DNA of 64,000 bases. It comes from Marinobacter sp. LA51. GTDB lineage: Bacteria > Pseudomonadota > Gammaproteobacteria > Pseudomonadales > Oleiphilaceae. The translations under genes were made by a program, and so were the position numbers. Positions 1 through 64,000 of the stretch are shown here, one piece after another (within the stretch, counting starts at the first letter, position 1; the number at the start of each line of letters is the position of its first letter). The notes beneath the pieces are model-generated. The model saw only the letters and a list, made by a program, of their open reading frames with translations. It was not told the DNA's origin and ran no database searches. The stretch spans positions 1,426,001-1,490,000 of the forward strand of contig NZ_AP028070.1 in the NCBI RefSeq assembly GCF_030297175.1, in the 5' to 3' direction.

Positions 1-354
1 GGCGGCAAGTGACTGGGACTTGCCATAGCGCGAGGCAATGAAATCGGCTATCGAAGTACTGTTGTTGCGCTTACTGATGTAGATGATCCGGCGCAGCAAG
101 GGGGCGCCGAAGATGAACACCAGCAGGGGGCCAAGGTAGATGGGGAGAAAGCCCAGCCCTTCCTGGGTGGCGCGGCCAACCGCGCCGTAAAAGGTCCATG
201 AGGTGAAATAAACCGCAAGGGACAGCGCGTAGATGTGCGTGCGCGCGAACCTGCGCCGGTAAAGCCCGGGATGTTTGTCACCGGCCCAGGCAATGAAAAA
301 CAGCACCGAGATGTAGGTGATGGAAATTAAAACCAGCAGCCAGGCACTAATCAT
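1..354 (-). CDS. Sensor histidine kinase with sodium/solute-symporter N-terminus (partial)
   Basis: Only the first 118 codons are present; the gene runs off the left edge. The start ATG is at 354 and the protein begins MISAWLLVLISITYISVLFF, a first membrane segment. It continues through SLAVYFTSWTFYGAVGRA and ends in ADFIASRYGKSQSLAA, the conserved N-terminal pattern of symporter-fused (CbrA-like) sensor kinases. In that family a 12-13 helix symporter domain is followed by PAS, kinase and often receiver domains, none of which is visible here. It lies on the same strand as, and downstream of, a true two-subunit symporter, which suggests it senses flux of a related organic acid. That role is inference. 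Confidence 0.8.
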   Translation of the reverse strand, partial: MISAWLLVLISITYISVLFFIAWAGDKHPGLYRRRFARTHIYALSLAVYFTSWTFYGAVGRATQEGLGFLPIYLGPLLVFIFGAPLLRRIIYISKRNNSTSIADFIASRYGKSQSLAA

Positions 355-398
355 GGATACGCGGTTCTCTCGGTTGCAGGCATTCTGGGATCGTCATA

Positions 399-905
399 TC
401 AGCTGGTGCAGACGGTTGTCAGCAGTCTATCCGTGGTGTCGAGCAGTTTCATGTTATCGATCCGCGGTGTGCCATCGGAACCCAGTGGCACCAGTTCCCG
501 GGATTGGCAGTTGAGAATATGGACCCGATGAGAAATGGCGTCCGTCAGCTTCTGCTCAAAACGGTACAGCGTGAAGCGAATGATGTCCGGGTTGTTTGTA
601 TCCTGGCTAATGCTCTTGGTGTCGACCGTGGAGAAAGCCGTGACATAGGGGAAGGCAAAGGTCCAGGGGCGCCAGAGGATGCCGTCGGTTTCGGTGTCCA
701 CGACCACCGCTTCTTCGGGGAGCATGTCTTTCTTGTGGTCGTACCAGGTGTACTCACCGTGAATCAGGTAACCAAGCATACCCAGTCCGGCAAACGCCGG
801 GATGATCCACTTGGGGGCGTGGTTGCGGGTGGCGGCACGAATGCCGAGGGCAATCCCGGCGGCGCCCAGGCCACAGAAAACAGTGGCGACAAAGGTCCAG
901 AACAT
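399..905 (-). CDS. Hypothetical membrane protein, 168 aa
   Basis: I do not recognise a named family. Residues about 2-22 and 32-48 are hydrophobic and probably form two membrane segments. The remaining 120 residues, starting near HGEYTWYDHKKDMLPEEAVVVD, are polar and probably form a soluble domain. The start at 905 is preceded by a good Shine-Dalgarno sequence (AAGGAA, 7 nt upstream). The gene lies between the symporter and the symporter-fused kinase on the same strand, so it may belong to the same sensing or transport module. The upstream terminator hairpin ends almost at its ribosome binding site. Confidence 0.75.
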   Translation of the reverse strand: MFWTFVATVFCGLGAAGIALGIRAATRNHAPKWIIPAFAGLGMLGYLIHGEYTWYDHKKDMLPEEAVVVDTETDGILWRPWTFAFPYVTAFSTVDTKSISQDTNNPDIIRFTLYRFEQKLTDAISHRVHILNCQSRELVPLGSDGTPRIDNMKLLDTTDRLLTTVCTS

Positions 906-919
906 AAAGTCGTTTCCTT

Positions 920-954
920 AAAAAAGAACGGGCTTCCTCGGCGAGGAAGCCCGT
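920..954 (-). terminator. Rho-independent terminator after the symporter large subunit
   Basis: Perfect 12-bp stem (928-939 with 943-954) and a 3-nt loop. On the minus strand it is followed by TTC and six T residues (925-920). The T-tract runs straight into the AAGGAA ribosome binding site of the next minus-strand gene, so readthrough here would set expression of that gene. Confidence 0.85.
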
Positions 955-996
955 CCAGTACAACCTGTCAATGTATTGAATCAGGTCGCGTGTAGC

Positions 997-2763
997 TTAG
1001 TGGTCTTGAGCCTGGCTCGCACCACGTGGGTAACGAACGCTCTCAACCAGCTCCTGAATCTCAACGGGCGGCTCTTCAGTAGCGTTGGATACCACGAAGG
1101 CTACCGCAAAGTTGACGATTGCACCAACCGCGCCGATGGACAGCGGAGAGATGCCCAGCACCCAGTTCTCCGGAGTGTCTGGCAGGTTGTTGGTGCCCGG
1201 AATGAACAGCCAACCCTTGTACACAAAGATGTACGCCAGGGTGAAGCCCAGACCGGTCAGCATGCCGGCAATAGCACCTGTGTTGTTAACCCGCTTGGAG
1301 AAGATACCCATCATCAGGGCCGGGAACAGCGACGCTGCGGCAATACCGAACGCCAGCGCCACCACCTGGGCCGCAAAGCCCGGGGGATTGGCGCCCAGCC
1401 AGGTGGCCACCACTATCGCGACGGCCATGGAAATCCGTGCTGCCAGCAGTTCACCTTTTTCGGAGATGTTGGGATTGATCGAGCCTTTGATCAGGTCGTG
1501 ACTGATGGCCGAGGATATTGCCAGCAACAGACCGGCCGCCGTGGACAGGGCGGCCGCCAGACCACCGGCTGCGATCAGGCCAATGACCCAACCTGGCAGG
1601 TTGGCAATCTCCGGATTGGCCAGTACCAGGATGTCCCGGTTGACCACCAGTTCATTGCCTTCCCAGCCGCGGGATTGCGCCTCAGATTCGAACGCCGGGC
1701 TGTCGTTGTAAAGCTGAATGCGTCCGTCTTCGTTTTTGTCGGTGAACTGGATCAGACCGGTGACTTCCCATTCCCGGACCCAGTTCGGACGTTCGTCGTA
1801 TTCAATCGGGGCGGCCGCGGTGCCATCCGGGTAGATGGTAGTCATCAGATTCAGGCGTGCCATGGAAGCAACAGCCGGCGCGGTCAGGTACAGCAGGGCG
1901 ATGAATACCAGGGCCCAGCCGGCGGACCAGCGCGCATCGGCAACTTTCGGCACGGTGAAGAAGCGAATGATGACGTGGGGCAGGCCTGCAGTACCGATCA
2001 TCAGTGACAGGGTAAACAGCACCATGTTCAGCTTGTTGTCGACGTCCGCAGTGTACTCGTTAAAACCGAGATCAGTGATGACCTGGTTCAGTTTGGTGAG
2101 CAGCGGCACGCCAGAGTCCACATGAGTGGAGAACAGACCAAGACCGGGAATCGGGTTGCCGGTCAGTTGGACCGAAATGAACACCGCAGGAATGGTGTAG
2201 GCAATGATCAGCACGCAGTACTGCGCCACCTGGGTGTAGGTGATGCCCTTCATACCGCCGAGAACGGCGTAAATGAAGACCACGACTGCGGCAATGATCA
2301 GGCCCAGGGTGGCGTCTACTTCAAGGAACCGCGAGAAGGCAACGCCGGCGCCCGCCATCTGACCAATAACGTAGGTCACCGATGCTACGATCAGGCAGAG
2401 AACCGCTACCAGGCGTGCGTTTTTGCTGTAGAAGCGATCACCGATGAACTCGGGTACGGTGAACTTGCCGAACTTCCGCAGGTAGGGAGCCAGAAGCATG
2501 GCAAGCAGCACGTAGCCGCCAGTCCAGCCCATCAGGAAAGTAGAGTTGGCGTAACCGCCGGCGGCAATCAGGCCCGCCATGGAGATGAACGATGCTGCGG
2601 ACATCCAGTCAGCGCCGATCGCCATACCATTGGTGATCGGGTGCACGCCGCCCCCGGCAACGTAGAAGTCTTTGGTACTGCCGGCTTTTGCCCAGATCGC
2701 AATACCGATATAGAGGAGGAACGAGCCCCCTACAAAAATTATGTTGATAGCAAATTGGCTCAT
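997..2763 (-). CDS. Sodium/solute symporter large subunit (VC_2705-type, acetate-permease-like)
   Basis: A 588-aa integral membrane protein of the sodium/solute symporter family, with about 13 predicted helices. The N-terminal stretch FYVAGGGVHPITNGMAIGAD and the GLAAALSTAAGLLLAISSAI helix are typical. It belongs to the subgroup that works with a small DUF4212 subunit, encoded 6 nt upstream. Substrates in the family are acetate and similar short organic acids; the exact substrate cannot be read here. A long hydrophilic insert around residues 310-380 contains DKNEDGRIQLYN (1705-1740), which resembles an EF-hand calcium loop except for a non-acidic last position. Start: ATG at 2763. Confidence 0.9.
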   Translation of the reverse strand: MSQFAINIIFVGGSFLLYIGIAIWAKAGSTKDFYVAGGGVHPITNGMAIGADWMSAASFISMAGLIAAGGYANSTFLMGWTGGYVLLAMLLAPYLRKFGKFTVPEFIGDRFYSKNARLVAVLCLIVASVTYVIGQMAGAGVAFSRFLEVDATLGLIIAAVVVFIYAVLGGMKGITYTQVAQYCVLIIAYTIPAVFISVQLTGNPIPGLGLFSTHVDSGVPLLTKLNQVITDLGFNEYTADVDNKLNMVLFTLSLMIGTAGLPHVIIRFFTVPKVADARWSAGWALVFIALLYLTAPAVASMARLNLMTTIYPDGTAAAPIEYDERPNWVREWEVTGLIQFTDKNEDGRIQLYNDSPAFESEAQSRGWEGNELVVNRDILVLANPEIANLPGWVIGLIAAGGLAAALSTAAGLLLAISSAISHDLIKGSINPNISEKGELLAARISMAVAIVVATWLGANPPGFAAQVVALAFGIAAASLFPALMMGIFSKRVNNTGAIAGMLTGLGFTLAYIFVYKGWLFIPGTNNLPDTPENWVLGISPLSIGAVGAIVNFAVAFVVSNATEEPPVEIQELVESVRYPRGASQAQDH

Positions 2764-2769
2764 TGGTTC

Positions 2770-3033
2770 TTACTCCTCATGCACGCCGAATTTTTCGTCG
2801 ATTTTGTTCATGCGCCATGCGTAGTGAAAAATCAGGGCGATAAACGTAAGAATTGAGCCTTGCTGGGCGAACCAGAAGCCCAGATCGGTTCCGCCGATGG
2901 GAATACCGGCGAGCATGGGGCGAAGCAGAATCGCAAAGCCGTAAGAAACCAGGGCCCAAACGACCAGGCTTCCGACAATCAGGCGCAGGTTTGCCTTCCA
3001 ATAATTTTCAGCGTCGTAGCTATGACCTGACAT
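2770..3033 (-). CDS. Symporter small subunit, DUF4212
   Basis: An 87-aa protein with two membrane segments (about residues 15-37 and 50-70) and a cytoplasmic C-terminus, MNKIDEKFGVHEE. It matches the DUF4212 (sodium/solute symporter small subunit) family, which is always encoded next to the large subunit. The stop is 6 nt before the large subunit start, implying translational coupling. A clear AGGAG lies 7 nt upstream of the ATG at 3033. It is probably the first gene of the transport operon. Confidence 0.9.
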   Translation of the reverse strand: MSGHSYDAENYWKANLRLIVGSLVVWALVSYGFAILLRPMLAGIPIGGTDLGFWFAQQGSILTFIALIFHYAWRMNKIDEKFGVHEE

Positions 3034-3244
3034 AGGTTCACTCCTGTATTTTTGTTTTGGCGAACGAGCGGTTCTTGTATGGGGTTTTCCGGATAGAGCA
3101 TTTGTTATTCATATAGTAAAGCTCCGACTTGTCGTCCCCTCTGACTTTACCCGTCAACTGCTTTATGGATATTGGCAATAAGTCTAAATCTCAGTCGTTT
3201 GGCCAAGATTTGATTGTATTTTAGCGTGCTGAATTGAGCCTGCT
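3034..3244. other. Intergenic region upstream of the symporter operon
   Basis: 211 nt between the exonuclease stop and the DUF4212 start, both on the minus strand, and AT-rich compared with its surroundings. The operon promoter should lie here. On the minus strand there is a TTGACG and, further downstream, a TACTAT, but their spacing does not fit a standard sigma-70 promoter. No convincing promoter or terminator hairpin was identified. Confidence 0.4.
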
Positions 3245-3952
3245 TCAGAATCGATGCATGTTCTGGAGGCGTCGGTGGTAGTGAAGTTTGTCGTGCAATT
3301 GGCGGAGGGTTTTCACGCCGTCCTTTTGAGCCTTGTTTAAAGCCACCAGGGTTAGTTCCGCGGTCACCAGAGCGTCGGCTGCGGCATTGTGGCGGGCGCT
3401 TGCCTCCAGGCTGAACCACTCGCTCCAGTGATCGAGGCCTTTTCCACCCGGTTTAGCTTTTGGTAAGAAGGCCGGCATTAGGTCGGCGACGTCCATCCAG
3501 GTGTGACTGGCGGTGTAGCCTAATTGGCTACGGAGAGTTTTCTCCAGGAACTTCTGGTCGAAGGCCGAGTGGAACGCCAGTACCGGGTCGCCGTTCATCC
3601 ATTCTAGCAGGTAGAGCAGGGCGTCCTCGGTTTCGTGGCCTTGGGTCAGGGCTTCGTTGCCGATGCCGTGGATCAGTACCGTTTCGGTGATGTCCAGTTC
3701 CGGCCGCCGCAGAATCAGGTCAAACTGGTCACTGAGCTGAATTGCCCCGCCACTGATGGCGACAGCGCCGATGGCGATGACCTCATCCTTGGCGGCATTC
3801 AGGCCGGTGGTTTCCAGGTCCAGAACAATCAGCCGACAATCGGACAACAGCTGGTCGCCTGGAGCTTTCGCGTTGGGCAGGTTGTCCAGATCAAGGTGGC
3901 CGCCCCGGCTTCCCCGGCGCCGATCCAGCCATTGTTTGATTTGATCAAGCAT
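3245..3952 (-). CDS. DnaQ-like 3'-5' exonuclease
   Basis: A 235-aa DEDDh-family exonuclease. Exo I is LDLETTGL near residue 45, Exo II lies around HSAFDQKFLE near 128, and Exo III is HNAAADAL near 192 with the catalytic His. It lacks polymerase or clamp-loader domains and is shorter than fused PolC-type proteins, so it resembles stand-alone epsilon-like nucleases. It is 29 nt downstream of the CBS/nucleotidyltransferase gene on the same strand; this pair is commonly found next to symporter genes of this type. Its substrate, DNA or RNA, cannot be told from sequence. Confidence 0.88.
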   Translation of the reverse strand: MLDQIKQWLDRRRGSRGGHLDLDNLPNAKAPGDQLLSDCRLIVLDLETTGLNAAKDEVIAIGAVAISGGAIQLSDQFDLILRRPELDITETVLIHGIGNEALTQGHETEDALLYLLEWMNGDPVLAFHSAFDQKFLEKTLRSQLGYTASHTWMDVADLMPAFLPKAKPGGKGLDHWSEWFSLEASARHNAAADALVTAELTLVALNKAQKDGVKTLRQLHDKLHYHRRLQNMHRF

Positions 3953-3981
3953 GGTTCAGACCCGACTCCCCGGAGTTTCGA

Positions 3982-5898
3982 TTAGAGTTGATAGGTTAGC
4001 TCCAGCTTCTGCTGCAGGCGCTGGGCCTGACGGAACGATTCCCTCAGAATGCGACGGTCCAAAGGGTTCAGATCGTCCGGGTCGATCAGGTTACTGAGTT
4101 CCTCGCCGCGATTCAGCTGCTCCTGGTGCGAGCGCATGCGAATGGCCTGAATCAGGCTGTAGCCTTCTTTCCAGGCATTGGCGTCTTTCGGGTCAAAAAC
4201 GCCTTTCTTGGCCAGCTCGTCCATCCGTTCCAGAGTGTTGGCGGTGCCCACTCCGTTGGCCAGGGCAAACACCCGCACTGATTCCACGAACGGTGCCAAG
4301 CCCTGTCGCTTCAGGTCCAGGGCCTGCCTGTTGCCATCGGTCACGTAGCGAAAGTTGCGGAACATGGTCAGGGGCGGCTTCCGCTGGAAGGCGTTTCCGG
4401 CCAGCATTTTCTGGAACAGGGCGTTCTTGTGGATGCGGGATAGCACCTTGTCCAGTAACTCCTCCAACGGTTTGGTCGGTCCGAACACCGCTCGCATGTC
4501 CAGGAATATCGACGAATAGACCAGGTTCTGGGGTGTTGAGGCATCGATAAACCGGATAAACCAGTCGTCCCACTCGTCGGCGCTCAGGCACAGTTTGGGG
4601 TTGCTGGCCATGATGTTGCCCTTGCACAGGGTGAAGCCGCACTCGGCCAGTTCCTGGTTGACGGTCTGCGCGAACGGCAGCAGCTTCTCCCGTACCTGAT
4701 CCTCTGTCATTCCCTCCGGCGTCTCGAACAGGATGCCATTGTCCTGGTCGGTCAGCAGCGTCTGTTCCTGGCGCCCCTCGCTGCCGAAGGTCAACCAGGT
4801 GAAGGGGATGCCCGGGTCGTTTTTCTTGATGTTCAGTTCCAGCACCCGGCGCACGGTGACGTCGTTCAGGGTGGTGATGATCTTCACCACCTGGCCTGAA
4901 TCAGCACCGTGCGCGAGCATGGCGTCGACCAGGCGGGAGACATCGGCCCGCAGGCTGACCAGGGTACGCAAATGGGTTGCGGTGCCGATGGTGCGGGCCA
5001 GATTGACCAGATCGACCCGCTGCAGGGAGAACAGGTCGCGCTCAGACACCACGCCGATCAGGCAGTGTTCATCGTCCACCACGCACAGGTGCGCAAAATG
5101 ATGCTCCGCCATCAGCATCGCCGCTTCGAAGGCATCGGCGTGGGCCGGCAGGCAGATAGGATCCTGAGTCATAACCTGGCGGATGGGCGAATCCAGTGGG
5201 GCTTTGTGTTCAGCGATCAGGGTGCGCAGATCCCGGAGCGTGAAAATGCCGGTGGGATGCCGGTTGTCGTCGGTAACAATAATGCTGCCAACGCTGTTTT
5301 CATGCATTCGCGCCACAGCCTTGTCGACTGGCAGATCGGGCGAGCAGACGATGGGGTTTCTGAGCGCATAGCGTTCCAGTGGTGTATCCAGGGAATTGCT
5401 GGAGCCAATGGACGCCATGGCGCTGGACTGGATGCGCTGGTTCACCTGATCAAGCAGGCTGCTAACGCCGCGCAGGCAGAAATCCCGGAACGGGTCGCTG
5501 GCGGAAAACAGCGTGATAAAGGCGTCTTGTTCGATGCTCAGGCAGAAGGTGTCGCCGGCGGCCCGGTGCAGGGTCCTGGTAGGTCGCTCACCGATCAGCG
5601 CGGCCAGGGGGAAGCACTCGCCCAGGCTGATTTCGAACGTAGTGTCGGTTCGGTCATCTTTGGCGTTGTGACGTTCACCGCGAATCCGTCCCTGCTTGAC
5701 CACGTAAAATCGTTTAATGACGCCGTCGTCCGGCGAAATGACTTCATCGCCATCGGCATAGAAACGCAGGGTCGCGTGCTCGGCGAAATGGGCGAGATGG
5801 GTATCGTCCATGCTGGAGAAGGGGGCATGCTCCCGGAGAAACGTCATGATGGCACGAGTATTCTGCGGTCGGGAGCTGTCCGGATTTGCTGCTGCCAT
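3982..5898 (-). CDS. cNMP-binding / CBS / DUF294 nucleotidyltransferase-like regulator
   Basis: 638 aa from the ATG at 5898 (MAAANPDSSRPQ). An in-frame upstream extension exists but lacks family similarity and would run into the divergent promoter region. Domain order: a cyclic-nucleotide-binding fold (about 30-150), a pair of CBS domains (about 175-290, containing MHENSVGSIIVTDDN), a DUF294 nucleotidyltransferase core (about 340-470, with GSEGRQEQ and DQDNG) and the DUF294 C-terminal helical domain. The family resembles GlnD-type signal-transducing nucleotidyltransferases. Target and nucleotide are unknown. Neighbouring symporter genes suggest control of organic-acid uptake, which is inference. 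Confidence 0.88.
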   Translation of the reverse strand: MAAANPDSSRPQNTRAIMTFLREHAPFSSMDDTHLAHFAEHATLRFYADGDEVISPDDGVIKRFYVVKQGRIRGERHNAKDDRTDTTFEISLGECFPLAALIGERPTRTLHRAAGDTFCLSIEQDAFITLFSASDPFRDFCLRGVSSLLDQVNQRIQSSAMASIGSSNSLDTPLERYALRNPIVCSPDLPVDKAVARMHENSVGSIIVTDDNRHPTGIFTLRDLRTLIAEHKAPLDSPIRQVMTQDPICLPAHADAFEAAMLMAEHHFAHLCVVDDEHCLIGVVSERDLFSLQRVDLVNLARTIGTATHLRTLVSLRADVSRLVDAMLAHGADSGQVVKIITTLNDVTVRRVLELNIKKNDPGIPFTWLTFGSEGRQEQTLLTDQDNGILFETPEGMTEDQVREKLLPFAQTVNQELAECGFTLCKGNIMASNPKLCLSADEWDDWFIRFIDASTPQNLVYSSIFLDMRAVFGPTKPLEELLDKVLSRIHKNALFQKMLAGNAFQRKPPLTMFRNFRYVTDGNRQALDLKRQGLAPFVESVRVFALANGVGTANTLERMDELAKKGVFDPKDANAWKEGYSLIQAIRMRSHQEQLNRGEELSNLIDPDDLNPLDRRILRESFRQAQRLQQKLELTYQL

Positions 5899-5983
5899 GA
5901 AGGGAGCCTTTGCTTCAGTGATGTTTCCGTTTCCAGTGTAGTTCACTGAATGTACGCCGAACGGCAAGAGTTTGAAGGAAAAG

Positions 5984-6011
5984 TTGAGACCGCGCGACGA
6001 TTCTTTATGGT
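5984..6011 (+). promoter_or_regulatory. Candidate sigma-70 promoter for the Smr gene
   Basis: TTGAGA at 5984-5989, a 16-nt spacer, then TATGGT at 6006-6011. The predicted transcript start near 6018 leaves only 5 nt before a possible GTG at 6023, which favours the ATG at 6065 as the real start. Confidence 0.4.
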
Positions 6012-6064
6012 AAGCGGAGCGGGTGGTAAAGTTTCCGAATTCATTAGGTATTAGTAGCACTGCC

Positions 6065-6646
6065 ATGACGACTAAAGAAGAACGCCTGAGCTTTCTGGAA
6101 GAAATGAAAGATGTCCGGCGGATCAAAAAGCCCAACCGTGCGGAAGTCCAGACGCCCAGGGATCTCACTCCTGGTCATTTGGAGCGTCAGCGTGCAGCCG
6201 TGGCTAAGGCCGTCAAGGACAGTAACCCATTAACGTCCGATATGGTGGAGCCGCTGACGGCCCACGACGTTCTGACTTGGCAGCGCCCCGGCATCCAGCA
6301 CGGTGTCTTTCGCAAGCTCCGCTTGGGTCAGTATCCAATTGAGGCACGGCTGGACCTGCATCGGATGACGGTCGAGCAGGCCCGGCGGGAAGTGTTTGGC
6401 TTTATTGGCGACTGCGTTCGCTATGGCCTGCGTTCGGTTATCATCCTGCACGGCAAGGGTGAGCGAAATCCTGATGGCGTTGCCCAGCTGAAAAGTTACC
6501 TGGCTAAGTGGCTGCCAGAGCTGGACGATGTCATGGCCTTTCATTCGGCCCAGAAACACCATGGTGGCACAGGTGCTGTCTATGTCATGGTTCGTAAGGG
6601 CGATCGAGACAAGCAGCACAACCGTGAGCTTCATAGCCGGCGATAA
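6065..6646 (+). CDS. Smr-domain protein (SmrA-like putative endonuclease)
   Basis: 193 aa from the ATG at 6065. The C-terminal half holds an Smr (MutS2 C-terminal-type) domain: LDLHRMTVEQARREV near residue 98, IILHGKGERNPDG near 128, and a closing GGTGAVYVMVRKG. The LDLH and HGKG motifs are the conserved residues of the fold and are linked to nicking of nucleic acid in characterised members. The N-terminal 80 residues are charged and low in conservation. No strong ribosome binding site is visible. A GTG at 6023 in the same frame is an alternative start. It is transcribed divergently from the CBS regulator. Confidence 0.88.
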   Translation: MTTKEERLSFLEEMKDVRRIKKPNRAEVQTPRDLTPGHLERQRAAVAKAVKDSNPLTSDMVEPLTAHDVLTWQRPGIQHGVFRKLRLGQYPIEARLDLHRMTVEQARREVFGFIGDCVRYGLRSVIILHGKGERNPDGVAQLKSYLAKWLPELDDVMAFHSAQKHHGGTGAVYVMVRKGDRDKQHNRELHSRR

Positions 6647-6698
6647 TCGCTTCGCCCCCATCGATGATTACTCAAATGACCCCTGAGAGGTATGCAAG

Positions 6699-6890
6699 GT
6701 GAAGAAACTGGTATTGATGATAGTAGCTGTGGCCGCACTGGCCGGTTGTCAGGATCGGGTTATCTGGAATGACAACGGCGAGCTGGAAAGCGCTACCGAG
6801 AACCGCGAAGTATGGGACACCAACGGCCAGATGAAAGACGGTGAACGCAAAATCTGGGTCAACAAGGAAGGCGAAGACGTCGTTAAGTAA
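6699..6890 (+). CDS. Small lipoprotein, 63 aa
   Basis: Starts with GTG at 6699, preceded by GAGAGG at 8 nt. Residues 1-16 form a lipoprotein signal peptide with lipobox LAGC and lipidated Cys17, giving a mature protein of only 47 residues. The mature part contains three imperfect repeats centred on Trp23, Trp39 and Trp53 (VIWNDNG, EVWDTNG, KIWVNKEG). No named family was recognised. It probably sits in the inner or outer membrane facing the periplasm. The gap of 52 nt after the Smr gene leaves room for readthrough from that gene. Confidence 0.75.
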   Translation: MKKLVLMIVAVAALAGCQDRVIWNDNGELESATENREVWDTNGQMKDGERKIWVNKEGEDVVK

Positions 6891-6977
6891 ACGGCTCGTT
6901 CCGAACGCGCCTGGGATAATCAAACAATAAAACTGTGCGCCTGGATAAGCCGGGGGCGTGTGAGGGAGAGTAGAAAC

Positions 6978-7460
6978 ATGGCGGCGAGCCTGACGGTCAA
7001 TGGCGTGGAGCGTTTGCTCGAAGTGGAGGGAGATACCCCTCTGTTGTGGGTGGTTCGGGATGAACTGGGGCTGAAAGGCACCAAATTTGGATGCGGCGCA
7101 GGGCTGTGTGGTGCTTGCACGGTGCATCTCAATGGTCAGCCAGTGCGTTCCTGCTCAACCCCCGTTGAGCTGGCTGCCGGGGCTCAGGTCACCACAATAG
7201 AGGGCCTGGGCGACCAGGATCGCCTGCACGCGCTGCAGGAAGCCTGGATCGAACAGGGCGTGCCACAGTGCGGCTACTGCCAGTCCGGTCAGATCATGAG
7301 TGCCGCCCATCTGTTGGCTAGCAATCCATCGCCTTCCCGTGACGATATCGTTGCCGCCATGACGGGCAATATCTGCCGCTGCGGCACCTATTCCCGCATC
7401 ATCGCCGCGGTAGAGTCCGTGGCTGCGGATTCGCGCCCGGATCAGCAGGGGGGCGCGTAA
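6978..7460 (+). CDS. Molybdenum hydroxylase small [2Fe-2S] subunit (IorA-like)
   Basis: 160 aa from the ATG at 6978, with GGGAGAG upstream. The N-terminal ferredoxin-like domain carries [16 protein letters not shown] and a further Cys for the first [2Fe-2S] cluster. The C-terminal helical domain carries CGYCQSGQI and ICRCGTY for the second. This is the electron-transfer subunit of xanthine-oxidase-family enzymes of the two-subunit isoquinoline 1-oxidoreductase / aldehyde oxidase type, which lack an FAD subunit. The next gene encodes the catalytic partner. The substrate is not determinable; aldehydes or N-heterocycles are usual in the family. Confidence 0.9.
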
Positions 7461-7461
7461 C

Positions 7462-9666
7462 ATGACCATGAACCGACGTGCGTTCCTGAAAGCAGGCGCC
7501 GGTGCTTCCGGCGGCTTGATGTTGTCGTTGTCTTTGCCCGGCTGCGCCGGCGTGCAAACCGGTTACGAGCCCGAAACCGGAGAGTGGAAGCCCGATGCCT
7601 GGCTTGAGCTGACCCGTGATGATGAAATCTACTTTACCCTGGCACGGGTTGAGATGGGGCAGGGCACCTACACCGGACTGACTACCCTGATTGCCGAAGA
7701 ACTGGAGGTGGCGCCCGCCGCCATCACGCCACGGTTTGCGCCGGCGGCACCGGAATACCGCAACCCCCTCTACAATCTGCAGCTCACCGGTGGCAGTACC
7801 AGCATTGCCACCAGCTGGGAGCCGCTGCGTACTGCCGGGGCCTCGGCTCGGGAGATGCTGAAAATGGCTGCGGCCCGAATCTGGGAGGTAGAAGCCGATG
7901 CCTGCACGGTTCGAGATGGCCATGTGGTTCATCCGAATGGAATTGATTCCCTGCGCTACGGCCAGTTGGTGGAGCTGGCGTCCAAGGAAGTGATACGGGG
8001 CGAGGTTTCGCTCAAGCCGCGCAGTGAGTGGAAGCTTATTGGCAAGCAAGGCAACCGATTGGACGCCCGGGCCAAATCCACCGGCACCGCCGAGTACGGC
8101 ATTGATGTTGAGTTGCCGGGACAGGTTTACGCCGTGGTGACTCGATCACCCCGTTACGGCGGCCGGGTTGGCAGTTTTAACGGCGACGAAGTCCGGGCCA
8201 TGCCTGGCGTTGTCGATGTGGTCGAGATTGAGCGGGGCGTCGCCGTGGTCGCCGATAAATACTGGCGGGCACGGAAAGCCCAGGCTGCACTGACTGTCAC
8301 CTGGGATTTCTCCGACGCCCTGTCAGTGTCCACCAGTGACGTATTCGACGGTTATCGCAAGGCCGCGGACGAGGATCGGGGCGAGTCCGAGCGCAGTGAA
8401 GGCGATTTTGATGACGCCGCCGAAGCAGCGTCGACGGTACTTTCCGCTGAATACGCGCAGCCGTACCTGGCCCATGCCACCCTGGAGCCGATGAACGCAA
8501 CAGCCTGGTACCAGGGCGATCGGGCCGAAGTGTGGGCGCCGACCCAGGCTCCGGATCTTGGGCAGATTGCCGTGGCCCGGGTGACCGACCTGTCCCCAGG
8601 CGACGTCACCATCCACACCACGTTTCTTGGTGGTGGCTTCGGGCGTCGGCTGACTCAGGATTTTATTGAGGAGGCGGCTGCCATTTCCTTCAAGATTGGC
8701 AAGCCGGTTAAGGTGATCTGGTCCCGGGAAGAGGATACCCGTCACGACCTGTTCCGGCCCGCCATGCTGCACCGGATGAAAGCCTCGCTGGCGGACGGCG
8801 AACTGACCGGTTGGCATCACCAGATTGTCGGCCCCCAAATTCTGGACTGGTACGTGCGTAACGCCGCGCCCGCTCAATACCCCTGGGCTCCCAAGTTCCT
8901 TTACAAAAGCCTGGGTTCTGCTGGGCTATTGTTTGAGGGTATTGCCACTCCCAAAGACATGTCTGCCATTGAGGGCGCGATCGAATACCCCTACGGAGTG
9001 AGCAACATCGATATCCGTCACACCCACACAGATCCCGGGGTGCCGGTGACCTGGTGGCGATCCGTGGGCTTCTCCCACAATGGCTTTGCGGTCGAAACCT
9101 TCATGGACGAGCTTGCCCATGAGGCGGGGGAGGATCCCTATCAGTTCCGCCGGAAACTGCTGGCGGATGAACCACGGCACCAGGAGGTGCTCGACCGTGC
9201 CGCCAGGTTGGCGGGCTGGGGCGAACCTCTGGCCGAGGGACGGGCTCGGGGCATTGCCCTGTTCCGGAGCTTTGGCACTTACGTTGCTCAGGTGGTCGAA
9301 GCCGGCATCGAGCACGGTGAAATCCGCGTCTACCGGGTTGCCTGTGCCGTTGACTGCGGCCAGGTGGTGAATCCGAGAATCGTCGAGGACCAGATTGAGG
9401 GCGGCATCCTGTTCGGCTTGACCGCTGCTCTGTATGGCGAGATTACCCTGGAGCAGGGCGAGGTTCAGCAGAGCAATTTCCACGACTACCGGCTGATGCG
9501 CCAGTATGAACGCCCGGAGGTGACGGTGGATATCGTCGACAGCGAGGCGGCGCCGACCGGTGTTGGCGAGCCTGGTGTACCGCCGGTGATCCCGGCTCTA
9601 GGCAACGCGCTTTTTGCGCTCACAGGGAAACGTCAGCGCTCCCTACCGTTAACCGCGGATGCCTGA
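7462..9666 (+). CDS. Molybdenum hydroxylase large subunit (IorB-like, Tat-exported)
   Basis: 734 aa. The N-terminus, MTMNRRAFLKAGAGASGG, is a twin-arginine export signal followed by a hydrophobic stretch ending SLPGC, which could also be a lipobox. It matches the xanthine-dehydrogenase-family molybdopterin-binding subunit: the molybdopterin and substrate regions include TFLGGGFGRR near residue 390 and GVGEPGVPPVIPALGNALF near the C-terminus, where the conserved catalytic Glu of the family is expected (the GVGEPG motif). It starts 1 nt after the small subunit stop and overlaps xdhC. The complex probably works in the periplasm, passing electrons to the respiratory chain through the Fe-S subunit. 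That localisation is inference. Confidence 0.88.
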   Translation: MTMNRRAFLKAGAGASGGLMLSLSLPGCAGVQTGYEPETGEWKPDAWLELTRDDEIYFTLARVEMGQGTYTGLTTLIAEELEVAPAAITPRFAPAAPEYRNPLYNLQLTGGSTSIATSWEPLRTAGASAREMLKMAAARIWEVEADACTVRDGHVVHPNGIDSLRYGQLVELASKEVIRGEVSLKPRSEWKLIGKQGNRLDARAKSTGTAEYGIDVELPGQVYAVVTRSPRYGGRVGSFNGDEVRAMPGVVDVVEIERGVAVVADKYWRARKAQAALTVTWDFSDALSVSTSDVFDGYRKAADEDRGESERSEGDFDDAAEAASTVLSAEYAQPYLAHATLEPMNATAWYQGDRAEVWAPTQAPDLGQIAVARVTDLSPGDVTIHTTFLGGGFGRRLTQDFIEEAAAISFKIGKPVKVIWSREEDTRHDLFRPAMLHRMKASLADGELTGWHHQIVGPQILDWYVRNAAPAQYPWAPKFLYKSLGSAGLLFEGIATPKDMSAIEGAIEYPYGVSNIDIRHTHTDPGVPVTWWRSVGFSHNGFAVETFMDELAHEAGEDPYQFRRKLLADEPRHQEVLDRAARLAGWGEPLAEGRARGIALFRSFGTYVAQVVEAGIEHGEIRVYRVACAVDCGQVVNPRIVEDQIEGGILFGLTAALYGEITLEQGEVQQSNFHDYRLMRQYERPEVTVDIVDSEAAPTGVGEPGVPPVIPALGNALFALTGKRQRSLPLTADA

Positions 9667-10690
9667 TATGTCGAACACGCGCGCACTGACCTCCGGCCAC
9701 GCCTCGGTCATTCATGATGTTGCTCGCTGGCTAGGTCTGGGCGAGGGCGAAGGTGTGGGTGGAGGTGCAGGTGAGCGCGAGCGAGTCTGGCTCTGTACCA
9801 TTGTCGAAACCTGGGGTTCGTCACCACGACCGGTAGGGTCCTGGCTCGCGGTCAGCGAGTCAGGGCGCTGGAGTGGCTCGGTATCGGGTGGCTGTCTGGA
9901 AGAGGACTTGCTGCGCCGAACCGCCAGCGATGGGCCGGAACAGCCGGTGCTCATTGACTATGGCATCACCGACGACGATCGCGATAACTTTCAGCTCCCC
10001 TGCGGTGGCCGGATCCGGTTATTGGTGGAGCCACTGCACAGCGCTGATGCCGCTGAGCACGTTGCCGCCCTGGCGTCAGCGCTGGATCGCCGCGAGCCAG
10101 TATTGCGGCGGGTCCGTTTGGATGCGCCCCCGGAGCTTGAGCCGGCCGTGGGTCAGCCCGGTTCGTCGGTAAACTTCGATGGCGAATGCCTGGCGCAGGT
10201 ACTGCAGCCTGAGTGTCGGCTGTTGCTGATCGGCGCCGGTGAGGTTGCCCGCTATGTCGCCGAGTTTGCCATGGCGGCCGATTTCGAAGTGACAATCTGT
10301 GAGCCCCGGGATGCCTTTGCCGAAGGCTGGGGTCACCCGCATATCCCGCTGAACCGGAAGTTGCCGGACGACCTGGTGGCCCAGCGCTTCGCTGATCCCT
10401 GGTCCGGGGTGCTCGCTCTGGCGCACGATCCGCGCATTGATGACATGGGCCTGCTGGCGGCATTGACGACGCCTGCATTCTATGTCGGCGCCATGGGATC
10501 CCAGAAAACGTCAGACGCCCGCCGTGCTCGGCTGGCCTCCCTGGGCCTGGATCAACAGGCTCTCGACCGGTTGCGCGCCCCTATTGGTGTCAGCATTCCC
10601 AGTAAGACTCCCGCTGAGATCGCCATCTCCGTGGTCGCCGATCTGATTGCCGCGCGTCACCATTTGCGGGCCGCCTCACCATCCCTATAA
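9659..10690 (+). CDS. XdhC-family molybdenum cofactor maturation factor
   Basis: 343 aa, with 8 nt overlap with the large subunit gene; ATG 9668 is an alternative start. The N-terminal XdhC/CoxI domain shows TIVETWGSSPRPVGSWLAV and SGSVSGGCLEEDL, with the conserved Cys. The C-terminal Rossmann-type domain begins LLLIGAGEVARYVAEFA, and YVGAMGSQKT follows. XdhC proteins bind molybdenum cofactor, promote its sulfuration and insert it into the partner hydroxylase. Its position directly after the large subunit fits that role. Residues about 24-40 are an unusual Gly/Glu-rich stretch, LGEGEGVGGGAGERERV. Confidence 0.9.
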   Translation: MPDMSNTRALTSGHASVIHDVARWLGLGEGEGVGGGAGERERVWLCTIVETWGSSPRPVGSWLAVSESGRWSGSVSGGCLEEDLLRRTASDGPEQPVLIDYGITDDDRDNFQLPCGGRIRLLVEPLHSADAAEHVAALASALDRREPVLRRVRLDAPPELEPAVGQPGSSVNFDGECLAQVLQPECRLLLIGAGEVARYVAEFAMAADFEVTICEPRDAFAEGWGHPHIPLNRKLPDDLVAQRFADPWSGVLALAHDPRIDDMGLLAALTTPAFYVGAMGSQKTSDARRARLASLGLDQQALDRLRAPIGVSIPSKTPAEIAISVVADLIAARHHLRAASPSL

Positions 10691-10691
10691 T
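10664..10691 (+). promoter_or_regulatory. Sigma-70 promoter for mtnBDC
   Basis: TTGCGG at 10664-10669, a 16-nt spacer and a perfect TATAAT at 10686-10691, lying across the 3' end of xdhC. The predicted start near 10698 gives a leader of about 44 nt before the mtnB GTG. This separates the methionine-salvage genes from the hydroxylase operon. Confidence 0.6.
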
Positions 10692-10703
10692 GTCCTCACG
10701 TGA

Positions 10704-10721
10704 ACGCCTCGAAAGAGGCGT
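10704..10721 (+). promoter_or_regulatory. Leader hairpin with GAAA loop upstream of mtnB
   Basis: ACGCCTC (10704-10710), GAAA loop, GAGGCGT (10715-10721): a perfect 7-bp stem closed by a stable GNRA tetraloop, 20 nt before the mtnB start. It leaves the GAGGGAG ribosome binding site free. It does not match a riboswitch class I know. It may stabilise the short leader. Confidence 0.5.
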
Positions 10722-10741
10722 CAGATCCTGAGGGAGAATCT

Positions 10742-11368
10742 GTGTTTGATGTAACCCGATATGCCATCGCGGCCGACGAGATCGTCGGTGCCGGTCGATT
10801 CCTGTACCAGCGAGGCTGGTCACCGGCCACCAGCAGCAACTATTCCGCGCGCGTTGATGACCAGCACATTGCGATCACCGTATCCGGTCGTCACAAGGGA
10901 CAGCTGGGTGCGGGCGACGTCATGGTGGTGGATCTGGCCGGTAAGCCGGTGCAGAGTAATTGCCGGTCGTCCGCCGAAACCCGTCTGCACACGGTGCTGT
11001 ACGAGGTCTTCCCGGAGGTCGGCGCCGTGTTGCACACCCATTCGGTCAAGGCCACGGTGCTGAGCCGCCTGTTGGCAGCGGGTGAGCCGCTGGTGCTGGA
11101 AGGTTACGAGTTGCAAAAGGCGTTCAGCGGTGTCGATACCCATGAGTCGGTGTTGTCCGTGCCGGTGTTCGACAATACCCAGGATATCGACGCCCTGGCT
11201 CGCGATACCAAAGCCTGGTTCAGCACCCATCCGGATCAGCCCGGATACCTGATTCGCGGTCACGGCCTCTACACCTGGGGCAAAACCATGGCCGATTGCC
11301 TGCGCCATGTCGAAGCCTTCGAATTTTTGTTTGAATGTGAGCTTGAAACCATGAGGGTTCGCCCATGA
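10742..11368 (+). CDS. mtnB: Methylthioribulose-1-phosphate dehydratase
   Basis: 208 aa from the GTG at 10742, chosen because GAGGGAG sits 5 nt upstream; a GTG at 10700 in frame has no such site and lies at the predicted transcript start. A class II aldolase fold: TSSNYSAR near residue 35, SGRHKGQLG, the acidic residue in SSAETRLH, the metal-binding HTHS near 100 and a later His in LIRGHGLYTWG. It dehydrates 5-methylthioribulose-1-phosphate to diketo-methylthiopentyl phosphate in the methionine-salvage pathway. It is the first gene of an mtnB-mtnD-mtnC operon with 4-nt overlaps. Confidence 0.93.
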   Translation: MFDVTRYAIAADEIVGAGRFLYQRGWSPATSSNYSARVDDQHIAITVSGRHKGQLGAGDVMVVDLAGKPVQSNCRSSAETRLHTVLYEVFPEVGAVLHTHSVKATVLSRLLAAGEPLVLEGYELQKAFSGVDTHESVLSVPVFDNTQDIDALARDTKAWFSTHPDQPGYLIRGHGLYTWGKTMADCLRHVEAFEFLFECELETMRVRP

Positions 11369-11925
11369 CTACCTTGAGTGTTTTTGATCAAAGCCAGCCA
11401 GCGACGGCCAATACGGTAACCGACAACCCGTCGGAAATTCGCGACCTGCTGGCCCAGCACGGCGTGCGCTTTGAACAGTGGCCGACCCGTGACCTGCCGG
11501 CCGATGCTTCCTCGGAAGACATTCTGGCGGCTTACCAGGACGAAATCTCGACCCTGAAAGCCGAGAACGGTTTCCAGACTGCCGACGTCATCAGCCTGAA
11601 CCCGGACAACCCGCAGAAAGAAGCGTTTCGCCAGAAATTCCTGGATGAGCATACCCACAGCGAAGACGAGGTACGGTTCTTTGTTCGAGGGCAGGGACTG
11701 TTCTATCTGCACTTTGGTGACCAGGTGCTGGCGGTACTGTGCCAGAAGAACGATCTGATCAGTGTGCCCAATGGCACCCGGCACTGGTTTGATATGGGGC
11801 CGGAACCTGCGTTTACCTGCGTTCGCCTGTTTACCAATCCGGAAGGCTGGGTTGCCGACTTCACTGGCGAAGACATTGCCGGACGGTTGCCACGCTACGA
11901 AGCGCTGGCGGGAGCGGTCGAATGA
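11365..11925 (+). CDS. mtnD: Acireductone dioxygenase
   Basis: 186 aa, overlapping mtnB by 4 nt (ATGA). A cupin-fold enzyme with the metal-binding set around HTHSEDEVRFFV (two His and one Glu, near residues 96-102) and a later His in NGTRHWFDMG near 140. With Fe2+ it cleaves acireductone to 2-keto-4-methylthiobutyrate, the direct precursor of methionine, and formate. With Ni2+ it makes an off-pathway product. It acts in the cytoplasm, after MtnB and MtnC. Confidence 0.93.
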   Translation: MTTLSVFDQSQPATANTVTDNPSEIRDLLAQHGVRFEQWPTRDLPADASSEDILAAYQDEISTLKAENGFQTADVISLNPDNPQKEAFRQKFLDEHTHSEDEVRFFVRGQGLFYLHFGDQVLAVLCQKNDLISVPNGTRHWFDMGPEPAFTCVRLFTNPEGWVADFTGEDIAGRLPRYEALAGAVE

Positions 11926-12614
11926 TTCGGGTTGTTTTGACCGATATCGAAGGCACCACCAGTTCGATTTCCTTCGTTCACGATGTCCTGTTTCCGTATG
12001 CCAGCGAGCACCTGGCTGACTTTGTTCGGGCTCAGCACGCGGACAACCCGTTGGTCGCGGAGCAATTGGATGCGGTGGCGACCACCGCTGGCGTTGATCG
12101 CGAAGATATCGATGGCTTGATCGACAGGCTTCAGGCCTGGATTCGTGAGGATCGCAAGGAAACGCCGCTGAAGACTCTCCAGGGCCTGATCTGGGAGCAG
12201 GGTTATCAGCAGGGCGTACTCAAGGGCCACATCTACGATGACGCCGCCGATTACCTGCAGCGTTGGCATGATCGGGGCCTGCGTCTGTTCGTATATTCTT
12301 CCGGGTCGGTTAAAGCCCAGCAGCTGATTTTTGGCCATACCACGGCGGGCGACTTTACCCCGTACTTCTCCGGCTATTTCGATACCCGGGTCGGAGGCAA
12401 GAAAGAATCCGGGTCGTATCAGGCCATCCTCGGTGAGCTGGGGGTAGAACCGTCCACGGTGTTGTTCCTGTCCGACGTTGAGGCGGAACTGGAAGCGGCC
12501 GAAACGGCAGGAATGCAGACGGCCTGGCTGGTTCGCGATGGAGACCTGCCGGACACTGGCCGCTTTGTCGCCCGCACTTTTTCGGAGGTGGATACCCTGC
12601 TTCGGAAGCGGTAA
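11922..12614 (+). CDS. mtnC: Enolase-phosphatase E1
   Basis: 230 aa, overlapping mtnD by 4 nt. A HAD-superfamily enzyme: motif I DIEGTTSSISFVHDVLFPYA at the N-terminus, motif II SSGSVKAQQLIFGH near residue 125, and motif IV FLSDVEAELEAAETAGM near 183. It enolises and dephosphorylates the diketo intermediate to acireductone. With MtnB and MtnD it forms the lower half of methionine salvage. The upper-half enzymes (MtnA with MtnK, MtnP or MtnN) are not in this window. Confidence 0.93.
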   Translation: MIRVVLTDIEGTTSSISFVHDVLFPYASEHLADFVRAQHADNPLVAEQLDAVATTAGVDREDIDGLIDRLQAWIREDRKETPLKTLQGLIWEQGYQQGVLKGHIYDDAADYLQRWHDRGLRLFVYSSGSVKAQQLIFGHTTAGDFTPYFSGYFDTRVGGKKESGSYQAILGELGVEPSTVLFLSDVEAELEAAETAGMQTAWLVRDGDLPDTGRFVARTFSEVDTLLRKR

Positions 12615-12647
12615 TCCGCCCTTGGCGTAACCCATCAGGAGATATTC

Positions 12648-13754
12648 ATGCCCGGTACAGGATGGATCAGGATGTGCGTTCCGGGCCTGTTGATGGTGGT
12701 GCTGAGCGCCTGTAATCCTTTCTCTGAAGCCCGTCCGATGATGGACGAATACGTCGAACGGGTTGCCCGGGTTCTGGAAACAGAGCCCGAGCTTTCTGCC
12801 ATCGATTCCCCCACCCACATTCCCCGTCGCCGTGACCGCGTACTGACCATGCCCGAGCTTGATTTGGGTATGCTCGATTTCCTCTCGCTCTACGGCTGTG
12901 AATTGCAGTTCGTAGTAGGTGAGAAGAATTCGGTGATGGGCAAGGTTATGCAGCCGCTGAACCGGCTGCGCTATGAGCTGCGCTTTATTCGCGCAGCCCA
13001 GGACTGTATCCCGGAAACCGAAGACGAAGATCTGGTGGAGGTGCTGAACGAAGCCATTGCCAGCAAGCGGGAAACCCTGCCGATTGCGATCTGGAATGCC
13101 ACCTGGGGCGTCGAGGAGATCGAGACCCTGTTTACCTTGGCCAAAGGTTATTACCCGGTTCAGAGTGAGGGCAATCCGGTGGCGGATCTGGCCCGCGACA
13201 GTGATCGGATGAATCAGGTCGTGGGCGCGCTGTTGGCGGGAAAAGTGGAAGCGAATGCGCTAGAGGCAAATGCTCTGGGAAAGGAGGCGCTGGAAGAAAG
13301 CGCGCTGGAGTTTGCCGGTGCGGTCCAGCAACGCTGGCAGGCGGAATACCGAGCCGGCCAGCTGATCAACAGTGCCGCACTGGTTAAAACTCGACTGAAT
13401 GACGCCACCGCATTGCTGCAACAGCGAATTCAAAAACGTCCGTTGTGTCTCAAGGGCAAGCCGAACAATCAGTCAGAGATTGTCCAGAGCATGTTCTTCA
13501 GTGTTTACATCGAAAAGATACAGCCCTACATGAGTGATCTTCGCCGGGCCCGGGTTGAGCTGATCGAACCCTTGGCGATGATGGCGGAGCGACAAAGGGC
13601 GGTGATGCCGCCCGAGTTCGCCCGTTGGTATCGCAAGCACCTGTCTCAGGTGGCAGACGACAGCCTGTGGGTTGAGCTGGACGCCGCCATGGCGCGCCAT
13701 ACTGAAAGCTGGCAGGCCTTGCTGGAACAGTGTGGAATGCGGCCCGGTGCCTGA
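12648..13754 (+). CDS. DUF3080 lipoprotein
   Basis: 368 aa, ATG at 12648 with AGGAG 7 nt upstream. The N-terminus is a lipoprotein signal (LLMVVLSAC), lipidated at about Cys22. The rest is an alpha-helical, envelope-facing protein matching DUF3080. The segment around residues 200-230 is Ala/Glu/Leu-rich (EANALEANALGKEALEESAL), likely a long helix. Function is unknown. It follows mtnC by 33 nt but its own ribosome binding site and different theme suggest it is not part of methionine salvage. Confidence 0.82.
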   Translation: MPGTGWIRMCVPGLLMVVLSACNPFSEARPMMDEYVERVARVLETEPELSAIDSPTHIPRRRDRVLTMPELDLGMLDFLSLYGCELQFVVGEKNSVMGKVMQPLNRLRYELRFIRAAQDCIPETEDEDLVEVLNEAIASKRETLPIAIWNATWGVEEIETLFTLAKGYYPVQSEGNPVADLARDSDRMNQVVGALLAGKVEANALEANALGKEALEESALEFAGAVQQRWQAEYRAGQLINSAALVKTRLNDATALLQQRIQKRPLCLKGKPNNQSEIVQSMFFSVYIEKIQPYMSDLRRARVELIEPLAMMAERQRAVMPPEFARWYRKHLSQVADDSLWVELDAAMARHTESWQALLEQCGMRPGA

Positions 13755-13767
13755 ACTCGCTGGCGAA

Positions 13768-15585
13768 TCAGCGTTGGCTTTCCGGTGTCACCCGCAGGAT
13801 CTCTTCCACGGTTGTCAGCCCCGCGGCGACTTTTTGAGCGCCACCCAGTCTGAGTGACTTCATCCCTTCTTTGTAGGCGTCCAGCCGCAGCTGCTCGAGT
13901 TCGCAGCGCTCGGTGATCTGCCGGGTCAGGTTGCCGGACAGGCTCATGATCTCATACACACCCGCGCGTCCCATGTAACCGGTATTCCGGCATTCCAGGC
14001 AGCCAACCGGCTGGTAGAACTGTTTCGGTACCGGCGCTTTCCAGGGCCGGGTCAGGGTCTGCCAGGCTTGCTCATCCGCCGGCCCCGGTGCCTTGCAATG
14101 TGGGCAGAGGGTGCGGGCGAGACGCTGGGCCATAACCCCCAGAACAGTCGCCCGGATCAGGTAGGGCGGAATGCCCAGTTCCATCAGACGGGTGATGGCG
14201 CTGGGCGCGTCATTGGTGTGCAGGGTGGAGAGCACAAGATGGCCGGTGAGGGCGGCCTGAACAGCCATTTCGGCGGTCTCCAGGTCGCGGATTTCGCCGA
14301 TCATGATGATGTCCGGGTCCTGTCTCAACAGTGCCCGCACGCCCGCGGCGAAAGTCAGATCGATGTTGTTCTGGACCTGCATCTGGTTGAAGGCGGGCTC
14401 CACCATCTCGATCGGGTCTTCGATGGTGCAGACATTCAGCTCCGGCGATGCGATCTGCTTCAAGGTTGAGTACAGGGTGGTGGTCTTGCCCGAGCCTGTC
14501 GGGCCGGTGACCAACACAATGCCGTGGGCCTGGGAGGTGATGGTCTGCCAGCGTTCGCGGTCGTCCTTGCCGAAGCCCAGTTGCTCATAGGACTTCAGCA
14601 GCACATCCGGGTCAAAGATCCGCATCACCATCTTTTCGCCAAAGGCGGTGGGCATGGTGGCCAGGCGCAGTTCCACTTCCCGGTTGTCGGGTTTGCGGGT
14701 TTTGATTCGGCCGTCCTGTGGCCGCCGCTTCTCGGCCACATTCAGACGCCCGAGAATTTTCAGGCGGCTGGTGACGGCAACGCCCACGTGTTCCGGGAAT
14801 TCGTAGACGTTGTGCAGCACCCCGTCGATCCGGAAACGCACCTGGGTAACCGTCCGTCGTGGCTCTATGTGAATATCCGAGGCGCGCTGGTCAAAGGCGT
14901 ACTGGAGTAGCCAGTCGACGATCTTGACCACGTGCTGGTCGTTGGCGTCCGGGTTTTCGCTGGTACCCAGGTCCAGCAATTGCTCGAAGTTGTTGCTGCC
15001 AACCGAGGTTGACGATTGGCCGCCGCCGGCTTTGCTGACGGAATTGGCCAGCTGGTAGAACTCGACCGTGTAGCGGCGGATGTCCTCCGGATTGGCAACC
15101 ACCCGGCGGATGTCTTTCCGCATGGCCTGTTTCAGGTTGCCTTCCCAGTCCGATTTGAACGGCTCCGAGCTGGCAATAAACACTTCATCCGGGCCAATCT
15201 CCACCGCCAGGATGCCGTGGCGCTGCGCAAAGGCGTACGACATCACCTTGGCGATGGCCGAAACATCAATCTTCAGTGGATCAATGTGGAAGTAGGGCTG
15301 TCCGGCCCAGTCAGCAAGCCATTGGGTCAGCCGGTCGAGATCCAGGGTTCGATCGGTTTTCCGGCTGGTAAGCGCGGCAATCGCCACCAGTTCCAGAGGG
15401 TGTCGTTTGGCATCCTGGCCTTTGCCAGAGGCGGCGCCGAGATTGGCGGTGAGCACGCGCTCGGCGTCGTCCTGGCTGATTTCCCCGCTGGTGACCAACG
15501 CCGTGCACACATCTCTGAGAGTCAGGATGCTTCGGGCTGGTGCCGTCGGCCGACTGGCGTGTTCTGGCGTCTTGGTATCAGACAT
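13768..15585 (-). CDS. GspE/PulE-family secretion or pilus ATPase
   Basis: 605 aa. An N-terminal type II secretion GspE-like domain (about 60-200) precedes the ATPase: Walker A GPTGSGKTT near residue 360, an Asp box around TIEDPIEMVEP, Walker B DPDIIMIGEIRD, a His box STLHTNDAPSAITRL, and a zinc-binding tetracysteine (CPHC with CLEC) near 495-535. Such hexameric ATPases drive pseudopilus or type IV pilus assembly. No pilin, platform or secretin gene is nearby, so it is an orphan locus. It converges on the DUF3080 gene with a 13-nt gap. Confidence 0.88.
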   Translation of the reverse strand: MSDTKTPEHASRPTAPARSILTLRDVCTALVTSGEISQDDAERVLTANLGAASGKGQDAKRHPLELVAIAALTSRKTDRTLDLDRLTQWLADWAGQPYFHIDPLKIDVSAIAKVMSYAFAQRHGILAVEIGPDEVFIASSEPFKSDWEGNLKQAMRKDIRRVVANPEDIRRYTVEFYQLANSVSKAGGGQSSTSVGSNNFEQLLDLGTSENPDANDQHVVKIVDWLLQYAFDQRASDIHIEPRRTVTQVRFRIDGVLHNVYEFPEHVGVAVTSRLKILGRLNVAEKRRPQDGRIKTRKPDNREVELRLATMPTAFGEKMVMRIFDPDVLLKSYEQLGFGKDDRERWQTITSQAHGIVLVTGPTGSGKTTTLYSTLKQIASPELNVCTIEDPIEMVEPAFNQMQVQNNIDLTFAAGVRALLRQDPDIIMIGEIRDLETAEMAVQAALTGHLVLSTLHTNDAPSAITRLMELGIPPYLIRATVLGVMAQRLARTLCPHCKAPGPADEQAWQTLTRPWKAPVPKQFYQPVGCLECRNTGYMGRAGVYEIMSLSGNLTRQITERCELEQLRLDAYKEGMKSLRLGGAQKVAAGLTTVEEILRVTPESQR

Positions 15586-15618
15586 AGGGTCTCGTTATCA
15601 GGAGCATTGCGGTGGCAG

Positions 15619-15978
15619 TCAGCCCGCGACTGGGCGGTTGACCTTCAGGTGAACCATGGCGACCGTAAACAGCAGGAAGGTCAGTACGGTCAGGATAACC
15701 GGGCCAACGTCGCCCTCACTCAACCAGGCGGAAACCACGGCTTGAGTAAAGTAGAAAATGATCACAAACGCCATCCAGATGTAGCCGCGGTTGTGGCCAC
15801 GGAATACCGGTACCGCAAAGGCAAGAAGGGGGAGCAGCTTCACGGCCAGTATCAATGGAATGGAGACGCCTTCCACGGGAGTCGGGTAGAAGGTGGTGGC
15901 CAGCAGCGTTGCGAGAACCGCCAAGTACAGCAGTATGGTCAGGCGCGCCGTGTTCTGGGCCTTCGGATTGTGCAGCAT
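15619..15978 (-). CDS. DUF2069 membrane protein
   Basis: 119 aa from the ATG at 15978 (MLHNPKAQN), with GGAAAA upstream; a TTG 27 nt further upstream is a weaker alternative. It has four hydrophobic segments typical of DUF2069 inner-membrane proteins and a short charged C-terminus. Function is unknown. In many gammaproteobacteria this gene lies beside wrbA and the ArsC-like reductase, as it does here (wrbA ends 57 nt upstream). Confidence 0.85.
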   Translation of the reverse strand: MLHNPKAQNTARLTILLYLAVLATLLATTFYPTPVEGVSIPLILAVKLLPLLAFAVPVFRGHNRGYIWMAFVIIFYFTQAVVSAWLSEGDVGPVILTVLTFLLFTVAMVHLKVNRPVAG

Positions 15979-16034
15979 AGTGTATTTTCCAAAATTAGTG
16001 TTCAAATGAAATACGGGCTTTAGCCCCGGCTGTA

Positions 16035-17049
<1,015 letters not shown>

Positions 17050-17121
17050 GTTCTGGCCTGATCGTCCGTCTGAATGGATGCCGTTGTTTAAGTGGCTCGT
17101 AGTCTAACAGGAGGTTTTCTC

Positions 17122-17589
17122 GTGCAGTACCCTGCAAACCGGAGCTTTTTCCGCCGGATGGCCCGTGTTGGGCTGTTCTTCCTGGTCGTGGCGTTGGCCG
17201 GTTGTGAGAAGATTGAACTGGAGCGGGCCGACGGGCCAAAGATGAACTGGGATATGCTTCGCGGCCAATGGGTGCTGGTCAATTACTGGGCCGAGTGGTG
17301 CAAGCCCTGCCTGGAGGAAATCCCGGAACTGAATGAACTGGACAAGGCGCCGGACATTGCCGTGCTGGGTGTCAATTTTGACGGCGTGCGTGGCGAAGAA
17401 TTGGAGCGCCTGGGCGAGCGCATGGGAATCGAGTTCACCATGCTGGCGGAAGACCCCGGTCAGAAACTAGGCTGGCAGACCCCCGTGGCCCTGCCGGCCA
17501 CCTTTATTGTTAACCCCGAAGGGGATCTGCTGGAAGCCCGGTTTGGGCCCCAGACAGAAGCAGACATCCGGGCCCTGATCGGCGGTTAA
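17122..17589 (+). CDS. TlpA-like thioredoxin lipoprotein
   Basis: 155 aa from a GTG at 17122 with a perfect AGGAGG 7 nt upstream; the longer frame from 17092 would place that site inside the gene. The N-terminus is a lipoprotein signal ending LVVALAGC. The thioredoxin domain has the active site WAEWCKPCLEE near residue 60 and the cis-Pro loop ALPATFIVNPEGDL near 130. It is likely a membrane-anchored periplasmic disulfide reductase. Its partner is not apparent. It ends 45 nt before dnaE. Confidence 0.9.
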   Translation: MQYPANRSFFRRMARVGLFFLVVALAGCEKIELERADGPKMNWDMLRGQWVLVNYWAEWCKPCLEEIPELNELDKAPDIAVLGVNFDGVRGEELERLGERMGIEFTMLAEDPGQKLGWQTPVALPATFIVNPEGDLLEARFGPQTEADIRALIGG

Positions 17590-17634
17590 TCGCCGGGCCC
17601 AAACAGAATTTATCAGCAGGAATTGCCTGACGTT

Positions 17635-21117
<3,483 letters not shown>

Positions 21118-21295
21118 GTTAGTCCGGCAAGGTTCTGGGCGCTAATACGGCTGACACATTGATAAATTACGGTTTTGTCAGAATGCGGACTCATACCAAT
21201 GTCCGCTTTAGCCGTGTTGCGGGCGCTGCTATCTTTGTCCCAAATTCTGGTTTGGCGGAGTGTTTCTCCACCTGGCAATCAAATGATGGAACATC

Positions 21296-22249
21296 ATGAA
21301 CCCTAATTATCTGGATTTCGAACAGCCTATTGCCGACCTGGAAGCCAAGATTGAAGAGCTTCGCATGGTGGGCAACGACACCGACATTAACATCAGCGAT
21401 GAAATTACCCGGCTGAAGAAGAAGAGCGTCAGCTTGACCGAGAGTATTTTCTCGGATCTGAAGCCGTGGGACGTTGCGCGTCTGGCACGCCATCCGCGCC
21501 GACCCTATACCCTTGATTACATCGAGTCGATGTTCGAGGATTTTGACGAGCTGCACGGTGATCGGCGCTACGCTGACGACCTGGCCATCGTGGGCGGCAC
21601 CGCCCGCCTGGACGACAAGCCGGTCATGGTGATTGGTCACCAGAAAGGTCGGGAAGTGCGTGACAAAGTAAAGCGCAACTTCGGCATGCCTCGCCCTGAA
21701 GGCTACCGTAAGGCCCTGCGCCTGATGGAAATGGCCGAGCGGTTCAATATGCCAATCCTCACCTTCATTGACACCCCGGGCGCCTATCCAGGCATCGGTG
21801 CCGAAGAGCGTGGGCAGAGTGAAGCCATTGCGTTCAACCTGGCGGTGATGTCACGGCTGAAAACTCCGATCATCTCCACCGTTATCGGTGAGGGTGGCTC
21901 CGGTGGCGCACTGGCCATCGGTGTGTGCGATCAGCTGAACATGCTGCAGTACTCCACTTATGCCGTTATCTCTCCCGAAGGTTGTGCCTCTATCCTCTGG
22001 AAAAGTGCAGAGTATGCAGCGCAGGCCGCAGAAGCTATGGGTGTAACTGCAGACCGGCTCAAGGATCTCGGGCTGGCGGACAACGTCATCCAGGAACCCT
22101 TGGGTGGTGCGCACCGGAATCCGGACAAGATGGCCCAATCCCTGAAAGACATTCTGGCCAAGGGCGTGTCCGAGCTGTCCCGCCTGCCCAAGGACGAACT
22201 GGTCGCACGCCGCTATGAGCGGCTGACCCGCTATGACACCGGGCGCTAA
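21296..22249 (+). CDS. accA: Acetyl-CoA carboxylase carboxyltransferase alpha subunit
   Basis: 317 aa, typical length. The crotonase-like core includes [20 protein letters not shown] near residue 155 and [17 protein letters not shown] near 200, whose Gly-rich loop forms the oxyanion hole. With AccD it transfers the carboxyl group from carboxybiotin to acetyl-CoA, the first step of fatty-acid synthesis. The 178-nt gap after dnaE contains a weak 6-bp hairpin (GCGGAC 21185-21190 with GTCCGC 21201-21206). It overlaps tilS by 17 nt. Confidence 0.97.
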
Positions 22250-23597
22250 GCCCGAGAACGGCGTTGCCTGGCCGGACGCCCTGTGTGCTCCGGTCAGGTC
22301 ACTTCCCGAACACGCCCGCCTGTGGGTCGCCGTCAGTGGTGGCCTGGATTCCGTCTTGCTGCTCCATGTGGTCGCCCATTCCCACGCCGCCCGGGTTCCG
22401 GTTGTCGCTATCCACGTTAATCATCAGTTGCAATCCAATGCCAGCGACAGCGAAGCCCTGTGCCGTGCGCTGTGCGATCGGTTGGGTGTGCATTTTATTT
22501 CCCGTCGGGTGTCGGTGCAGACTGACAAGGTAAGTGACGAGGCTGGTGATGTTGGCGGTATTGAAGAAGCTGCGCGCAGGGCACGCTACTCGGTGTTTGA
22601 GCAGGTTCTGGAACCGTGCGATCTGTTGCTGATGGCACATCACGCTGATGACCAGGCGGAAACGATTTTGTTTCGGCTGATGCGTGGCAGCGGCGTTGCC
22701 GGACTGGCAGGAATGCCCCGCAGCCGGGCGCTGGGTGCCGGTCAGCTGGTCCGGCCCTGGCTGGATCTGGAGCGGGCAGAGCTTGAGCGTTGGGCGCGCC
22801 AGGCGTCACTCGATTGGGTGGAAGATCCGAGCAATACCGATCAGGGCTACGATCGCAATTACCTGCGCCACGGCATCCTGCCGGGCCTGAAAGCCCGCTG
22901 GCCGAACCTGAGCCGGAGGCTTCGGCACAGTGCCGGCGCGTGCGCGGACAGCGCTTTTCTGAATGACCGACTGGCGGAACTCCAATGCGCCCAGGTGGGT
23001 GATACCGATGGACGATTGTCGTCGCCATCGTTACAGGCGCTGGCAGCGATTGAACAGGTCAATCTGGTGCGCTGGTGGATTCGCCAGCAGGGCTTTGAGC
23101 CGCCTGCGATCTCGGACTGGCAGCAGGTGCTGCAAGAGTTGCTGGAGGCCGGACCGGACCGTGAGCCCGAGTTGCTGGGCGAAGGGTTCAGCTTGCGCCG
23201 GTTCCAGGGCCGGATATACCTGGTGCCGGAGCGAGGGGAGAAACCGGATTCGCCTCAGGAGTTTTTGCCTGGTCAATCGATCGTGTTTGGAGGCTGGACG
23301 CTTGCCCTGGAATCCGCCGCTAACCCGGAATCGGTGTTGCCGCCAATACGGGTATCTACGAGGCAGGGTGGCGAACGCATCCGATTGCACCCGGACGGGC
23401 ACTCGAAATCACTGAAAAACTGGCTGCAGGAACAGGCTGTTCCACCCTGGGAGCGGACCCGTCTTCCGTTGGTTTTTGCGGGTTCGGGGGATGATGCCGT
23501 ACTCATTGCCGTAGGCGATCTGTGGTGTTCGGGCCAATACTCGGGAAGCGCTCCTGCCGCCGGCTGGAGGCTCATCGTGAAGCGGGAAGGTGATTGA
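22233..23597 (+). CDS. tilS: tRNA(Ile)-lysidine synthase
   Basis: 454 aa. The N-type PP-loop ATPase motif is [14 protein letters not shown] near residue 33; HVNHQL and the [17 protein letters not shown] segment are family hallmarks; two further TilS C-terminal domains follow. It converts the wobble C34 of tRNA(Ile) CAU to lysidine so that AUA codons are read as isoleucine. It starts 17 nt inside accA, suggesting coupling. An alternative short start is not supported because the PP-loop needs the present N-terminus. Confidence 0.96.
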
Positions 23598-23622
23598 GTC
23601 AGTGGGGGGATTCTGGTAGTCT
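23594..23622 (+). promoter_or_regulatory. Candidate sigma-70 promoter for pyrG
   Basis: TTGAGT at 23594-23599, a 17-nt spacer, TAGTCT at 23617-23622, beginning at the tilS stop codon. The predicted leader of about 56 nt contains the self-complementary CATCTTGAGATG. The -10 match is weak. Confidence 0.35.
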
Positions 23623-23642
23623 GGCGTCCCATCTTGAGATGA

Positions 23643-26171
<2,529 letters not shown>

Positions 26172-26201
26172 TCTTCGTTTCGTCCCTCTTTGATTACCTG
26201 A

Positions 26202-27518
<1,317 letters not shown>

Positions 27519-27538
27519 AGCCCATCCTTCCATTTTGA

Positions 27539-27619
27539 GCCACAATCTTTATGATTGTGGCTACAAAGTGATTAAGGCCATCCCGATCTGGATGAAAATC
27601 CAATCGAGATGGCCTTTTT
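27539..27619 (+). terminator. Tandem hairpins and terminator after eno
   Basis: The first hairpin is GCCACAATC / GATTGTGGC (27539-27547, 27553-27561). The second is a long stem, AAGGCCATC / GATGGCCTT (27574-27582, 27608-27616), with inner pairs CGAT/ATCG and TGGAT/ATCCA around a GAAA loop, ending in five T residues (27615-27619). The second is a good rho-independent terminator. Confidence 0.85.
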
Positions 27620-27639
27620 ACACAAGCGGTTAGAAGAAG

Positions 27640-27669
27640 TTGTTGTTAATCTACTCCAAGGTCTATACT
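27640..27669 (+). promoter_or_regulatory. Candidate sigma-70 promoter for ftsB
   Basis: TTGTTG at 27640-27645, an 18-nt spacer, TATACT at 27664-27669, directly after the eno terminator. The predicted start is near 27676. Confidence 0.45.
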
Positions 27670-27719
27670 CGGCAAACGTCGTTTACTTTTTAATCGGTTA
27701 ATCCGGAACGGGCTCGGCA

Positions 27720-27992
27720 ATGAAGTTGCTCTGGACCACAATGATTGTGCTGATACTCCTGCTACAGGTGCGCCTGTGGGTCGGGGAGGGCAGCTTTGCG
27801 CAGGTCTGGGCGCTGGAAAAGTCTATTGCTGAGCAGCGTGAGGAGAACTCCGAGCTGGCGACCCGTAACGAGCGCCTCTACGCAGAGGTTCGTAACCTGC
27901 GTAATGAGCAGAGCGCCGTGGAGGAAAGGGCCAGGATGAACCTTGGTTTGATTCGCGAAGACGAAACCTTCTTTCTTGTCGTAGAGAATTGA
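27720..27992 (+). CDS. ftsB: Cell division protein FtsB
   Basis: 90 aa: a short cytoplasmic start, one membrane helix (about residues 4-21), then a periplasmic coiled coil (about 30-70) with regular Leu/Ala heptads and a conserved end, RARMNLGLIREDETFFLV. FtsB joins FtsL and FtsQ and helps activate septal peptidoglycan synthesis. Position between eno and ispD is the conserved gammaproteobacterial one. The gene is followed by a structured repeat element before ispD. Confidence 0.94.
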   Translation: MKLLWTTMIVLILLLQVRLWVGEGSFAQVWALEKSIAEQREENSELATRNERLYAEVRNLRNEQSAVEERARMNLGLIREDETFFLVVEN

Positions 27993-28010
27993 GCTCCTTC
28001 TTCGGAGTGT

Positions 28011-28120
28011 AGATCGACGAGGCTGCCTTTCCCGGGAACCGCTACGAGCACATCCATGTGCGCTTGGCTGTGGCCATCCATGGCCACAGACATTCCCGGA
28101 AAAGGCAGTCTCGCCGATCT
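28011..28120 (+). repeat. Structured palindromic element, copy 1
   Basis: 110 nt between ftsB and ispD. Outer arms 28011-28038 and 28093-28120 pair over 28 positions with two mismatches and one G-T pair. The 54-nt core (28039-28092) holds two smaller hairpins, GCAC/GTGC around ATCCAT and CTGTGGCC/GGCCACAG around ATCCAT, so the folded form is a three-way junction with two ATCCAT loops. The core matches 45570-45623 (opposite strand) at 46 of 54 positions, while the arms are unrelated. It may be a REP-like element; no transposase is nearby. Confidence 0.85.
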
Positions 28121-28142
28121 TCCGACCTTGTACGGGCGCCCC

Positions 28143-28844
28143 ATGACTGAATCCAACCTCTGGCTCATTGTTCCTGCTGCTGGGATTGGCCAGCGAATGC
28201 AGGCTGAATGCCCCAAGCAGTACCTTCGTATTGATTCCCGTTTTATTCTCGATATCACCCTTTCGCGTGTGCTGAATGCTGCCCGGTTTTCCGGCTGCAT
28301 GGTTCCCCTGAATCCGTCCGACCATTGGTGGCCGACTACCGAGTCCAGTCAGGATGAACGAATCCAGATTTGCACCGGCGGTACCGAGCGCGCGGATTCG
28401 GTGTTGGCGGCGCTGCGTGCGTTGGCTGGCCAGGCTGAGGACGATGACTGGGTTCTGGTGCACGATGCAGCACGGCCGTGCGTGCTTGGTGAGGATCTGA
28501 ACAAGCTGATCGACACCTTGTCCGGGCACCCGGTTGGCGGACTGTTGGCGGCGCCGGTTGCGGACACGCTGAAGAAGGCGGGCCCGGGTGAGAATCCGGA
28601 AGTGCAGGAAACCGTGGACCGACGCGCGCTGTGGCGGGCTCTGACACCGCAGATGTTTCGCTATTCCGCGCTGGTGGCTGCGCTTGAAAAAGCCCTGGAG
28701 GCTGGGTTACCGATCACGGATGAGTCCTCTGCCATGGAGTTTTCCGGTACCATGCCGGTACTGGTTGAAGGCCGGCCTGACAACATCAAGGTCACGGTTC
28801 CTGCGGATCTGGATCTTGCTGGCTTTATTCTCAGCCGTTTCTGA
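28143..28844 (+). CDS. ispD: 2-C-methyl-D-erythritol 4-phosphate cytidylyltransferase
   Basis: 233 aa from the ATG at 28143 (MTESNLWLIVPAAGIGQRM). The nucleotide-binding GIGQRMQAECPKQYL, GTERADSVLAAL, VHDAARPCV near residue 102 and TDESSAMEFSG near 195 are IspD signatures. It makes CDP-methylerythritol in the non-mevalonate isoprenoid pathway. No Shine-Dalgarno sequence precedes the start, which lies 22 nt after the palindromic element. A longer frame through the element (from 28080 or 28056) exists but has no family support. Confidence 0.95.
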   Translation: MTESNLWLIVPAAGIGQRMQAECPKQYLRIDSRFILDITLSRVLNAARFSGCMVPLNPSDHWWPTTESSQDERIQICTGGTERADSVLAALRALAGQAEDDDWVLVHDAARPCVLGEDLNKLIDTLSGHPVGGLLAAPVADTLKKAGPGENPEVQETVDRRALWRALTPQMFRYSALVAALEKALEAGLPITDESSAMEFSGTMPVLVEGRPDNIKVTVPADLDLAGFILSRF

Positions 28845-28869
28845 ATTTTCTCGTTTCCCGGAGTAGGTT

Positions 28870-29349
28870 ATGCGTATTGGTCAGGGCTTTGACGTCCACG
28901 CCTTTGGTCCAGGCGATTCGGTGATTCTTGGCGGGGTATCCATTCCCCACAGTCAGGGCCTGAAGGCGCATTCGGATGGCGATGTGCTGCTGCACGCGCT
29001 GGCGGATGCCCTGCTGGGTGCGGTCGCTCTGGGGGATATTGGGCACCTGTTTCCGGACACCAGCGACGAATGGGCCGGCGCGGACAGTCGCGATCTGCTG
29101 CGCCGGGTCATGCAGAGGGTGCGGGAAGAGGGCTATGGTGTGATCAATATCGACAGCACCATCATTGCCCAAGCGCCAAAAATGGCGCCGCACATTGAGG
29201 GCATGCGCCTGAACATCGCCGAGGATCTCGGTATTCCGGCGAGTCGTGTGAGTGTGAAGGCCACCACCACCGAAAAGCTCGGTTTCACTGGCCGCGGTGA
29301 GGGTATTGCTTGCCAGGCCGTGTGTCTGCTGGAGCCGGTGTCTTCGTGA
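28870..29349 (+). CDS. ispF: 2-C-methyl-D-erythritol 2,4-cyclodiphosphate synthase
   Basis: 159 aa. Metal-binding GFDVHAF at residues 6-12, [19 protein letters not shown] near 33, GDIGHLFPD near 55 and [14 protein letters not shown] near 132 match IspF trimers. It cyclises CDP-methylerythritol 2-phosphate with loss of CMP. It follows ispD by 25 nt; the GTG of truD overlaps its stop codon. Confidence 0.96.
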
Positions 29350-30446
29350 GTAACAACGACGAATCCACGAGTCACTGGCGTCTGGACTGGCCGACCTCGG
29401 CCGGTGGCCGAATCGCCCGGGGTCAGTTGAAATCCTGCCCTGAAGACTTCCAGGTGGATGAGGATCTGGAGGGAGTGCCCGCAGAGGCGTCGCCCGAGGA
29501 CATTGCCGGGGACGGCGAACACCTGTATCTGCGACTTCGCAAAACTGGCGACAACACCGAGTTCGTGGCGCGGGAACTGGCCTCGCTTGCAGGCTGCCGG
29601 TCGTTTGATGTTGGCTTTTGTGGCCTGAAGGACCGTCACGCTGTCACCAGCCAGTGGTTCAGTCTCTATCGCCCGGGCAAGGCATCAGAAGATTCCGAGT
29701 TTATTGCAAGCGTGGCCGAGCGCTGGCAGGTGCTGTCGGCATTCCGCTCCAGCCGCAAGCTGCGTCGCGGTGATCATCAGGGCAACCGCTTTGTCATCGT
29801 TCTGCGGGACGTGGTGGGAGCACACGCCGATATTGATGAGGCCCTCGCCCGGCTGAAGGAGCAGGGGGCACCGAATTATTTTGGTCCCCAGCGCTTTGGT
29901 CATGGTGGTGGTAATCTGGACCAGGCGGCGATCATGGATCCGTCCGCCATGGACAGCCGGTCCCGTTCTGGTGGACGCGGTCGCAAAGGCAAAAACCGCG
30001 CTGGCAGAGAGGCTTCGAAAAACGTATTGTACTTTTCGGCGGCACGTTCGTGGCTGTTCAATGAGGTGCTTGCCCACCGGGTATCTGAGGGTAGCTGGCT
30101 CACAGCAATGGACGGTGAACCGGGTTTTTCTGAGGCTGACTCGGTACCAACGGGACCGCTGTGGGGTGATGGCGGAACTGTTGCCGAAGGGGTGCAGGGC
30201 GAGTTGGAGCGCCAGGTGGTCGAGCAGGCACCGGATCTTGTCCGGGTATTCTCAACCACTCGAATGAAACCCGAGCGGCGTGCCCTGGCAGTTTTGCCCA
30301 GTGAGTTGGTGTGGCAATGGCAGGATGACGGCAGTCTCCGACTTGAGTTCTCACTGGCACCCGGACAGTACGCCACCACACTGCTGAATGATGTATTCGA
30401 GCTTGAGGACATGAGCCTCGGCCGCCATAACAAACAACAAGGCTAG
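29346..30446 (+). CDS. truD: tRNA pseudouridine(13) synthase
   Basis: 366 aa from a GTG at 29346 overlapping the ispF TGA. The catalytic Asp is in [17 protein letters not shown] near residue 86; the upstream [13 protein letters not shown] and [14 protein letters not shown] near 185 are TruD marks. Between about residues 200 and 220 lies an Arg/Lys/Gly-rich segment, [19 protein letters not shown], which may bind RNA. It modifies U13 of tRNA(Glu) in relatives. The ispF-truD-surE order is conserved. Confidence 0.94.
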
Positions 30447-30457
30447 CGGAGAACACA

Positions 30458-31228
30458 GTGCGTATTCTGTTGTCCAACGATGACGGCGTTCACTCACCAG
30501 GATTGGTTGCCCTGTTCGAGGGCTTGAAGGGCCTTGGTGATCTGGAAGTCGTGGCTCCGGATAGGGACCATAGCGGGGCCAGTAATTCCCTGACCCTGAA
30601 CCGGCCGTTAACGGTTGAACAGCATCCCAATGGCTTTCGTTCCGTGGATGGTACCCCTACCGACTGCGTACATCTGGCAGTCAATGGATTGTTTGATCAG
30701 CCGTTTGATCGGGTTGTCTCGGGGATCAATACCCACGCCAACCTTGGTGACGACATCATCTATTCCGGCACCGTTGCTGCGGCCACGGAGGGACGCCACC
30801 TGGGCCTCCCGGCAATTGCCGTCTCCCTGGTCAATAACGGGCACTTCCACTATGAAACGGCGGCACGAGTAGTTCGTCACTTGCTCGAGAGCGCCCGACC
30901 TTTGGCCCTCGGGCCCCGCTCGATTCTGAATGTGAACGTACCTGACTTGCCCTGGAACGAGTTGAACGGTTTCCGGGTGACCCGTCTGGGGCACCGTGAG
31001 CGGGCCGAAGGTGCAGTGCCCATGACCTGCCCGCGGGGCAAGGAGCGCTACTGGATTGGTGCCGCCGGCGCAGGTGGCGATGCCGGTCCCGGGACCGATT
31101 TTCAGGCCATTCGCGAAGGCTATGTCTCGATCACTCCCGTTCACATCGACATGACCCGTCATGATGCCATGGCTTCGCTGCGGGAGTGGGTCGAGGGGCT
31201 GGACGATTGCGGGGAGGCTGAAGCATGA
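30458..31228 (+). CDS. surE: 5'/3'-nucleotidase SurE
   Basis: 256 aa from a GTG at 30458 with GGAG upstream. The N-terminal ILLSNDDGVHSPGLVAL carries the metal-binding Asp pair; VVAPDRDHSGASNSLTL, a further Asn in SGINTHANLGDDIIYSGTVAAA near residue 95 and SVDGTPTDCVHL are SurE motifs. It is a divalent-metal phosphatase for nucleoside monophosphates. It overlaps pcm by 4 nt, the classic stationary-phase survival pair. Confidence 0.96.
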   Translation: MRILLSNDDGVHSPGLVALFEGLKGLGDLEVVAPDRDHSGASNSLTLNRPLTVEQHPNGFRSVDGTPTDCVHLAVNGLFDQPFDRVVSGINTHANLGDDIIYSGTVAAATEGRHLGLPAIAVSLVNNGHFHYETAARVVRHLLESARPLALGPRSILNVNVPDLPWNELNGFRVTRLGHRERAEGAVPMTCPRGKERYWIGAAGAGGDAGPGTDFQAIREGYVSITPVHIDMTRHDAMASLREWVEGLDDCGEAEA

Positions 31229-31881
31229 CCGCGCAATTGCAGGGTATTGGAATGACCTCGCGCCGCACCCGAATGCGCCTGGTGCAACGCCTGCGCGAGG
31301 CCGGTATTGAGTCGGATCGAGTGCTGGATGTCCTTGGCGAAGTTCCCCGCCATATTTTCCTGGATGAAGCGCTTTCTCACCGCGCCTATGAGGATACGTC
31401 CCTACCCATCGGCTATGGCCAGACCCTATCCCAACCCTACATTGTGGCCCGTATGACTGAGCTGATGCTGGCGCATGAGCCTGAGCGGGTGCTTGAGCTG
31501 GGCACCGGTTCCGGCTACCAGACTGCGGTGCTCGCTCGGCTGTTTGATGAAATCTACAGTGTTGAAAGAATCAAACCTTTGCAGGATCGGGCCCGCGACC
31601 GGTTGCGTCAGCTTCATGCCCGTAACGTGCTCCTGAAGCACGCGGACGGCGGCATGGGGTGGCCAGACCGTGGTCCGTTTGATGGCATCATTGTCACTGC
31701 TGCCCCGGTCGAGATACCCCAGGAACTGTTAATGCAGTTGCGGGACGGCGGCGTGTTGATCGCCCCCGTGGGAGAGGAAGATCAGATTCTGGTGGAAGTG
31801 ACCCGCCGGGGTGACCGGTTTGACCACAAGGAACTGGAGCCCGTGCATTTTGTACCGCTGCTCGGCGGGGTGGTTCGGTGA
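31225..31881 (+). CDS. pcm: Protein-L-isoaspartate O-methyltransferase
   Basis: 218 aa. SAM-binding motif VLELGTGSGYQTAVLARL near residue 90, YSVERIKPL, FDGIIVTAAPVEIP near 152 and a closing LEPVHFVPLLGG are family hallmarks. It methylates damaged isoaspartyl residues for protein repair. It overlaps both neighbours by 4 nt (surE upstream, the DUF368 gene downstream). Confidence 0.96.
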   Translation: MTAQLQGIGMTSRRTRMRLVQRLREAGIESDRVLDVLGEVPRHIFLDEALSHRAYEDTSLPIGYGQTLSQPYIVARMTELMLAHEPERVLELGTGSGYQTAVLARLFDEIYSVERIKPLQDRARDRLRQLHARNVLLKHADGGMGWPDRGPFDGIIVTAAPVEIPQELLMQLRDGGVLIAPVGEEDQILVEVTRRGDRFDHKELEPVHFVPLLGGVVR

Positions 31882-32846
31882 CCAACAGCGATCAAGCCAG
31901 TTCCGAAGGAGAGCGCCGGCACCATCCGGCCGCGGTATTTGTCCGGGGTATGGCCATGGGCGCTGCGGACATAGTGCCCGGTGTATCCGGTGGTACCATC
32001 GCCTTTATTACGGGAATTTATTTTCGCCTGCTTGAGGCCATCAACGCGGTGCCCGGTGCGGTCGTGCGCGATCTGTTTCGAGGTCGGCTACAGGCATTCT
32101 GGCACGCCTGTGATGGCACCTTCCTGGTGTGTTTGCTCGCCGGCGTGCTGACCAGCATTCTCACGCTGGCATCCCTGATCAGTTACGTTCTGGTCACCTA
32201 TCCCATTTTGATCTGGAGTTTCTTTTTCGGGCTGATTGTTGCCTCGGTCTGGCACGTGGGTCGTCAGGTCCGGCAATACAAGGCTTTCCTGTGTTTGCCC
32301 CTGATTGCTGGCATCGCATTGGCGTGGTGGATAACCACCTTGTCCGCAGTACAGCCGGCGCCGTCGTCCCTGACTTTCTTTCTGGCCGGTGCGCTGGCCA
32401 TCTGCGCAATGATTTTGCCGGGGATTTCCGGCAGTTTCATCCTGGTCATTATTGGCATGTACGCACCGGTGCTAGAGGTCATCCAGTCGGCCAATATTAC
32501 CCTGCTGGCGTTGTTCCTGGTCGGGTGTGTGTTAGGCCTGCTGTCCATCGCACGAGTGATTACCTGGGCATTTCATCATTTTCACGATGTGGTCCTGGCC
32601 GTGCTTACAGGCTTCATGATTGGGGCGCTGAACAAAGTGTGGCCCTGGAAACAGACCCTTAGCTGGCGGTCCAACAGTGCCGGTGAACAGGTGCCGCTGA
32701 ACGAAGCGAGTGTCAGTCCGTTCACCTTTGCGGATATAACCGGACAGGATCCGCAAGTGGCTTTCGCGTTGCTGGTGGCGCTGGCAGGCTTCTTGTTGGT
32801 GCTGGCCGTCGAGTGGGGCGGTGGGCGCCATCAACGCAACGGTTAG
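31878..32846 (+). CDS. DUF368 membrane protein (PopT-like polyprenyl-phosphate transporter)
   Basis: 322 aa from a GTG at 31878 overlapping the pcm stop. It has about eight to nine membrane helices and two related Gly-rich motifs, GAADIVPGVSGGTIAFITG near residue 28 and ICAMILPGISGSFILVIIGM near 174, an internal repeat typical of DUF368. Family members were shown to recycle undecaprenyl phosphate across the inner membrane for envelope polymers. That function is transferred from the family; nothing here proves the substrate. Placement between pcm and nlpD ties it to envelope and stationary-phase genes. Confidence 0.87.
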   Translation: MTNSDQASSEGERRHHPAAVFVRGMAMGAADIVPGVSGGTIAFITGIYFRLLEAINAVPGAVVRDLFRGRLQAFWHACDGTFLVCLLAGVLTSILTLASLISYVLVTYPILIWSFFFGLIVASVWHVGRQVRQYKAFLCLPLIAGIALAWWITTLSAVQPAPSSLTFFLAGALAICAMILPGISGSFILVIIGMYAPVLEVIQSANITLLALFLVGCVLGLLSIARVITWAFHHFHDVVLAVLTGFMIGALNKVWPWKQTLSWRSNSAGEQVPLNEASVSPFTFADITGQDPQVAFALLVALAGFLLVLAVEWGGGRHQRNG

Positions 32847-32877
32847 TGTGCGGTTCACCGTGGAAAAATTTCCAAAG

Positions 32878-32978
32878 TGTTACCTAATGCACATTTTGAC
32901 TGTTCCTACCGGTAACAGATGTGGTCAGTCAGTAACTTGGATTCCAGATTGAATTGTGCAATATATTAGCAAGTTACT
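32878..32978 (+). promoter_or_regulatory. GTAAC/GTTAC half-site array upstream of nlpD
   Basis: Two inverted pairs: TGTTACC (32878-32884) with GGTAACA (32911-32917), and AGTAACTTG (32931-32939) with CAAGTTACT (32970-32978), a perfect 9-bp inverted repeat. All four share GTAAC or GTTAC. They lie about 50 to 150 nt before the predicted sigma-54 start, the usual place for an enhancer-binding activator. Confidence 0.5.
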
Positions 32979-32999
32979 CATAAAACTTTAGAAAGTTGT

Positions 33000-33016
33000 T
33001 TGGCACGCCGTATGCG
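33000..33016 (+). promoter_or_regulatory. Candidate sigma-54 promoter for nlpD-rpoS
   Basis: TTGGCACGCCGTATGCG: the -24 GG (33002-33003) and -12 GC (33014-33015) are separated by the required 10 nt, and CACG after GG matches the consensus. The predicted start is near 33027, 28 nt before the nlpD GTG. Confidence 0.6.
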
Positions 33017-33054
33017 TTATACGGATTATTTATAACTGGGTCGTTTTTATTCTT

Positions 33055-33939
33055 GTGAGATTTTTTCGTGGGTTAATCAATGCCGCCTGGCCGGCTTCCC
33101 CGCGGTTCCCTTCCGGTGCCCAGGCCTCCCGTTGTGCGCCAAAACGTCTCAGCAAGCGGTCAGTGTCGGCGGCCATCCTCCTGTTTGTAGCGCTCCTCTC
33201 CGGCTGTAACACCTCCGCACTCTACCGTGACGACATCTATAACCCGCCGGTGTACTGGGGTCGTCATGTGGTGCAACCGGGTGAGACGCTTTATGGCATT
33301 GCTTGGCGCTATGGCCGTGACTATCGCGAACTGGGTGACGCCAACGGACTGGAGCCGCCCTGGAACCTGAAAGCAGGGCAGGTGCTGCGGCTAGACTTAC
33401 GCGGAACGGTAACATCCAGCAGCCAGACTAAGGTTGCGGCCAGTAAACCAAAGGCCTCATCGCGCAAACCCCGGGCCTCTACATCAGCTCGGCCGACGGC
33501 CAAGCCGACGGTAACCCGGACACCCAAGAAAGGGGCTCCATTGAAGTCCCAGAGTCAGACCGTGGCCCGAGTAGACTGGCGCTGGCCCCACGTTGGCACC
33601 GTAATTGCTGGATATTCAACATCCGGAAAAGTCAATAAAGGTATTGATATTGCCGGAAAAGCCGGAGATGCTGTAAGGGCAGCAGCACAAGGAAATGTTG
33701 TCTACGCCGGCAACGGGTTGCTTGGTTACGGTAACCTGATTATCGTGAATCACAATGAGCACTATCTGAGCGCTTACGCACACAACCGGAAGATTCTGGT
33801 GCAGGAAGGGGAGGACGTTAAAGCCGGTCAAGTGATCGCAGAGCTTGGTAGCAGTGGCACCGAACGACCCATGTTGCATTTTGAAATCCGTAAGAATGGC
33901 AATCCGGTTGATCCCTCCCACTATCTGCCAAGGCGTTAA
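33055..33939 (+). CDS. nlpD: Murein hydrolase activator NlpD
   Basis: 294 aa from the GTG at 33055. The lipobox LLSGC lies at about residue 50, later than usual; a GTG at 33163 would give a shorter signal peptide but lose the basic stretch KRLSKRS. Neither start has a clear ribosome binding site. A LysM peptidoglycan-binding domain (HVVQPGETLYGIAWRYGRD, about 71-120) is followed by a Ser/Lys/Pro-rich linker and an M23 domain (about 178-290). The M23 active-site His and Asp are not all present, as expected for activators of AmiC. It is an outer-membrane division factor. Confidence 0.92.
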   Translation: MRFFRGLINAAWPASPRFPSGAQASRCAPKRLSKRSVSAAILLFVALLSGCNTSALYRDDIYNPPVYWGRHVVQPGETLYGIAWRYGRDYRELGDANGLEPPWNLKAGQVLRLDLRGTVTSSSQTKVAASKPKASSRKPRASTSARPTAKPTVTRTPKKGAPLKSQSQTVARVDWRWPHVGTVIAGYSTSGKVNKGIDIAGKAGDAVRAAAQGNVVYAGNGLLGYGNLIIVNHNEHYLSAYAHNRKILVQEGEDVKAGQVIAELGSSGTERPMLHFEIRKNGNPVDPSHYLPRR

Positions 33940-34139
33940 TGAGCAGACGGCCCGGATGCGGTCGCTCCTGATCAACCGGCACTGACAGACAGACCACTAG
34001 AAAATAATAAAAACGGTCACCGTTGTGACCGGCCAACCAACAGATGTCCTGAAGAAGAAAAGAAGCCGTACAAAGAACGTTCGCAATAACAAGAAAGACC
34101 GAACGAACATCCAGGATGATTGAGAGGCGGGGCAAGAAA
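33940..34139 (+). promoter_or_regulatory. rpoS upstream region with hairpin
   Basis: 200 nt between nlpD and rpoS, A-rich in its second half. CGGTCAC (34014-34020), loop CGTT, GTGACCG (34025-34031) forms a perfect 7-bp hairpin. The ribosome binding site is GAGGCGGGG just before the start. In relatives the main rpoS promoter lies inside or just after nlpD; no clear sigma-70 boxes were recognised here. Confidence 0.45.
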
Positions 34140-35135
34140 ATGTCAGCAGACCAGGAAGATATGATTGTTGATCGTGTCGTGGACGAGGATGAGTCCGAAG
34201 ATCAGTTGCTTGCAGAAGAGAAGGTGGAGAAAACGTCGGCCGGAAGTGACCGGGCCGATAGCGAAGAAATTCCTACCCAGGGGCGTTATTTCACCAGCCA
34301 GAAACAGCTGGACGCCACTCAGCTTTACCTCAATGAAATTGGCTTTTCCCCCCTACTGACACCGGAAGAAGAAGTGTATTTTGCCCGGCTGGCACGCAAG
34401 GGTGAGGAATCCGGCCGCAAACGCATGATTGAAAGCAATCTGCGCCTGGTGGTCAAGATTGCACGGCGTTACGTTAACCGTGGACTGACCCTGCTGGATC
34501 TGATTGAAGAGGGCAACCTCGGGCTGATCCGGGCCGTGGAGAAGTTTGATCCGGAGCGCGGGTTCCGCTTCTCGACCTACGCCACCTGGTGGATCCGACA
34601 GACCATTGAGCGGGCCATCATGAACCAGACCCGCACCATTCGCTTGCCGATTCACGTGGTCAAAGAGCTGAACCTGTACCTGCGCGCCGCGCGAGAGCTG
34701 ACCCAAAAGCTGGATCATGAGCCCTCGGCCGAGGAAATCGCGCGCTTGGTGGATAAGCCGGTCGCCGACGTGAAACGCATGCTCGGACTCAATGAGCGCG
34801 TAGCGTCCATGGATACACCGATTGGTACCGGCGGGGAAAAGTCTCTGCTCGACACGGTTGCTGATGAAGGTGCCTCGGATCCGGCCGATCTGCTGCAGGA
34901 CAACAACATGTGCTCCTGCCTCGAGAAGTGGATCGATCTGCTCAGTGATAAGCAGCAAGAAGTCCTGTCGCGTCGCTTTGGTCTTCGGGGCTATCCGGTA
35001 AGCACGCTGGAAGAAGTAGGGCAGGAGATCGGGCTGACCCGGGAGCGGGTCCGGCAGATTCAGGTAGAGGCGTTACGTCGCCTGCGTGAAATTCTGGAAA
35101 AGGAAGGCCTGTCCGGAAACCTGCTGTTCAAGTAA
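34140..35135 (+). CDS. rpoS: RNA polymerase sigma factor RpoS
   Basis: 331 aa from the ATG at 34140 ([11 protein letters not shown]); an ATG at 34116 is in frame but overlaps the ribosome binding site. An acidic N-terminus (region 1) precedes region 1.2 ([21 protein letters not shown]), region 2 ([16 protein letters not shown], then [20 protein letters not shown]), region 3 and region 4 ([29 protein letters not shown]). It is the general stress and stationary-phase sigma factor. Adjacent nlpD is its usual neighbour and often contains its promoter. Confidence 0.97.
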
Positions 35136-35159
35136 TCTCTCTTTGATCGTTCTGCTTTG

Positions 35160-35188
35160 AACCGGCCGGGGTAACCCTGCCGGTTTTT
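35160..35188 (+). terminator. Rho-independent terminator after rpoS
   Basis: AACCGGC (35160-35166) pairs with GCCGGTT (35179-35185), with inner GGG/CCC, a GTAA loop and five T residues (35184-35188). Confidence 0.88.
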
Positions 35189-35336
35189 ACGTTTCAGTAT
35201 CGCCGCAAATGAGAACCAGGTTCCGCAAGACCGCCCTCTGTCGTTGCTAGAATGCGCGGACCGGGCGGGGATAAGGGTGTCGAAACCCGGTGGACGAATG
35301 AAACGCATCAATAATAACGATCAAAAGGAAAGGACT

Positions 35337-35912
35337 ATGAAGAAGGCTCTCTCAACTGGTTTTATGTCTCTTGTCATGGCTGCTGCCCTGTCGGCACCGG
35401 CCTCAGCATTGACTGTGGAAGGCGTGGATGTACCGGACACCTACTCAGCAATGGATACCGAACTGAAGCTCAATGGCGCGGGTACGCGTTCGAAGTGGTT
35501 CATGGATCTTTATGTGGGCGGTCTGTACGTGCCTGAAACCATTAATGATGGTCAGGCCATCATTAATGCCGACGAGCCCCAGGCCATCACCCTGCACATC
35601 ATCTCCGGCATGATCACCAGTGAGCGTATGACAGAAGCCACCCTGGAAGGCTTCAAAGCCTCCACTGAGGGCGACATGGCGGCGATCCAGAACGACGTTG
35701 ATCAGTTCATGGGCGTGTTCCAGGAAGAGATCAAGGAAGGTGACGTCTTTGATCTGGTGTACCTGCCTGGTGAGGGCGTAAAAGTGCTGAAGAACGGCAA
35801 GCACAAGGACACCTTGGGTGGACTGGCCTTCAAGAAGGCCCTGTTTGGCATCTGGCTGTCTGATAAGCCCGCTCAGCAGGACTTGAAAGAAAAGATGTTG
35901 GGTCAGCGGTAA
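35337..35912 (+). CDS. Secreted chalcone-isomerase-like protein
   Basis: 191 aa from the ATG at 35337 with AAGGAAAGG upstream; the longer frame from 35244 lacks a signal peptide. Residues 1-24 form a Sec signal ending SAPASA. The mature part starts LTVEGVDVPDTYSAMDTELKLNGAG and continues with KWFMDLYVGGLYVPE, matching the bacterial chalcone-isomerase-fold family. Bacterial members are periplasmic and lack flavonoid substrates; a fatty-acid-binding role is one idea. It is a single-gene unit bounded by terminators on both sides. Confidence 0.85.
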   Translation: MKKALSTGFMSLVMAAALSAPASALTVEGVDVPDTYSAMDTELKLNGAGTRSKWFMDLYVGGLYVPETINDGQAIINADEPQAITLHIISGMITSERMTEATLEGFKASTEGDMAAIQNDVDQFMGVFQEEIKEGDVFDLVYLPGEGVKVLKNGKHKDTLGGLAFKKALFGIWLSDKPAQQDLKEKMLGQR

Positions 35913-35932
35913 TCGTTGCAGCAAGTAGTAAG

Positions 35933-35959
35933 AAGCCGGCACTGAGTGCCGGCTTTTTT
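35933..35959 (+). terminator. Rho-independent terminator
   Basis: AAGCCGGCACT (35933-35943) pairs with AGTGCCGGCTT (35945-35955), followed by T residues to 35959. It ends the chalcone-isomerase-like gene and faces the convergent nth gene. Confidence 0.9.
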
Positions 35960-35997
35960 CGTTCTGATGCGGGGAGAATTGGCCCTGATCTGGTCTG

Positions 35998-36636
35998 CTA
36001 CAGATACTCGCGCTTGTCCTTGAACTCGCACAGATCCTCAATGCTGCAGGCCCCGCACTTGGGCTTTCGGGCAGTGCAGGTGTAGCGCCCATGCAGGATC
36101 AGCCAGTGGTGGGCGTCCAGCAGGAATTCCTTCGGCACCAGCCGCATCAGGCGTTGCTCCACCTCCAGTACATTCTTGCCGGGGGCAATGCCAGTGCGGT
36201 TGGATACCCGGAAGATGTGGGTGTCCACGGCCATGGCCATGTGCCCGAAAGCGGTATTGAGCACCACGTTCGCGGTCTTGCGGCCGACACCGGGCAGGGC
36301 CTCCAGGTCTTCCCGACGCTCAGGCACCTGGCTGCCGTGCTTTTCGATCAGAATGCGGCAGGTCTTGATGACGTTTTCGGCTTTGCTGTTAAATAGGCCG
36401 ATGGTCTTGATGTACTCCTTCAGCCCATCCACGCCCAGGGCCAGGATGGCCTCGGGAGTGTTGGCGACCGGGTACAGTTTGTCGGTGGCCTTGTTTACCC
36501 CAACGTCGGTAGCCTGGGCTGACAGAATCACGGCGATCAACAGCTCGAACGGCGTGTTGTAATTAAGCTCCGTGGTGGGATTGGGGTTTGCATCCCGCAG
36601 CCGGGTAAAGATTTCGGTTCTTTTTTGTTTGTTCAT
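35998..36636 (-). CDS. nth: Endonuclease III
   Basis: 212 aa. A helix-hairpin-helix LEALPGVGRKTANVVLN (catalytic Lys near residue 120), the catalytic Asp in AVDTHIFRVSNR near 138, and a C-terminal [4Fe-4S] loop of four Cys with spacing 6-2-5 (from CTARKPKC to the Cys of EDLCEF). It is a DNA glycosylase and AP lyase that removes oxidised pyrimidines. It follows rsxE by 28 nt, the conserved rsx-nth order. Confidence 0.97.
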   Translation of the reverse strand: MNKQKRTEIFTRLRDANPNPTTELNYNTPFELLIAVILSAQATDVGVNKATDKLYPVANTPEAILALGVDGLKEYIKTIGLFNSKAENVIKTCRILIEKHGSQVPERREDLEALPGVGRKTANVVLNTAFGHMAMAVDTHIFRVSNRTGIAPGKNVLEVEQRLMRLVPKEFLLDAHHWLILHGRYTCTARKPKCGACSIEDLCEFKDKREYL

Positions 36637-36664
36637 AGGAGCTGAGCTTCACCTTACCTGCGAA

Positions 36665-37381
36665 TCAGGACACATGGCCGGTTACCCGAACCCGCTTGCT
36701 GCCGCTGGCGGACGGAGTCGGTTCGGCGAGTTTGCGTCGGGCTTCCAGGTGGTTGTCGATGCCGTTCTTGAGTGCGATGAGAAGGCCCAGACCAACAAAG
36801 GCGCCGGGTGGCAGCACCATGAACAGGACATCCGGATAGCTGTCAAATGGGCGAATAACCCAGTCCGCGGCCGCCGGGCCCAGCAACAGATTCATGTCCA
36901 CAAATAATGTGCCCTGGCCAATCAGCTCGCGCATGCCGCCAAGCAGCACCAGCACAACCAGGAAACCCAGACCCATCATGACGCCATCAAGCAGTGCCGG
37001 CCCCGGACTGGTTTTCGAGGCAAAGGCATCGGCCCGGCCCAGAATCGCGCAGTTGGTGACGATCAGCGGAATGAAGATACCGAGAATCTGGTACAGCTCG
37101 TAGGTGAAGGCCTGCATCAACAGTTCGGCACAGGTCACGAAGGAGGCAATGATCATCACGAAGGCTGGCAGCCGCACCGACTCGCCGACAAAGTTACGGA
37201 TCAGGGATACCGCAAGATTCGAGCCCATCAGCACCATCAGCGTTGCCAGGCCCAGGCCAATAGCGTTGACGACTGTGCTGGTGACTGCCAGCAGGGGGCA
37301 CAGGCCGAGCACCTGAACCAGGGCCGGGTTGTTGGTCCAGAGACCGTCACGGATGATCTCGCGGGAGGTTTTGCTGGCCAT
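36665..37381 (-). CDS. rsxE: Electron transport complex subunit RsxE
   Basis: 238 aa with about six membrane helices. The N-terminus [22 protein letters not shown] and the [18 protein letters not shown] segment ([16 protein letters not shown]) are RsxE/RnfE/NqrD motifs. It forms the membrane core with RsxA and contributes Cys ligands to a proposed intramembrane Fe cluster. It starts 1 nt after rsxG. The C-terminal tail is a short basic extension. Confidence 0.95.
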
Positions 37382-37382
37382 G

Positions 37383-38084
37383 TCAGGAATGCTCCGCTGT
37401 GGTGGCTTGTCCGGCGATGGCTTCCGGTGTCAGGGCTTTGTCCCGGGGCGAGGGCGATTGTTTGGCTCGCGACCGGATCGCCTCCTGATTCAGGCGAAAG
37501 TACACCAGTGCCTCTTTCACCGCATTAACCACAGCTCGTGGCGTGATGGTGGCGCCGGTGAACTGGTCAAACACGCCGCCATTCTTCTTGACGGTCCAGT
37601 CCCGAAGCGGCGGCTCGCCCAGGGCGCGGCCATCGAAGCTGGTAATCCAGTCTGATTTTTTCAACTCAATCCGGTCGCCCAGGCCCGGGGTTTCCTTGTG
37701 GCTGGTAACGCGGACACCCAGCACGGTTCCCTGCAGGTCGATGCCCACCAGTAACCGGATATTCCCGGAATAGCCATCTGGCGCCACAATGGGCAGGATC
37801 AGGCCCACCGGCTCGCCGTTTTGGCGCGCTACCCAGGCCGTCATCTCGCCGTTGGTGGCGAGGATGTCGCTGGACGGAAGAGCGATGGTATCTCTTAGAA
37901 GTTCGTTGTCGTGGGCACTCTCCGGAATGATCTCGAACAGCGCCTTGGCTTCGGCTTTTGCCGCCTGTTCCTGAATCCGCTCGGCAGTAAGCGCCTGAGT
38001 CACCGCGATGGTGCCACCGGTAATCACCGCAAACAGCCCAAGACCTATGGCGCTGCGGCGGACGGAACTTGCCAGTGAAGCCAT
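37383..38084 (-). CDS. rsxG: Electron transport complex subunit RsxG
   Basis: 233 aa: one N-terminal membrane helix (about 12-32) and a periplasmic FMN-binding domain. The covalent FMN site is in [12 protein letters not shown], with Thr179 the likely flavinylated residue. It passes electrons between membrane subunits. The C-terminal 35 residues (after [18 protein letters not shown]) are an unusual polar tail. It is 3 nt downstream of rsxD. Confidence 0.94.
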
Positions 38085-38087
38085 GAG

Positions 38088-39140
38088 TTACCCCTGAGTC
38101 CTGCCGGGCACACCGCGCCTGGCCTTGTGATGGCCATAGGTGCGGGGCGGCGTGTAGTGATCGATGAACGGCACCGCGAAATTCATCAGCAGCACGCTGA
38201 AGGCCACGGCATCGGGATAGCTGCCCCAGGTGCGGATGAGGTAGATCAGAACACCAATGCCCGCACCGTAGATCAGCTTGCCCTGGTGGCTGGTGGCGGC
38301 CGAGACCGGGTCGGTGGCGATGAAGAAGGCGCCCAGCATGGTGCCACCGGCCAGCAGGTGCAGCGACAGCGGCGCGTACTGGTCGGCGTTGCTGCCGAAC
38401 GCCAGGCTCATGATCCCGAGTCCAGCAAGAAAGCTGACGGGAATGTGCCAGGTAATGATCCGCAGGCCAATCAGCATCAGACCGCCGGCCAGGAAGGCTG
38501 CATTCACCCATTCCCAGCCTCGGGCAACGCCGTCACCGAAACTGGGGTGGCTGGTTACCTCAGCGGCGGTGAGGCTGCCGATCTTGTGTTTGTATTCATC
38601 CAGCGGGGTTGCCATGGTCCAGCCATCAACAACGGTCTGTTGGGCCGATGCGATGGCTTGCAGGGTGTCGATGAAGCTTGGGGCGCCTTGCCAGAGCAGG
38701 GCGGGATCGGCCCAGTTGGTGGTCATGGCCACCGGAAACGAAATCAGTACCAGCGCGTAGCCCACCATCGCCGGATTAAACGGATTGGAGCCCAGACCGC
38801 CAAAAAGCTGTTTGGCCATCACGATGGCCGAGATAACGGCAATGCCAGACACCCACCAGGGCGCAAACTGGGGCAGCGAGAGCCCCAGCAACAGGCCGGT
38901 CACCGCTGCAGTGTTGTCTTTCAGGAAGAACGCTATGGGCTTGTTCCGGAGCTTCAGAATGGCCGCTTCACTGGCCAGTGCGACCGCAATGCACCACACC
39001 ACATTGATCAGGTTGCCCCAACCAAAGAACAGCGTCTGGGCAAGCAGGCCGGGCAATGCCGCCAGGATTACCCAGAGCATGACTTGTGAGGTCGACCGGG
39101 CACGGCGGGCATGGGGTGAGGACTGTTGCGCAAATGCCAT
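38088..39140 (-). CDS. rsxD: Electron transport complex subunit RsxD
   Basis: 350 aa, about nine membrane helices. The segment [23 protein letters not shown] near residue 115 and MATPLD near 178, whose Thr is the expected covalent FMN site, match RnfD/Nqr[17 protein letters not shown] near 270 is also conserved. It is the largest membrane-embedded flavin subunit of the complex. Confidence 0.95.
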
Positions 39141-39161
39141 GAATAGTGAGCCTGAGATCGG

Positions 39162-41012
39162 TTAGTCGGGTGTTTGGGTTTCGGTGTTCCGGGCCAGCTG
39201 CTCGCGGGCTTCAGTCAGCGCTTTTTGCGCGCGGTTTACCCGGTCGTGATTCTTGGCAACGGCCCGTTCCAGTTTGTCCACGTTGTCGGCCTGCTGGGCT
39301 TTGGCGTCTTCCAGCATGCCCTGCATGGTTTCAAGTTTCGCCTGTGCCTGGGTCAGCTGCTTTTCCAGTGCCTCAAGATCGGGTTTTTCCACCGCTGGCT
39401 CCTTTGGCGTAGTATGAGGCGCAGCGGCAGGTTCCTTGGCGGTAGCGGCAGCCTCGGTCTTGGCCTTTTTGCGAGCGAGGGCCTGTTGCACCAATGCCGA
39501 CTTGGCAGATCGCTCGTCTACGGCCTCGCCCTCGGCGGCGGCTTTCTCGGCCTCAGCTTTCTTCTTCGCCTGGGCTTCGGCCGCGGCCTTGGCCCGCTCT
39601 TTGCGCCGTAGTTCTTTTTCCTGCTGCTCCCGCTCCAGGCGTTCCTGGCGCGCTTCGAAACGCTCTCGGGCACGATCGGCCTTTAGCTGTTCTGCCCGCT
39701 GAACGCGGATTTCACCCTTGGCATAGCGGTAATACTGGACCAGCGGAATGGAGCTGGGGCAGACGTAGGAGCAGGCCCCGCATTCAATGCAGTCGAACAG
39801 ATTGAGGTGTTCAGCCTTTTCAAACTCGGCGGCCTTGGAGTACCAGAACAGTTGCTGAGGCAACAGTTCCATGGGGCAGGCCTCGGCACACATGCCGCAG
39901 CGAATGCACGCCTGCTCCGGCGGCGGTGCCGGCAGCTCGCTGGTGGTGGCGGCAATGACGCAGTTGCTGGTTTTTACAACGGGCACGGCGGTGGTGGTCA
40001 GGGTGTAACCCATCATCGGGCCGCCCATCACCAGCCGGTTCACCTGATCCGGCTCCAGATCGGCTTGCTCCAGCAGGTGCTGGACCGGCGTGCCGATAAG
40101 AGCCTCGAAATTACCGGGCTCGCGCACTGCTTCACCGGTGATGGTAATGGTGCGGGAGATCAACGGCTTGCCTTCAAATATCAGCTGGGAGATCGCCACC
40201 GCTGTGCCGATGTTCTGGCACATCACCCCGATATCCGCGGGAATGCCGCCGCTGGGCACTTCCATGCCGGTGAGGATCTGTATCAGCTGTTTCTCGCCAC
40301 CAGAAGGGTACTTGGTTGGTACGACCGCCAATTCTATCTGGGTGCCTTCTGTGGCGGCCCTGAGGGCGCCAATGGCCTCCGGCTTGTTGTCTTCAATACC
40401 AATCACGCAGCGTTCAGGTCGCAGCAGCCACGCCATCACTTTGAAGCCAGCTAGCACCTCCTCAGCCCGCTCGCGCATGGTCATGTCATCGGCGGTGATG
40501 TAGGGCTCGCACTCGGCACCGTTTAAAATCAGCGTTGCCACCATACGATCCCGGGGCGGGCGCAGTTTGATGTCGGTGGGGAAGCCGGCGCCGCCAAGGC
40601 CAGCGATGCCGGCGTCGCGAATCATATCCAGGACCTGATTCCGTTCCAGACTGCGGTAGTCGGCAACCGGTTGCAGCTCAACCCACTGATCTTCGCCGTC
40701 GGGGCGCAGAGTAATGCACCAGTCGGTCATGCCGGAGGGGTGTGGCACCGGTAGCTGGGCAATGCTCTCGATAATTCCGGAGGTGGGTGAATGTACCGGC
40801 ACCCCCAGCCCATTGGTGACGTCGGCAATCTTCTCGCCTTTCAGCACCCGGTCACCGACCTTAACTAATGTGGTGGCAGGCTCACCAATGTGCTGCTGAA
40901 GGGGGAGGGTTAGACGCTCCGGCAGCGCGGCTACCCGGATTGGCCGGGCAGTGGACTGGTGCTTGTTCTCGGCCGGATGGATGCCGCCGCTAAAATCCCA
41001 CAGTTGCGTCAT
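39162..41012 (-). CDS. rsxC: Electron transport complex subunit RsxC
   Basis: 616 aa. The N-terminal GGIHPAENKHQST and a GGAGFPTDIKL flavin/NADH-binding region precede two [4Fe-4S] motifs, CIRCGMCAEACPMELLP near residue 375 and CIECGACSYVCPSSIPL near 414. The last 170 residues form a Lys/Ala/Glu-rich coiled coil, an extension of variable length in the family. RsxC is the cytoplasmic electron-entry subunit. Its ATG overlaps the rsxB stop (TGATG). Confidence 0.95.
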   Translation of the reverse strand: MTQLWDFSGGIHPAENKHQSTARPIRVAALPERLTLPLQQHIGEPATTLVKVGDRVLKGEKIADVTNGLGVPVHSPTSGIIESIAQLPVPHPSGMTDWCITLRPDGEDQWVELQPVADYRSLERNQVLDMIRDAGIAGLGGAGFPTDIKLRPPRDRMVATLILNGAECEPYITADDMTMRERAEEVLAGFKVMAWLLRPERCVIGIEDNKPEAIGALRAATEGTQIELAVVPTKYPSGGEKQLIQILTGMEVPSGGIPADIGVMCQNIGTAVAISQLIFEGKPLISRTITITGEAVREPGNFEALIGTPVQHLLEQADLEPDQVNRLVMGGPMMGYTLTTTAVPVVKTSNCVIAATTSELPAPPPEQACIRCGMCAEACPMELLPQQLFWYSKAAEFEKAEHLNLFDCIECGACSYVCPSSIPLVQYYRYAKGEIRVQRAEQLKADRARERFEARQERLEREQQEKELRRKERAKAAAEAQAKKKAEAEKAAAEGEAVDERSAKSALVQQALARKKAKTEAAATAKEPAAAPHTTPKEPAVEKPDLEALEKQLTQAQAKLETMQGMLEDAKAQQADNVDKLERAVAKNHDRVNRAQKALTEAREQLARNTETQTPD

Positions 41013-41590
41013 CAGGCACTGGCTCCCTGGCGATCGGTGGCAATCACGCCACTGGTGGGCGGTGTCCAGGACCAGGTGCGGATATCGGGTTCGATGGTGA
41101 TCATATCAATGCAGTCGACCGGGCAGGGATCGACGCACAGGTCGCAGCCGGTGCACTCGCTCTCGATAACCGTGTGCATGTGCTTGGCGGCACCGAGGAT
41201 GGCATCTACGGGGCAGGCCTGAATGCATTTGGTGCAGCCGATGCATTCGTCTTCCCGGATCACGGCCACGCGCTTGGCCTGTTCGACACCGTGTTCGGCA
41301 TCCAGGGGCTGGGGCTCAACGTCGAGCAGGTCGGCCAGGGCCTTGATGGTGGATTCACCGCCGGGTGGGCACTTGTTGATGGCGTCACCATCGGCAATGG
41401 ATTCGGCGTATGGACGACAGCCAGGAAAGCCGCACTGGCCGCACTGGGTTTGCGGCAGTAACGAATCAATCTGCTCCACCAGGGGATTACCCTCAACCCG
41501 GAATCGCTCCGAGGCAAAACCCAGCAGGCCACCAAAGACCATGGCCAGAGCCAGCAGAACCAGAACAGCAATGATAATGCCCGTCCACAT
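41012..41590 (-). CDS. rsxB: Electron transport complex subunit RsxB
   Basis: 192 aa: an N-terminal membrane anchor, a four-Cys domain [14 protein letters not shown] near residue 50, and two ferredoxin-type motifs, [16 protein letters not shown] near 118 and [16 protein letters not shown] near 148. It passes electrons from RsxC to the membrane subunits. Translation of rsxC is coupled to its stop codon. Confidence 0.96.
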
Positions 41591-41604
41591 ACAACCCGTC
41601 TCCG

Positions 41605-42186
41605 TTACACGCTGACCAGGCCGGTAAAGCCAAGGAAGGCCAGTGACATCAAGCCTGCGGTTACCATACCAATCGCAGCACCCCGGAACGCTACTGGCAC
41701 ATCGGACACCGCGATGCGCTCACGCATGGCGGCGAACAGCACCAATACCAGGGAGAAGCCGGCAGCCGCGCCGAAGCCGTACAGGACGGACTCAACAAAG
41801 TTGTTGTTCTTGTTGAGGTTCAGCAGTGCCACACCGAGTACCGCGCAATTCGTGGTGATCAACGGCAGGAAAATACCCAGCACCCGGTACAGCAGTGGGC
41901 TGGTCTTGCGCACCACCATCTCGGTGAACTGGACCACCACCGCAATCACCAGAATGAAGGTGATGGTTTTCAGGAACGCCAGGTCCAGCGGTGCCAGCAG
42001 GTAGGTGTAGGCGAGGTAACTGCACACCGATGACAGGGTCAGCACAAAGGTGGTCGCCAGCGACATGCCCATGGCGGTTTCCAGCTTGCCCGAAACCCCC
42101 ATGAAGGGGCACAGGCCGAGAAACTGCACCAGCACGAAGTTGTTGACCAAAATTGTGCTGACCAGAATCAGCAAATACTCTGTCAT
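41605..42186 (-). CDS. rsxA: Electron transport complex subunit RsxA
   Basis: 193 aa with six membrane helices, starting [32 protein letters not shown]. The pseudo-symmetric partner of RsxE, with Cys residues in GLCPF and TTNCAVLG. In E. coli the complex keeps SoxR reduced; in other bacteria it drives ion-coupled electron flow from NADH or ferredoxin. No soxR is in the window, so the role here is open. metG lies 37 nt upstream. Confidence 0.96.
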
Positions 42187-42223
42187 CGGAGTGTCTCCGC
42201 CGTTATCGGTGCGTGTTCAGCAC

Positions 42224-44263
42224 TTACATAATCCGCATGCCGGGCGTGGCACCGGAATCAGGCGAGAGGATGAAGATGTCCTCACCACCTGGCCCTGCGG
42301 CCAGCACCATGCCTTCGGACAGGCCGAACTTCATCTTCCGTGGCTTAAGGTTGGCGACCATCGCGGTTAGCCGTCCTTCCAGATCCTCGGGTTTGTAGGC
42401 CGACTTGATGCCCGCAAACACATTGCGCTCACCCTCACCAATGTCCAGGGTCAGGCGCAGCAGCTTATCGGCACCTTCAACGTGTTCTGCTTTGACAATC
42501 TTAGCGACCCGAAGGTCCACTTTCGCGAAATCGCCAAATTCAATCTCGTCCGCCACAGGCTCCAGGTCTGCTTTGGGCTCTGGCGCAGGTTTCCCGATTG
42601 CAGCCGGCAGCTCTTCCTTGGAAGCGTCGAGCATCTTCTCAATCTGTGCCATGTCCACCCGGTTCATCAGCGGCTTGAACTTGTTGATGCCGTGATTCTC
42701 CAGACGCTGCTCCCGGCCGTTCCAGTCCAGTTTGGCATTCAGGAAGGCTTCGGAAGCCTTGGCGGTTTCCGGCAGCACCGGCGCCAGGTAGGTCATCAGC
42801 AGGTGGAACATGTTGATGGCGTTGGTGCAGATGGCCTGCAGGTTCTCGTCCTGGCCTTCCTGCTTGGCAATCACCCAGGGCTGCTCGTCGTTGACGTACT
42901 GGTTGGCGATGTCCGCCAGTTCCATGATCCGACGCATGGCACGGCCGAATTCCCGGGCCTCGAAGAAGTCCTCGATCTCCTTGCCGGCCTCCACGAACTC
43001 GCGGATCTTGTCGTGTTCGGTGACGTTGCCCAGCTGTCCGTCGAAGCGCTTGGTGATGAAGCCGGCGCTGCGGCTGGCAATATTGACCACCTTGCCGACC
43101 AGGTCCGAGTTCACCCGGGCCGCGAAGTCTTCAAGGTTCAGGTCCATGTCATCGACGCCACCAGTGAGCTTGGCGGCGAAGTAGTAGCGCAGGTACTCCG
43201 GATTCAGATGGTCCAGGTAGGTGCGGGCCATGATGAAGGTGCCGCGGGACTTGGACATCTTTTTGCCGTTCACGGTTACAAATCCATGGGCCCAGACCGC
43301 GGTTGGCGTCCGGAAGCCGGCGTCGTGCAGCATGGACGGCCAGAACAGTGCGTGGAAGTTGATGATGTCCTTGCCGATGAAGTGATACACCTCGGCGGTG
43401 GAATCGGCCTTCCAGAAGTGCTCGAAATCGATGCCTTCGCGATTACACAGATTCTTGAAGCTGGCCAGGTAACCAATAGGCGCGTCCAGCCAGACATAGA
43501 AGTACTTGCCTGGTGCGTCTGGAATCTCAAACCCGAAGTAGGGTGCATCACGGCTGATGTCCCACTCTTGCAGACCAGCGTCCAGCCATTCGGCCAGTTT
43601 GTTGGCAACCTGGGGCTGGAGCGTGCCACTGCGGGTCCAGTTGGCCAGGAAATCGGCGAAGTCGGGCAACTTGAAGAAGTAGTGCTCGGACTCCTTCTCG
43701 ATCGGTGTGGCACCGGATACGGCCGAACGCGGGTTGATCAGCTCCGCCGGGGTGTAGGTGGCACCACAGGCCTCACAGTTGTCGCCGTACTGGTCCTCGG
43801 TCTTGCACTTCGGGCAGGTGCCCTTGATGAAGCGGTCGGCCAGGAACATGTTCTTTTCCGGGTCGAAGGACTGGGTAATCTTGCGCGTGGCAATATGCCC
43901 GTTTTCCTGCAACTGACGGTAGATGTACTCGGAGAACTGACGGTTCTCCTCCGAGTGGGTGGTGTAATAGTTGTCGAAGCGGATATGGAACCCGGCAAAG
44001 TCCTGCTGGTGCTCATCGCGGATACGGTCAATCAGCTCCTCGGAGGTGATGCCTTCGCGCTCGGCGCGGAGCATAATGGCAGTGCCGTGGGCATCATCGG
44101 CGCAAACGTAGTAGCAATTCTGGCCCCGCATATTCTGGTAGCGCACCCAGATGTCGGTCTGAATGTATTCCAGCAGGTGGCCCAGATGAATGGGGCCATT
44201 GGCGTAGGGCAGGGCGCTGGTGACCAGAATATCGCGCTGTTGCTTTGGACTCGCTTGCGTCAT
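42224..44263 (-). CDS. metG: Methionyl-tRNA synthetase
   Basis: 679 aa. Class I signatures HLGH (in [16 protein letters not shown] near residue 24) and KMSKSRGT near 335; a zinc knuckle [17 protein letters not shown] near 145; a helical anticodon domain; and a C-terminal EMAP-II-like tRNA-binding domain (about 575-679, starting [18 protein letters not shown]) that also dimerises the enzyme. It charges initiator and elongator tRNA(Met). It is transcribed divergently from mrp and is probably the first gene upstream of the rsx operon. Confidence 0.98.
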
Positions 44264-44403
44264 GGTGTGTCCGAACCTTTCTTCAGAGTAGGGGTTGTGT
44301 GGTCAGAAACGGGCACAGATGATACCTTCCGAGCAGATATTTTTCACCCGAATCCCCTGATTCCGTGCTTAAAATGAAGCATGAGCTTATTCCGGAGAAC
44401 CCG

Positions 44404-45504
44404 ATGACACAGATTTCTGAGCAGGCCCTGCAAACGGCGATTCGCGAATACCGCGATCCGTATCTTCAGAAGGACCTGTACGAACTGGATGCCGTAAAGG
44501 CGTTGAACACCGATGAGGCCGGCAAGGTCACGCTGATGGTCGAGCTGCCGTACCCGTCCAAAGGCATTGCTGGCGCACTGAAGCAGCTGGTGTCGGTAGC
44601 TCTGGAAAACGTGGACGGCGTTGAAAGCGCCGACGTTCACGTCGGCCAGAAGATCCACTCCTACAAAGTTCAGAAAGAACTGCCATCGGTGCCAGGTGTG
44701 AAGAACATCATTGCCGTTGCCTCTGGCAAGGGCGGCGTTGGCAAATCCACCACCGCCGTCAACCTGGCCCTGGCCCTGAAGGCCGAAGGCGCCCGCGTCG
44801 GCATCCTGGATGCCGACATCTACGGCCCGAGCATTGGCATGATGCTGGGCGTGCCCGAAGGCAAACGCCCGGACACCCGTGAAAACAAATACTTCGTGCC
44901 CATGGAAGCCCACGGCCTCCAGGCCAACTCCATGGCCTTCGTGGTTACCGATAAAACCCCCATGGTCTGGCGTGGCCCAATGGTCAGCGGCGCGGTCATG
45001 CAGCTTCTGCAGCAGACTCTATGGAACGAGCTCGACTACCTGATCGTCGACATGCCGCCGGGTACCGGCGACATCCAGCTCACCCTGGCGCAGAAAGTGC
45101 CGGTGACCGGCGCGGTGATCGTCACCACGCCCCAGGACATCGCGCTGCTAGACGGCAAGAAAGGCATCGAAATGTTCCGTAAAGTCGACATCCCGGTGCT
45201 GGGTGTGGTCGAGAATATGAGCGTGCACATCTGCAGCAACTGCGGCCATGAAGAGCCTTTATTCGGCCACGGCGGCGGCGAACGCATCGCCGACGAGTAC
45301 GACACTACGCTGCTGGGTCAGCTACCCCTGCACATGACTATCCGTGAACAGACCGACGGCGGCCAGCCCTCGGTGGTGGCCGAGCCGGATTCCGAAGTGG
45401 CACGCCGGTACCGGGATATTGCCCGCCGGGTAGGTGCCGAGCTCTCCACTCGCGAGCGTAACCTGACCGGTTCTATCTCCAGCGTGTCCGTTACCGAACA
45501 CTGA
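44404..45504 (+). CDS. apbC: Mrp/ApbC iron-sulfur cluster carrier ATPase
   Basis: 366 aa from the ATG at 44404 with GGAG upstream; a frame from 44365 lacks family similarity. A short MIP18-like domain (about 1-90) precedes the deviant Walker A VASGKGGVGKSTTAVN near residue 112. DADIYGPSIGMMLG and the cluster-binding pair in CSNCGHEE near 283 follow. It binds and hands over [4Fe-4S] clusters in the cytoplasm. The metG-apbC-dcd neighbourhood is conserved. A palindromic element separates it from dcd. Confidence 0.94.
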   Translation: MTQISEQALQTAIREYRDPYLQKDLYELDAVKALNTDEAGKVTLMVELPYPSKGIAGALKQLVSVALENVDGVESADVHVGQKIHSYKVQKELPSVPGVKNIIAVASGKGGVGKSTTAVNLALALKAEGARVGILDADIYGPSIGMMLGVPEGKRPDTRENKYFVPMEAHGLQANSMAFVVTDKTPMVWRGPMVSGAVMQLLQQTLWNELDYLIVDMPPGTGDIQLTLAQKVPVTGAVIVTTPQDIALLDGKKGIEMFRKVDIPVLGVVENMSVHICSNCGHEEPLFGHGGGERIADEYDTTLLGQLPLHMTIREQTDGGQPSVVAEPDSEVARRYRDIARRVGAELSTRERNLTGSISSVSVTEH

Positions 45505-45542
45505 TTAGTCTTATCTGCGGCGGGCTTATCGAGAGCTCTGTC

Positions 45543-45650
45543 GCGGGCGCAGTAACTACCGGCCAAAAATGTCGAAGGCCAAGGATGGCCGAAGACAAGC
45601 GCACATGGACGTGCTCGTAGCGGTTTTTGGCCGGTAGTTGCTGTGACCGC
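45543..45650 (-). repeat. Structured palindromic element, copy 2
   Basis: 108 nt between apbC and dcd. Outer arms 45543-45569 and 45624-45650 pair over 27 positions with one mismatch and two G-T pairs. The 54-nt core (45570-45623), read on the minus strand, matches the copy 1 core at 46 of 54 positions and is exactly the same length; its inner hairpins are GCAC/GTGC and GGCC/GGCC around GTCCAT and ATCCTT loops. The arms share no sequence with copy 1. The core is inverted relative to the flanking plus-strand genes, unlike copy 1. Confidence 0.85.
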
Positions 45651-45698
45651 AGCCCCCGATCTCGAAGCCACCGATGCCACCGATGCCACCCGCAAGAC

Positions 45699-45728
45699 TT
45701 CGACACAACCCCAAGTAACGGGTAAACT
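45699..45728 (+). promoter_or_regulatory. Candidate sigma-70 promoter for dcd
   Basis: TTCGAC (45699-45704), an 18-nt spacer, TAAACT (45723-45728). The match is modest. A short direct repeat, two copies of GCCACCGAT, lies just upstream near 45667-45686. Confidence 0.3.
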
Positions 45729-45765
45729 ACGCCCCAATTTTTCCAGTGATAACGAGACGTCACCC

Positions 45766-46332
45766 ATGAGCATCAAATCCGATAAGTGGATTCGCAGAAT
45801 GTCCGAGCAGCAGGGCATGATCGAACCGTTCGAAAGCGGTCAGGTCCGTGAATCTGAAAAGGGCCGTGTTATCTCCTACGGCACCTCCAGTTACGGTTAC
45901 GACGTACGCTGCAGCAACGAATTCAAAATCTTCACCAACGTTCACTCCGCCACCGTCGACCCCAAAAACTTCGACGAAAACAGCTTCGTGAACTACACCG
46001 GTGACGTCTGCATCATTCCGCCGAATTCCTTCGCCCTGGCGCGCACCGTTGAGTACTTCCGCATCCCGCGCAGCGTACTCACCATCTGCCTTGGTAAATC
46101 CACCTACGCGCGTTGCGGCATCATCGTGAATGTCACACCGCTGGAGCCGGAGTGGGAAGGCCAGGTGACCCTGGAATTCTCCAACACCACCAACCTGCCG
46201 GCGAAAATCTACGCCAACGAAGGTGTGGCGCAGATGCTGTTCTTCGAATCCGACGAAGTTTGCGAAACCAGCTACAAAGACCGTGGCGGCAAATACCTGG
46301 GCCAAACCGGCGTGACCCTGCCCAGGACATGA
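45766..46332 (+). CDS. dcd: dCTP deaminase
   Basis: 188 aa from the ATG at 45766 ([12 protein letters not shown]), the family start; a frame from 45643 adds low-complexity residues. [16 protein letters not shown] near residue 45, [33 protein letters not shown] (in parts, near 110-140; catalytic Glu in LEPEWEG) and [12 protein letters not shown] match Dcd. It deaminates dCTP to dUTP for thymidylate synthesis. The DUF416 gene overlaps its stop by 4 nt. Confidence 0.97.
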
Positions 46333-46928
46333 ACGCTAACCAGTTTCTGAAAGCCGTTTCCCAGCTGCAAGGATGGCGCGAATGCGCCTTCCTGCTGTCG
46401 CTCGCCGAGCGCTCATTCCCAAACTACGCCCTGTTTGCCGACGCCGTTGGCCTGAAAACCGGTGCCAAGATGCGGCAGATGCTGGACCAGGGCTGGAGCA
46501 TGCTGCAAGAGGATGTCGCGGAATCCGCCATCCCCCAGCTCCTGGCCAAGCTTGAAGCCCTGTCTCCGGATGTTGAAGCCTACGACGCCTATGGCGTGTA
46601 CCCGGCCTTCGATTTCTGCCAGCTGCTGGAACAGGCCCTGCTGAATCGCCTGAACCCGGCCAAACATCGCGCCACCGAGGCCTCCCAGATGGCCACCGGC
46701 ACAGTGATGAGCTTCATCGAGATGTCCGAGGGCGATGAGCTCGATGAGGACGGACTGGTACGCCTGCTGGAGGTGCACCCGTTGATGAAAGAAGACAAAG
46801 CCTTTCAGCGTGAACTGGTGCTGGCCCTGAAGCGTCAGCGCACCCCCACCCAGCAGTTTACCGAAGGCCTCCGCGTCGATGCCGCCAACGACGGCGTCAG
46901 CAATCTGGGAATTTCCCTGACCGAATAA
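46329..46928 (+). CDS. DUF416 (YjaG-family) protein
   Basis: 199 aa from the ATG at 46329, overlapping the dcd stop. It aligns by eye with E. coli Yja[20 protein letters not shown] near residue 25, [19 protein letters not shown] near 85 and a C-terminal [18 protein letters not shown]. The protein is soluble and helical; its function is unknown. Overlap with dcd suggests joint expression but not a shared role, because E. coli yjaG is elsewhere. Confidence 0.88.
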
Positions 46929-46938
46929 CGGCACAGCA

Positions 46939-46961
46939 AGCCGCTCACCAAAAGAGCGGCT
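46939..46961 (+). terminator. Hairpin after the DUF416 gene
   Basis: AGCCGCTC (46939-46946) pairs with GAGCGGCT (46954-46961) around a 7-nt loop. No T-tract follows, so it may rather protect the 3' end of the transcript. Confidence 0.45.
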
Positions 46962-47019
46962 AGACTGTCGCTGCCACAGAACGATAAATTTACCGGGTGT
47001 GCATAACGGATTTTACGCC

Positions 47020-48297
47020 ATGAAGCTCTCTGCATTTGGTCGCAAGTTTACCGCCGATGCCGGCATAACCTCATTGATGGACGATCTCGGAAACGCCATG
47101 GCGTCCGGTGACGACATGATCATGATGGGGGGCGGTAACCCCGGGCACATACCGGAAATCCAGGAGCGCGTGCAGGAAATTCTGGCCAATATCAGCCAGA
47201 GCGAATCCGACGTCCGCCGTTTGGTTGGAGTCTATGATCCGCCCCAGGGCGAGAAGCAGTTTATTGCCGCGCTGGCAGAGCTGCTCAGCCGGGAATACGG
47301 CTGGGACCTGGAGCCGGAAAACATCGCCCTGACCAACGGCAGCCAGGCGGCCTTCTTCATGTTGTTCAACATGTTCGGCGGCGACTACGGAAACGGTCAG
47401 CACAAGCACATTCTCTTGCCTTTGGCGCCGGAGTACATCGGCTACGCCGATGCCGGTATCGAGCCGGGCCTGTTTCGCGCCGTTCAGCCGGACATCTCCT
47501 TTACCGATGCCCACGAATTCAAGTACCGGGTCGATTTTGATGCTGTGGAAGTGACCGGTGAGACCGGGGCCATTTGCGTATCCCGGCCCACCAACCCGAC
47601 CGGCAACGTGATCACCGACGACGAGCTGGCACGACTGGAAGTTCTCGCTCGCGAGCACGATGTGCCCCTGATCGTCGACGGCGCCTACGGCACGCCGTTC
47701 CCCAGCCTGCTGTTTGTGGACGCCGAGCCGACCTGGAATGAGCAGATTATTCTCTGCCTGAGCCTGTCCAAGCTGGGGATGCCCGCGGCCCGAACCGGCA
47801 TCGTGATTGCCGCGAAGCCGGTCATCAAGGCGCTGTCAGGGGTGAATGCGATCATGAACCTGGCTACTGGCAGTTTTGGCGCCATGCTGGCGGAACCACT
47901 GGTGCGCTCCGGAGACCTGCTGTCACTGAGCCGGGATGTGGTGTGTCCGTTCTACAAGGCGAAGATGGAAAAGGCAGTGGCGGCGTTCCGTGACGCCATG
48001 GGCGAGGACAACTGCCGCTGGTACATCCACAAGCCCGAGGGCGCCATGTTCCTGTGGCTGTGGTTCCCGGACCTGCCCATTACCAGTTTGGAGTTGTACG
48101 AGCGGTTGAAGACACGCGGTGTCCTGGTGGTGTCCGGGCACTATTTCTTCCCAGGCCTGCCCGAGGATGACTGGCAGCATCGGCACGAATGCCTGCGGGT
48201 TACCTATTCCCAGGACGACGAGCGAGTAGCAGAAGGGCTCCGGATTATTGCCGACGAGGTCAAAGCGGTTTGGGCGGAAGCGGGGAAGAGCGCCTAG
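47020..48297 (+). CDS. avtA: Valine-pyruvate aminotransferase
   Basis: 425 aa from the ATG at 47020, which matches the E. coli AvtA start (KLSAFGRKFTADAGITSLM); a GTG at 46999 is in frame. A class I/II PLP enzyme: GGGNPGHIPE near residue 37, TNGSQAAFFMLFN near 108, PTNPTGNVITDDEL near 188, and the PLP Lys in SLSKLGMPAARTG near 245. It exchanges amino groups between valine and pyruvate. Its stop shares CTAG with the convergent DUF3108 stop. Confidence 0.95.
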   Translation: MKLSAFGRKFTADAGITSLMDDLGNAMASGDDMIMMGGGNPGHIPEIQERVQEILANISQSESDVRRLVGVYDPPQGEKQFIAALAELLSREYGWDLEPENIALTNGSQAAFFMLFNMFGGDYGNGQHKHILLPLAPEYIGYADAGIEPGLFRAVQPDISFTDAHEFKYRVDFDAVEVTGETGAICVSRPTNPTGNVITDDELARLEVLAREHDVPLIVDGAYGTPFPSLLFVDAEPTWNEQIILCLSLSKLGMPAARTGIVIAAKPVIKALSGVNAIMNLATGSFGAMLAEPLVRSGDLLSLSRDVVCPFYKAKMEKAVAAFRDAMGEDNCRWYIHKPEGAMFLWLWFPDLPITSLELYERLKTRGVLVVSGHYFFPGLPEDDWQHRHECLRVTYSQDDERVAEGLRIIADEVKAVWAEAGKSA

Positions 48298-49076
48298 CCG
48301 CCCAGGTCGGACCGGTTCAGTCGGAGTTCGTAGCGACTGCCATCGGGTTCAGTCTGGAGCAGTCGCACCAGCAGGAAATCTTCGTCCGGTGCAAACCACA
48401 TAAGAGTTTCGCGCTTGGAGCCTTTATCCCGTACTTTCTCGGCTTTCAACGTGGTGATGGAGCCCCGGTTGGTTTTCATGGGCTCCTGATCGAGTACGGC
48501 GAATCGGTCCTCATCGTAATCGTCGCCATCAATCACCTGATAGGTGATATCGCGCTTGCCGGATTTGATGTCCTGGCTCAGTTGCAGTTGGAATCCGAGC
48601 GGGTCCAGCGCGCCTTCACGTAGTTCCAGTTTGAACGGCTCGCCCTCATCCTTGCCGGTGGCGACTCCGGCATCCCAATCGAAATCAATGCTCTGTTCAC
48701 GATCCTTGATCAGGAAGCCCGATAGCCGGTAACGGTAGCGCAGTGGGATAACCTGGTTGTTTTCCCATTTCAGGATCAGGGATTCATCGATATTGGCGAT
48801 GAACGAGTCCACATCGGTCCGGTACAGCCAAACGTTTCCGGTTTTTTTGGTCAGCGTCCGCTTGGCGGTGCCGTTCAGGGTGATGCCCTTGTCCATGGCC
48901 GCGGTGTAGGTGACCTCATAGGGGGCAAGTTCGGCGCCGGGTTGCTGGGCGTCCTTGGGCGGCTGGGTGTCTTCAGAAGGCTCGTTGGCCAGGGTGGGAG
49001 CCGTGAACAGTCCAAGGGTTAGCAGGATGGCGGCTCGGCGGGTAGAGGATTTTGTGGTGGTGCGATTCAAATACAT
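48294..49076 (-). CDS. DUF3108 exported protein
   Basis: 260 aa. Residues 1-30 form a signal peptide (RRAAILLTLGLFTAPTLA), followed by an acidic Pro/Gln-rich linker and a DUF3108 beta-rich domain (about 50-255) starting YEVTYTAAMDKGITLNGTAKR. It is predicted periplasmic; function is unknown. It is downstream of purM-purN on the same strand. Its start codon and AGGG ribosome binding site sit inside a 13-bp stem (see 49076-49134). Confidence 0.87.
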   Translation of the reverse strand: MYLNRTTTKSSTRRAAILLTLGLFTAPTLANEPSEDTQPPKDAQQPGAELAPYEVTYTAAMDKGITLNGTAKRTLTKKTGNVWLYRTDVDSFIANIDESLILKWENNQVIPLRYRYRLSGFLIKDREQSIDFDWDAGVATGKDEGEPFKLELREGALDPLGFQLQLSQDIKSGKRDITYQVIDGDDYDEDRFAVLDQEPMKTNRGSITTLKAEKVRDKGSKRETLMWFAPDEDFLLVRLLQTEPDGSRYELRLNRSDLGG

Positions 49077-49134
49077 ATCGGGTAACCCTGGAAAAGCTGT
49101 CTTTTATGGCGACAGTTTAGCGGGTTACCCGATA
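49076..49134 (-). promoter_or_regulatory. Stem burying the DUF3108 gene start
   Basis: On the minus strand TATCGGGTAACCC (49134-49122) pairs perfectly with GGGTTACCCGATA (49088-49076). The second arm contains the GGG of the AGGG ribosome binding site and the A of the start ATG. An inner CTGTC/GACAG stem (49115-49111 with 49101-49097) closes the structure. The fold would block translation unless opened. It could instead be a DNA-level operator or a 3' structure for purN. Confidence 0.65.
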
Positions 49135-49165
49135 GTGCAAGATGACAATACGTTCAGGGTGCGAC

Positions 49166-49828
49166 TCAGTTATCAGGCAACCGCATCGGTTTTTTCAGTA
49201 ATTCACCGTCGAAGGTGACGTAATCGCTGCCCAGCTGAATACGGCCTTCACAGAACCAGCGTACAACGATCGGGTAAAGGATGTGTTCCTTTTCCTGAAC
49301 TTTTTCCGCCAGACTCTCGGCCGTGTCATCCGGTGCCACGGCAACCTCTGCCTGGGCAATGAGCGGGCCGCCATCAAGCTCCTCAGTGACAAAGTGCACT
49401 GACACGCCGTGCAGGGTGTCGCCGGCATCAAGGGCTCTCTGATGGGTGTTCAGGCCGGTGTATTTTGGCAGCAGAGACGGATGGATGTTGAGCAGCTGGC
49501 CGCGGAAGGCACGAACAAAGTCCGTGGTCAGGATCCGCATAAAGCCGGCCAGCACCACCAGATCGGGGTTGTGACGCCGGATTTCCTGCATAAGGGCACC
49601 ATCGAACTGCTCACGGGAGTCGTACTTAGTGTGGTCGACCACGAAGGTTTCGATGTGAGCCTGGGTCGCGCGTTCCAGTGCGAAGGCGTTTGGGCGGTTA
49701 CAGCCGACCGCAGCGATCTGGCCCGGGAAATCCCGCTCCCGGCTGGCCTCAATCAGTGCCTGCAGATTGGTGCCGCTGCCTGAAGCCAGCACGAGGATGG
49801 TGGGCAAGGGGGGCTGATCTGCATTCAT
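49166..49828 (-). CDS. purN: Phosphoribosylglycinamide formyltransferase
   Basis: 220 aa. [16 protein letters not shown] at residue 13, [25 protein letters not shown] (in part; catalytic His in NIHPSLLP near 116) and [15 protein letters not shown] near 145 (catalytic Asp). It formylates GAR with 10-formyl-tetrahydrofolate, step 3 of purine synthesis. It overlaps purM by 4 nt. Confidence 0.97.
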
Positions 49829-50889
49829 GCCGACACAAGTCCCGGTGCGTAGCGCACAGTCGGTTCGTCGTCGAGGTCGCCAGCGCTTTCAACCACGCCA
49901 ACCTGCCAGGCGTTTTCACCCTGTGCTTTCAGGGTGTCCAGCGCCAGGTCTTTATGCTCGGCTGGCACGCAGACAATCATGCCAATGCCGCAGTTGAATG
50001 TGCGGTACATTTCTTCGTCAGCAACTCCACCGGCTTCCTTGAGCCACTGGAAAACCGGAGGCAGGGTCCAGCTGGCGGTGTCGATTGCCGCCACGCAGCC
50101 ATTCGGCATTACCCGGGGAATATTCTCTGGCAGGCCGCCGCCGGTGATGTGGGACATGGCGCGTACATCCACCTGGCGGATCAGCTGCAGCAGGTTTTTG
50201 ACGTAAATCCGGGTTGGAGCCATTAACGCATTGGCCAGGGTAGTATCGCCCATCGGCTGGTCCAAATCGGCGTTGCTGACGTCGATGATCTTGCGAATCA
50301 ATGAATAGCCGTTGGAGTGGGGGCCGGAGGAGCCCAGCGCCAGCAGGACGTCGCCGTTCTGAACCCGGCTGCCATCGATGATGTCAGCGCGTTCGGCGAT
50401 ACCAACGCAAAAGCCGGCCAAATCGTAGTCGTCGCCTTCATACATGCCCGGCATTTCCGCGGTTTCACCGCCTACCAGAGCGCACCCAGACTGTTCGCAG
50501 CCCTCACCAATGCCTTCCACAACCTGGGTCGCAACCTCGACGTTGAGCTTGCCCGTCGCGTAGTAATCCAGGAAAAACAGAGGCTCGGCACCACCCACGA
50601 TCAGGTCGTTCACACACATGGCCACCAGATCGATGCCGATGCTGTCGTGTTTTTGCAGCTGCATGGCCAAGCGCAGCTTTGTGCCCACGCCATCGGTTCC
50701 GGATACCAGGACTGGCTCCTTGTATCCAGCGGGGATGGAGACCATGGCGCCAAACCCGCCCAGGCCGCCTAGCACTTCCGGGCGTTTGGTGCGCGCGGCA
50801 GTCTGCTTTATGCGGTTTACGAGTTCGTTGCCTGCGTCAATGTCAACGCCGGCATCGCGGTAGGTCAGGGAGGGCTTCTGTTCGCTCAT
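49825..50889 (-). CDS. purM: Phosphoribosylformylglycinamidine cyclo-ligase
   Basis: 354 aa. [18 protein letters not shown] at the N-terminus, [12 protein letters not shown] near residue 66, [15 protein letters not shown] near 135, [13 protein letters not shown] near 190 and [13 protein letters not shown] near 248 are PurM signatures. It makes AIR in step 5 of purine synthesis. The purM-purN pair is divergent from the DUF2066 operon across a 213-nt gap in which no clear promoter boxes or PurR-type operator were recognised. Confidence 0.98.
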
Positions 50890-51102
50890 GGTGTGCTTTC
50901 ACCGTTGGCCAATGGGTAAGGCGGCGGATTTTAACAGGTGAGGTGAGGCGCTCCAACCTGTTATTCCCCGTATGGCCTCTGGGACAGGGCGGGGTACGGG
51001 CAAGGCTTTGGCATTATTGCTTTTATGAAACTCGGGGCCGCTACTCACACTTATGGCCATGGTGTATCCTATGCGCCATTCATGCGAACTGCAGGGTGTT
51101 TC

Positions 51103-52476
51103 ATGTCAGTATCAGGACGAAAATCGGCACGCCAGTCCGGACCGGTAGCGTGGCTTGCATTACTGGGGCTTATGGTTGCGTCTTTGTGCGCCCCCGTCTC
51201 GGCGGTGACCGTATCAGGGCTCTATAACGTGGAGGTGCCAGTGGCTGGCTCCTCCCCGAACGAACTGGCGGCGGGCTACGCCGACGGCCTGGCGCGAGTG
51301 TTCGTACGAGTGTCCGGCACCCGGGAGGTGCTGGGCCAGGAAGGTATTGAAGCGCTGCTTGCCGACGCTGAGTCGCTGCTGCTGTCGTACCAGTACCTGC
51401 GCGGTGATACCGGCGAAAACCGGCTTCGAATGGCCTTTGGTGCTGTCGGAGTTAACCGTGCCCTGGCGTCAATCAACGCCCCGGTGTGGGGCGCCAATCG
51501 CCCCCTCACGTTGGCCTGGGTTGCGGTCGAAGACCGCGGCACGCGCACACTCATTACCGATCAGGCTTCTGGCACTGGTGCAAGCCGTCAGGTGTCCGCT
51601 ATCTGGCAGCAGGCGTTTGACCAGGCCGCGCAGGAGCGTGGACTTCCGGTGGCACTGCCACCTGCAAAATTCAGTGGCGACCGTGAGCTCCTGTCGGATT
51701 TGTGGGGCCAGTTTGTCAACCGTATCCGCAATGCCTCAGGAGATCTGGATCAGGATGTCATGGCGTTGGTGCGGGTAAATCGCAGCGGCGGTCAATGGCG
51801 CGCTGGCTGGGTTTTTGATGGCATGGCCATGGACGGTGGTGAAGAGTCGGTTACCGCCGACAGCCCAGAGGCCCTTGCGCAAACCGTCATCAACCGCTGG
51901 GCCGAACGTTACGCTGATCGCTATGCCGTAGCCGCAGGCAAGGTGGCCGAGTCGCCTCAGGTCGATATCGTGTTGAAGGGCGCTTCCTCCCTGGCGGACT
52001 ATGGCAAGGTCACCAAGGTGCTCGAGGGTCTGACTCCGGTGCTCAGCGCCGGTGCCACCCGGGTTAAAGGCGACCAGCTGACGCTTCGCGTCGCATTCTC
52101 CGGCGAGCTGGACCAGCTCAAGGAATACATCGCATTGGATCCCCGTTTCGTGCCGCTGGAAGCCGAGCCTCGCGAGCCGGCCAAAGCGTCTGCAGAGCCG
52201 AAGGCGACGGAGCCAGCACAAGAGTCTGCACAATCAGCTTCGGGTCAAGCTGAGGCCGTAGCGACAGAGCAGGGCGTCGAGGCCGGTGGTCAATCTGAGG
52301 GTGGCAGTAAGAAGGATGGCCAGTCGATGTTCACCTACCAGCCCATGCCGGTGGATGAGGACGAGGCTGAACAGGCGTTCGAATCCCTCTATCAGGTGCT
52401 GTATTATCGGTGGCAGTCAACGCCCCGGATCAGTAATGGTGCTGGAGAGAGCGCTGACAAGAGTGCTGAAGAGTAA
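51103..52476 (+). CDS. DUF2066 exported protein
   Basis: 457 aa from the ATG at 51103, preceded by CAGGG; earlier in-frame ATGs (51025, 51082) would give an overlong N-terminus. A signal peptide ends near SLCAPVSA. The DUF2066 domain starts YNVEVPVAGSSPNELAAGYADG. The C-terminal 100 residues are Glu/Ala/Gln-rich and low in complexity, then end YQVLYYRWQS. Its function is unknown. It is placed just before the phosphatidyltransferase and hda, as in related gammaproteobacteria. Confidence 0.85.
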   Translation: MSVSGRKSARQSGPVAWLALLGLMVASLCAPVSAVTVSGLYNVEVPVAGSSPNELAAGYADGLARVFVRVSGTREVLGQEGIEALLADAESLLLSYQYLRGDTGENRLRMAFGAVGVNRALASINAPVWGANRPLTLAWVAVEDRGTRTLITDQASGTGASRQVSAIWQQAFDQAAQERGLPVALPPAKFSGDRELLSDLWGQFVNRIRNASGDLDQDVMALVRVNRSGGQWRAGWVFDGMAMDGGEESVTADSPEALAQTVINRWAERYADRYAVAAGKVAESPQVDIVLKGASSLADYGKVTKVLEGLTPVLSAGATRVKGDQLTLRVAFSGELDQLKEYIALDPRFVPLEAEPREPAKASAEPKATEPAQESAQSASGQAEAVATEQGVEAGGQSEGGSKKDGQSMFTYQPMPVDEDEAEQAFESLYQVLYYRWQSTPRISNGAGESADKSAEE

Positions 52477-52497
52477 GGCGCTACCGGAGGGAGCCTT

Positions 52498-53058
52498 GTG
52501 AGTTTGGAACGCTGGCGCTGGATTCCCAATGCCCTCACGTTTTTGCGCATTCTGCTGATTGCTCCCTTTGCAAGCGGCCTGCTGACCGAAAATTATCGAC
52601 TTGCGCTGTTAATCTTCGTTGTCGCGGCCGCCACCGATGCCTTCGATGGCTTCCTGGCGCGCCACTTCAATTGGCGCTCACGGTTTGGTGCGGTGGCCGA
52701 CCCGCTGGCGGACAAGGCCCTGTTGCTGACCGCCTACCTGATGCTCACGCTGACCGAGGTGTTGCCGGTCTGGTTATTCATTCTGGTGCTTGGCCGAGAT
52801 CTACTGATCGTTGGCGGCGCCCTGGCTTATCACTACGGTATCGGACGCTTTGATATGGAGCCCAGTCTCCCGGGCAAACTGAACACCTTCATCCAGATTC
52901 TGGTGGTGCTGGCCATCATTGTCCTGTTGGCGGGTCTGCCGATGCAGCCCTGGGTCATGGACGTGGGCATATTGATGGTGGCCATTTCGGCGATCTTCAG
53001 TGGCGGGCACTACCTGATGGTTTGGGGCCTGCGGGCCTGGAGGGCCAGGCGGTCGTGA
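52498..53058 (+). CDS. CDP-alcohol phosphatidyltransferase (PgsA-like)
   Basis: 186 aa from a GTG at 52498 with GGAGGGAG upstream; about five membrane helices. The family signature D-x2-DG-x2-AR-x8-G-x3-D-x3-D is intact in DAFDGFLARHFNWRSRF and the following GAVADPLAD, near residues 45-70. It probably transfers a phosphatidyl group from CDP-diacylglycerol to an alcohol. Glycerol-3-phosphate would make it a phosphatidylglycerophosphate synthase, but substrate cannot be assigned from the motif alone. Its stop overlaps the hda start. Confidence 0.88.
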   Translation: MSLERWRWIPNALTFLRILLIAPFASGLLTENYRLALLIFVVAAATDAFDGFLARHFNWRSRFGAVADPLADKALLLTAYLMLTLTEVLPVWLFILVLGRDLLIVGGALAYHYGIGRFDMEPSLPGKLNTFIQILVVLAIIVLLAGLPMQPWVMDVGILMVAISAIFSGGHYLMVWGLRAWRARRS

Positions 53059-53753
53059 GTGCGTCACAGCTACCCCTGGGTATCAAACTTCGGGACGATG
53101 CCCGATTTGGCAACTTCCACGGTGATCGTAACGCCGATGCCGCCTCACGTTTGAAGGCGGTCTGTAGTCAGCCCCGCGGGATTCCGGTGGTGGTCATCTG
53201 CGGCGATTCCGATACCGGCAAAAGCCATCTGCTGCAGGCTGCCTGCCACGATGCCGAGCATCGTGGCACTCTGGCCGTGTGCATCAGCATTGCCGAATTG
53301 GAGCCTTTCGGCCCCGAGGCTTTGGCCGGGCTCGATGGCGCCGACGTTATCTGTCTCGACGACCTTGATCGCATCGCTGGCCAGCCGGCCTGGGAAGAGG
53401 CGGTCTTTCATCTTTACAATCGGGTTCAGGATCGCGGTGGGCTGCTCATCGTGAGCTTGTCCGAGGTGCCGACAGCAGCGCCATTCAAACTTCCTGACCT
53501 GGTGTCCAGACTTTCCCACGGATTGCTGATCCAGCTTGGTATCTACCGTGATGGTGACCGTCTGCGCATCCTTATGGCCCGTGCCGAGCAGCGCGGCCTG
53601 GTGATCGGGGACGACGTTGCCACCTTTATTATGCGGCGCGCACCGCGCCGGCTTGGAGATTTGCTGGCAATTCTGGATACTCTGGATGAGAATTCGCTTC
53701 AGGCTCAGCGCAGGCTGACCATTCCGTTCGTGAAGACCGTGATGGGTTGGTAA
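53055..53753 (+). CDS. hda: DnaA regulatory inactivator Hda
   Basis: 232 aa from a GTG at 53055 overlapping the preceding TGA. The N-terminal SQLPLGIKLRDDARFGNF contains a QLPLG-type clamp-binding motif (residues 5-8), expected for Hda. The DnaA-like AAA+ domain has Walker A CGDSDTGKSHLLQA near residue 54 and Walker B VICLDDLDRI near 97. With the loaded beta clamp it stimulates ATP hydrolysis by DnaA after initiation. Being half the length of DnaA and lacking its DNA-binding domain rules out DnaA itself. Confidence 0.94.
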   Translation: MSASQLPLGIKLRDDARFGNFHGDRNADAASRLKAVCSQPRGIPVVVICGDSDTGKSHLLQAACHDAEHRGTLAVCISIAELEPFGPEALAGLDGADVICLDDLDRIAGQPAWEEAVFHLYNRVQDRGGLLIVSLSEVPTAAPFKLPDLVSRLSHGLLIQLGIYRDGDRLRILMARAEQRGLVIGDDVATFIMRRAPRRLGDLLAILDTLDENSLQAQRRLTIPFVKTVMGW

Positions 53754-53798
53754 ACGGAAGATCGCCCACAACTACAAAGCGTGCAAGGGAGAGACTAG

Positions 53799-54596
53799 AT
53801 GAGACGGGTTGTATTCAATCAAAAAGGCGGCGTTGGTAAATCCAGCATCACCTGTAATTTGGCTGCAATCAGTGCAGCCCGTGGCAAACGGACGCTGGTG
53901 GTGGATCTGGATCCCCAGGGCAACTCTACTCACTACCTGCTGGGCAAGCCCGCCAGTGAGCTGCGAGATACCGTGGCAGACATGCTTGAGCAGACGGTCG
54001 CGTTTACGGTCTTTAACCGCCGCCCGGACGAATTCGTCCATGCCACGCCCTATGACAACCTGTTTGTGATGCCGTCCAGCCCGGAATTGGATTTTCTGGA
54101 GCGAAAGCTTGAGGCCAAGCACAAGATTTACAAGCTGCGTGAAGCACTGAAGAAGCTGGGCGAGAGCTTTGACGCGATCTATATCGATACCGCCCCGGCC
54201 CTGAACTTTTATACCCGGTCGGCGCTGATTGCCGCCCAACGCTGTCTGATTCCGTTCGATTGCGACGATTTCTCGCGTCAGGCGCTGTACAACATCCTGA
54301 ACGAAATCCGTGATCTGCAGGAAGACCACAATGAAGACCTGGTGGTGGAAGGCATTGTTGCCAACCAGTTCCAGCCCCGCGCCAGCCTGCCCAAGCAGCT
54401 GGTTCGTGAGCTGACGGAAGAAGGCCTGCCGGTTCTGCCGGTGCGCCTGTCGAGCTCGGTCAAGATGAAAGAGTCGCACCAGAGCCGTCAGCCACTCATT
54501 CACATGGCGCCCAAGCACCCCCTGACTCGCCAGTACGAAGACCTGTTCAGTGTACTGCACGGCGAGACGGTGGAACTGGCGCCCCTGGCCGATTAG
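53799..54596 (+). CDS. ParA-family ATPase (orphan)
   Basis: 265 aa. Deviant Walker A NQKGGVGKSSITCNLA at residues 7-22, switch region VDLDPQGNSTHYLLG near 38, and IYIDTAPALNFYTRSAL near 128. There is no N-terminal DNA-binding domain and no parB next to it, unlike chromosome-partition pairs. Such orphan ParA proteins position other cargos, for example chemotaxis clusters, pili or replication factors. The target here is unknown. It is 45 nt after hda and 12 nt before yqcC. Confidence 0.88.
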   Translation: MRRVVFNQKGGVGKSSITCNLAAISAARGKRTLVVDLDPQGNSTHYLLGKPASELRDTVADMLEQTVAFTVFNRRPDEFVHATPYDNLFVMPSSPELDFLERKLEAKHKIYKLREALKKLGESFDAIYIDTAPALNFYTRSALIAAQRCLIPFDCDDFSRQALYNILNEIRDLQEDHNEDLVVEGIVANQFQPRASLPKQLVRELTEEGLPVLPVRLSSSVKMKESHQSRQPLIHMAPKHPLTRQYEDLFSVLHGETVELAPLAD

Positions 54597-54608
54597 AGAA
54601 GACCCGCC

Positions 54609-54944
54609 ATGACCGAACCGCGAGACCACATAGGGCAGGTTGCCGACAGCCTGCTACAGATCGAGATGGAACTGCGACAGCTTGGCCTATGGGAGGCCGA
54701 GAGGCCATCTCCGGAAGCGTTGCAGAGTACCCAGCCGTTCTGTATCGACACTCTGGAATTTACCCAGTGGCTGCAGTTCGTGTTTGTGGCGCGGATGAAG
54801 GTGATTGTCGAGAAAGGGCACGCCTTGCCGGAAGTTTCCGGCATGGCGCCCATGGCTGAAGAGTATTTTCGTCCTCGGCCTGAATCCGGTAAGGGCCTGA
54901 TCCAGGCTCTTGAGGAAATCGATCAGCTTCTGTCTGGAAGCTGA
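54609..54944 (+). CDS. YqcC-family protein (DUF446)
   Basis: 111 aa, soluble and helical. LLQIEMELRQLGLWEAERPSPEALQSTQPF and DTLEFTQWLQFVFVARM (in parts) match the YqcC family: Trp-rich, with FCIDTLEFTQWLQFV as its core. The function is unknown. It ends 21 nt before the convergent nadC stop. Confidence 0.88.
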   Translation: MTEPRDHIGQVADSLLQIEMELRQLGLWEAERPSPEALQSTQPFCIDTLEFTQWLQFVFVARMKVIVEKGHALPEVSGMAPMAEEYFRPRPESGKGLIQALEEIDQLLSGS

Positions 54945-54965
54945 TCAGTCCCGGCGCATAGCCAA

Positions 54966-55901
<936 letters not shown>

Positions 55902-56029
55902 CTAAACTGTGAACAGCGTCTGATCTAAACAAAAGGTGACAAAATCTGACACAAGCTGACGTGGGCAGCTCGTATGATGAGGTGATAGTACACGTTACGC
56001 ATTCGCGCGATCAGACCCGGAGCAGTTCA

Positions 56030-58390
56030 ATGGCGCAGGATAACAAGATTGTCAGTTTGGTCGGCCAGAAGCCGCTACAGCGATTTTCGCTGCCGGCGGC
56101 GCTGGTTCGATTACGTGACGCATCGGGTCAGTCGCTGCAGAAAGTCCTGGCAAATTTCTTCGATCAGGCAGACGATGCCCTGTTTGAACTGGCCGATCGT
56201 GCCGCCACCAATGTTGACCAGACAGTCTACTTCGACGCCATGCGTGAACTCCGGTTGCAGCGCAAGGCAATGGTCGTATCGGTTTTGCAGTATGTCAGCC
56301 AGGCCTTCAATGATATTGGCAAGTTTAAACCGCGCCAGTCCTCAGGGGTGCTCGGTGGGGTGGATCAGGATTCCCTCAGCCTGTTGGATCATTCCCAGCT
56401 CGAACAACAGGTTGCCGTCGATAATCTGGTCAACAAGTTACGCAATCGCTATTCCGAGCAGATTCGCCTGCTGTTAGTGCGGGTCAGCCACCTGATCCCC
56501 AAAGTGGATCTGGCGGACAACCAGATGCCATTGAGTCCGGAGGTGATATGCGGCGGTGTGGCCGAAGCTTGTGCCGATCTGGATATTGATATCCGGGCCA
56601 AGCTTGTCGTGCTGAAGATGTTCGATCGCCTGTTAGCCGATACCCTGGGTGATTTTTATCAGGAAGCCAATCGCACCCTTGTAGCGGAAGGCGTTCTGCC
56701 GGACATGAAGCGAGCACCGGTGGGGCAGTCTGGTCCCAGTCAGGGGGGAGGTCCTAATGTTGGTGCTCAGGCCAGTATGGCACCAAATGGCGGAGTTTCG
56801 AGGGCCGGACAGCAAAATGGTGTGGCGCCCCCGAGCCGGGGCGATGTGCCTCGTGTTGACATGGGCGGGTACAGTGAACAGTTTGCACCGCGCGCAACCT
56901 TTTCAGAACTGAGCGCACTGTTGCATCAGGGCGGCGGGGCCTGGGGGAATCGCACACTGGGGCCGAGTGAAGGGCATCTGGATACCGATGGTCTGATGGC
57001 CCGGTTGAGCGAGGTTCAGGCCACGTGTGGCCAGTGGGGCGAAGGTCAGGTCGTTGCGTTGAATGATCAGCTGGCCCCGGTTCTCACAGCCAGTAATGGC
57101 AATTCCTTCGAAGTCGGGCAGATCGACAACGACGTCATCAATCTGGTGTCCATGCTGTTCGATTTTATTCTGGAAGATCGCCAGCTCCATCCAGTGATGA
57201 AATCCTTGATCGGGCGGTTGCAGATTCCAGTCTTAAAGGTTGCCCTGAGTGACCGGAACTTCTTTAACCGTGGCGGTCACCCGGTTCGCAAGCTGCTGAA
57301 TGAACTTGCGATGTCAGCCATTGGCTGGGCCGAGAAACGCTCCGGGCAGCGTGATCCACTGCGAGACAAGATTGAATCGGTGGTCGAGCGAATCCTGCAT
57401 GAGTTCACCGACAACGTCGGCCTGTTCGAGGAGCTGCTGGACGAATTCAGCCATTTCATGGATCTCGACCGTCGTCGACGTGAGTTGGTGGAGCAGCGGC
57501 TGCGCGATGCCGAAGAGGGGCGTGCCAAGCAGGAGCAGGCCGCTGACGCCGCCAACGGTGTGGTGGATGCCCTGCTTGCCGATCGAGACGTGCCGGCACC
57601 GGTTAGCGAACTACTTCGAGTTGCCTGGAACAAATACCTGCAATGGGTAGTGCTGCGTGAAGGTGTCGAAAGTGAGCGCTGGGCCCAGGCCCGGGCGCTG
57701 ACCGAGCGCCTGGTGTGGAGCGTTGACCCCCATCCGGTCACCGAGACCACCCGCGGTGATTTGCTGAGGGCAATTCCGACCATCGTTGACGAATTGCGTC
57801 AGGCACTGCAGGAGATTTCCTGGGATCCGTTTGCCACCGATTCGGCAATTCGTGACCTGGAGCTGGTGCACGTGGATGTGTTCCAGAAATTGGTCACGGC
57901 GCCTGCCCGGTCCGAAGCGGCGATAGTAACGCCGGTTGAGCCCGAATCTTTTGTAGAGTCTGAACCATTTGCCGAGACTGGGTCGGAAGAGGCGAGGGCA
58001 GATGCTGCCGCCGGAGCTGAGTCTCTGCCGCAGGTAACTCAGAGCACGGTAACTGAAGTCGACAACGCACCGGTGACGCCAGAAGTGGCCGAGCCCAAAC
58101 CGGAGGTGGCCGAGGAATGGCTCAAGCGTGCGGATGGCCTGAGAGTTGGCTCCTGGATTGAACTGTCCAGAGATGGCACCAAGGTGCGCTGCAAGTTGGC
58201 GGCGTTCATCAAGGCCACCGGCAAGTATATCTTTGTTAATCGCAGCGGCGCCAAGGTAGCGGAGTATCACCGCGAGAGCCTGGCAGAAGCCATGGCTGCC
58301 AGCGAGATCACCCTGCTGGACGACGGCCTGATTTTCGACCGGGCCCTCGAATCCATCATCGATAACCTGCGCAGCAGCCGCAAGGATTGA
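56030..58390 (+). CDS. DUF1631 protein
   Basis: 786 aa from the ATG at 56030 with GGAG upstream. It matches DUF1631, a large family sometimes mislabelled thymidine phosphorylase. It is mainly helical, with a Gly/Gln/Pro-rich break at about residues 230-285, a charged helix near 490-520, an acidic linker near 640-690, and a compact C-terminal domain (EEWLKRADGLRVGSWIEL onward) that resembles a PilZ-like beta barrel. No enzymatic motif is visible. It is divergent from nadC. Confidence 0.85.
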   Translation: MAQDNKIVSLVGQKPLQRFSLPAALVRLRDASGQSLQKVLANFFDQADDALFELADRAATNVDQTVYFDAMRELRLQRKAMVVSVLQYVSQAFNDIGKFKPRQSSGVLGGVDQDSLSLLDHSQLEQQVAVDNLVNKLRNRYSEQIRLLLVRVSHLIPKVDLADNQMPLSPEVICGGVAEACADLDIDIRAKLVVLKMFDRLLADTLGDFYQEANRTLVAEGVLPDMKRAPVGQSGPSQGGGPNVGAQASMAPNGGVSRAGQQNGVAPPSRGDVPRVDMGGYSEQFAPRATFSELSALLHQGGGAWGNRTLGPSEGHLDTDGLMARLSEVQATCGQWGEGQVVALNDQLAPVLTASNGNSFEVGQIDNDVINLVSMLFDFILEDRQLHPVMKSLIGRLQIPVLKVALSDRNFFNRGGHPVRKLLNELAMSAIGWAEKRSGQRDPLRDKIESVVERILHEFTDNVGLFEELLDEFSHFMDLDRRRRELVEQRLRDAEEGRAKQEQAADAANGVVDALLADRDVPAPVSELLRVAWNKYLQWVVLREGVESERWAQARALTERLVWSVDPHPVTETTRGDLLRAIPTIVDELRQALQEISWDPFATDSAIRDLELVHVDVFQKLVTAPARSEAAIVTPVEPESFVESEPFAETGSEEARADAAAGAESLPQVTQSTVTEVDNAPVTPEVAEPKPEVAEEWLKRADGLRVGSWIELSRDGTKVRCKLAAFIKATGKYIFVNRSGAKVAEYHRESLAEAMAASEITLLDDGLIFDRALESIIDNLRSSRKD

Positions 58391-58434
58391 AGTCGTCCTG
58401 CCAGTCGTAGCCAAGCAGGCGTCTTTGTGCTTCA

Positions 58435-58460
58435 ATCAGGGCATCCTGTAATGCCCTGAT
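58435..58460 (+). terminator. Hairpin between the DUF1631 gene and ampD
   Basis: ATCAGGGCAT (58435-58444) pairs perfectly with ATGCCCTGAT (58451-58460) around a 6-nt loop. No T-tract follows. It ends 15 nt before the ampD TTG start. Confidence 0.5.
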
Positions 58461-58475
58461 ACCTTTGGATTTACC

Positions 58476-59096
58476 TTGCCGCACTCAGACGCTATACCAC
58501 CCAGACAGGTCGTTTCCGACCAAGCCACTACGACACTCCGCGAGACCGGGAGGCTGCCCGAGGCCCACTGGCGTCCTTCTCCCAATTTCGGCCCGCGCCC
58601 CGATGGTGCCTCGGTTTCGCTATTGGTGGTGCACAACATCAGCTTGCCACCAGGTCAGTTTGGCGGGCCAGAGATTGAGGACTTCTTCTGCAACCGGCTT
58701 GACCACACGGCCCACCCTTACTTCGAAACCATCGCCGGTATGCAGGTGTCGGCTCATGCCCTGATCCGCCGGGATGGCTCGCTGGTGCAGTTTGTCAGCC
58801 TGCTTGATCGCGCCTGGCATGCTGGTCGCTCCAGTTTTCAGGGCGAGGAGGAGTGCAATGATTTCTCTATTGGAATTGAGCTTGAGGGCACCGATGACGT
58901 GCCCTACACCGAAGACCAGTATCGCCAGTTGGCCGCTACGGCTCACTTGATCATGGCCGCCTGGCCCGAGATCACGCCAGAGCGGCTGACCGGTCATTGC
59001 GACATTGCCCCGGGCCGCAAGACCGATCCGGGGCCGGCTTTCGACTGGTCCCATTTTCGCGCCGTGCTGGCCAACGCAGCAGTCGCCGGGGAGTGA
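58476..59096 (+). CDS. ampD: 1,6-anhydro-N-acetylmuramyl-L-alanine amidase AmpD
   Basis: 206 aa from a TTG at 58476, the only usable start before the conserved domain; an in-frame stop lies at 58449. Zinc ligands are in LLVVHNISLPPG (His near residue 53), AWHAG and TGHCDIAPGRKTDPGPAFDW near 170 (His and Asp). The cytoplasmic enzyme removes the peptide from anhydro-muropeptides during wall recycling and so keeps ampC-type beta-lactamase induction low. ampE follows 6 nt later. Confidence 0.94.
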   Translation: MPHSDAIPPRQVVSDQATTTLRETGRLPEAHWRPSPNFGPRPDGASVSLLVVHNISLPPGQFGGPEIEDFFCNRLDHTAHPYFETIAGMQVSAHALIRRDGSLVQFVSLLDRAWHAGRSSFQGEEECNDFSIGIELEGTDDVPYTEDQYRQLAATAHLIMAAWPEITPERLTGHCDIAPGRKTDPGPAFDWSHFRAVLANAAVAGE

Positions 59097-59102
59097 CGCT
59101 TC

Positions 59103-59990
59103 ATGGTTTTGATTGTTTTTCTGCTTGCCTACCTGATTCGACGCCAGCTTGACACCAACAACCGACTTACCGCTGACAAGCTTTGGCGGCACTGGTTTCA
59201 TCGCGCCGACACGGTGAAAGCCGGGCATGAGACCAGCGTAATTGGCGGCCTGATGCTGGTTGTCCTGCCGGCGCTGGTAGCAGGGCTGGGCATTTTCGCG
59301 CTGGACGCGATTGGCTGGCAAATTGCGGGCTACCCCCTGGAAATCCTGATTCTGGTGTTATTGATGGGTGCTCCGGGCTGGAACACCGTGCTTCGCGCTT
59401 ACTCCATGTCCTGGCGCCGGGGTGATATGCAGGCGGCCTGGCGCAATGTTGAGGATCGCCTGCCAGCAGACGAGCGGGGTGCAGCCTTGTCACCGGATGC
59501 CTTGCACCTTTCGGTGGCTCGGGTGTTCATGGTCACCGTCTTCCAGCGCTTTTTCCTGATTGCCTTCTGGTACGTGGTTGGTGGCATAGGGCTGGCGGTC
59601 TTGGCCAGGGGCATGGTGGCCTTGGCTGAGCAATGGCCACGGGCAGCAGCGCGGCCACGGTATCAACGTTACGCGGAGATTCTGGCCTGGATTCCGGTAC
59701 GGATGTTGTCGGTCACCTTCGGGATCGCCGGGGATCTGGCCGGTTGGCTCAGGGAGTCGCCGGATGGCGCGAGGCGATTGCACAAAAATGTTGCCGACAC
59801 CCTCATGATTTCCGCTAACGGGTCGTTAACCGGGTATGCGTTGGATCCGAATCGGTTCTCGCAGATGCACCCGGAGGAGTGGGCCGATTTCGGCGGCCGA
59901 AGCCTGAGTGCCATCCGAGATTTGCTGAATCGCAGCATGCTGGTCTGGATCTGTGCGCTGGCGTTGCTGGTTATTTTTGGCATTGCCTAA
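59103..59990 (+). CDS. ampE: AmpE-like membrane protein
   Basis: 295 aa with about four to five membrane segments, starting MVLIVFLLAYLIRRQLDTNN. LLMGAPGWNTVLRAYSMSW near residue 85 and VFQRFFLIAFWYVVGGIGLAVL near 140 match AmpE/CobD-like proteins. It is thought to be an accessory factor of the ampD recycling locus, with no proven activity. The pair ampD-ampE is conserved. Confidence 0.88.
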   Translation: MVLIVFLLAYLIRRQLDTNNRLTADKLWRHWFHRADTVKAGHETSVIGGLMLVVLPALVAGLGIFALDAIGWQIAGYPLEILILVLLMGAPGWNTVLRAYSMSWRRGDMQAAWRNVEDRLPADERGAALSPDALHLSVARVFMVTVFQRFFLIAFWYVVGGIGLAVLARGMVALAEQWPRAAARPRYQRYAEILAWIPVRMLSVTFGIAGDLAGWLRESPDGARRLHKNVADTLMISANGSLTGYALDPNRFSQMHPEEWADFGGRSLSAIRDLLNRSMLVWICALALLVIFGIA

Positions 59991-60036
59991 CGGCAGTAGG
60001 GTCAAAGACATAACATTTTAAAACAACAAATAATGC

Positions 60037-60063
60037 TCAAGGTTCTAGTGCCTTAGACGATAA
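60037..60063 (+). promoter_or_regulatory. Candidate sigma-28 (FliA) promoter
   Basis: TCAAGGTT (60037-60044), an 11-nt spacer and GACGATAA (60056-60063), one base from the GCCGATAA -10 consensus in the second half and close to TAAAGTTT in the first. It is directly upstream of a chemoreceptor gene, the usual target class. Confidence 0.6.
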
Positions 60064-60116
60064 TACCAAATAAGAACCAACGTTCATTTGTTGAACAGCC
60101 AACAAGCAGAGTGACC

Positions 60117-62147
60117 ATGAACCAACTCATTTATCCCGCCATAGCACTGATGAATCGGCTGCCCATGGTGTATAAATTCAGCCTGATCAGCATTCTTTTC
60201 CTGTTGCCCATTGGTGGGCTGTCCTGGCTGGTCATGTCGCAGCTGAATCAATCCGTGCAGACCATGACCCGCGGTGTCGAAGGCCTTGAGCAGCTGCGTA
60301 AGGCTGAACAATTGCTCTCTTCTACCATGGCGTATCGGGATTACCGTGCTCCCGGCATCCTCAAGAACGAAGACGAACTGATTTCTGCCTCCGAAGAAGC
60401 GGCCGACACCGTCGACGCTACTCTTGAGTCTATGCTGGCGGAAGAGCGCTCGTTCGACGCATCCGGTTCCTGGGCGGAGCAGGTGACGGCTCTCCAGCAG
60501 GATTGGGAAGCCCTGCGCGCTGATGACAATTACCAGGGCAACATCGATCCCCAGTTCAAGTACTACCAGGAATTCGTCCAGAAAGTAGTGGCGTTGCTAC
60601 CGGCCACTGTTGAAATTTCCGGCCTGGGGCAGGACTCCTCCCGACAGAACCAGTTACTGTTGGGACTGGTCCGCGAGGCGCTGCCCGAAGCCCGCAGTGT
60701 CATCGGTCAGGCCCGTTCTTACGGCAGCTTTGCCCTGGTCGAAGGCCAGGTCGGTTACGCCCTGAGCGAGGTGCTGAACAGTATCTATGATCGCTTGACC
60801 AACCGTGCCTCCCTGCTTGAACCGGCGTTGTCGGTGGCCTCCGAGGCCTCTGGCCAGTTGTCCGAAGAAGCCGGTAACAGCATCGATCAGGTCAATGAGA
60901 GTTTGATTGTGGTGCGCGACCTGCTTGAGCTGAACGTGATTTCACCCATGCGCCTTGAAATGCCCTGGCAGGAATACGACGGTCGGATTCGTGCACAGCT
61001 TGATAGCTACGACGAGCTGACCCTGGCCATCTTTAATGTGGTGGAGGCCAACCTGTCCTCGCGTCTTGAGCAAGAGGTCAATCAGCGTCGGCTGATCGTG
61101 GTGGCCCTGATCGCGATCCTGCTGGTGGTGGTCTACCTGTACGTGGGTTTCTTCATGTCGGTGCGCAACGCCATCAACCGCTTTACCGAGGCGGCCCGGA
61201 ATGTGGCGGCAGGCGATATGACCACGCACATTCAGTTGCGTAACCAGGATGAATTGGGTGAGCTGACCGATGAATTCAACAGCATGACCGACCGTATTGC
61301 CGAGCTGATCCGCTCGGTCAGTCGCACCACCGGCGACGTCGACCAGCAGGCGAGTCGGGTGAACGAGACCGCGGCAGCCAACAGCAGCGCGGTGGCTCGT
61401 CAGATGGAGGAAAGTGGCCAGATCAATGAGGCCATGAACCAGATGGTGAGCGCGGTCAACGAAGTGACTGAAAGCGCCCACCGGGTGGCGGACAGCGCCG
61501 GTACCGCCGAAAGCGATACCGAGACCGGGCGGAAGGTGGTGGCTGACACTGTCGAAACCATCAACCGACTGGCGACGGAGATTTCCGGAGCGGTTGACGT
61601 GATCAATCGGGTTAGCCACGACAGCGATAACATCAGCCAGGTACTGGTAGAGATCAAAGCAATCGCCGAGCAGACCAACCTGTTGGCGTTGAACGCGGCC
61701 ATTGAGGCAGCTCGGGCGGGTGAGCAAGGTCGCGGTTTCGCGGTGGTAGCCGACGAGGTTCGGTCACTGTCTCAGCGTACTCATAAATCCACGGAAGAAA
61801 TCGAGGGTATGATCTCGCGGCTGCAGAGCGGCGTTAAGGACGCAGTGTCGGCGATGACCAACAGCCGGGATGTGACCGAGAAAACTGTGACCAAGTCCGG
61901 CGAGGTCACCGAGGCGCTTGATCGCATTGCCCAGGGTATATCGACTATCGTGGACATGAGCCATCAGATCGCCCAGGCGGCGGAAGAGCAGTCAGCGGTC
62001 GCCAAGGATGTAAACGCCAGCGTTGAACAGATTGGCGAGCTGGGCCAGACTACGGCGGCCAATGCCGAGGAAACCCTGGGCTCATCCCGGGAGATGTCTG
62101 AGCTGACCGCTTCGCTTCAGCGTTTGGTGGAAGCATTCAAGGTATAA
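60117..62147 (+). CDS. Methyl-accepting chemotaxis protein
   Basis: 676 aa from the ATG at 60117; a GTG at 60111 is possible. Membrane helix 1 lies at about residues 20-42 and helix 2 at about 325-347, enclosing a 280-residue periplasmic sensor of largely helical character. A HAMP domain follows (about 348-400, with [19 protein letters not shown]). The cytoplasmic signalling tip is [29 protein letters not shown] (in part) near 525. There is no C-terminal CheR-binding pentapeptide. The ligand is unknown. Confidence 0.94.
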
Positions 62148-62162
62148 GTTAACTACCGCAAT

Positions 62163-62195
62163 AAAAAATCCGGCCTTAAAGGCCGGATTTTTTTT
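62163..62195. terminator. Bidirectional terminator
   Basis: AAAAAATCCGGCCTT (62163-62177) mirrors AAGGCCGGATTTTTT (62179-62193), with A residues on one side and T residues on the other. It ends both the chemoreceptor gene (plus) and pduO (minus). The pduO stop codon (62176-62178) lies in its loop. Confidence 0.92.
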
Positions 62196-62733
62196 GTTCC
62201 CACATAATCTCTTCCCCGTTTTCCCGTCGTGCCAATACCCGGGCGACAACGAATAACAGGTCCGAAAGCCGGTTCAGATAATGTCTGGATGCGGTGTTGA
62301 TGGAATCCTCGTGCCCCAGGGCAACCACGATGCGCTCAGCGCGGCGGCACACGGCTCGGGCCAGGTGACACTGGGCAGCAGCCGGCGAGCCACCGGGCAG
62401 CACGAAGTTCTTCAGCGGCGGCAGGCCCTCGTTATAGCTGTCCAGGGTCTGTTCCAGCCAGTTGATATGATCTTCGCCAATCACGGTGCTGCCTGGAATG
62501 GCGAATTCACCGCCCAGGTCGAACAGGTGATGCTGAATTCGGCGCAGGCTTTCAATCAACTCATCGTCACTGTCGAGAGTTTCGATCAGTAGGCCGACGT
62601 GGCAGTTCAGCTCGTCGGCGGTGCCCATGGCATCAACCCGTTGGGCATTCTTGGCAATCCGGTTGCCATCAGCCAGGCCGGTCGAGCCATCGTCTCCGGT
62701 TCGGGTGTAGATCTTCGAAAGGCGATTGCCCAT
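62176..62733 (-). CDS. Cob(I)alamin adenosyltransferase, PduO-type
   Basis: 185 aa. The N-terminal KIYTRTGDDGSTGLADGNR binds ATP phosphates; NFVLPGGSPAAAQCHLARAVCRRAER near residue 110 (in part) and LNRLSDLLFVVARVLARR near 155 are PduO/MMAB marks. It attaches the adenosyl group to reduced cobalamin. No cobalamin-dependent enzyme or cob gene is in the window. Its last codons are inside the bidirectional terminator. Confidence 0.93.
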   Translation of the reverse strand: MGNRLSKIYTRTGDDGSTGLADGNRIAKNAQRVDAMGTADELNCHVGLLIETLDSDDELIESLRRIQHHLFDLGGEFAIPGSTVIGEDHINWLEQTLDSYNEGLPPLKNFVLPGGSPAAAQCHLARAVCRRAERIVVALGHEDSINTASRHYLNRLSDLLFVVARVLARRENGEEIMWEQKKSGL

Positions 62734-62746
62734 GGGCGTGCTCCTG

Positions 62747-63643
62747 TTAATTTGGTGACAGTTGTTGTACCCGCTCCGCCAACATTTGGTTCACCGGAGT
62801 GGCGATTCCTTTTGATTGGCCCAGCCGCACCAGGAAGCCGTTGATGTAATCAATCTCTGTAGCGCGTCCGTTCTGGATATCGCTGCGCATGGATGAGGTA
62901 TTGCGAGCGGTATTGCGGGCAATGGTTTCGATGCGTTCTCTCAAGGCCGAGGGCGCTTGTTTTGGCTGGCCTTCCGCCTCCATCAGGTTGGCTATTTCCT
63001 GGCACAAACCGTCAATATGGTTCTGGAACAGCTCGGCGTGAAGGATATCGCCGTTTGGGCAGTCGAGCAGGGCGGTGAAGGGATTTATCCCAGCGTTGAT
63101 CACCAGTTTCTGCCACAGTCGGCCAAGGATATCGGATTCAGGGTGCACGGTGAGTCCGCTGCTGGCGAGGGTTGCCGCGCATTCGGCCAGGATGATCGCA
63201 TTGGCCGACTCGGTCATTGGGCCCAGCCAGGTGGCGCCGGCACCGGCATGCACAACCCGGCCAGGCGATGGCCGGTTGGCGCCCTCGGTGGTACTGGCGG
63301 CCAGAACGGGTCGCTCCGGCCAGCGCTCGGCTACCTGTTGCTGACTACCCAGGCCATTCTGGAACAACACGATAGGCACAGTGGGTGGCAGGGTGTCGGT
63401 AATGGCCTCGAGGGCCGTCAGGGTGTCGCCTGCTTTGGTGGTAACCAACACCAGCTCTGGGACCTGTGAGGGTGCAAGCCAGGGCACGGTGACCGTGCGT
63501 TCGCTACCATCAAGAGCGAGAAAGGTGTAACTGAGGGGTGTATCGGGGCTCTGACCCGGGCGGGCAATGACGGCGGTCTCATCGGCGGGCAATGAGGCGG
63601 CCCATAGCCGCCCCATTGCACCTGCGCCAAGAATGGCAATCAT
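62747..63643 (-). CDS. panE: 2-dehydropantoate 2-reductase
   Basis: 298 aa from the ATG at 63643 (MIAILGAGAMGRLWAASL); an extension to 63706 would overlap valS and precede the Rossmann start. The GAGAMG NADPH loop is at residues 6-11; KAGDTLTALEAI, LFQNGLGSQQQVAERWP near 95, the catalytic Lys in LWQKLVINAGINPFTALL near 170 and a closing EIDYINGFLVRLG motif (Glu near 262) match PanE. It makes pantoate for coenzyme A synthesis. It is 4 nt after the valS stop. Confidence 0.93.
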   Translation of the reverse strand: MIAILGAGAMGRLWAASLPADETAVIARPGQSPDTPLSYTFLALDGSERTVTVPWLAPSQVPELVLVTTKAGDTLTALEAITDTLPPTVPIVLFQNGLGSQQQVAERWPERPVLAASTTEGANRPSPGRVVHAGAGATWLGPMTESANAIILAECAATLASSGLTVHPESDILGRLWQKLVINAGINPFTALLDCPNGDILHAELFQNHIDGLCQEIANLMEAEGQPKQAPSALRERIETIARNTARNTSSMRSDIQNGRATEIDYINGFLVRLGQSKGIATPVNQMLAERVQQLSPN

Positions 63644-63647
63644 GCCG

Positions 63648-64000
63648 TTACATGGCCTCGATGTCGGCCCGCTGCTCACTGAGACGGGACAGGCTGCTCT
63701 GGGCATCCCGGAGCTTGTCCTGTTCTTTCTCCACCACTTCGGCGGGCGCCTTGGCGGTGAACTTCTCGTTGCCCAGCTTGCCTTCCAGACGGCCGATTTC
63801 CTTCTGCAGACGCTCCAGCTCTTTGTCCAGGCGCTTGAGCTCGGCGTCCTTGTCGATCAGGCCGGCCATAGGCACCAGCACTTCCATCTCGCCCACCAGC
63901 TGGGTGGCGGACATCGGGGCTTTGTCACCCTCGAACCAGTCCAGGCTGTCCAGCTTGGCCAGTGACGCCAGGAACTGGCGGTTTTCGTCCATACGGCGTT
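63648..64000 (-). CDS. valS: Valyl-tRNA synthetase, C-terminal end (partial)
   Basis: Only the last 117 codons are present; the frame continues open past the right edge. The visible part ends with the family's C-terminal coiled-coil arm: GEMEVLVPMAGLIDKDAEL, then KRLDKELERLQKEIGRLEGKLG, then NEKFTAKAPAEVVEKEQDKL. This arm contacts the tRNA core in valyl-tRNA synthetases. The catalytic domain lies outside the window. Confidence 0.95.
   Translation of the reverse strand, partial: RRMDENRQFLASLAKLDSLDWFEGDKAPMSATQLVGEMEVLVPMAGLIDKDAELKRLDKELERLQKEIGRLEGKLGNEKFTAKAPAEVVEKEQDKLRDAQSSLSRLSEQRADIEAM

Follow-up and report, generated by a model that had tools for sequence, protein, structure and literature searches.

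The window, by which we mean the whole 64,000-nucleotide stretch of DNA analysed here, holds two copies of a 110-nt unit in which a stem of 27-28 bp and variable sequence surrounds a conserved core that forms two small hairpins. The element stands at about fifty fixed places in its genome; copies were not seen to move, and their stems change yet keep pairing. The kinds of mispair found in those stems show that selection sees the strand with GGAT in its loops, regardless of the direction of the neighbouring genes. On balance, we think it probable that the element is an RNA of the TwoAYGGAY kind, carried on the GGAT strand, whose two loops are offered to a single CsrA dimer; that it is transcribed and bound is what we infer from these patterns.

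Paired arms around a conserved core

Copy 1 occupies 28011..28120 (full-length match of our covariance model R1 at G000:C1:1454011-1454120), and its selected, GGA-bearing strand is the minus strand. Its outer arms, at 28011..28038 and 28093..28120, form Watson-Crick pairs at 25 of 28 positions and enclose a core of 54 nt (28039..28092). On the minus strand, CANGGANG lies in the loops of both hairpin A (28072..28085) and hairpin B (28049..28060), and the match to the doubled motif starts at 28082. Copy 2 occupies 45542..45651 (R1 match G000:C1:1471542-1471651) with the plus strand selected; comparison with copy 1 places its core at 45570..45623, its arms have 24 Watson-Crick pairs of 28, and its loops with CANGGANG are those of hairpin A (45577..45590) and hairpin B (45602..45613), with the doubled motif starting at 45580 on the plus strand.

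Both copies lie between genes on the plus strand. Upstream of copy 1 is an ftsB-like gene (27720..27992; Pfam DivIC, E 5.5e-23), ftsB being the name that we take this DivIC-family gene to bear, and downstream is ispD (28143..28844; Pfam IspD, E 1.7e-61). Copy 2 follows a gene for an iron-transfer P-loop NTPase (44365..45504; Pfam PF10609, E 6.7e-101) and precedes a dCTP deaminase-like gene (45766..46332; Pfam DCD, E 2.5e-36). The GGA strand of copy 1 is antisense to ftsB and ispD, and that of copy 2 is sense to its neighbours.

The original prediction, made from the letters of the window, had located the two elements correctly (its second copy, at 45543-45650, differs from ours by one nucleotide at each end), and its cores of 54 nt with 46 identical positions are reproduced exactly. 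It was also right that the arms are almost perfectly complementary, although its counts of 2 and 1 mismatches become 3 and 4 non-Watson-Crick pairs of 28. The arms of copy 1 and copy 2 are identical at only 7/28 and 8/28 positions, and the prediction held that arms differ completely. This is so for the outer 10 nt, with 31% identity between copies against 30% in shuffles, and not for the inner 10 nt (58% against 28%); the arms of different copies are not wholly unrelated in sequence.

The pairing itself is not due to chance, because the same 28-54-28 geometry, applied across the window, gives 25 and 24 pairs at one place each and at most 18 anywhere else. On the plus strand the fold z-scores of copies 1 and 2 are -8.0 and -6.4; the minus strand gives -8.2 and -4.6. 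When 16 ungapped copies from the same genome are aligned, the arms pair almost completely as far as position 27 and no better than background from position 29 on, 93.8% of stem cells are paired, 27 of 28 stem pairs have changed on both sides, and the structure as a whole has a covariation score of 0.681, where shuffles reach 0.169. Both the proposed fold, a long stem bearing a pair of small hairpins, and the idea that structure is kept over sequence are borne out by these figures. An additional helix formed by the flanks outside the stem is unsupported: their mean duplex energy is -9.6, and permuted pairs give -9.9.

Fixed sites and changing stems

A search of the genome with the core DNA gave 23 rows, 19 of them clear and four weak. 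The covariance model R1, which was built from the 16 ungapped copies and reads the ATCC strand, finds 47 matches, 46 of them full length. The expectation of a larger family thus proved sound: the core occurs at many sites, and the arms of other copies pair well beyond background. Of 100 genomes sampled from the genus, 98 have the element, and in the order survey 24 of 95 genomes match, four of those 24 within the genus. Copy number varies strongly within the genus (with the best 38 candidates scored per genome, so that a count of 38 means at least 38): two genomes have none (G048 and G071), nine have 2-5, and many have at least 38. The double-hairpin pattern is found, among the matches listed, in Marinobacter, Luteimonas, Pseudoxanthomonas, Idiomarina, Saccharospirillum, Lachnospiraceae and others, and not all such matches in named records need be this element. 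One viral contig has a match (L423) that is without the long stem.

Placement between genes, as originally proposed, is the rule. With genes called by a simple method, none of the 46 full-length copies lies inside a gene; two reach into a predicted gene end, over 1 and 21 nt. Converging genes flank 17 copies, tandem genes 24 (13 with the GGA strand sense and 11 antisense) and diverging genes 5, and many copies are at most 50 nt away from a predicted gene end.

For 45 of the 46 copies, both flanks match a locus in the sister species (G043) that also holds a copy, from which we conclude that there has been no recent movement; conversely, seven of 54 loci in G043 are without a partner here. At ftsB-ispD, the core is present in all 30 best whole-length matches, our own included. 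Twenty further genomes with this gene pair comprise two with a long form, four with what look by eye like partial remnants and thirteen without visible arms, together with L100, in which the left arm and the outer part of the right arm are kept, as a deletion would leave them.

Here, two DNA-level explanations must be weighed. The original prediction likened the element to REP/BIME repeats, and a mobile DNA repeat of REP or MITE kind, with its hairpin recognised as single-stranded DNA, would account for dozens of dispersed copies, for flank motifs common to part of them and for inverted pairs. REP/BIME repeats are likewise palindromic, intergenic and numerous, and some form inverted pairs; GTAG adjoins the stem on the GGA strand of both copies. 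However, a REP palindrome measures 20-40 bp according to the accessible portion of PMC3733652, whereas this unit has 110 nt, and it is the middle that is conserved rather than the stem. A search of the genome for a Y1 transposase (PF01797) found none; 44 of 100 genus genomes likewise lack one, and its presence in the other 56 does not track the copy number of the element. We therefore reject a REP/RAYT origin, given the matched sites in G043 and the missing transposase. Collections of plasmids and phages, in which records very near to this genome may be absent, gave no match to the element either, and a mobile repeat in the wider sense seems to us quite improbable. The other suggestion, that a core inserts into, or is copied together with, pre-existing palindromes, would explain why copies have the core in common while their arms differ. 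Yet none of the 20 further ftsB-ispD sites holds an intact palindrome minus the core, the arms there change through paired substitutions, and stem length is constant at 27-28 bp; this idea is almost certainly wrong.

How the stems change can be followed in place. By simple parsimony on a tree of the ftsB-ispD flanks, one Watson-Crick pair was exchanged for another 102 times; 16 changes led to A.C, 3 to G.T and 9 to other mispairs (all bases read on the ATCC strand). A time course was drawn from comparisons among our genome, G043 and G054, with seven of our loci (members of close pairs, or of unclear pairing) omitted from divergence and change counts. Below a flank divergence of 0.1 (31 comparisons) there are 39 single changes to A.C, 9 to G.T and 13 others, and only 5 double changes; double changes number 169 at 0.1-0.2 (28 comparisons) and 269 above 0.2 (33 comparisons). 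Adjacent double changes exceed expectation (192 against 129, in 55 non-independent comparisons). In the analysis of pairs between our genome and G043, 10 of 45 pairs were skipped for gaps.

Sudden replacement of whole arms is weakened as a candidate: loci with replaced arms mostly have more diverged flanks, and single changes prevail at short divergence (two of 45 elements are missing from this analysis, and the pairs of L106, L135 and L136 are out of register). An insertion that copies one arm inverted is also unsupported, given that sites with part of an arm resemble deletions and that arms change in place.

The outer arms and the intergenic flanks diverge alike when both values are low (0.051 vs 0.052, 20 comparisons), and the arms lead later (0.355 vs 0.157 in 14 comparisons; 0.475 vs 0.303 in 26). 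Outer-arm divergence exceeds that of the flank in 42 of 63 comparisons, those with fewer than 20 intergenic bases being omitted. We would claim only that stems keep pace with the nearby spacer or outrun it while remaining paired, in comparisons that share branches and with flanks that may themselves be constrained. This pace is faster than we would expect from selection for pairing alone and counts against the CsrA-RNA reading.

The selected strand and its possible partners

A G.U pair in RNA is read as A.C when the opposite strand is aligned, and the two kinds of mispair can therefore tell the strands apart. Read on the ATCC strand, the 47 matches in our genome (1269 stem cells) contain 66 A.C, 7 G.T and 34 other mispairs, a bias of A.C over G.T with a binomial p of 4e-13. 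Across 117 distinct copies (144 model matches, of which 134 are distinct, less those on the reverse strand) the counts are 109 and 9. Most mispairs are therefore G.U wobbles on the GGAT strand, and the way in which copies were found leans the other way, since R1 reads the ATCC strand, where it would favour G.T. The original prediction had described the ATCC-loop strand; it is the opposite one that is selected.

The direction of neighbouring genes makes little difference. A.C to G.T is 20:3 where the GGA strand is antisense to both neighbours, 22:0 where it is sense to both, 18:3 between converging genes and 4:1 between diverging genes, all in our genome, and 24:2 in 26 distinct, mutually non-independent ftsB-ispD copies from other genomes. 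The single changes between close relatives, given above, lean the same way (39 to 9). A near absence of G.U had been considered as a sign of a DNA palindrome; this was rejected, in that the alignment was of the ATCC strand and the strand-resolved count reverses it. G.T is also the less harmful of the two mispairs in single-stranded DNA, and a strand-specific DNA hairpin is formally still an alternative to RNA. Counting G.U against A.C mispairs is a simple test that may separate RNA-level from other palindromes among dispersed repeats.

The loops point to a candidate partner. Both carry CANGGANG, which forms the centre of the optimal CsrA/RsmA site, in 45 of the 46 copies, with starts 23-25 nt apart, as they do in 36 of 37 partners in G043, 40 of 41 in G054 and 44 of 44 other copies; the form WCANGGANGW is present in 42 of our 46. 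Variation within the loops of the 16 aligned copies falls on the two N of CANGGANG, and GGA is sometimes preceded by a purine. Paired CANGGANG with 15-17 nt between them occur in the window in copies 1 and 2 only, on the predicted strands, where block shuffles lead one to expect 0.03. The element thus has what marks a CsrA/RsmA-binding RNA, namely CANGGANG in hairpin loops and two such sites, and one CsrA dimer is able to bridge two sites 23-25 nt apart. There is one csrA match in the genome. RsmE, a homologue of CsrA, makes optimal contacts with CANGGANG, as stated in the accessible portion of PMC5864733.

The family to which the element bears most resemblance is TwoAYGGAY (RF01731, clan CL00106), listed as a candidate RNA in 2010 (PMC2864571, in the part available), for which a link with CsrA has been proposed from motif matches (PMC4333381, likewise in part). 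In common are two hairpins with GGA in AYGGAY-type loops (the 45 copies above), AAG between them and CGG after, and a long, loose basal stem of weakly conserved sequence; TwoAYGGAY members from Idiomarina, Saccharospirillum and Lachnospiraceae also fold with long paired stems. In contrast, most copies here score under the Rfam gathering cut-off of 43 bits, and their high copy number in one genus, long form and divergent pairs are not described in the accessible portions of the papers found. The window has no match at Rfam's own thresholds. RF01731 is the top match of copy 1 in a small stretch (minus strand, 28127-28004; 34.1 bits, E 4e-4), and for copy 2 the family gives nothing at E <= 10. 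Of 20 loci scanned in our genome, five match RF01731 at E <= 1 and 15 do not; only L128 passes (43.4 bits), and it belongs to the same R1 family (73.5 bits). Long perfect stems also attract chance matches to microRNA families in such scans. The scores of copy 1 and L128 speak for the CsrA-RNA reading, and the chance matches and the loci that RF01731 misses, copy 2 among them, speak against it. When nine named loci were scanned at the gathering threshold, two from Lachnospiraceae passed (89.6 and 83.2 bits), and the Marinobacter loci L310, L381 and L379, two from Idiomarina and those from Saccharospirillum and Desulfuromonadales fell below it. RF01731 is found in at least 17 of 274 genomes of the class, often in several copies, with the best nine candidates per genome scored.

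If the CsrA-RNA reading is correct, RNA of the GGA strand would fold so that the stem forms and the two GGA loops stand out of the junction, and one CsrA/RsmA dimer, with its two RNA sites, could then grip both loops of a single copy. The roughly fifty copies would be distributed CsrA-holding sites, which might titrate CsrA or hold it on their host RNAs. A bolder version, which we offer only tentatively and doubt somewhat, is a distributed CsrA buffer of about fifty individually maintained RNAs, each holding one dimer, with perfect stems that drift freely, no more slowly than the spacer around them, and so avoid cross-pairing and recombination. The sRNAs CsrB/CsrC and RsmX/Y/Z, which also present CsrA/RsmA sites in GGA loops, have many GGA motifs each and are few per genome; the element here differs in having two sites per copy and 46 full-length copies. 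For Alteromonas, the available part of PMC5864184 gives three such sRNAs. Against the CsrA-RNA reading, 16 of the 46 copies have no gene reading into the GGA strand, and no promoter emerged for that strand (mean best score 5.7, against 5.5 on the other side). At the motif position, 22 of 91 flank-set copies (defined below) have TA[TAC]..C, compared with 3-11 in other segments, and there is no -35 signal.

Two other RNA-level explanations compete with CsrA binding. The structure might act at transcript 3' ends, by halting exonucleases, marking a processing site or terminating transcription, with no part for CsrA. The stem is very stable, converging genes flank 17 of the 46 copies and diverging genes only 5, and many are less than 50 nt from a gene end. 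Such a role, however, predicts selection on the sense strand, whereas the GGA strand is favoured where it is antisense too (the 20 to 3 above); there is no rule of a T-run, with TTTT present in the 60 nt beyond the element on the GGA strand of 12 of 91 copies, and the constant GGA loops are left unexplained. We consider it rather unlikely. The strand test would also fit a structured GGA-loop RNA with some other protein or RNA partner, as it points to RNA-type selection without naming the partner, but then the coincidence of the variable loop positions with the two N of CANGGANG stands against it, and we find this unlikely as well. The CsrA reading thus remains the one that we favour.

In the accessible portions of the open-access literature we found no experimental test of the TwoAYGGAY-CsrA link; the available text of PMC4333381, PMC2864571, PMC11661157 and PMC11701678, and likewise of PMC9788540 and PMC5864184, holds no description of a high-copy dispersed element of this kind. 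New here are a bacterial group with an abundant, putative TwoAYGGAY-like RNA, a strand-specific wobble test and fixed sites that can be deleted individually. If the bolder buffer version is true, CsrA control would be set by a repeat family too, beyond a few dedicated sRNA genes. The case makes testable both the function of TwoAYGGAY and whether a repeat family sets the free level of a global regulator.

Flanks, long forms and paired copies

The flanks were studied in a set of 91 copies, from which ftsB-ispD partners and copies near contig ends were left out. In the GGA orientation, 38 of the 91 have AAGTTCGA-like letters directly ahead of the stem, where shuffling gives a mean of 9.8, and 33 have CAGGCTAGG-like letters some 14 nt beyond it, where shuffling gives 4.0. 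These motifs suggest a once longer unit whose edges may have decayed.

A long form also exists, in which about 90 nt with several further hairpins are added inside hairpin B. In L090, L091, L149 and L151, GGG replaces GGA in the loop of hairpin B of this form, which counts against the CsrA reading. The long form is seen at ftsB-ispD in G038 and G018 (L090 and L091), and in our genome at 777305, 2797095 and 3646796.

Some copies form close pairs. In all 15 such pairs, from three genomes, the GGA strands point apart, across spacers of 11-615 nt; some pairs are orthologous. Those of our genome are at G000:C1 777375, 1575598 and 2479683, and the others are in G043 and G054. The RF01731 matches in G257 and G368 have the same divergent arrangement. 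In other gammaproteobacteria, the RF01731 matches L172 and L189-L192 (G108) and L193-L198 (G340) sit in near-identical repeats that stay alike for at least 100 nt on each side, which implies a repeated unit larger than the hairpins.
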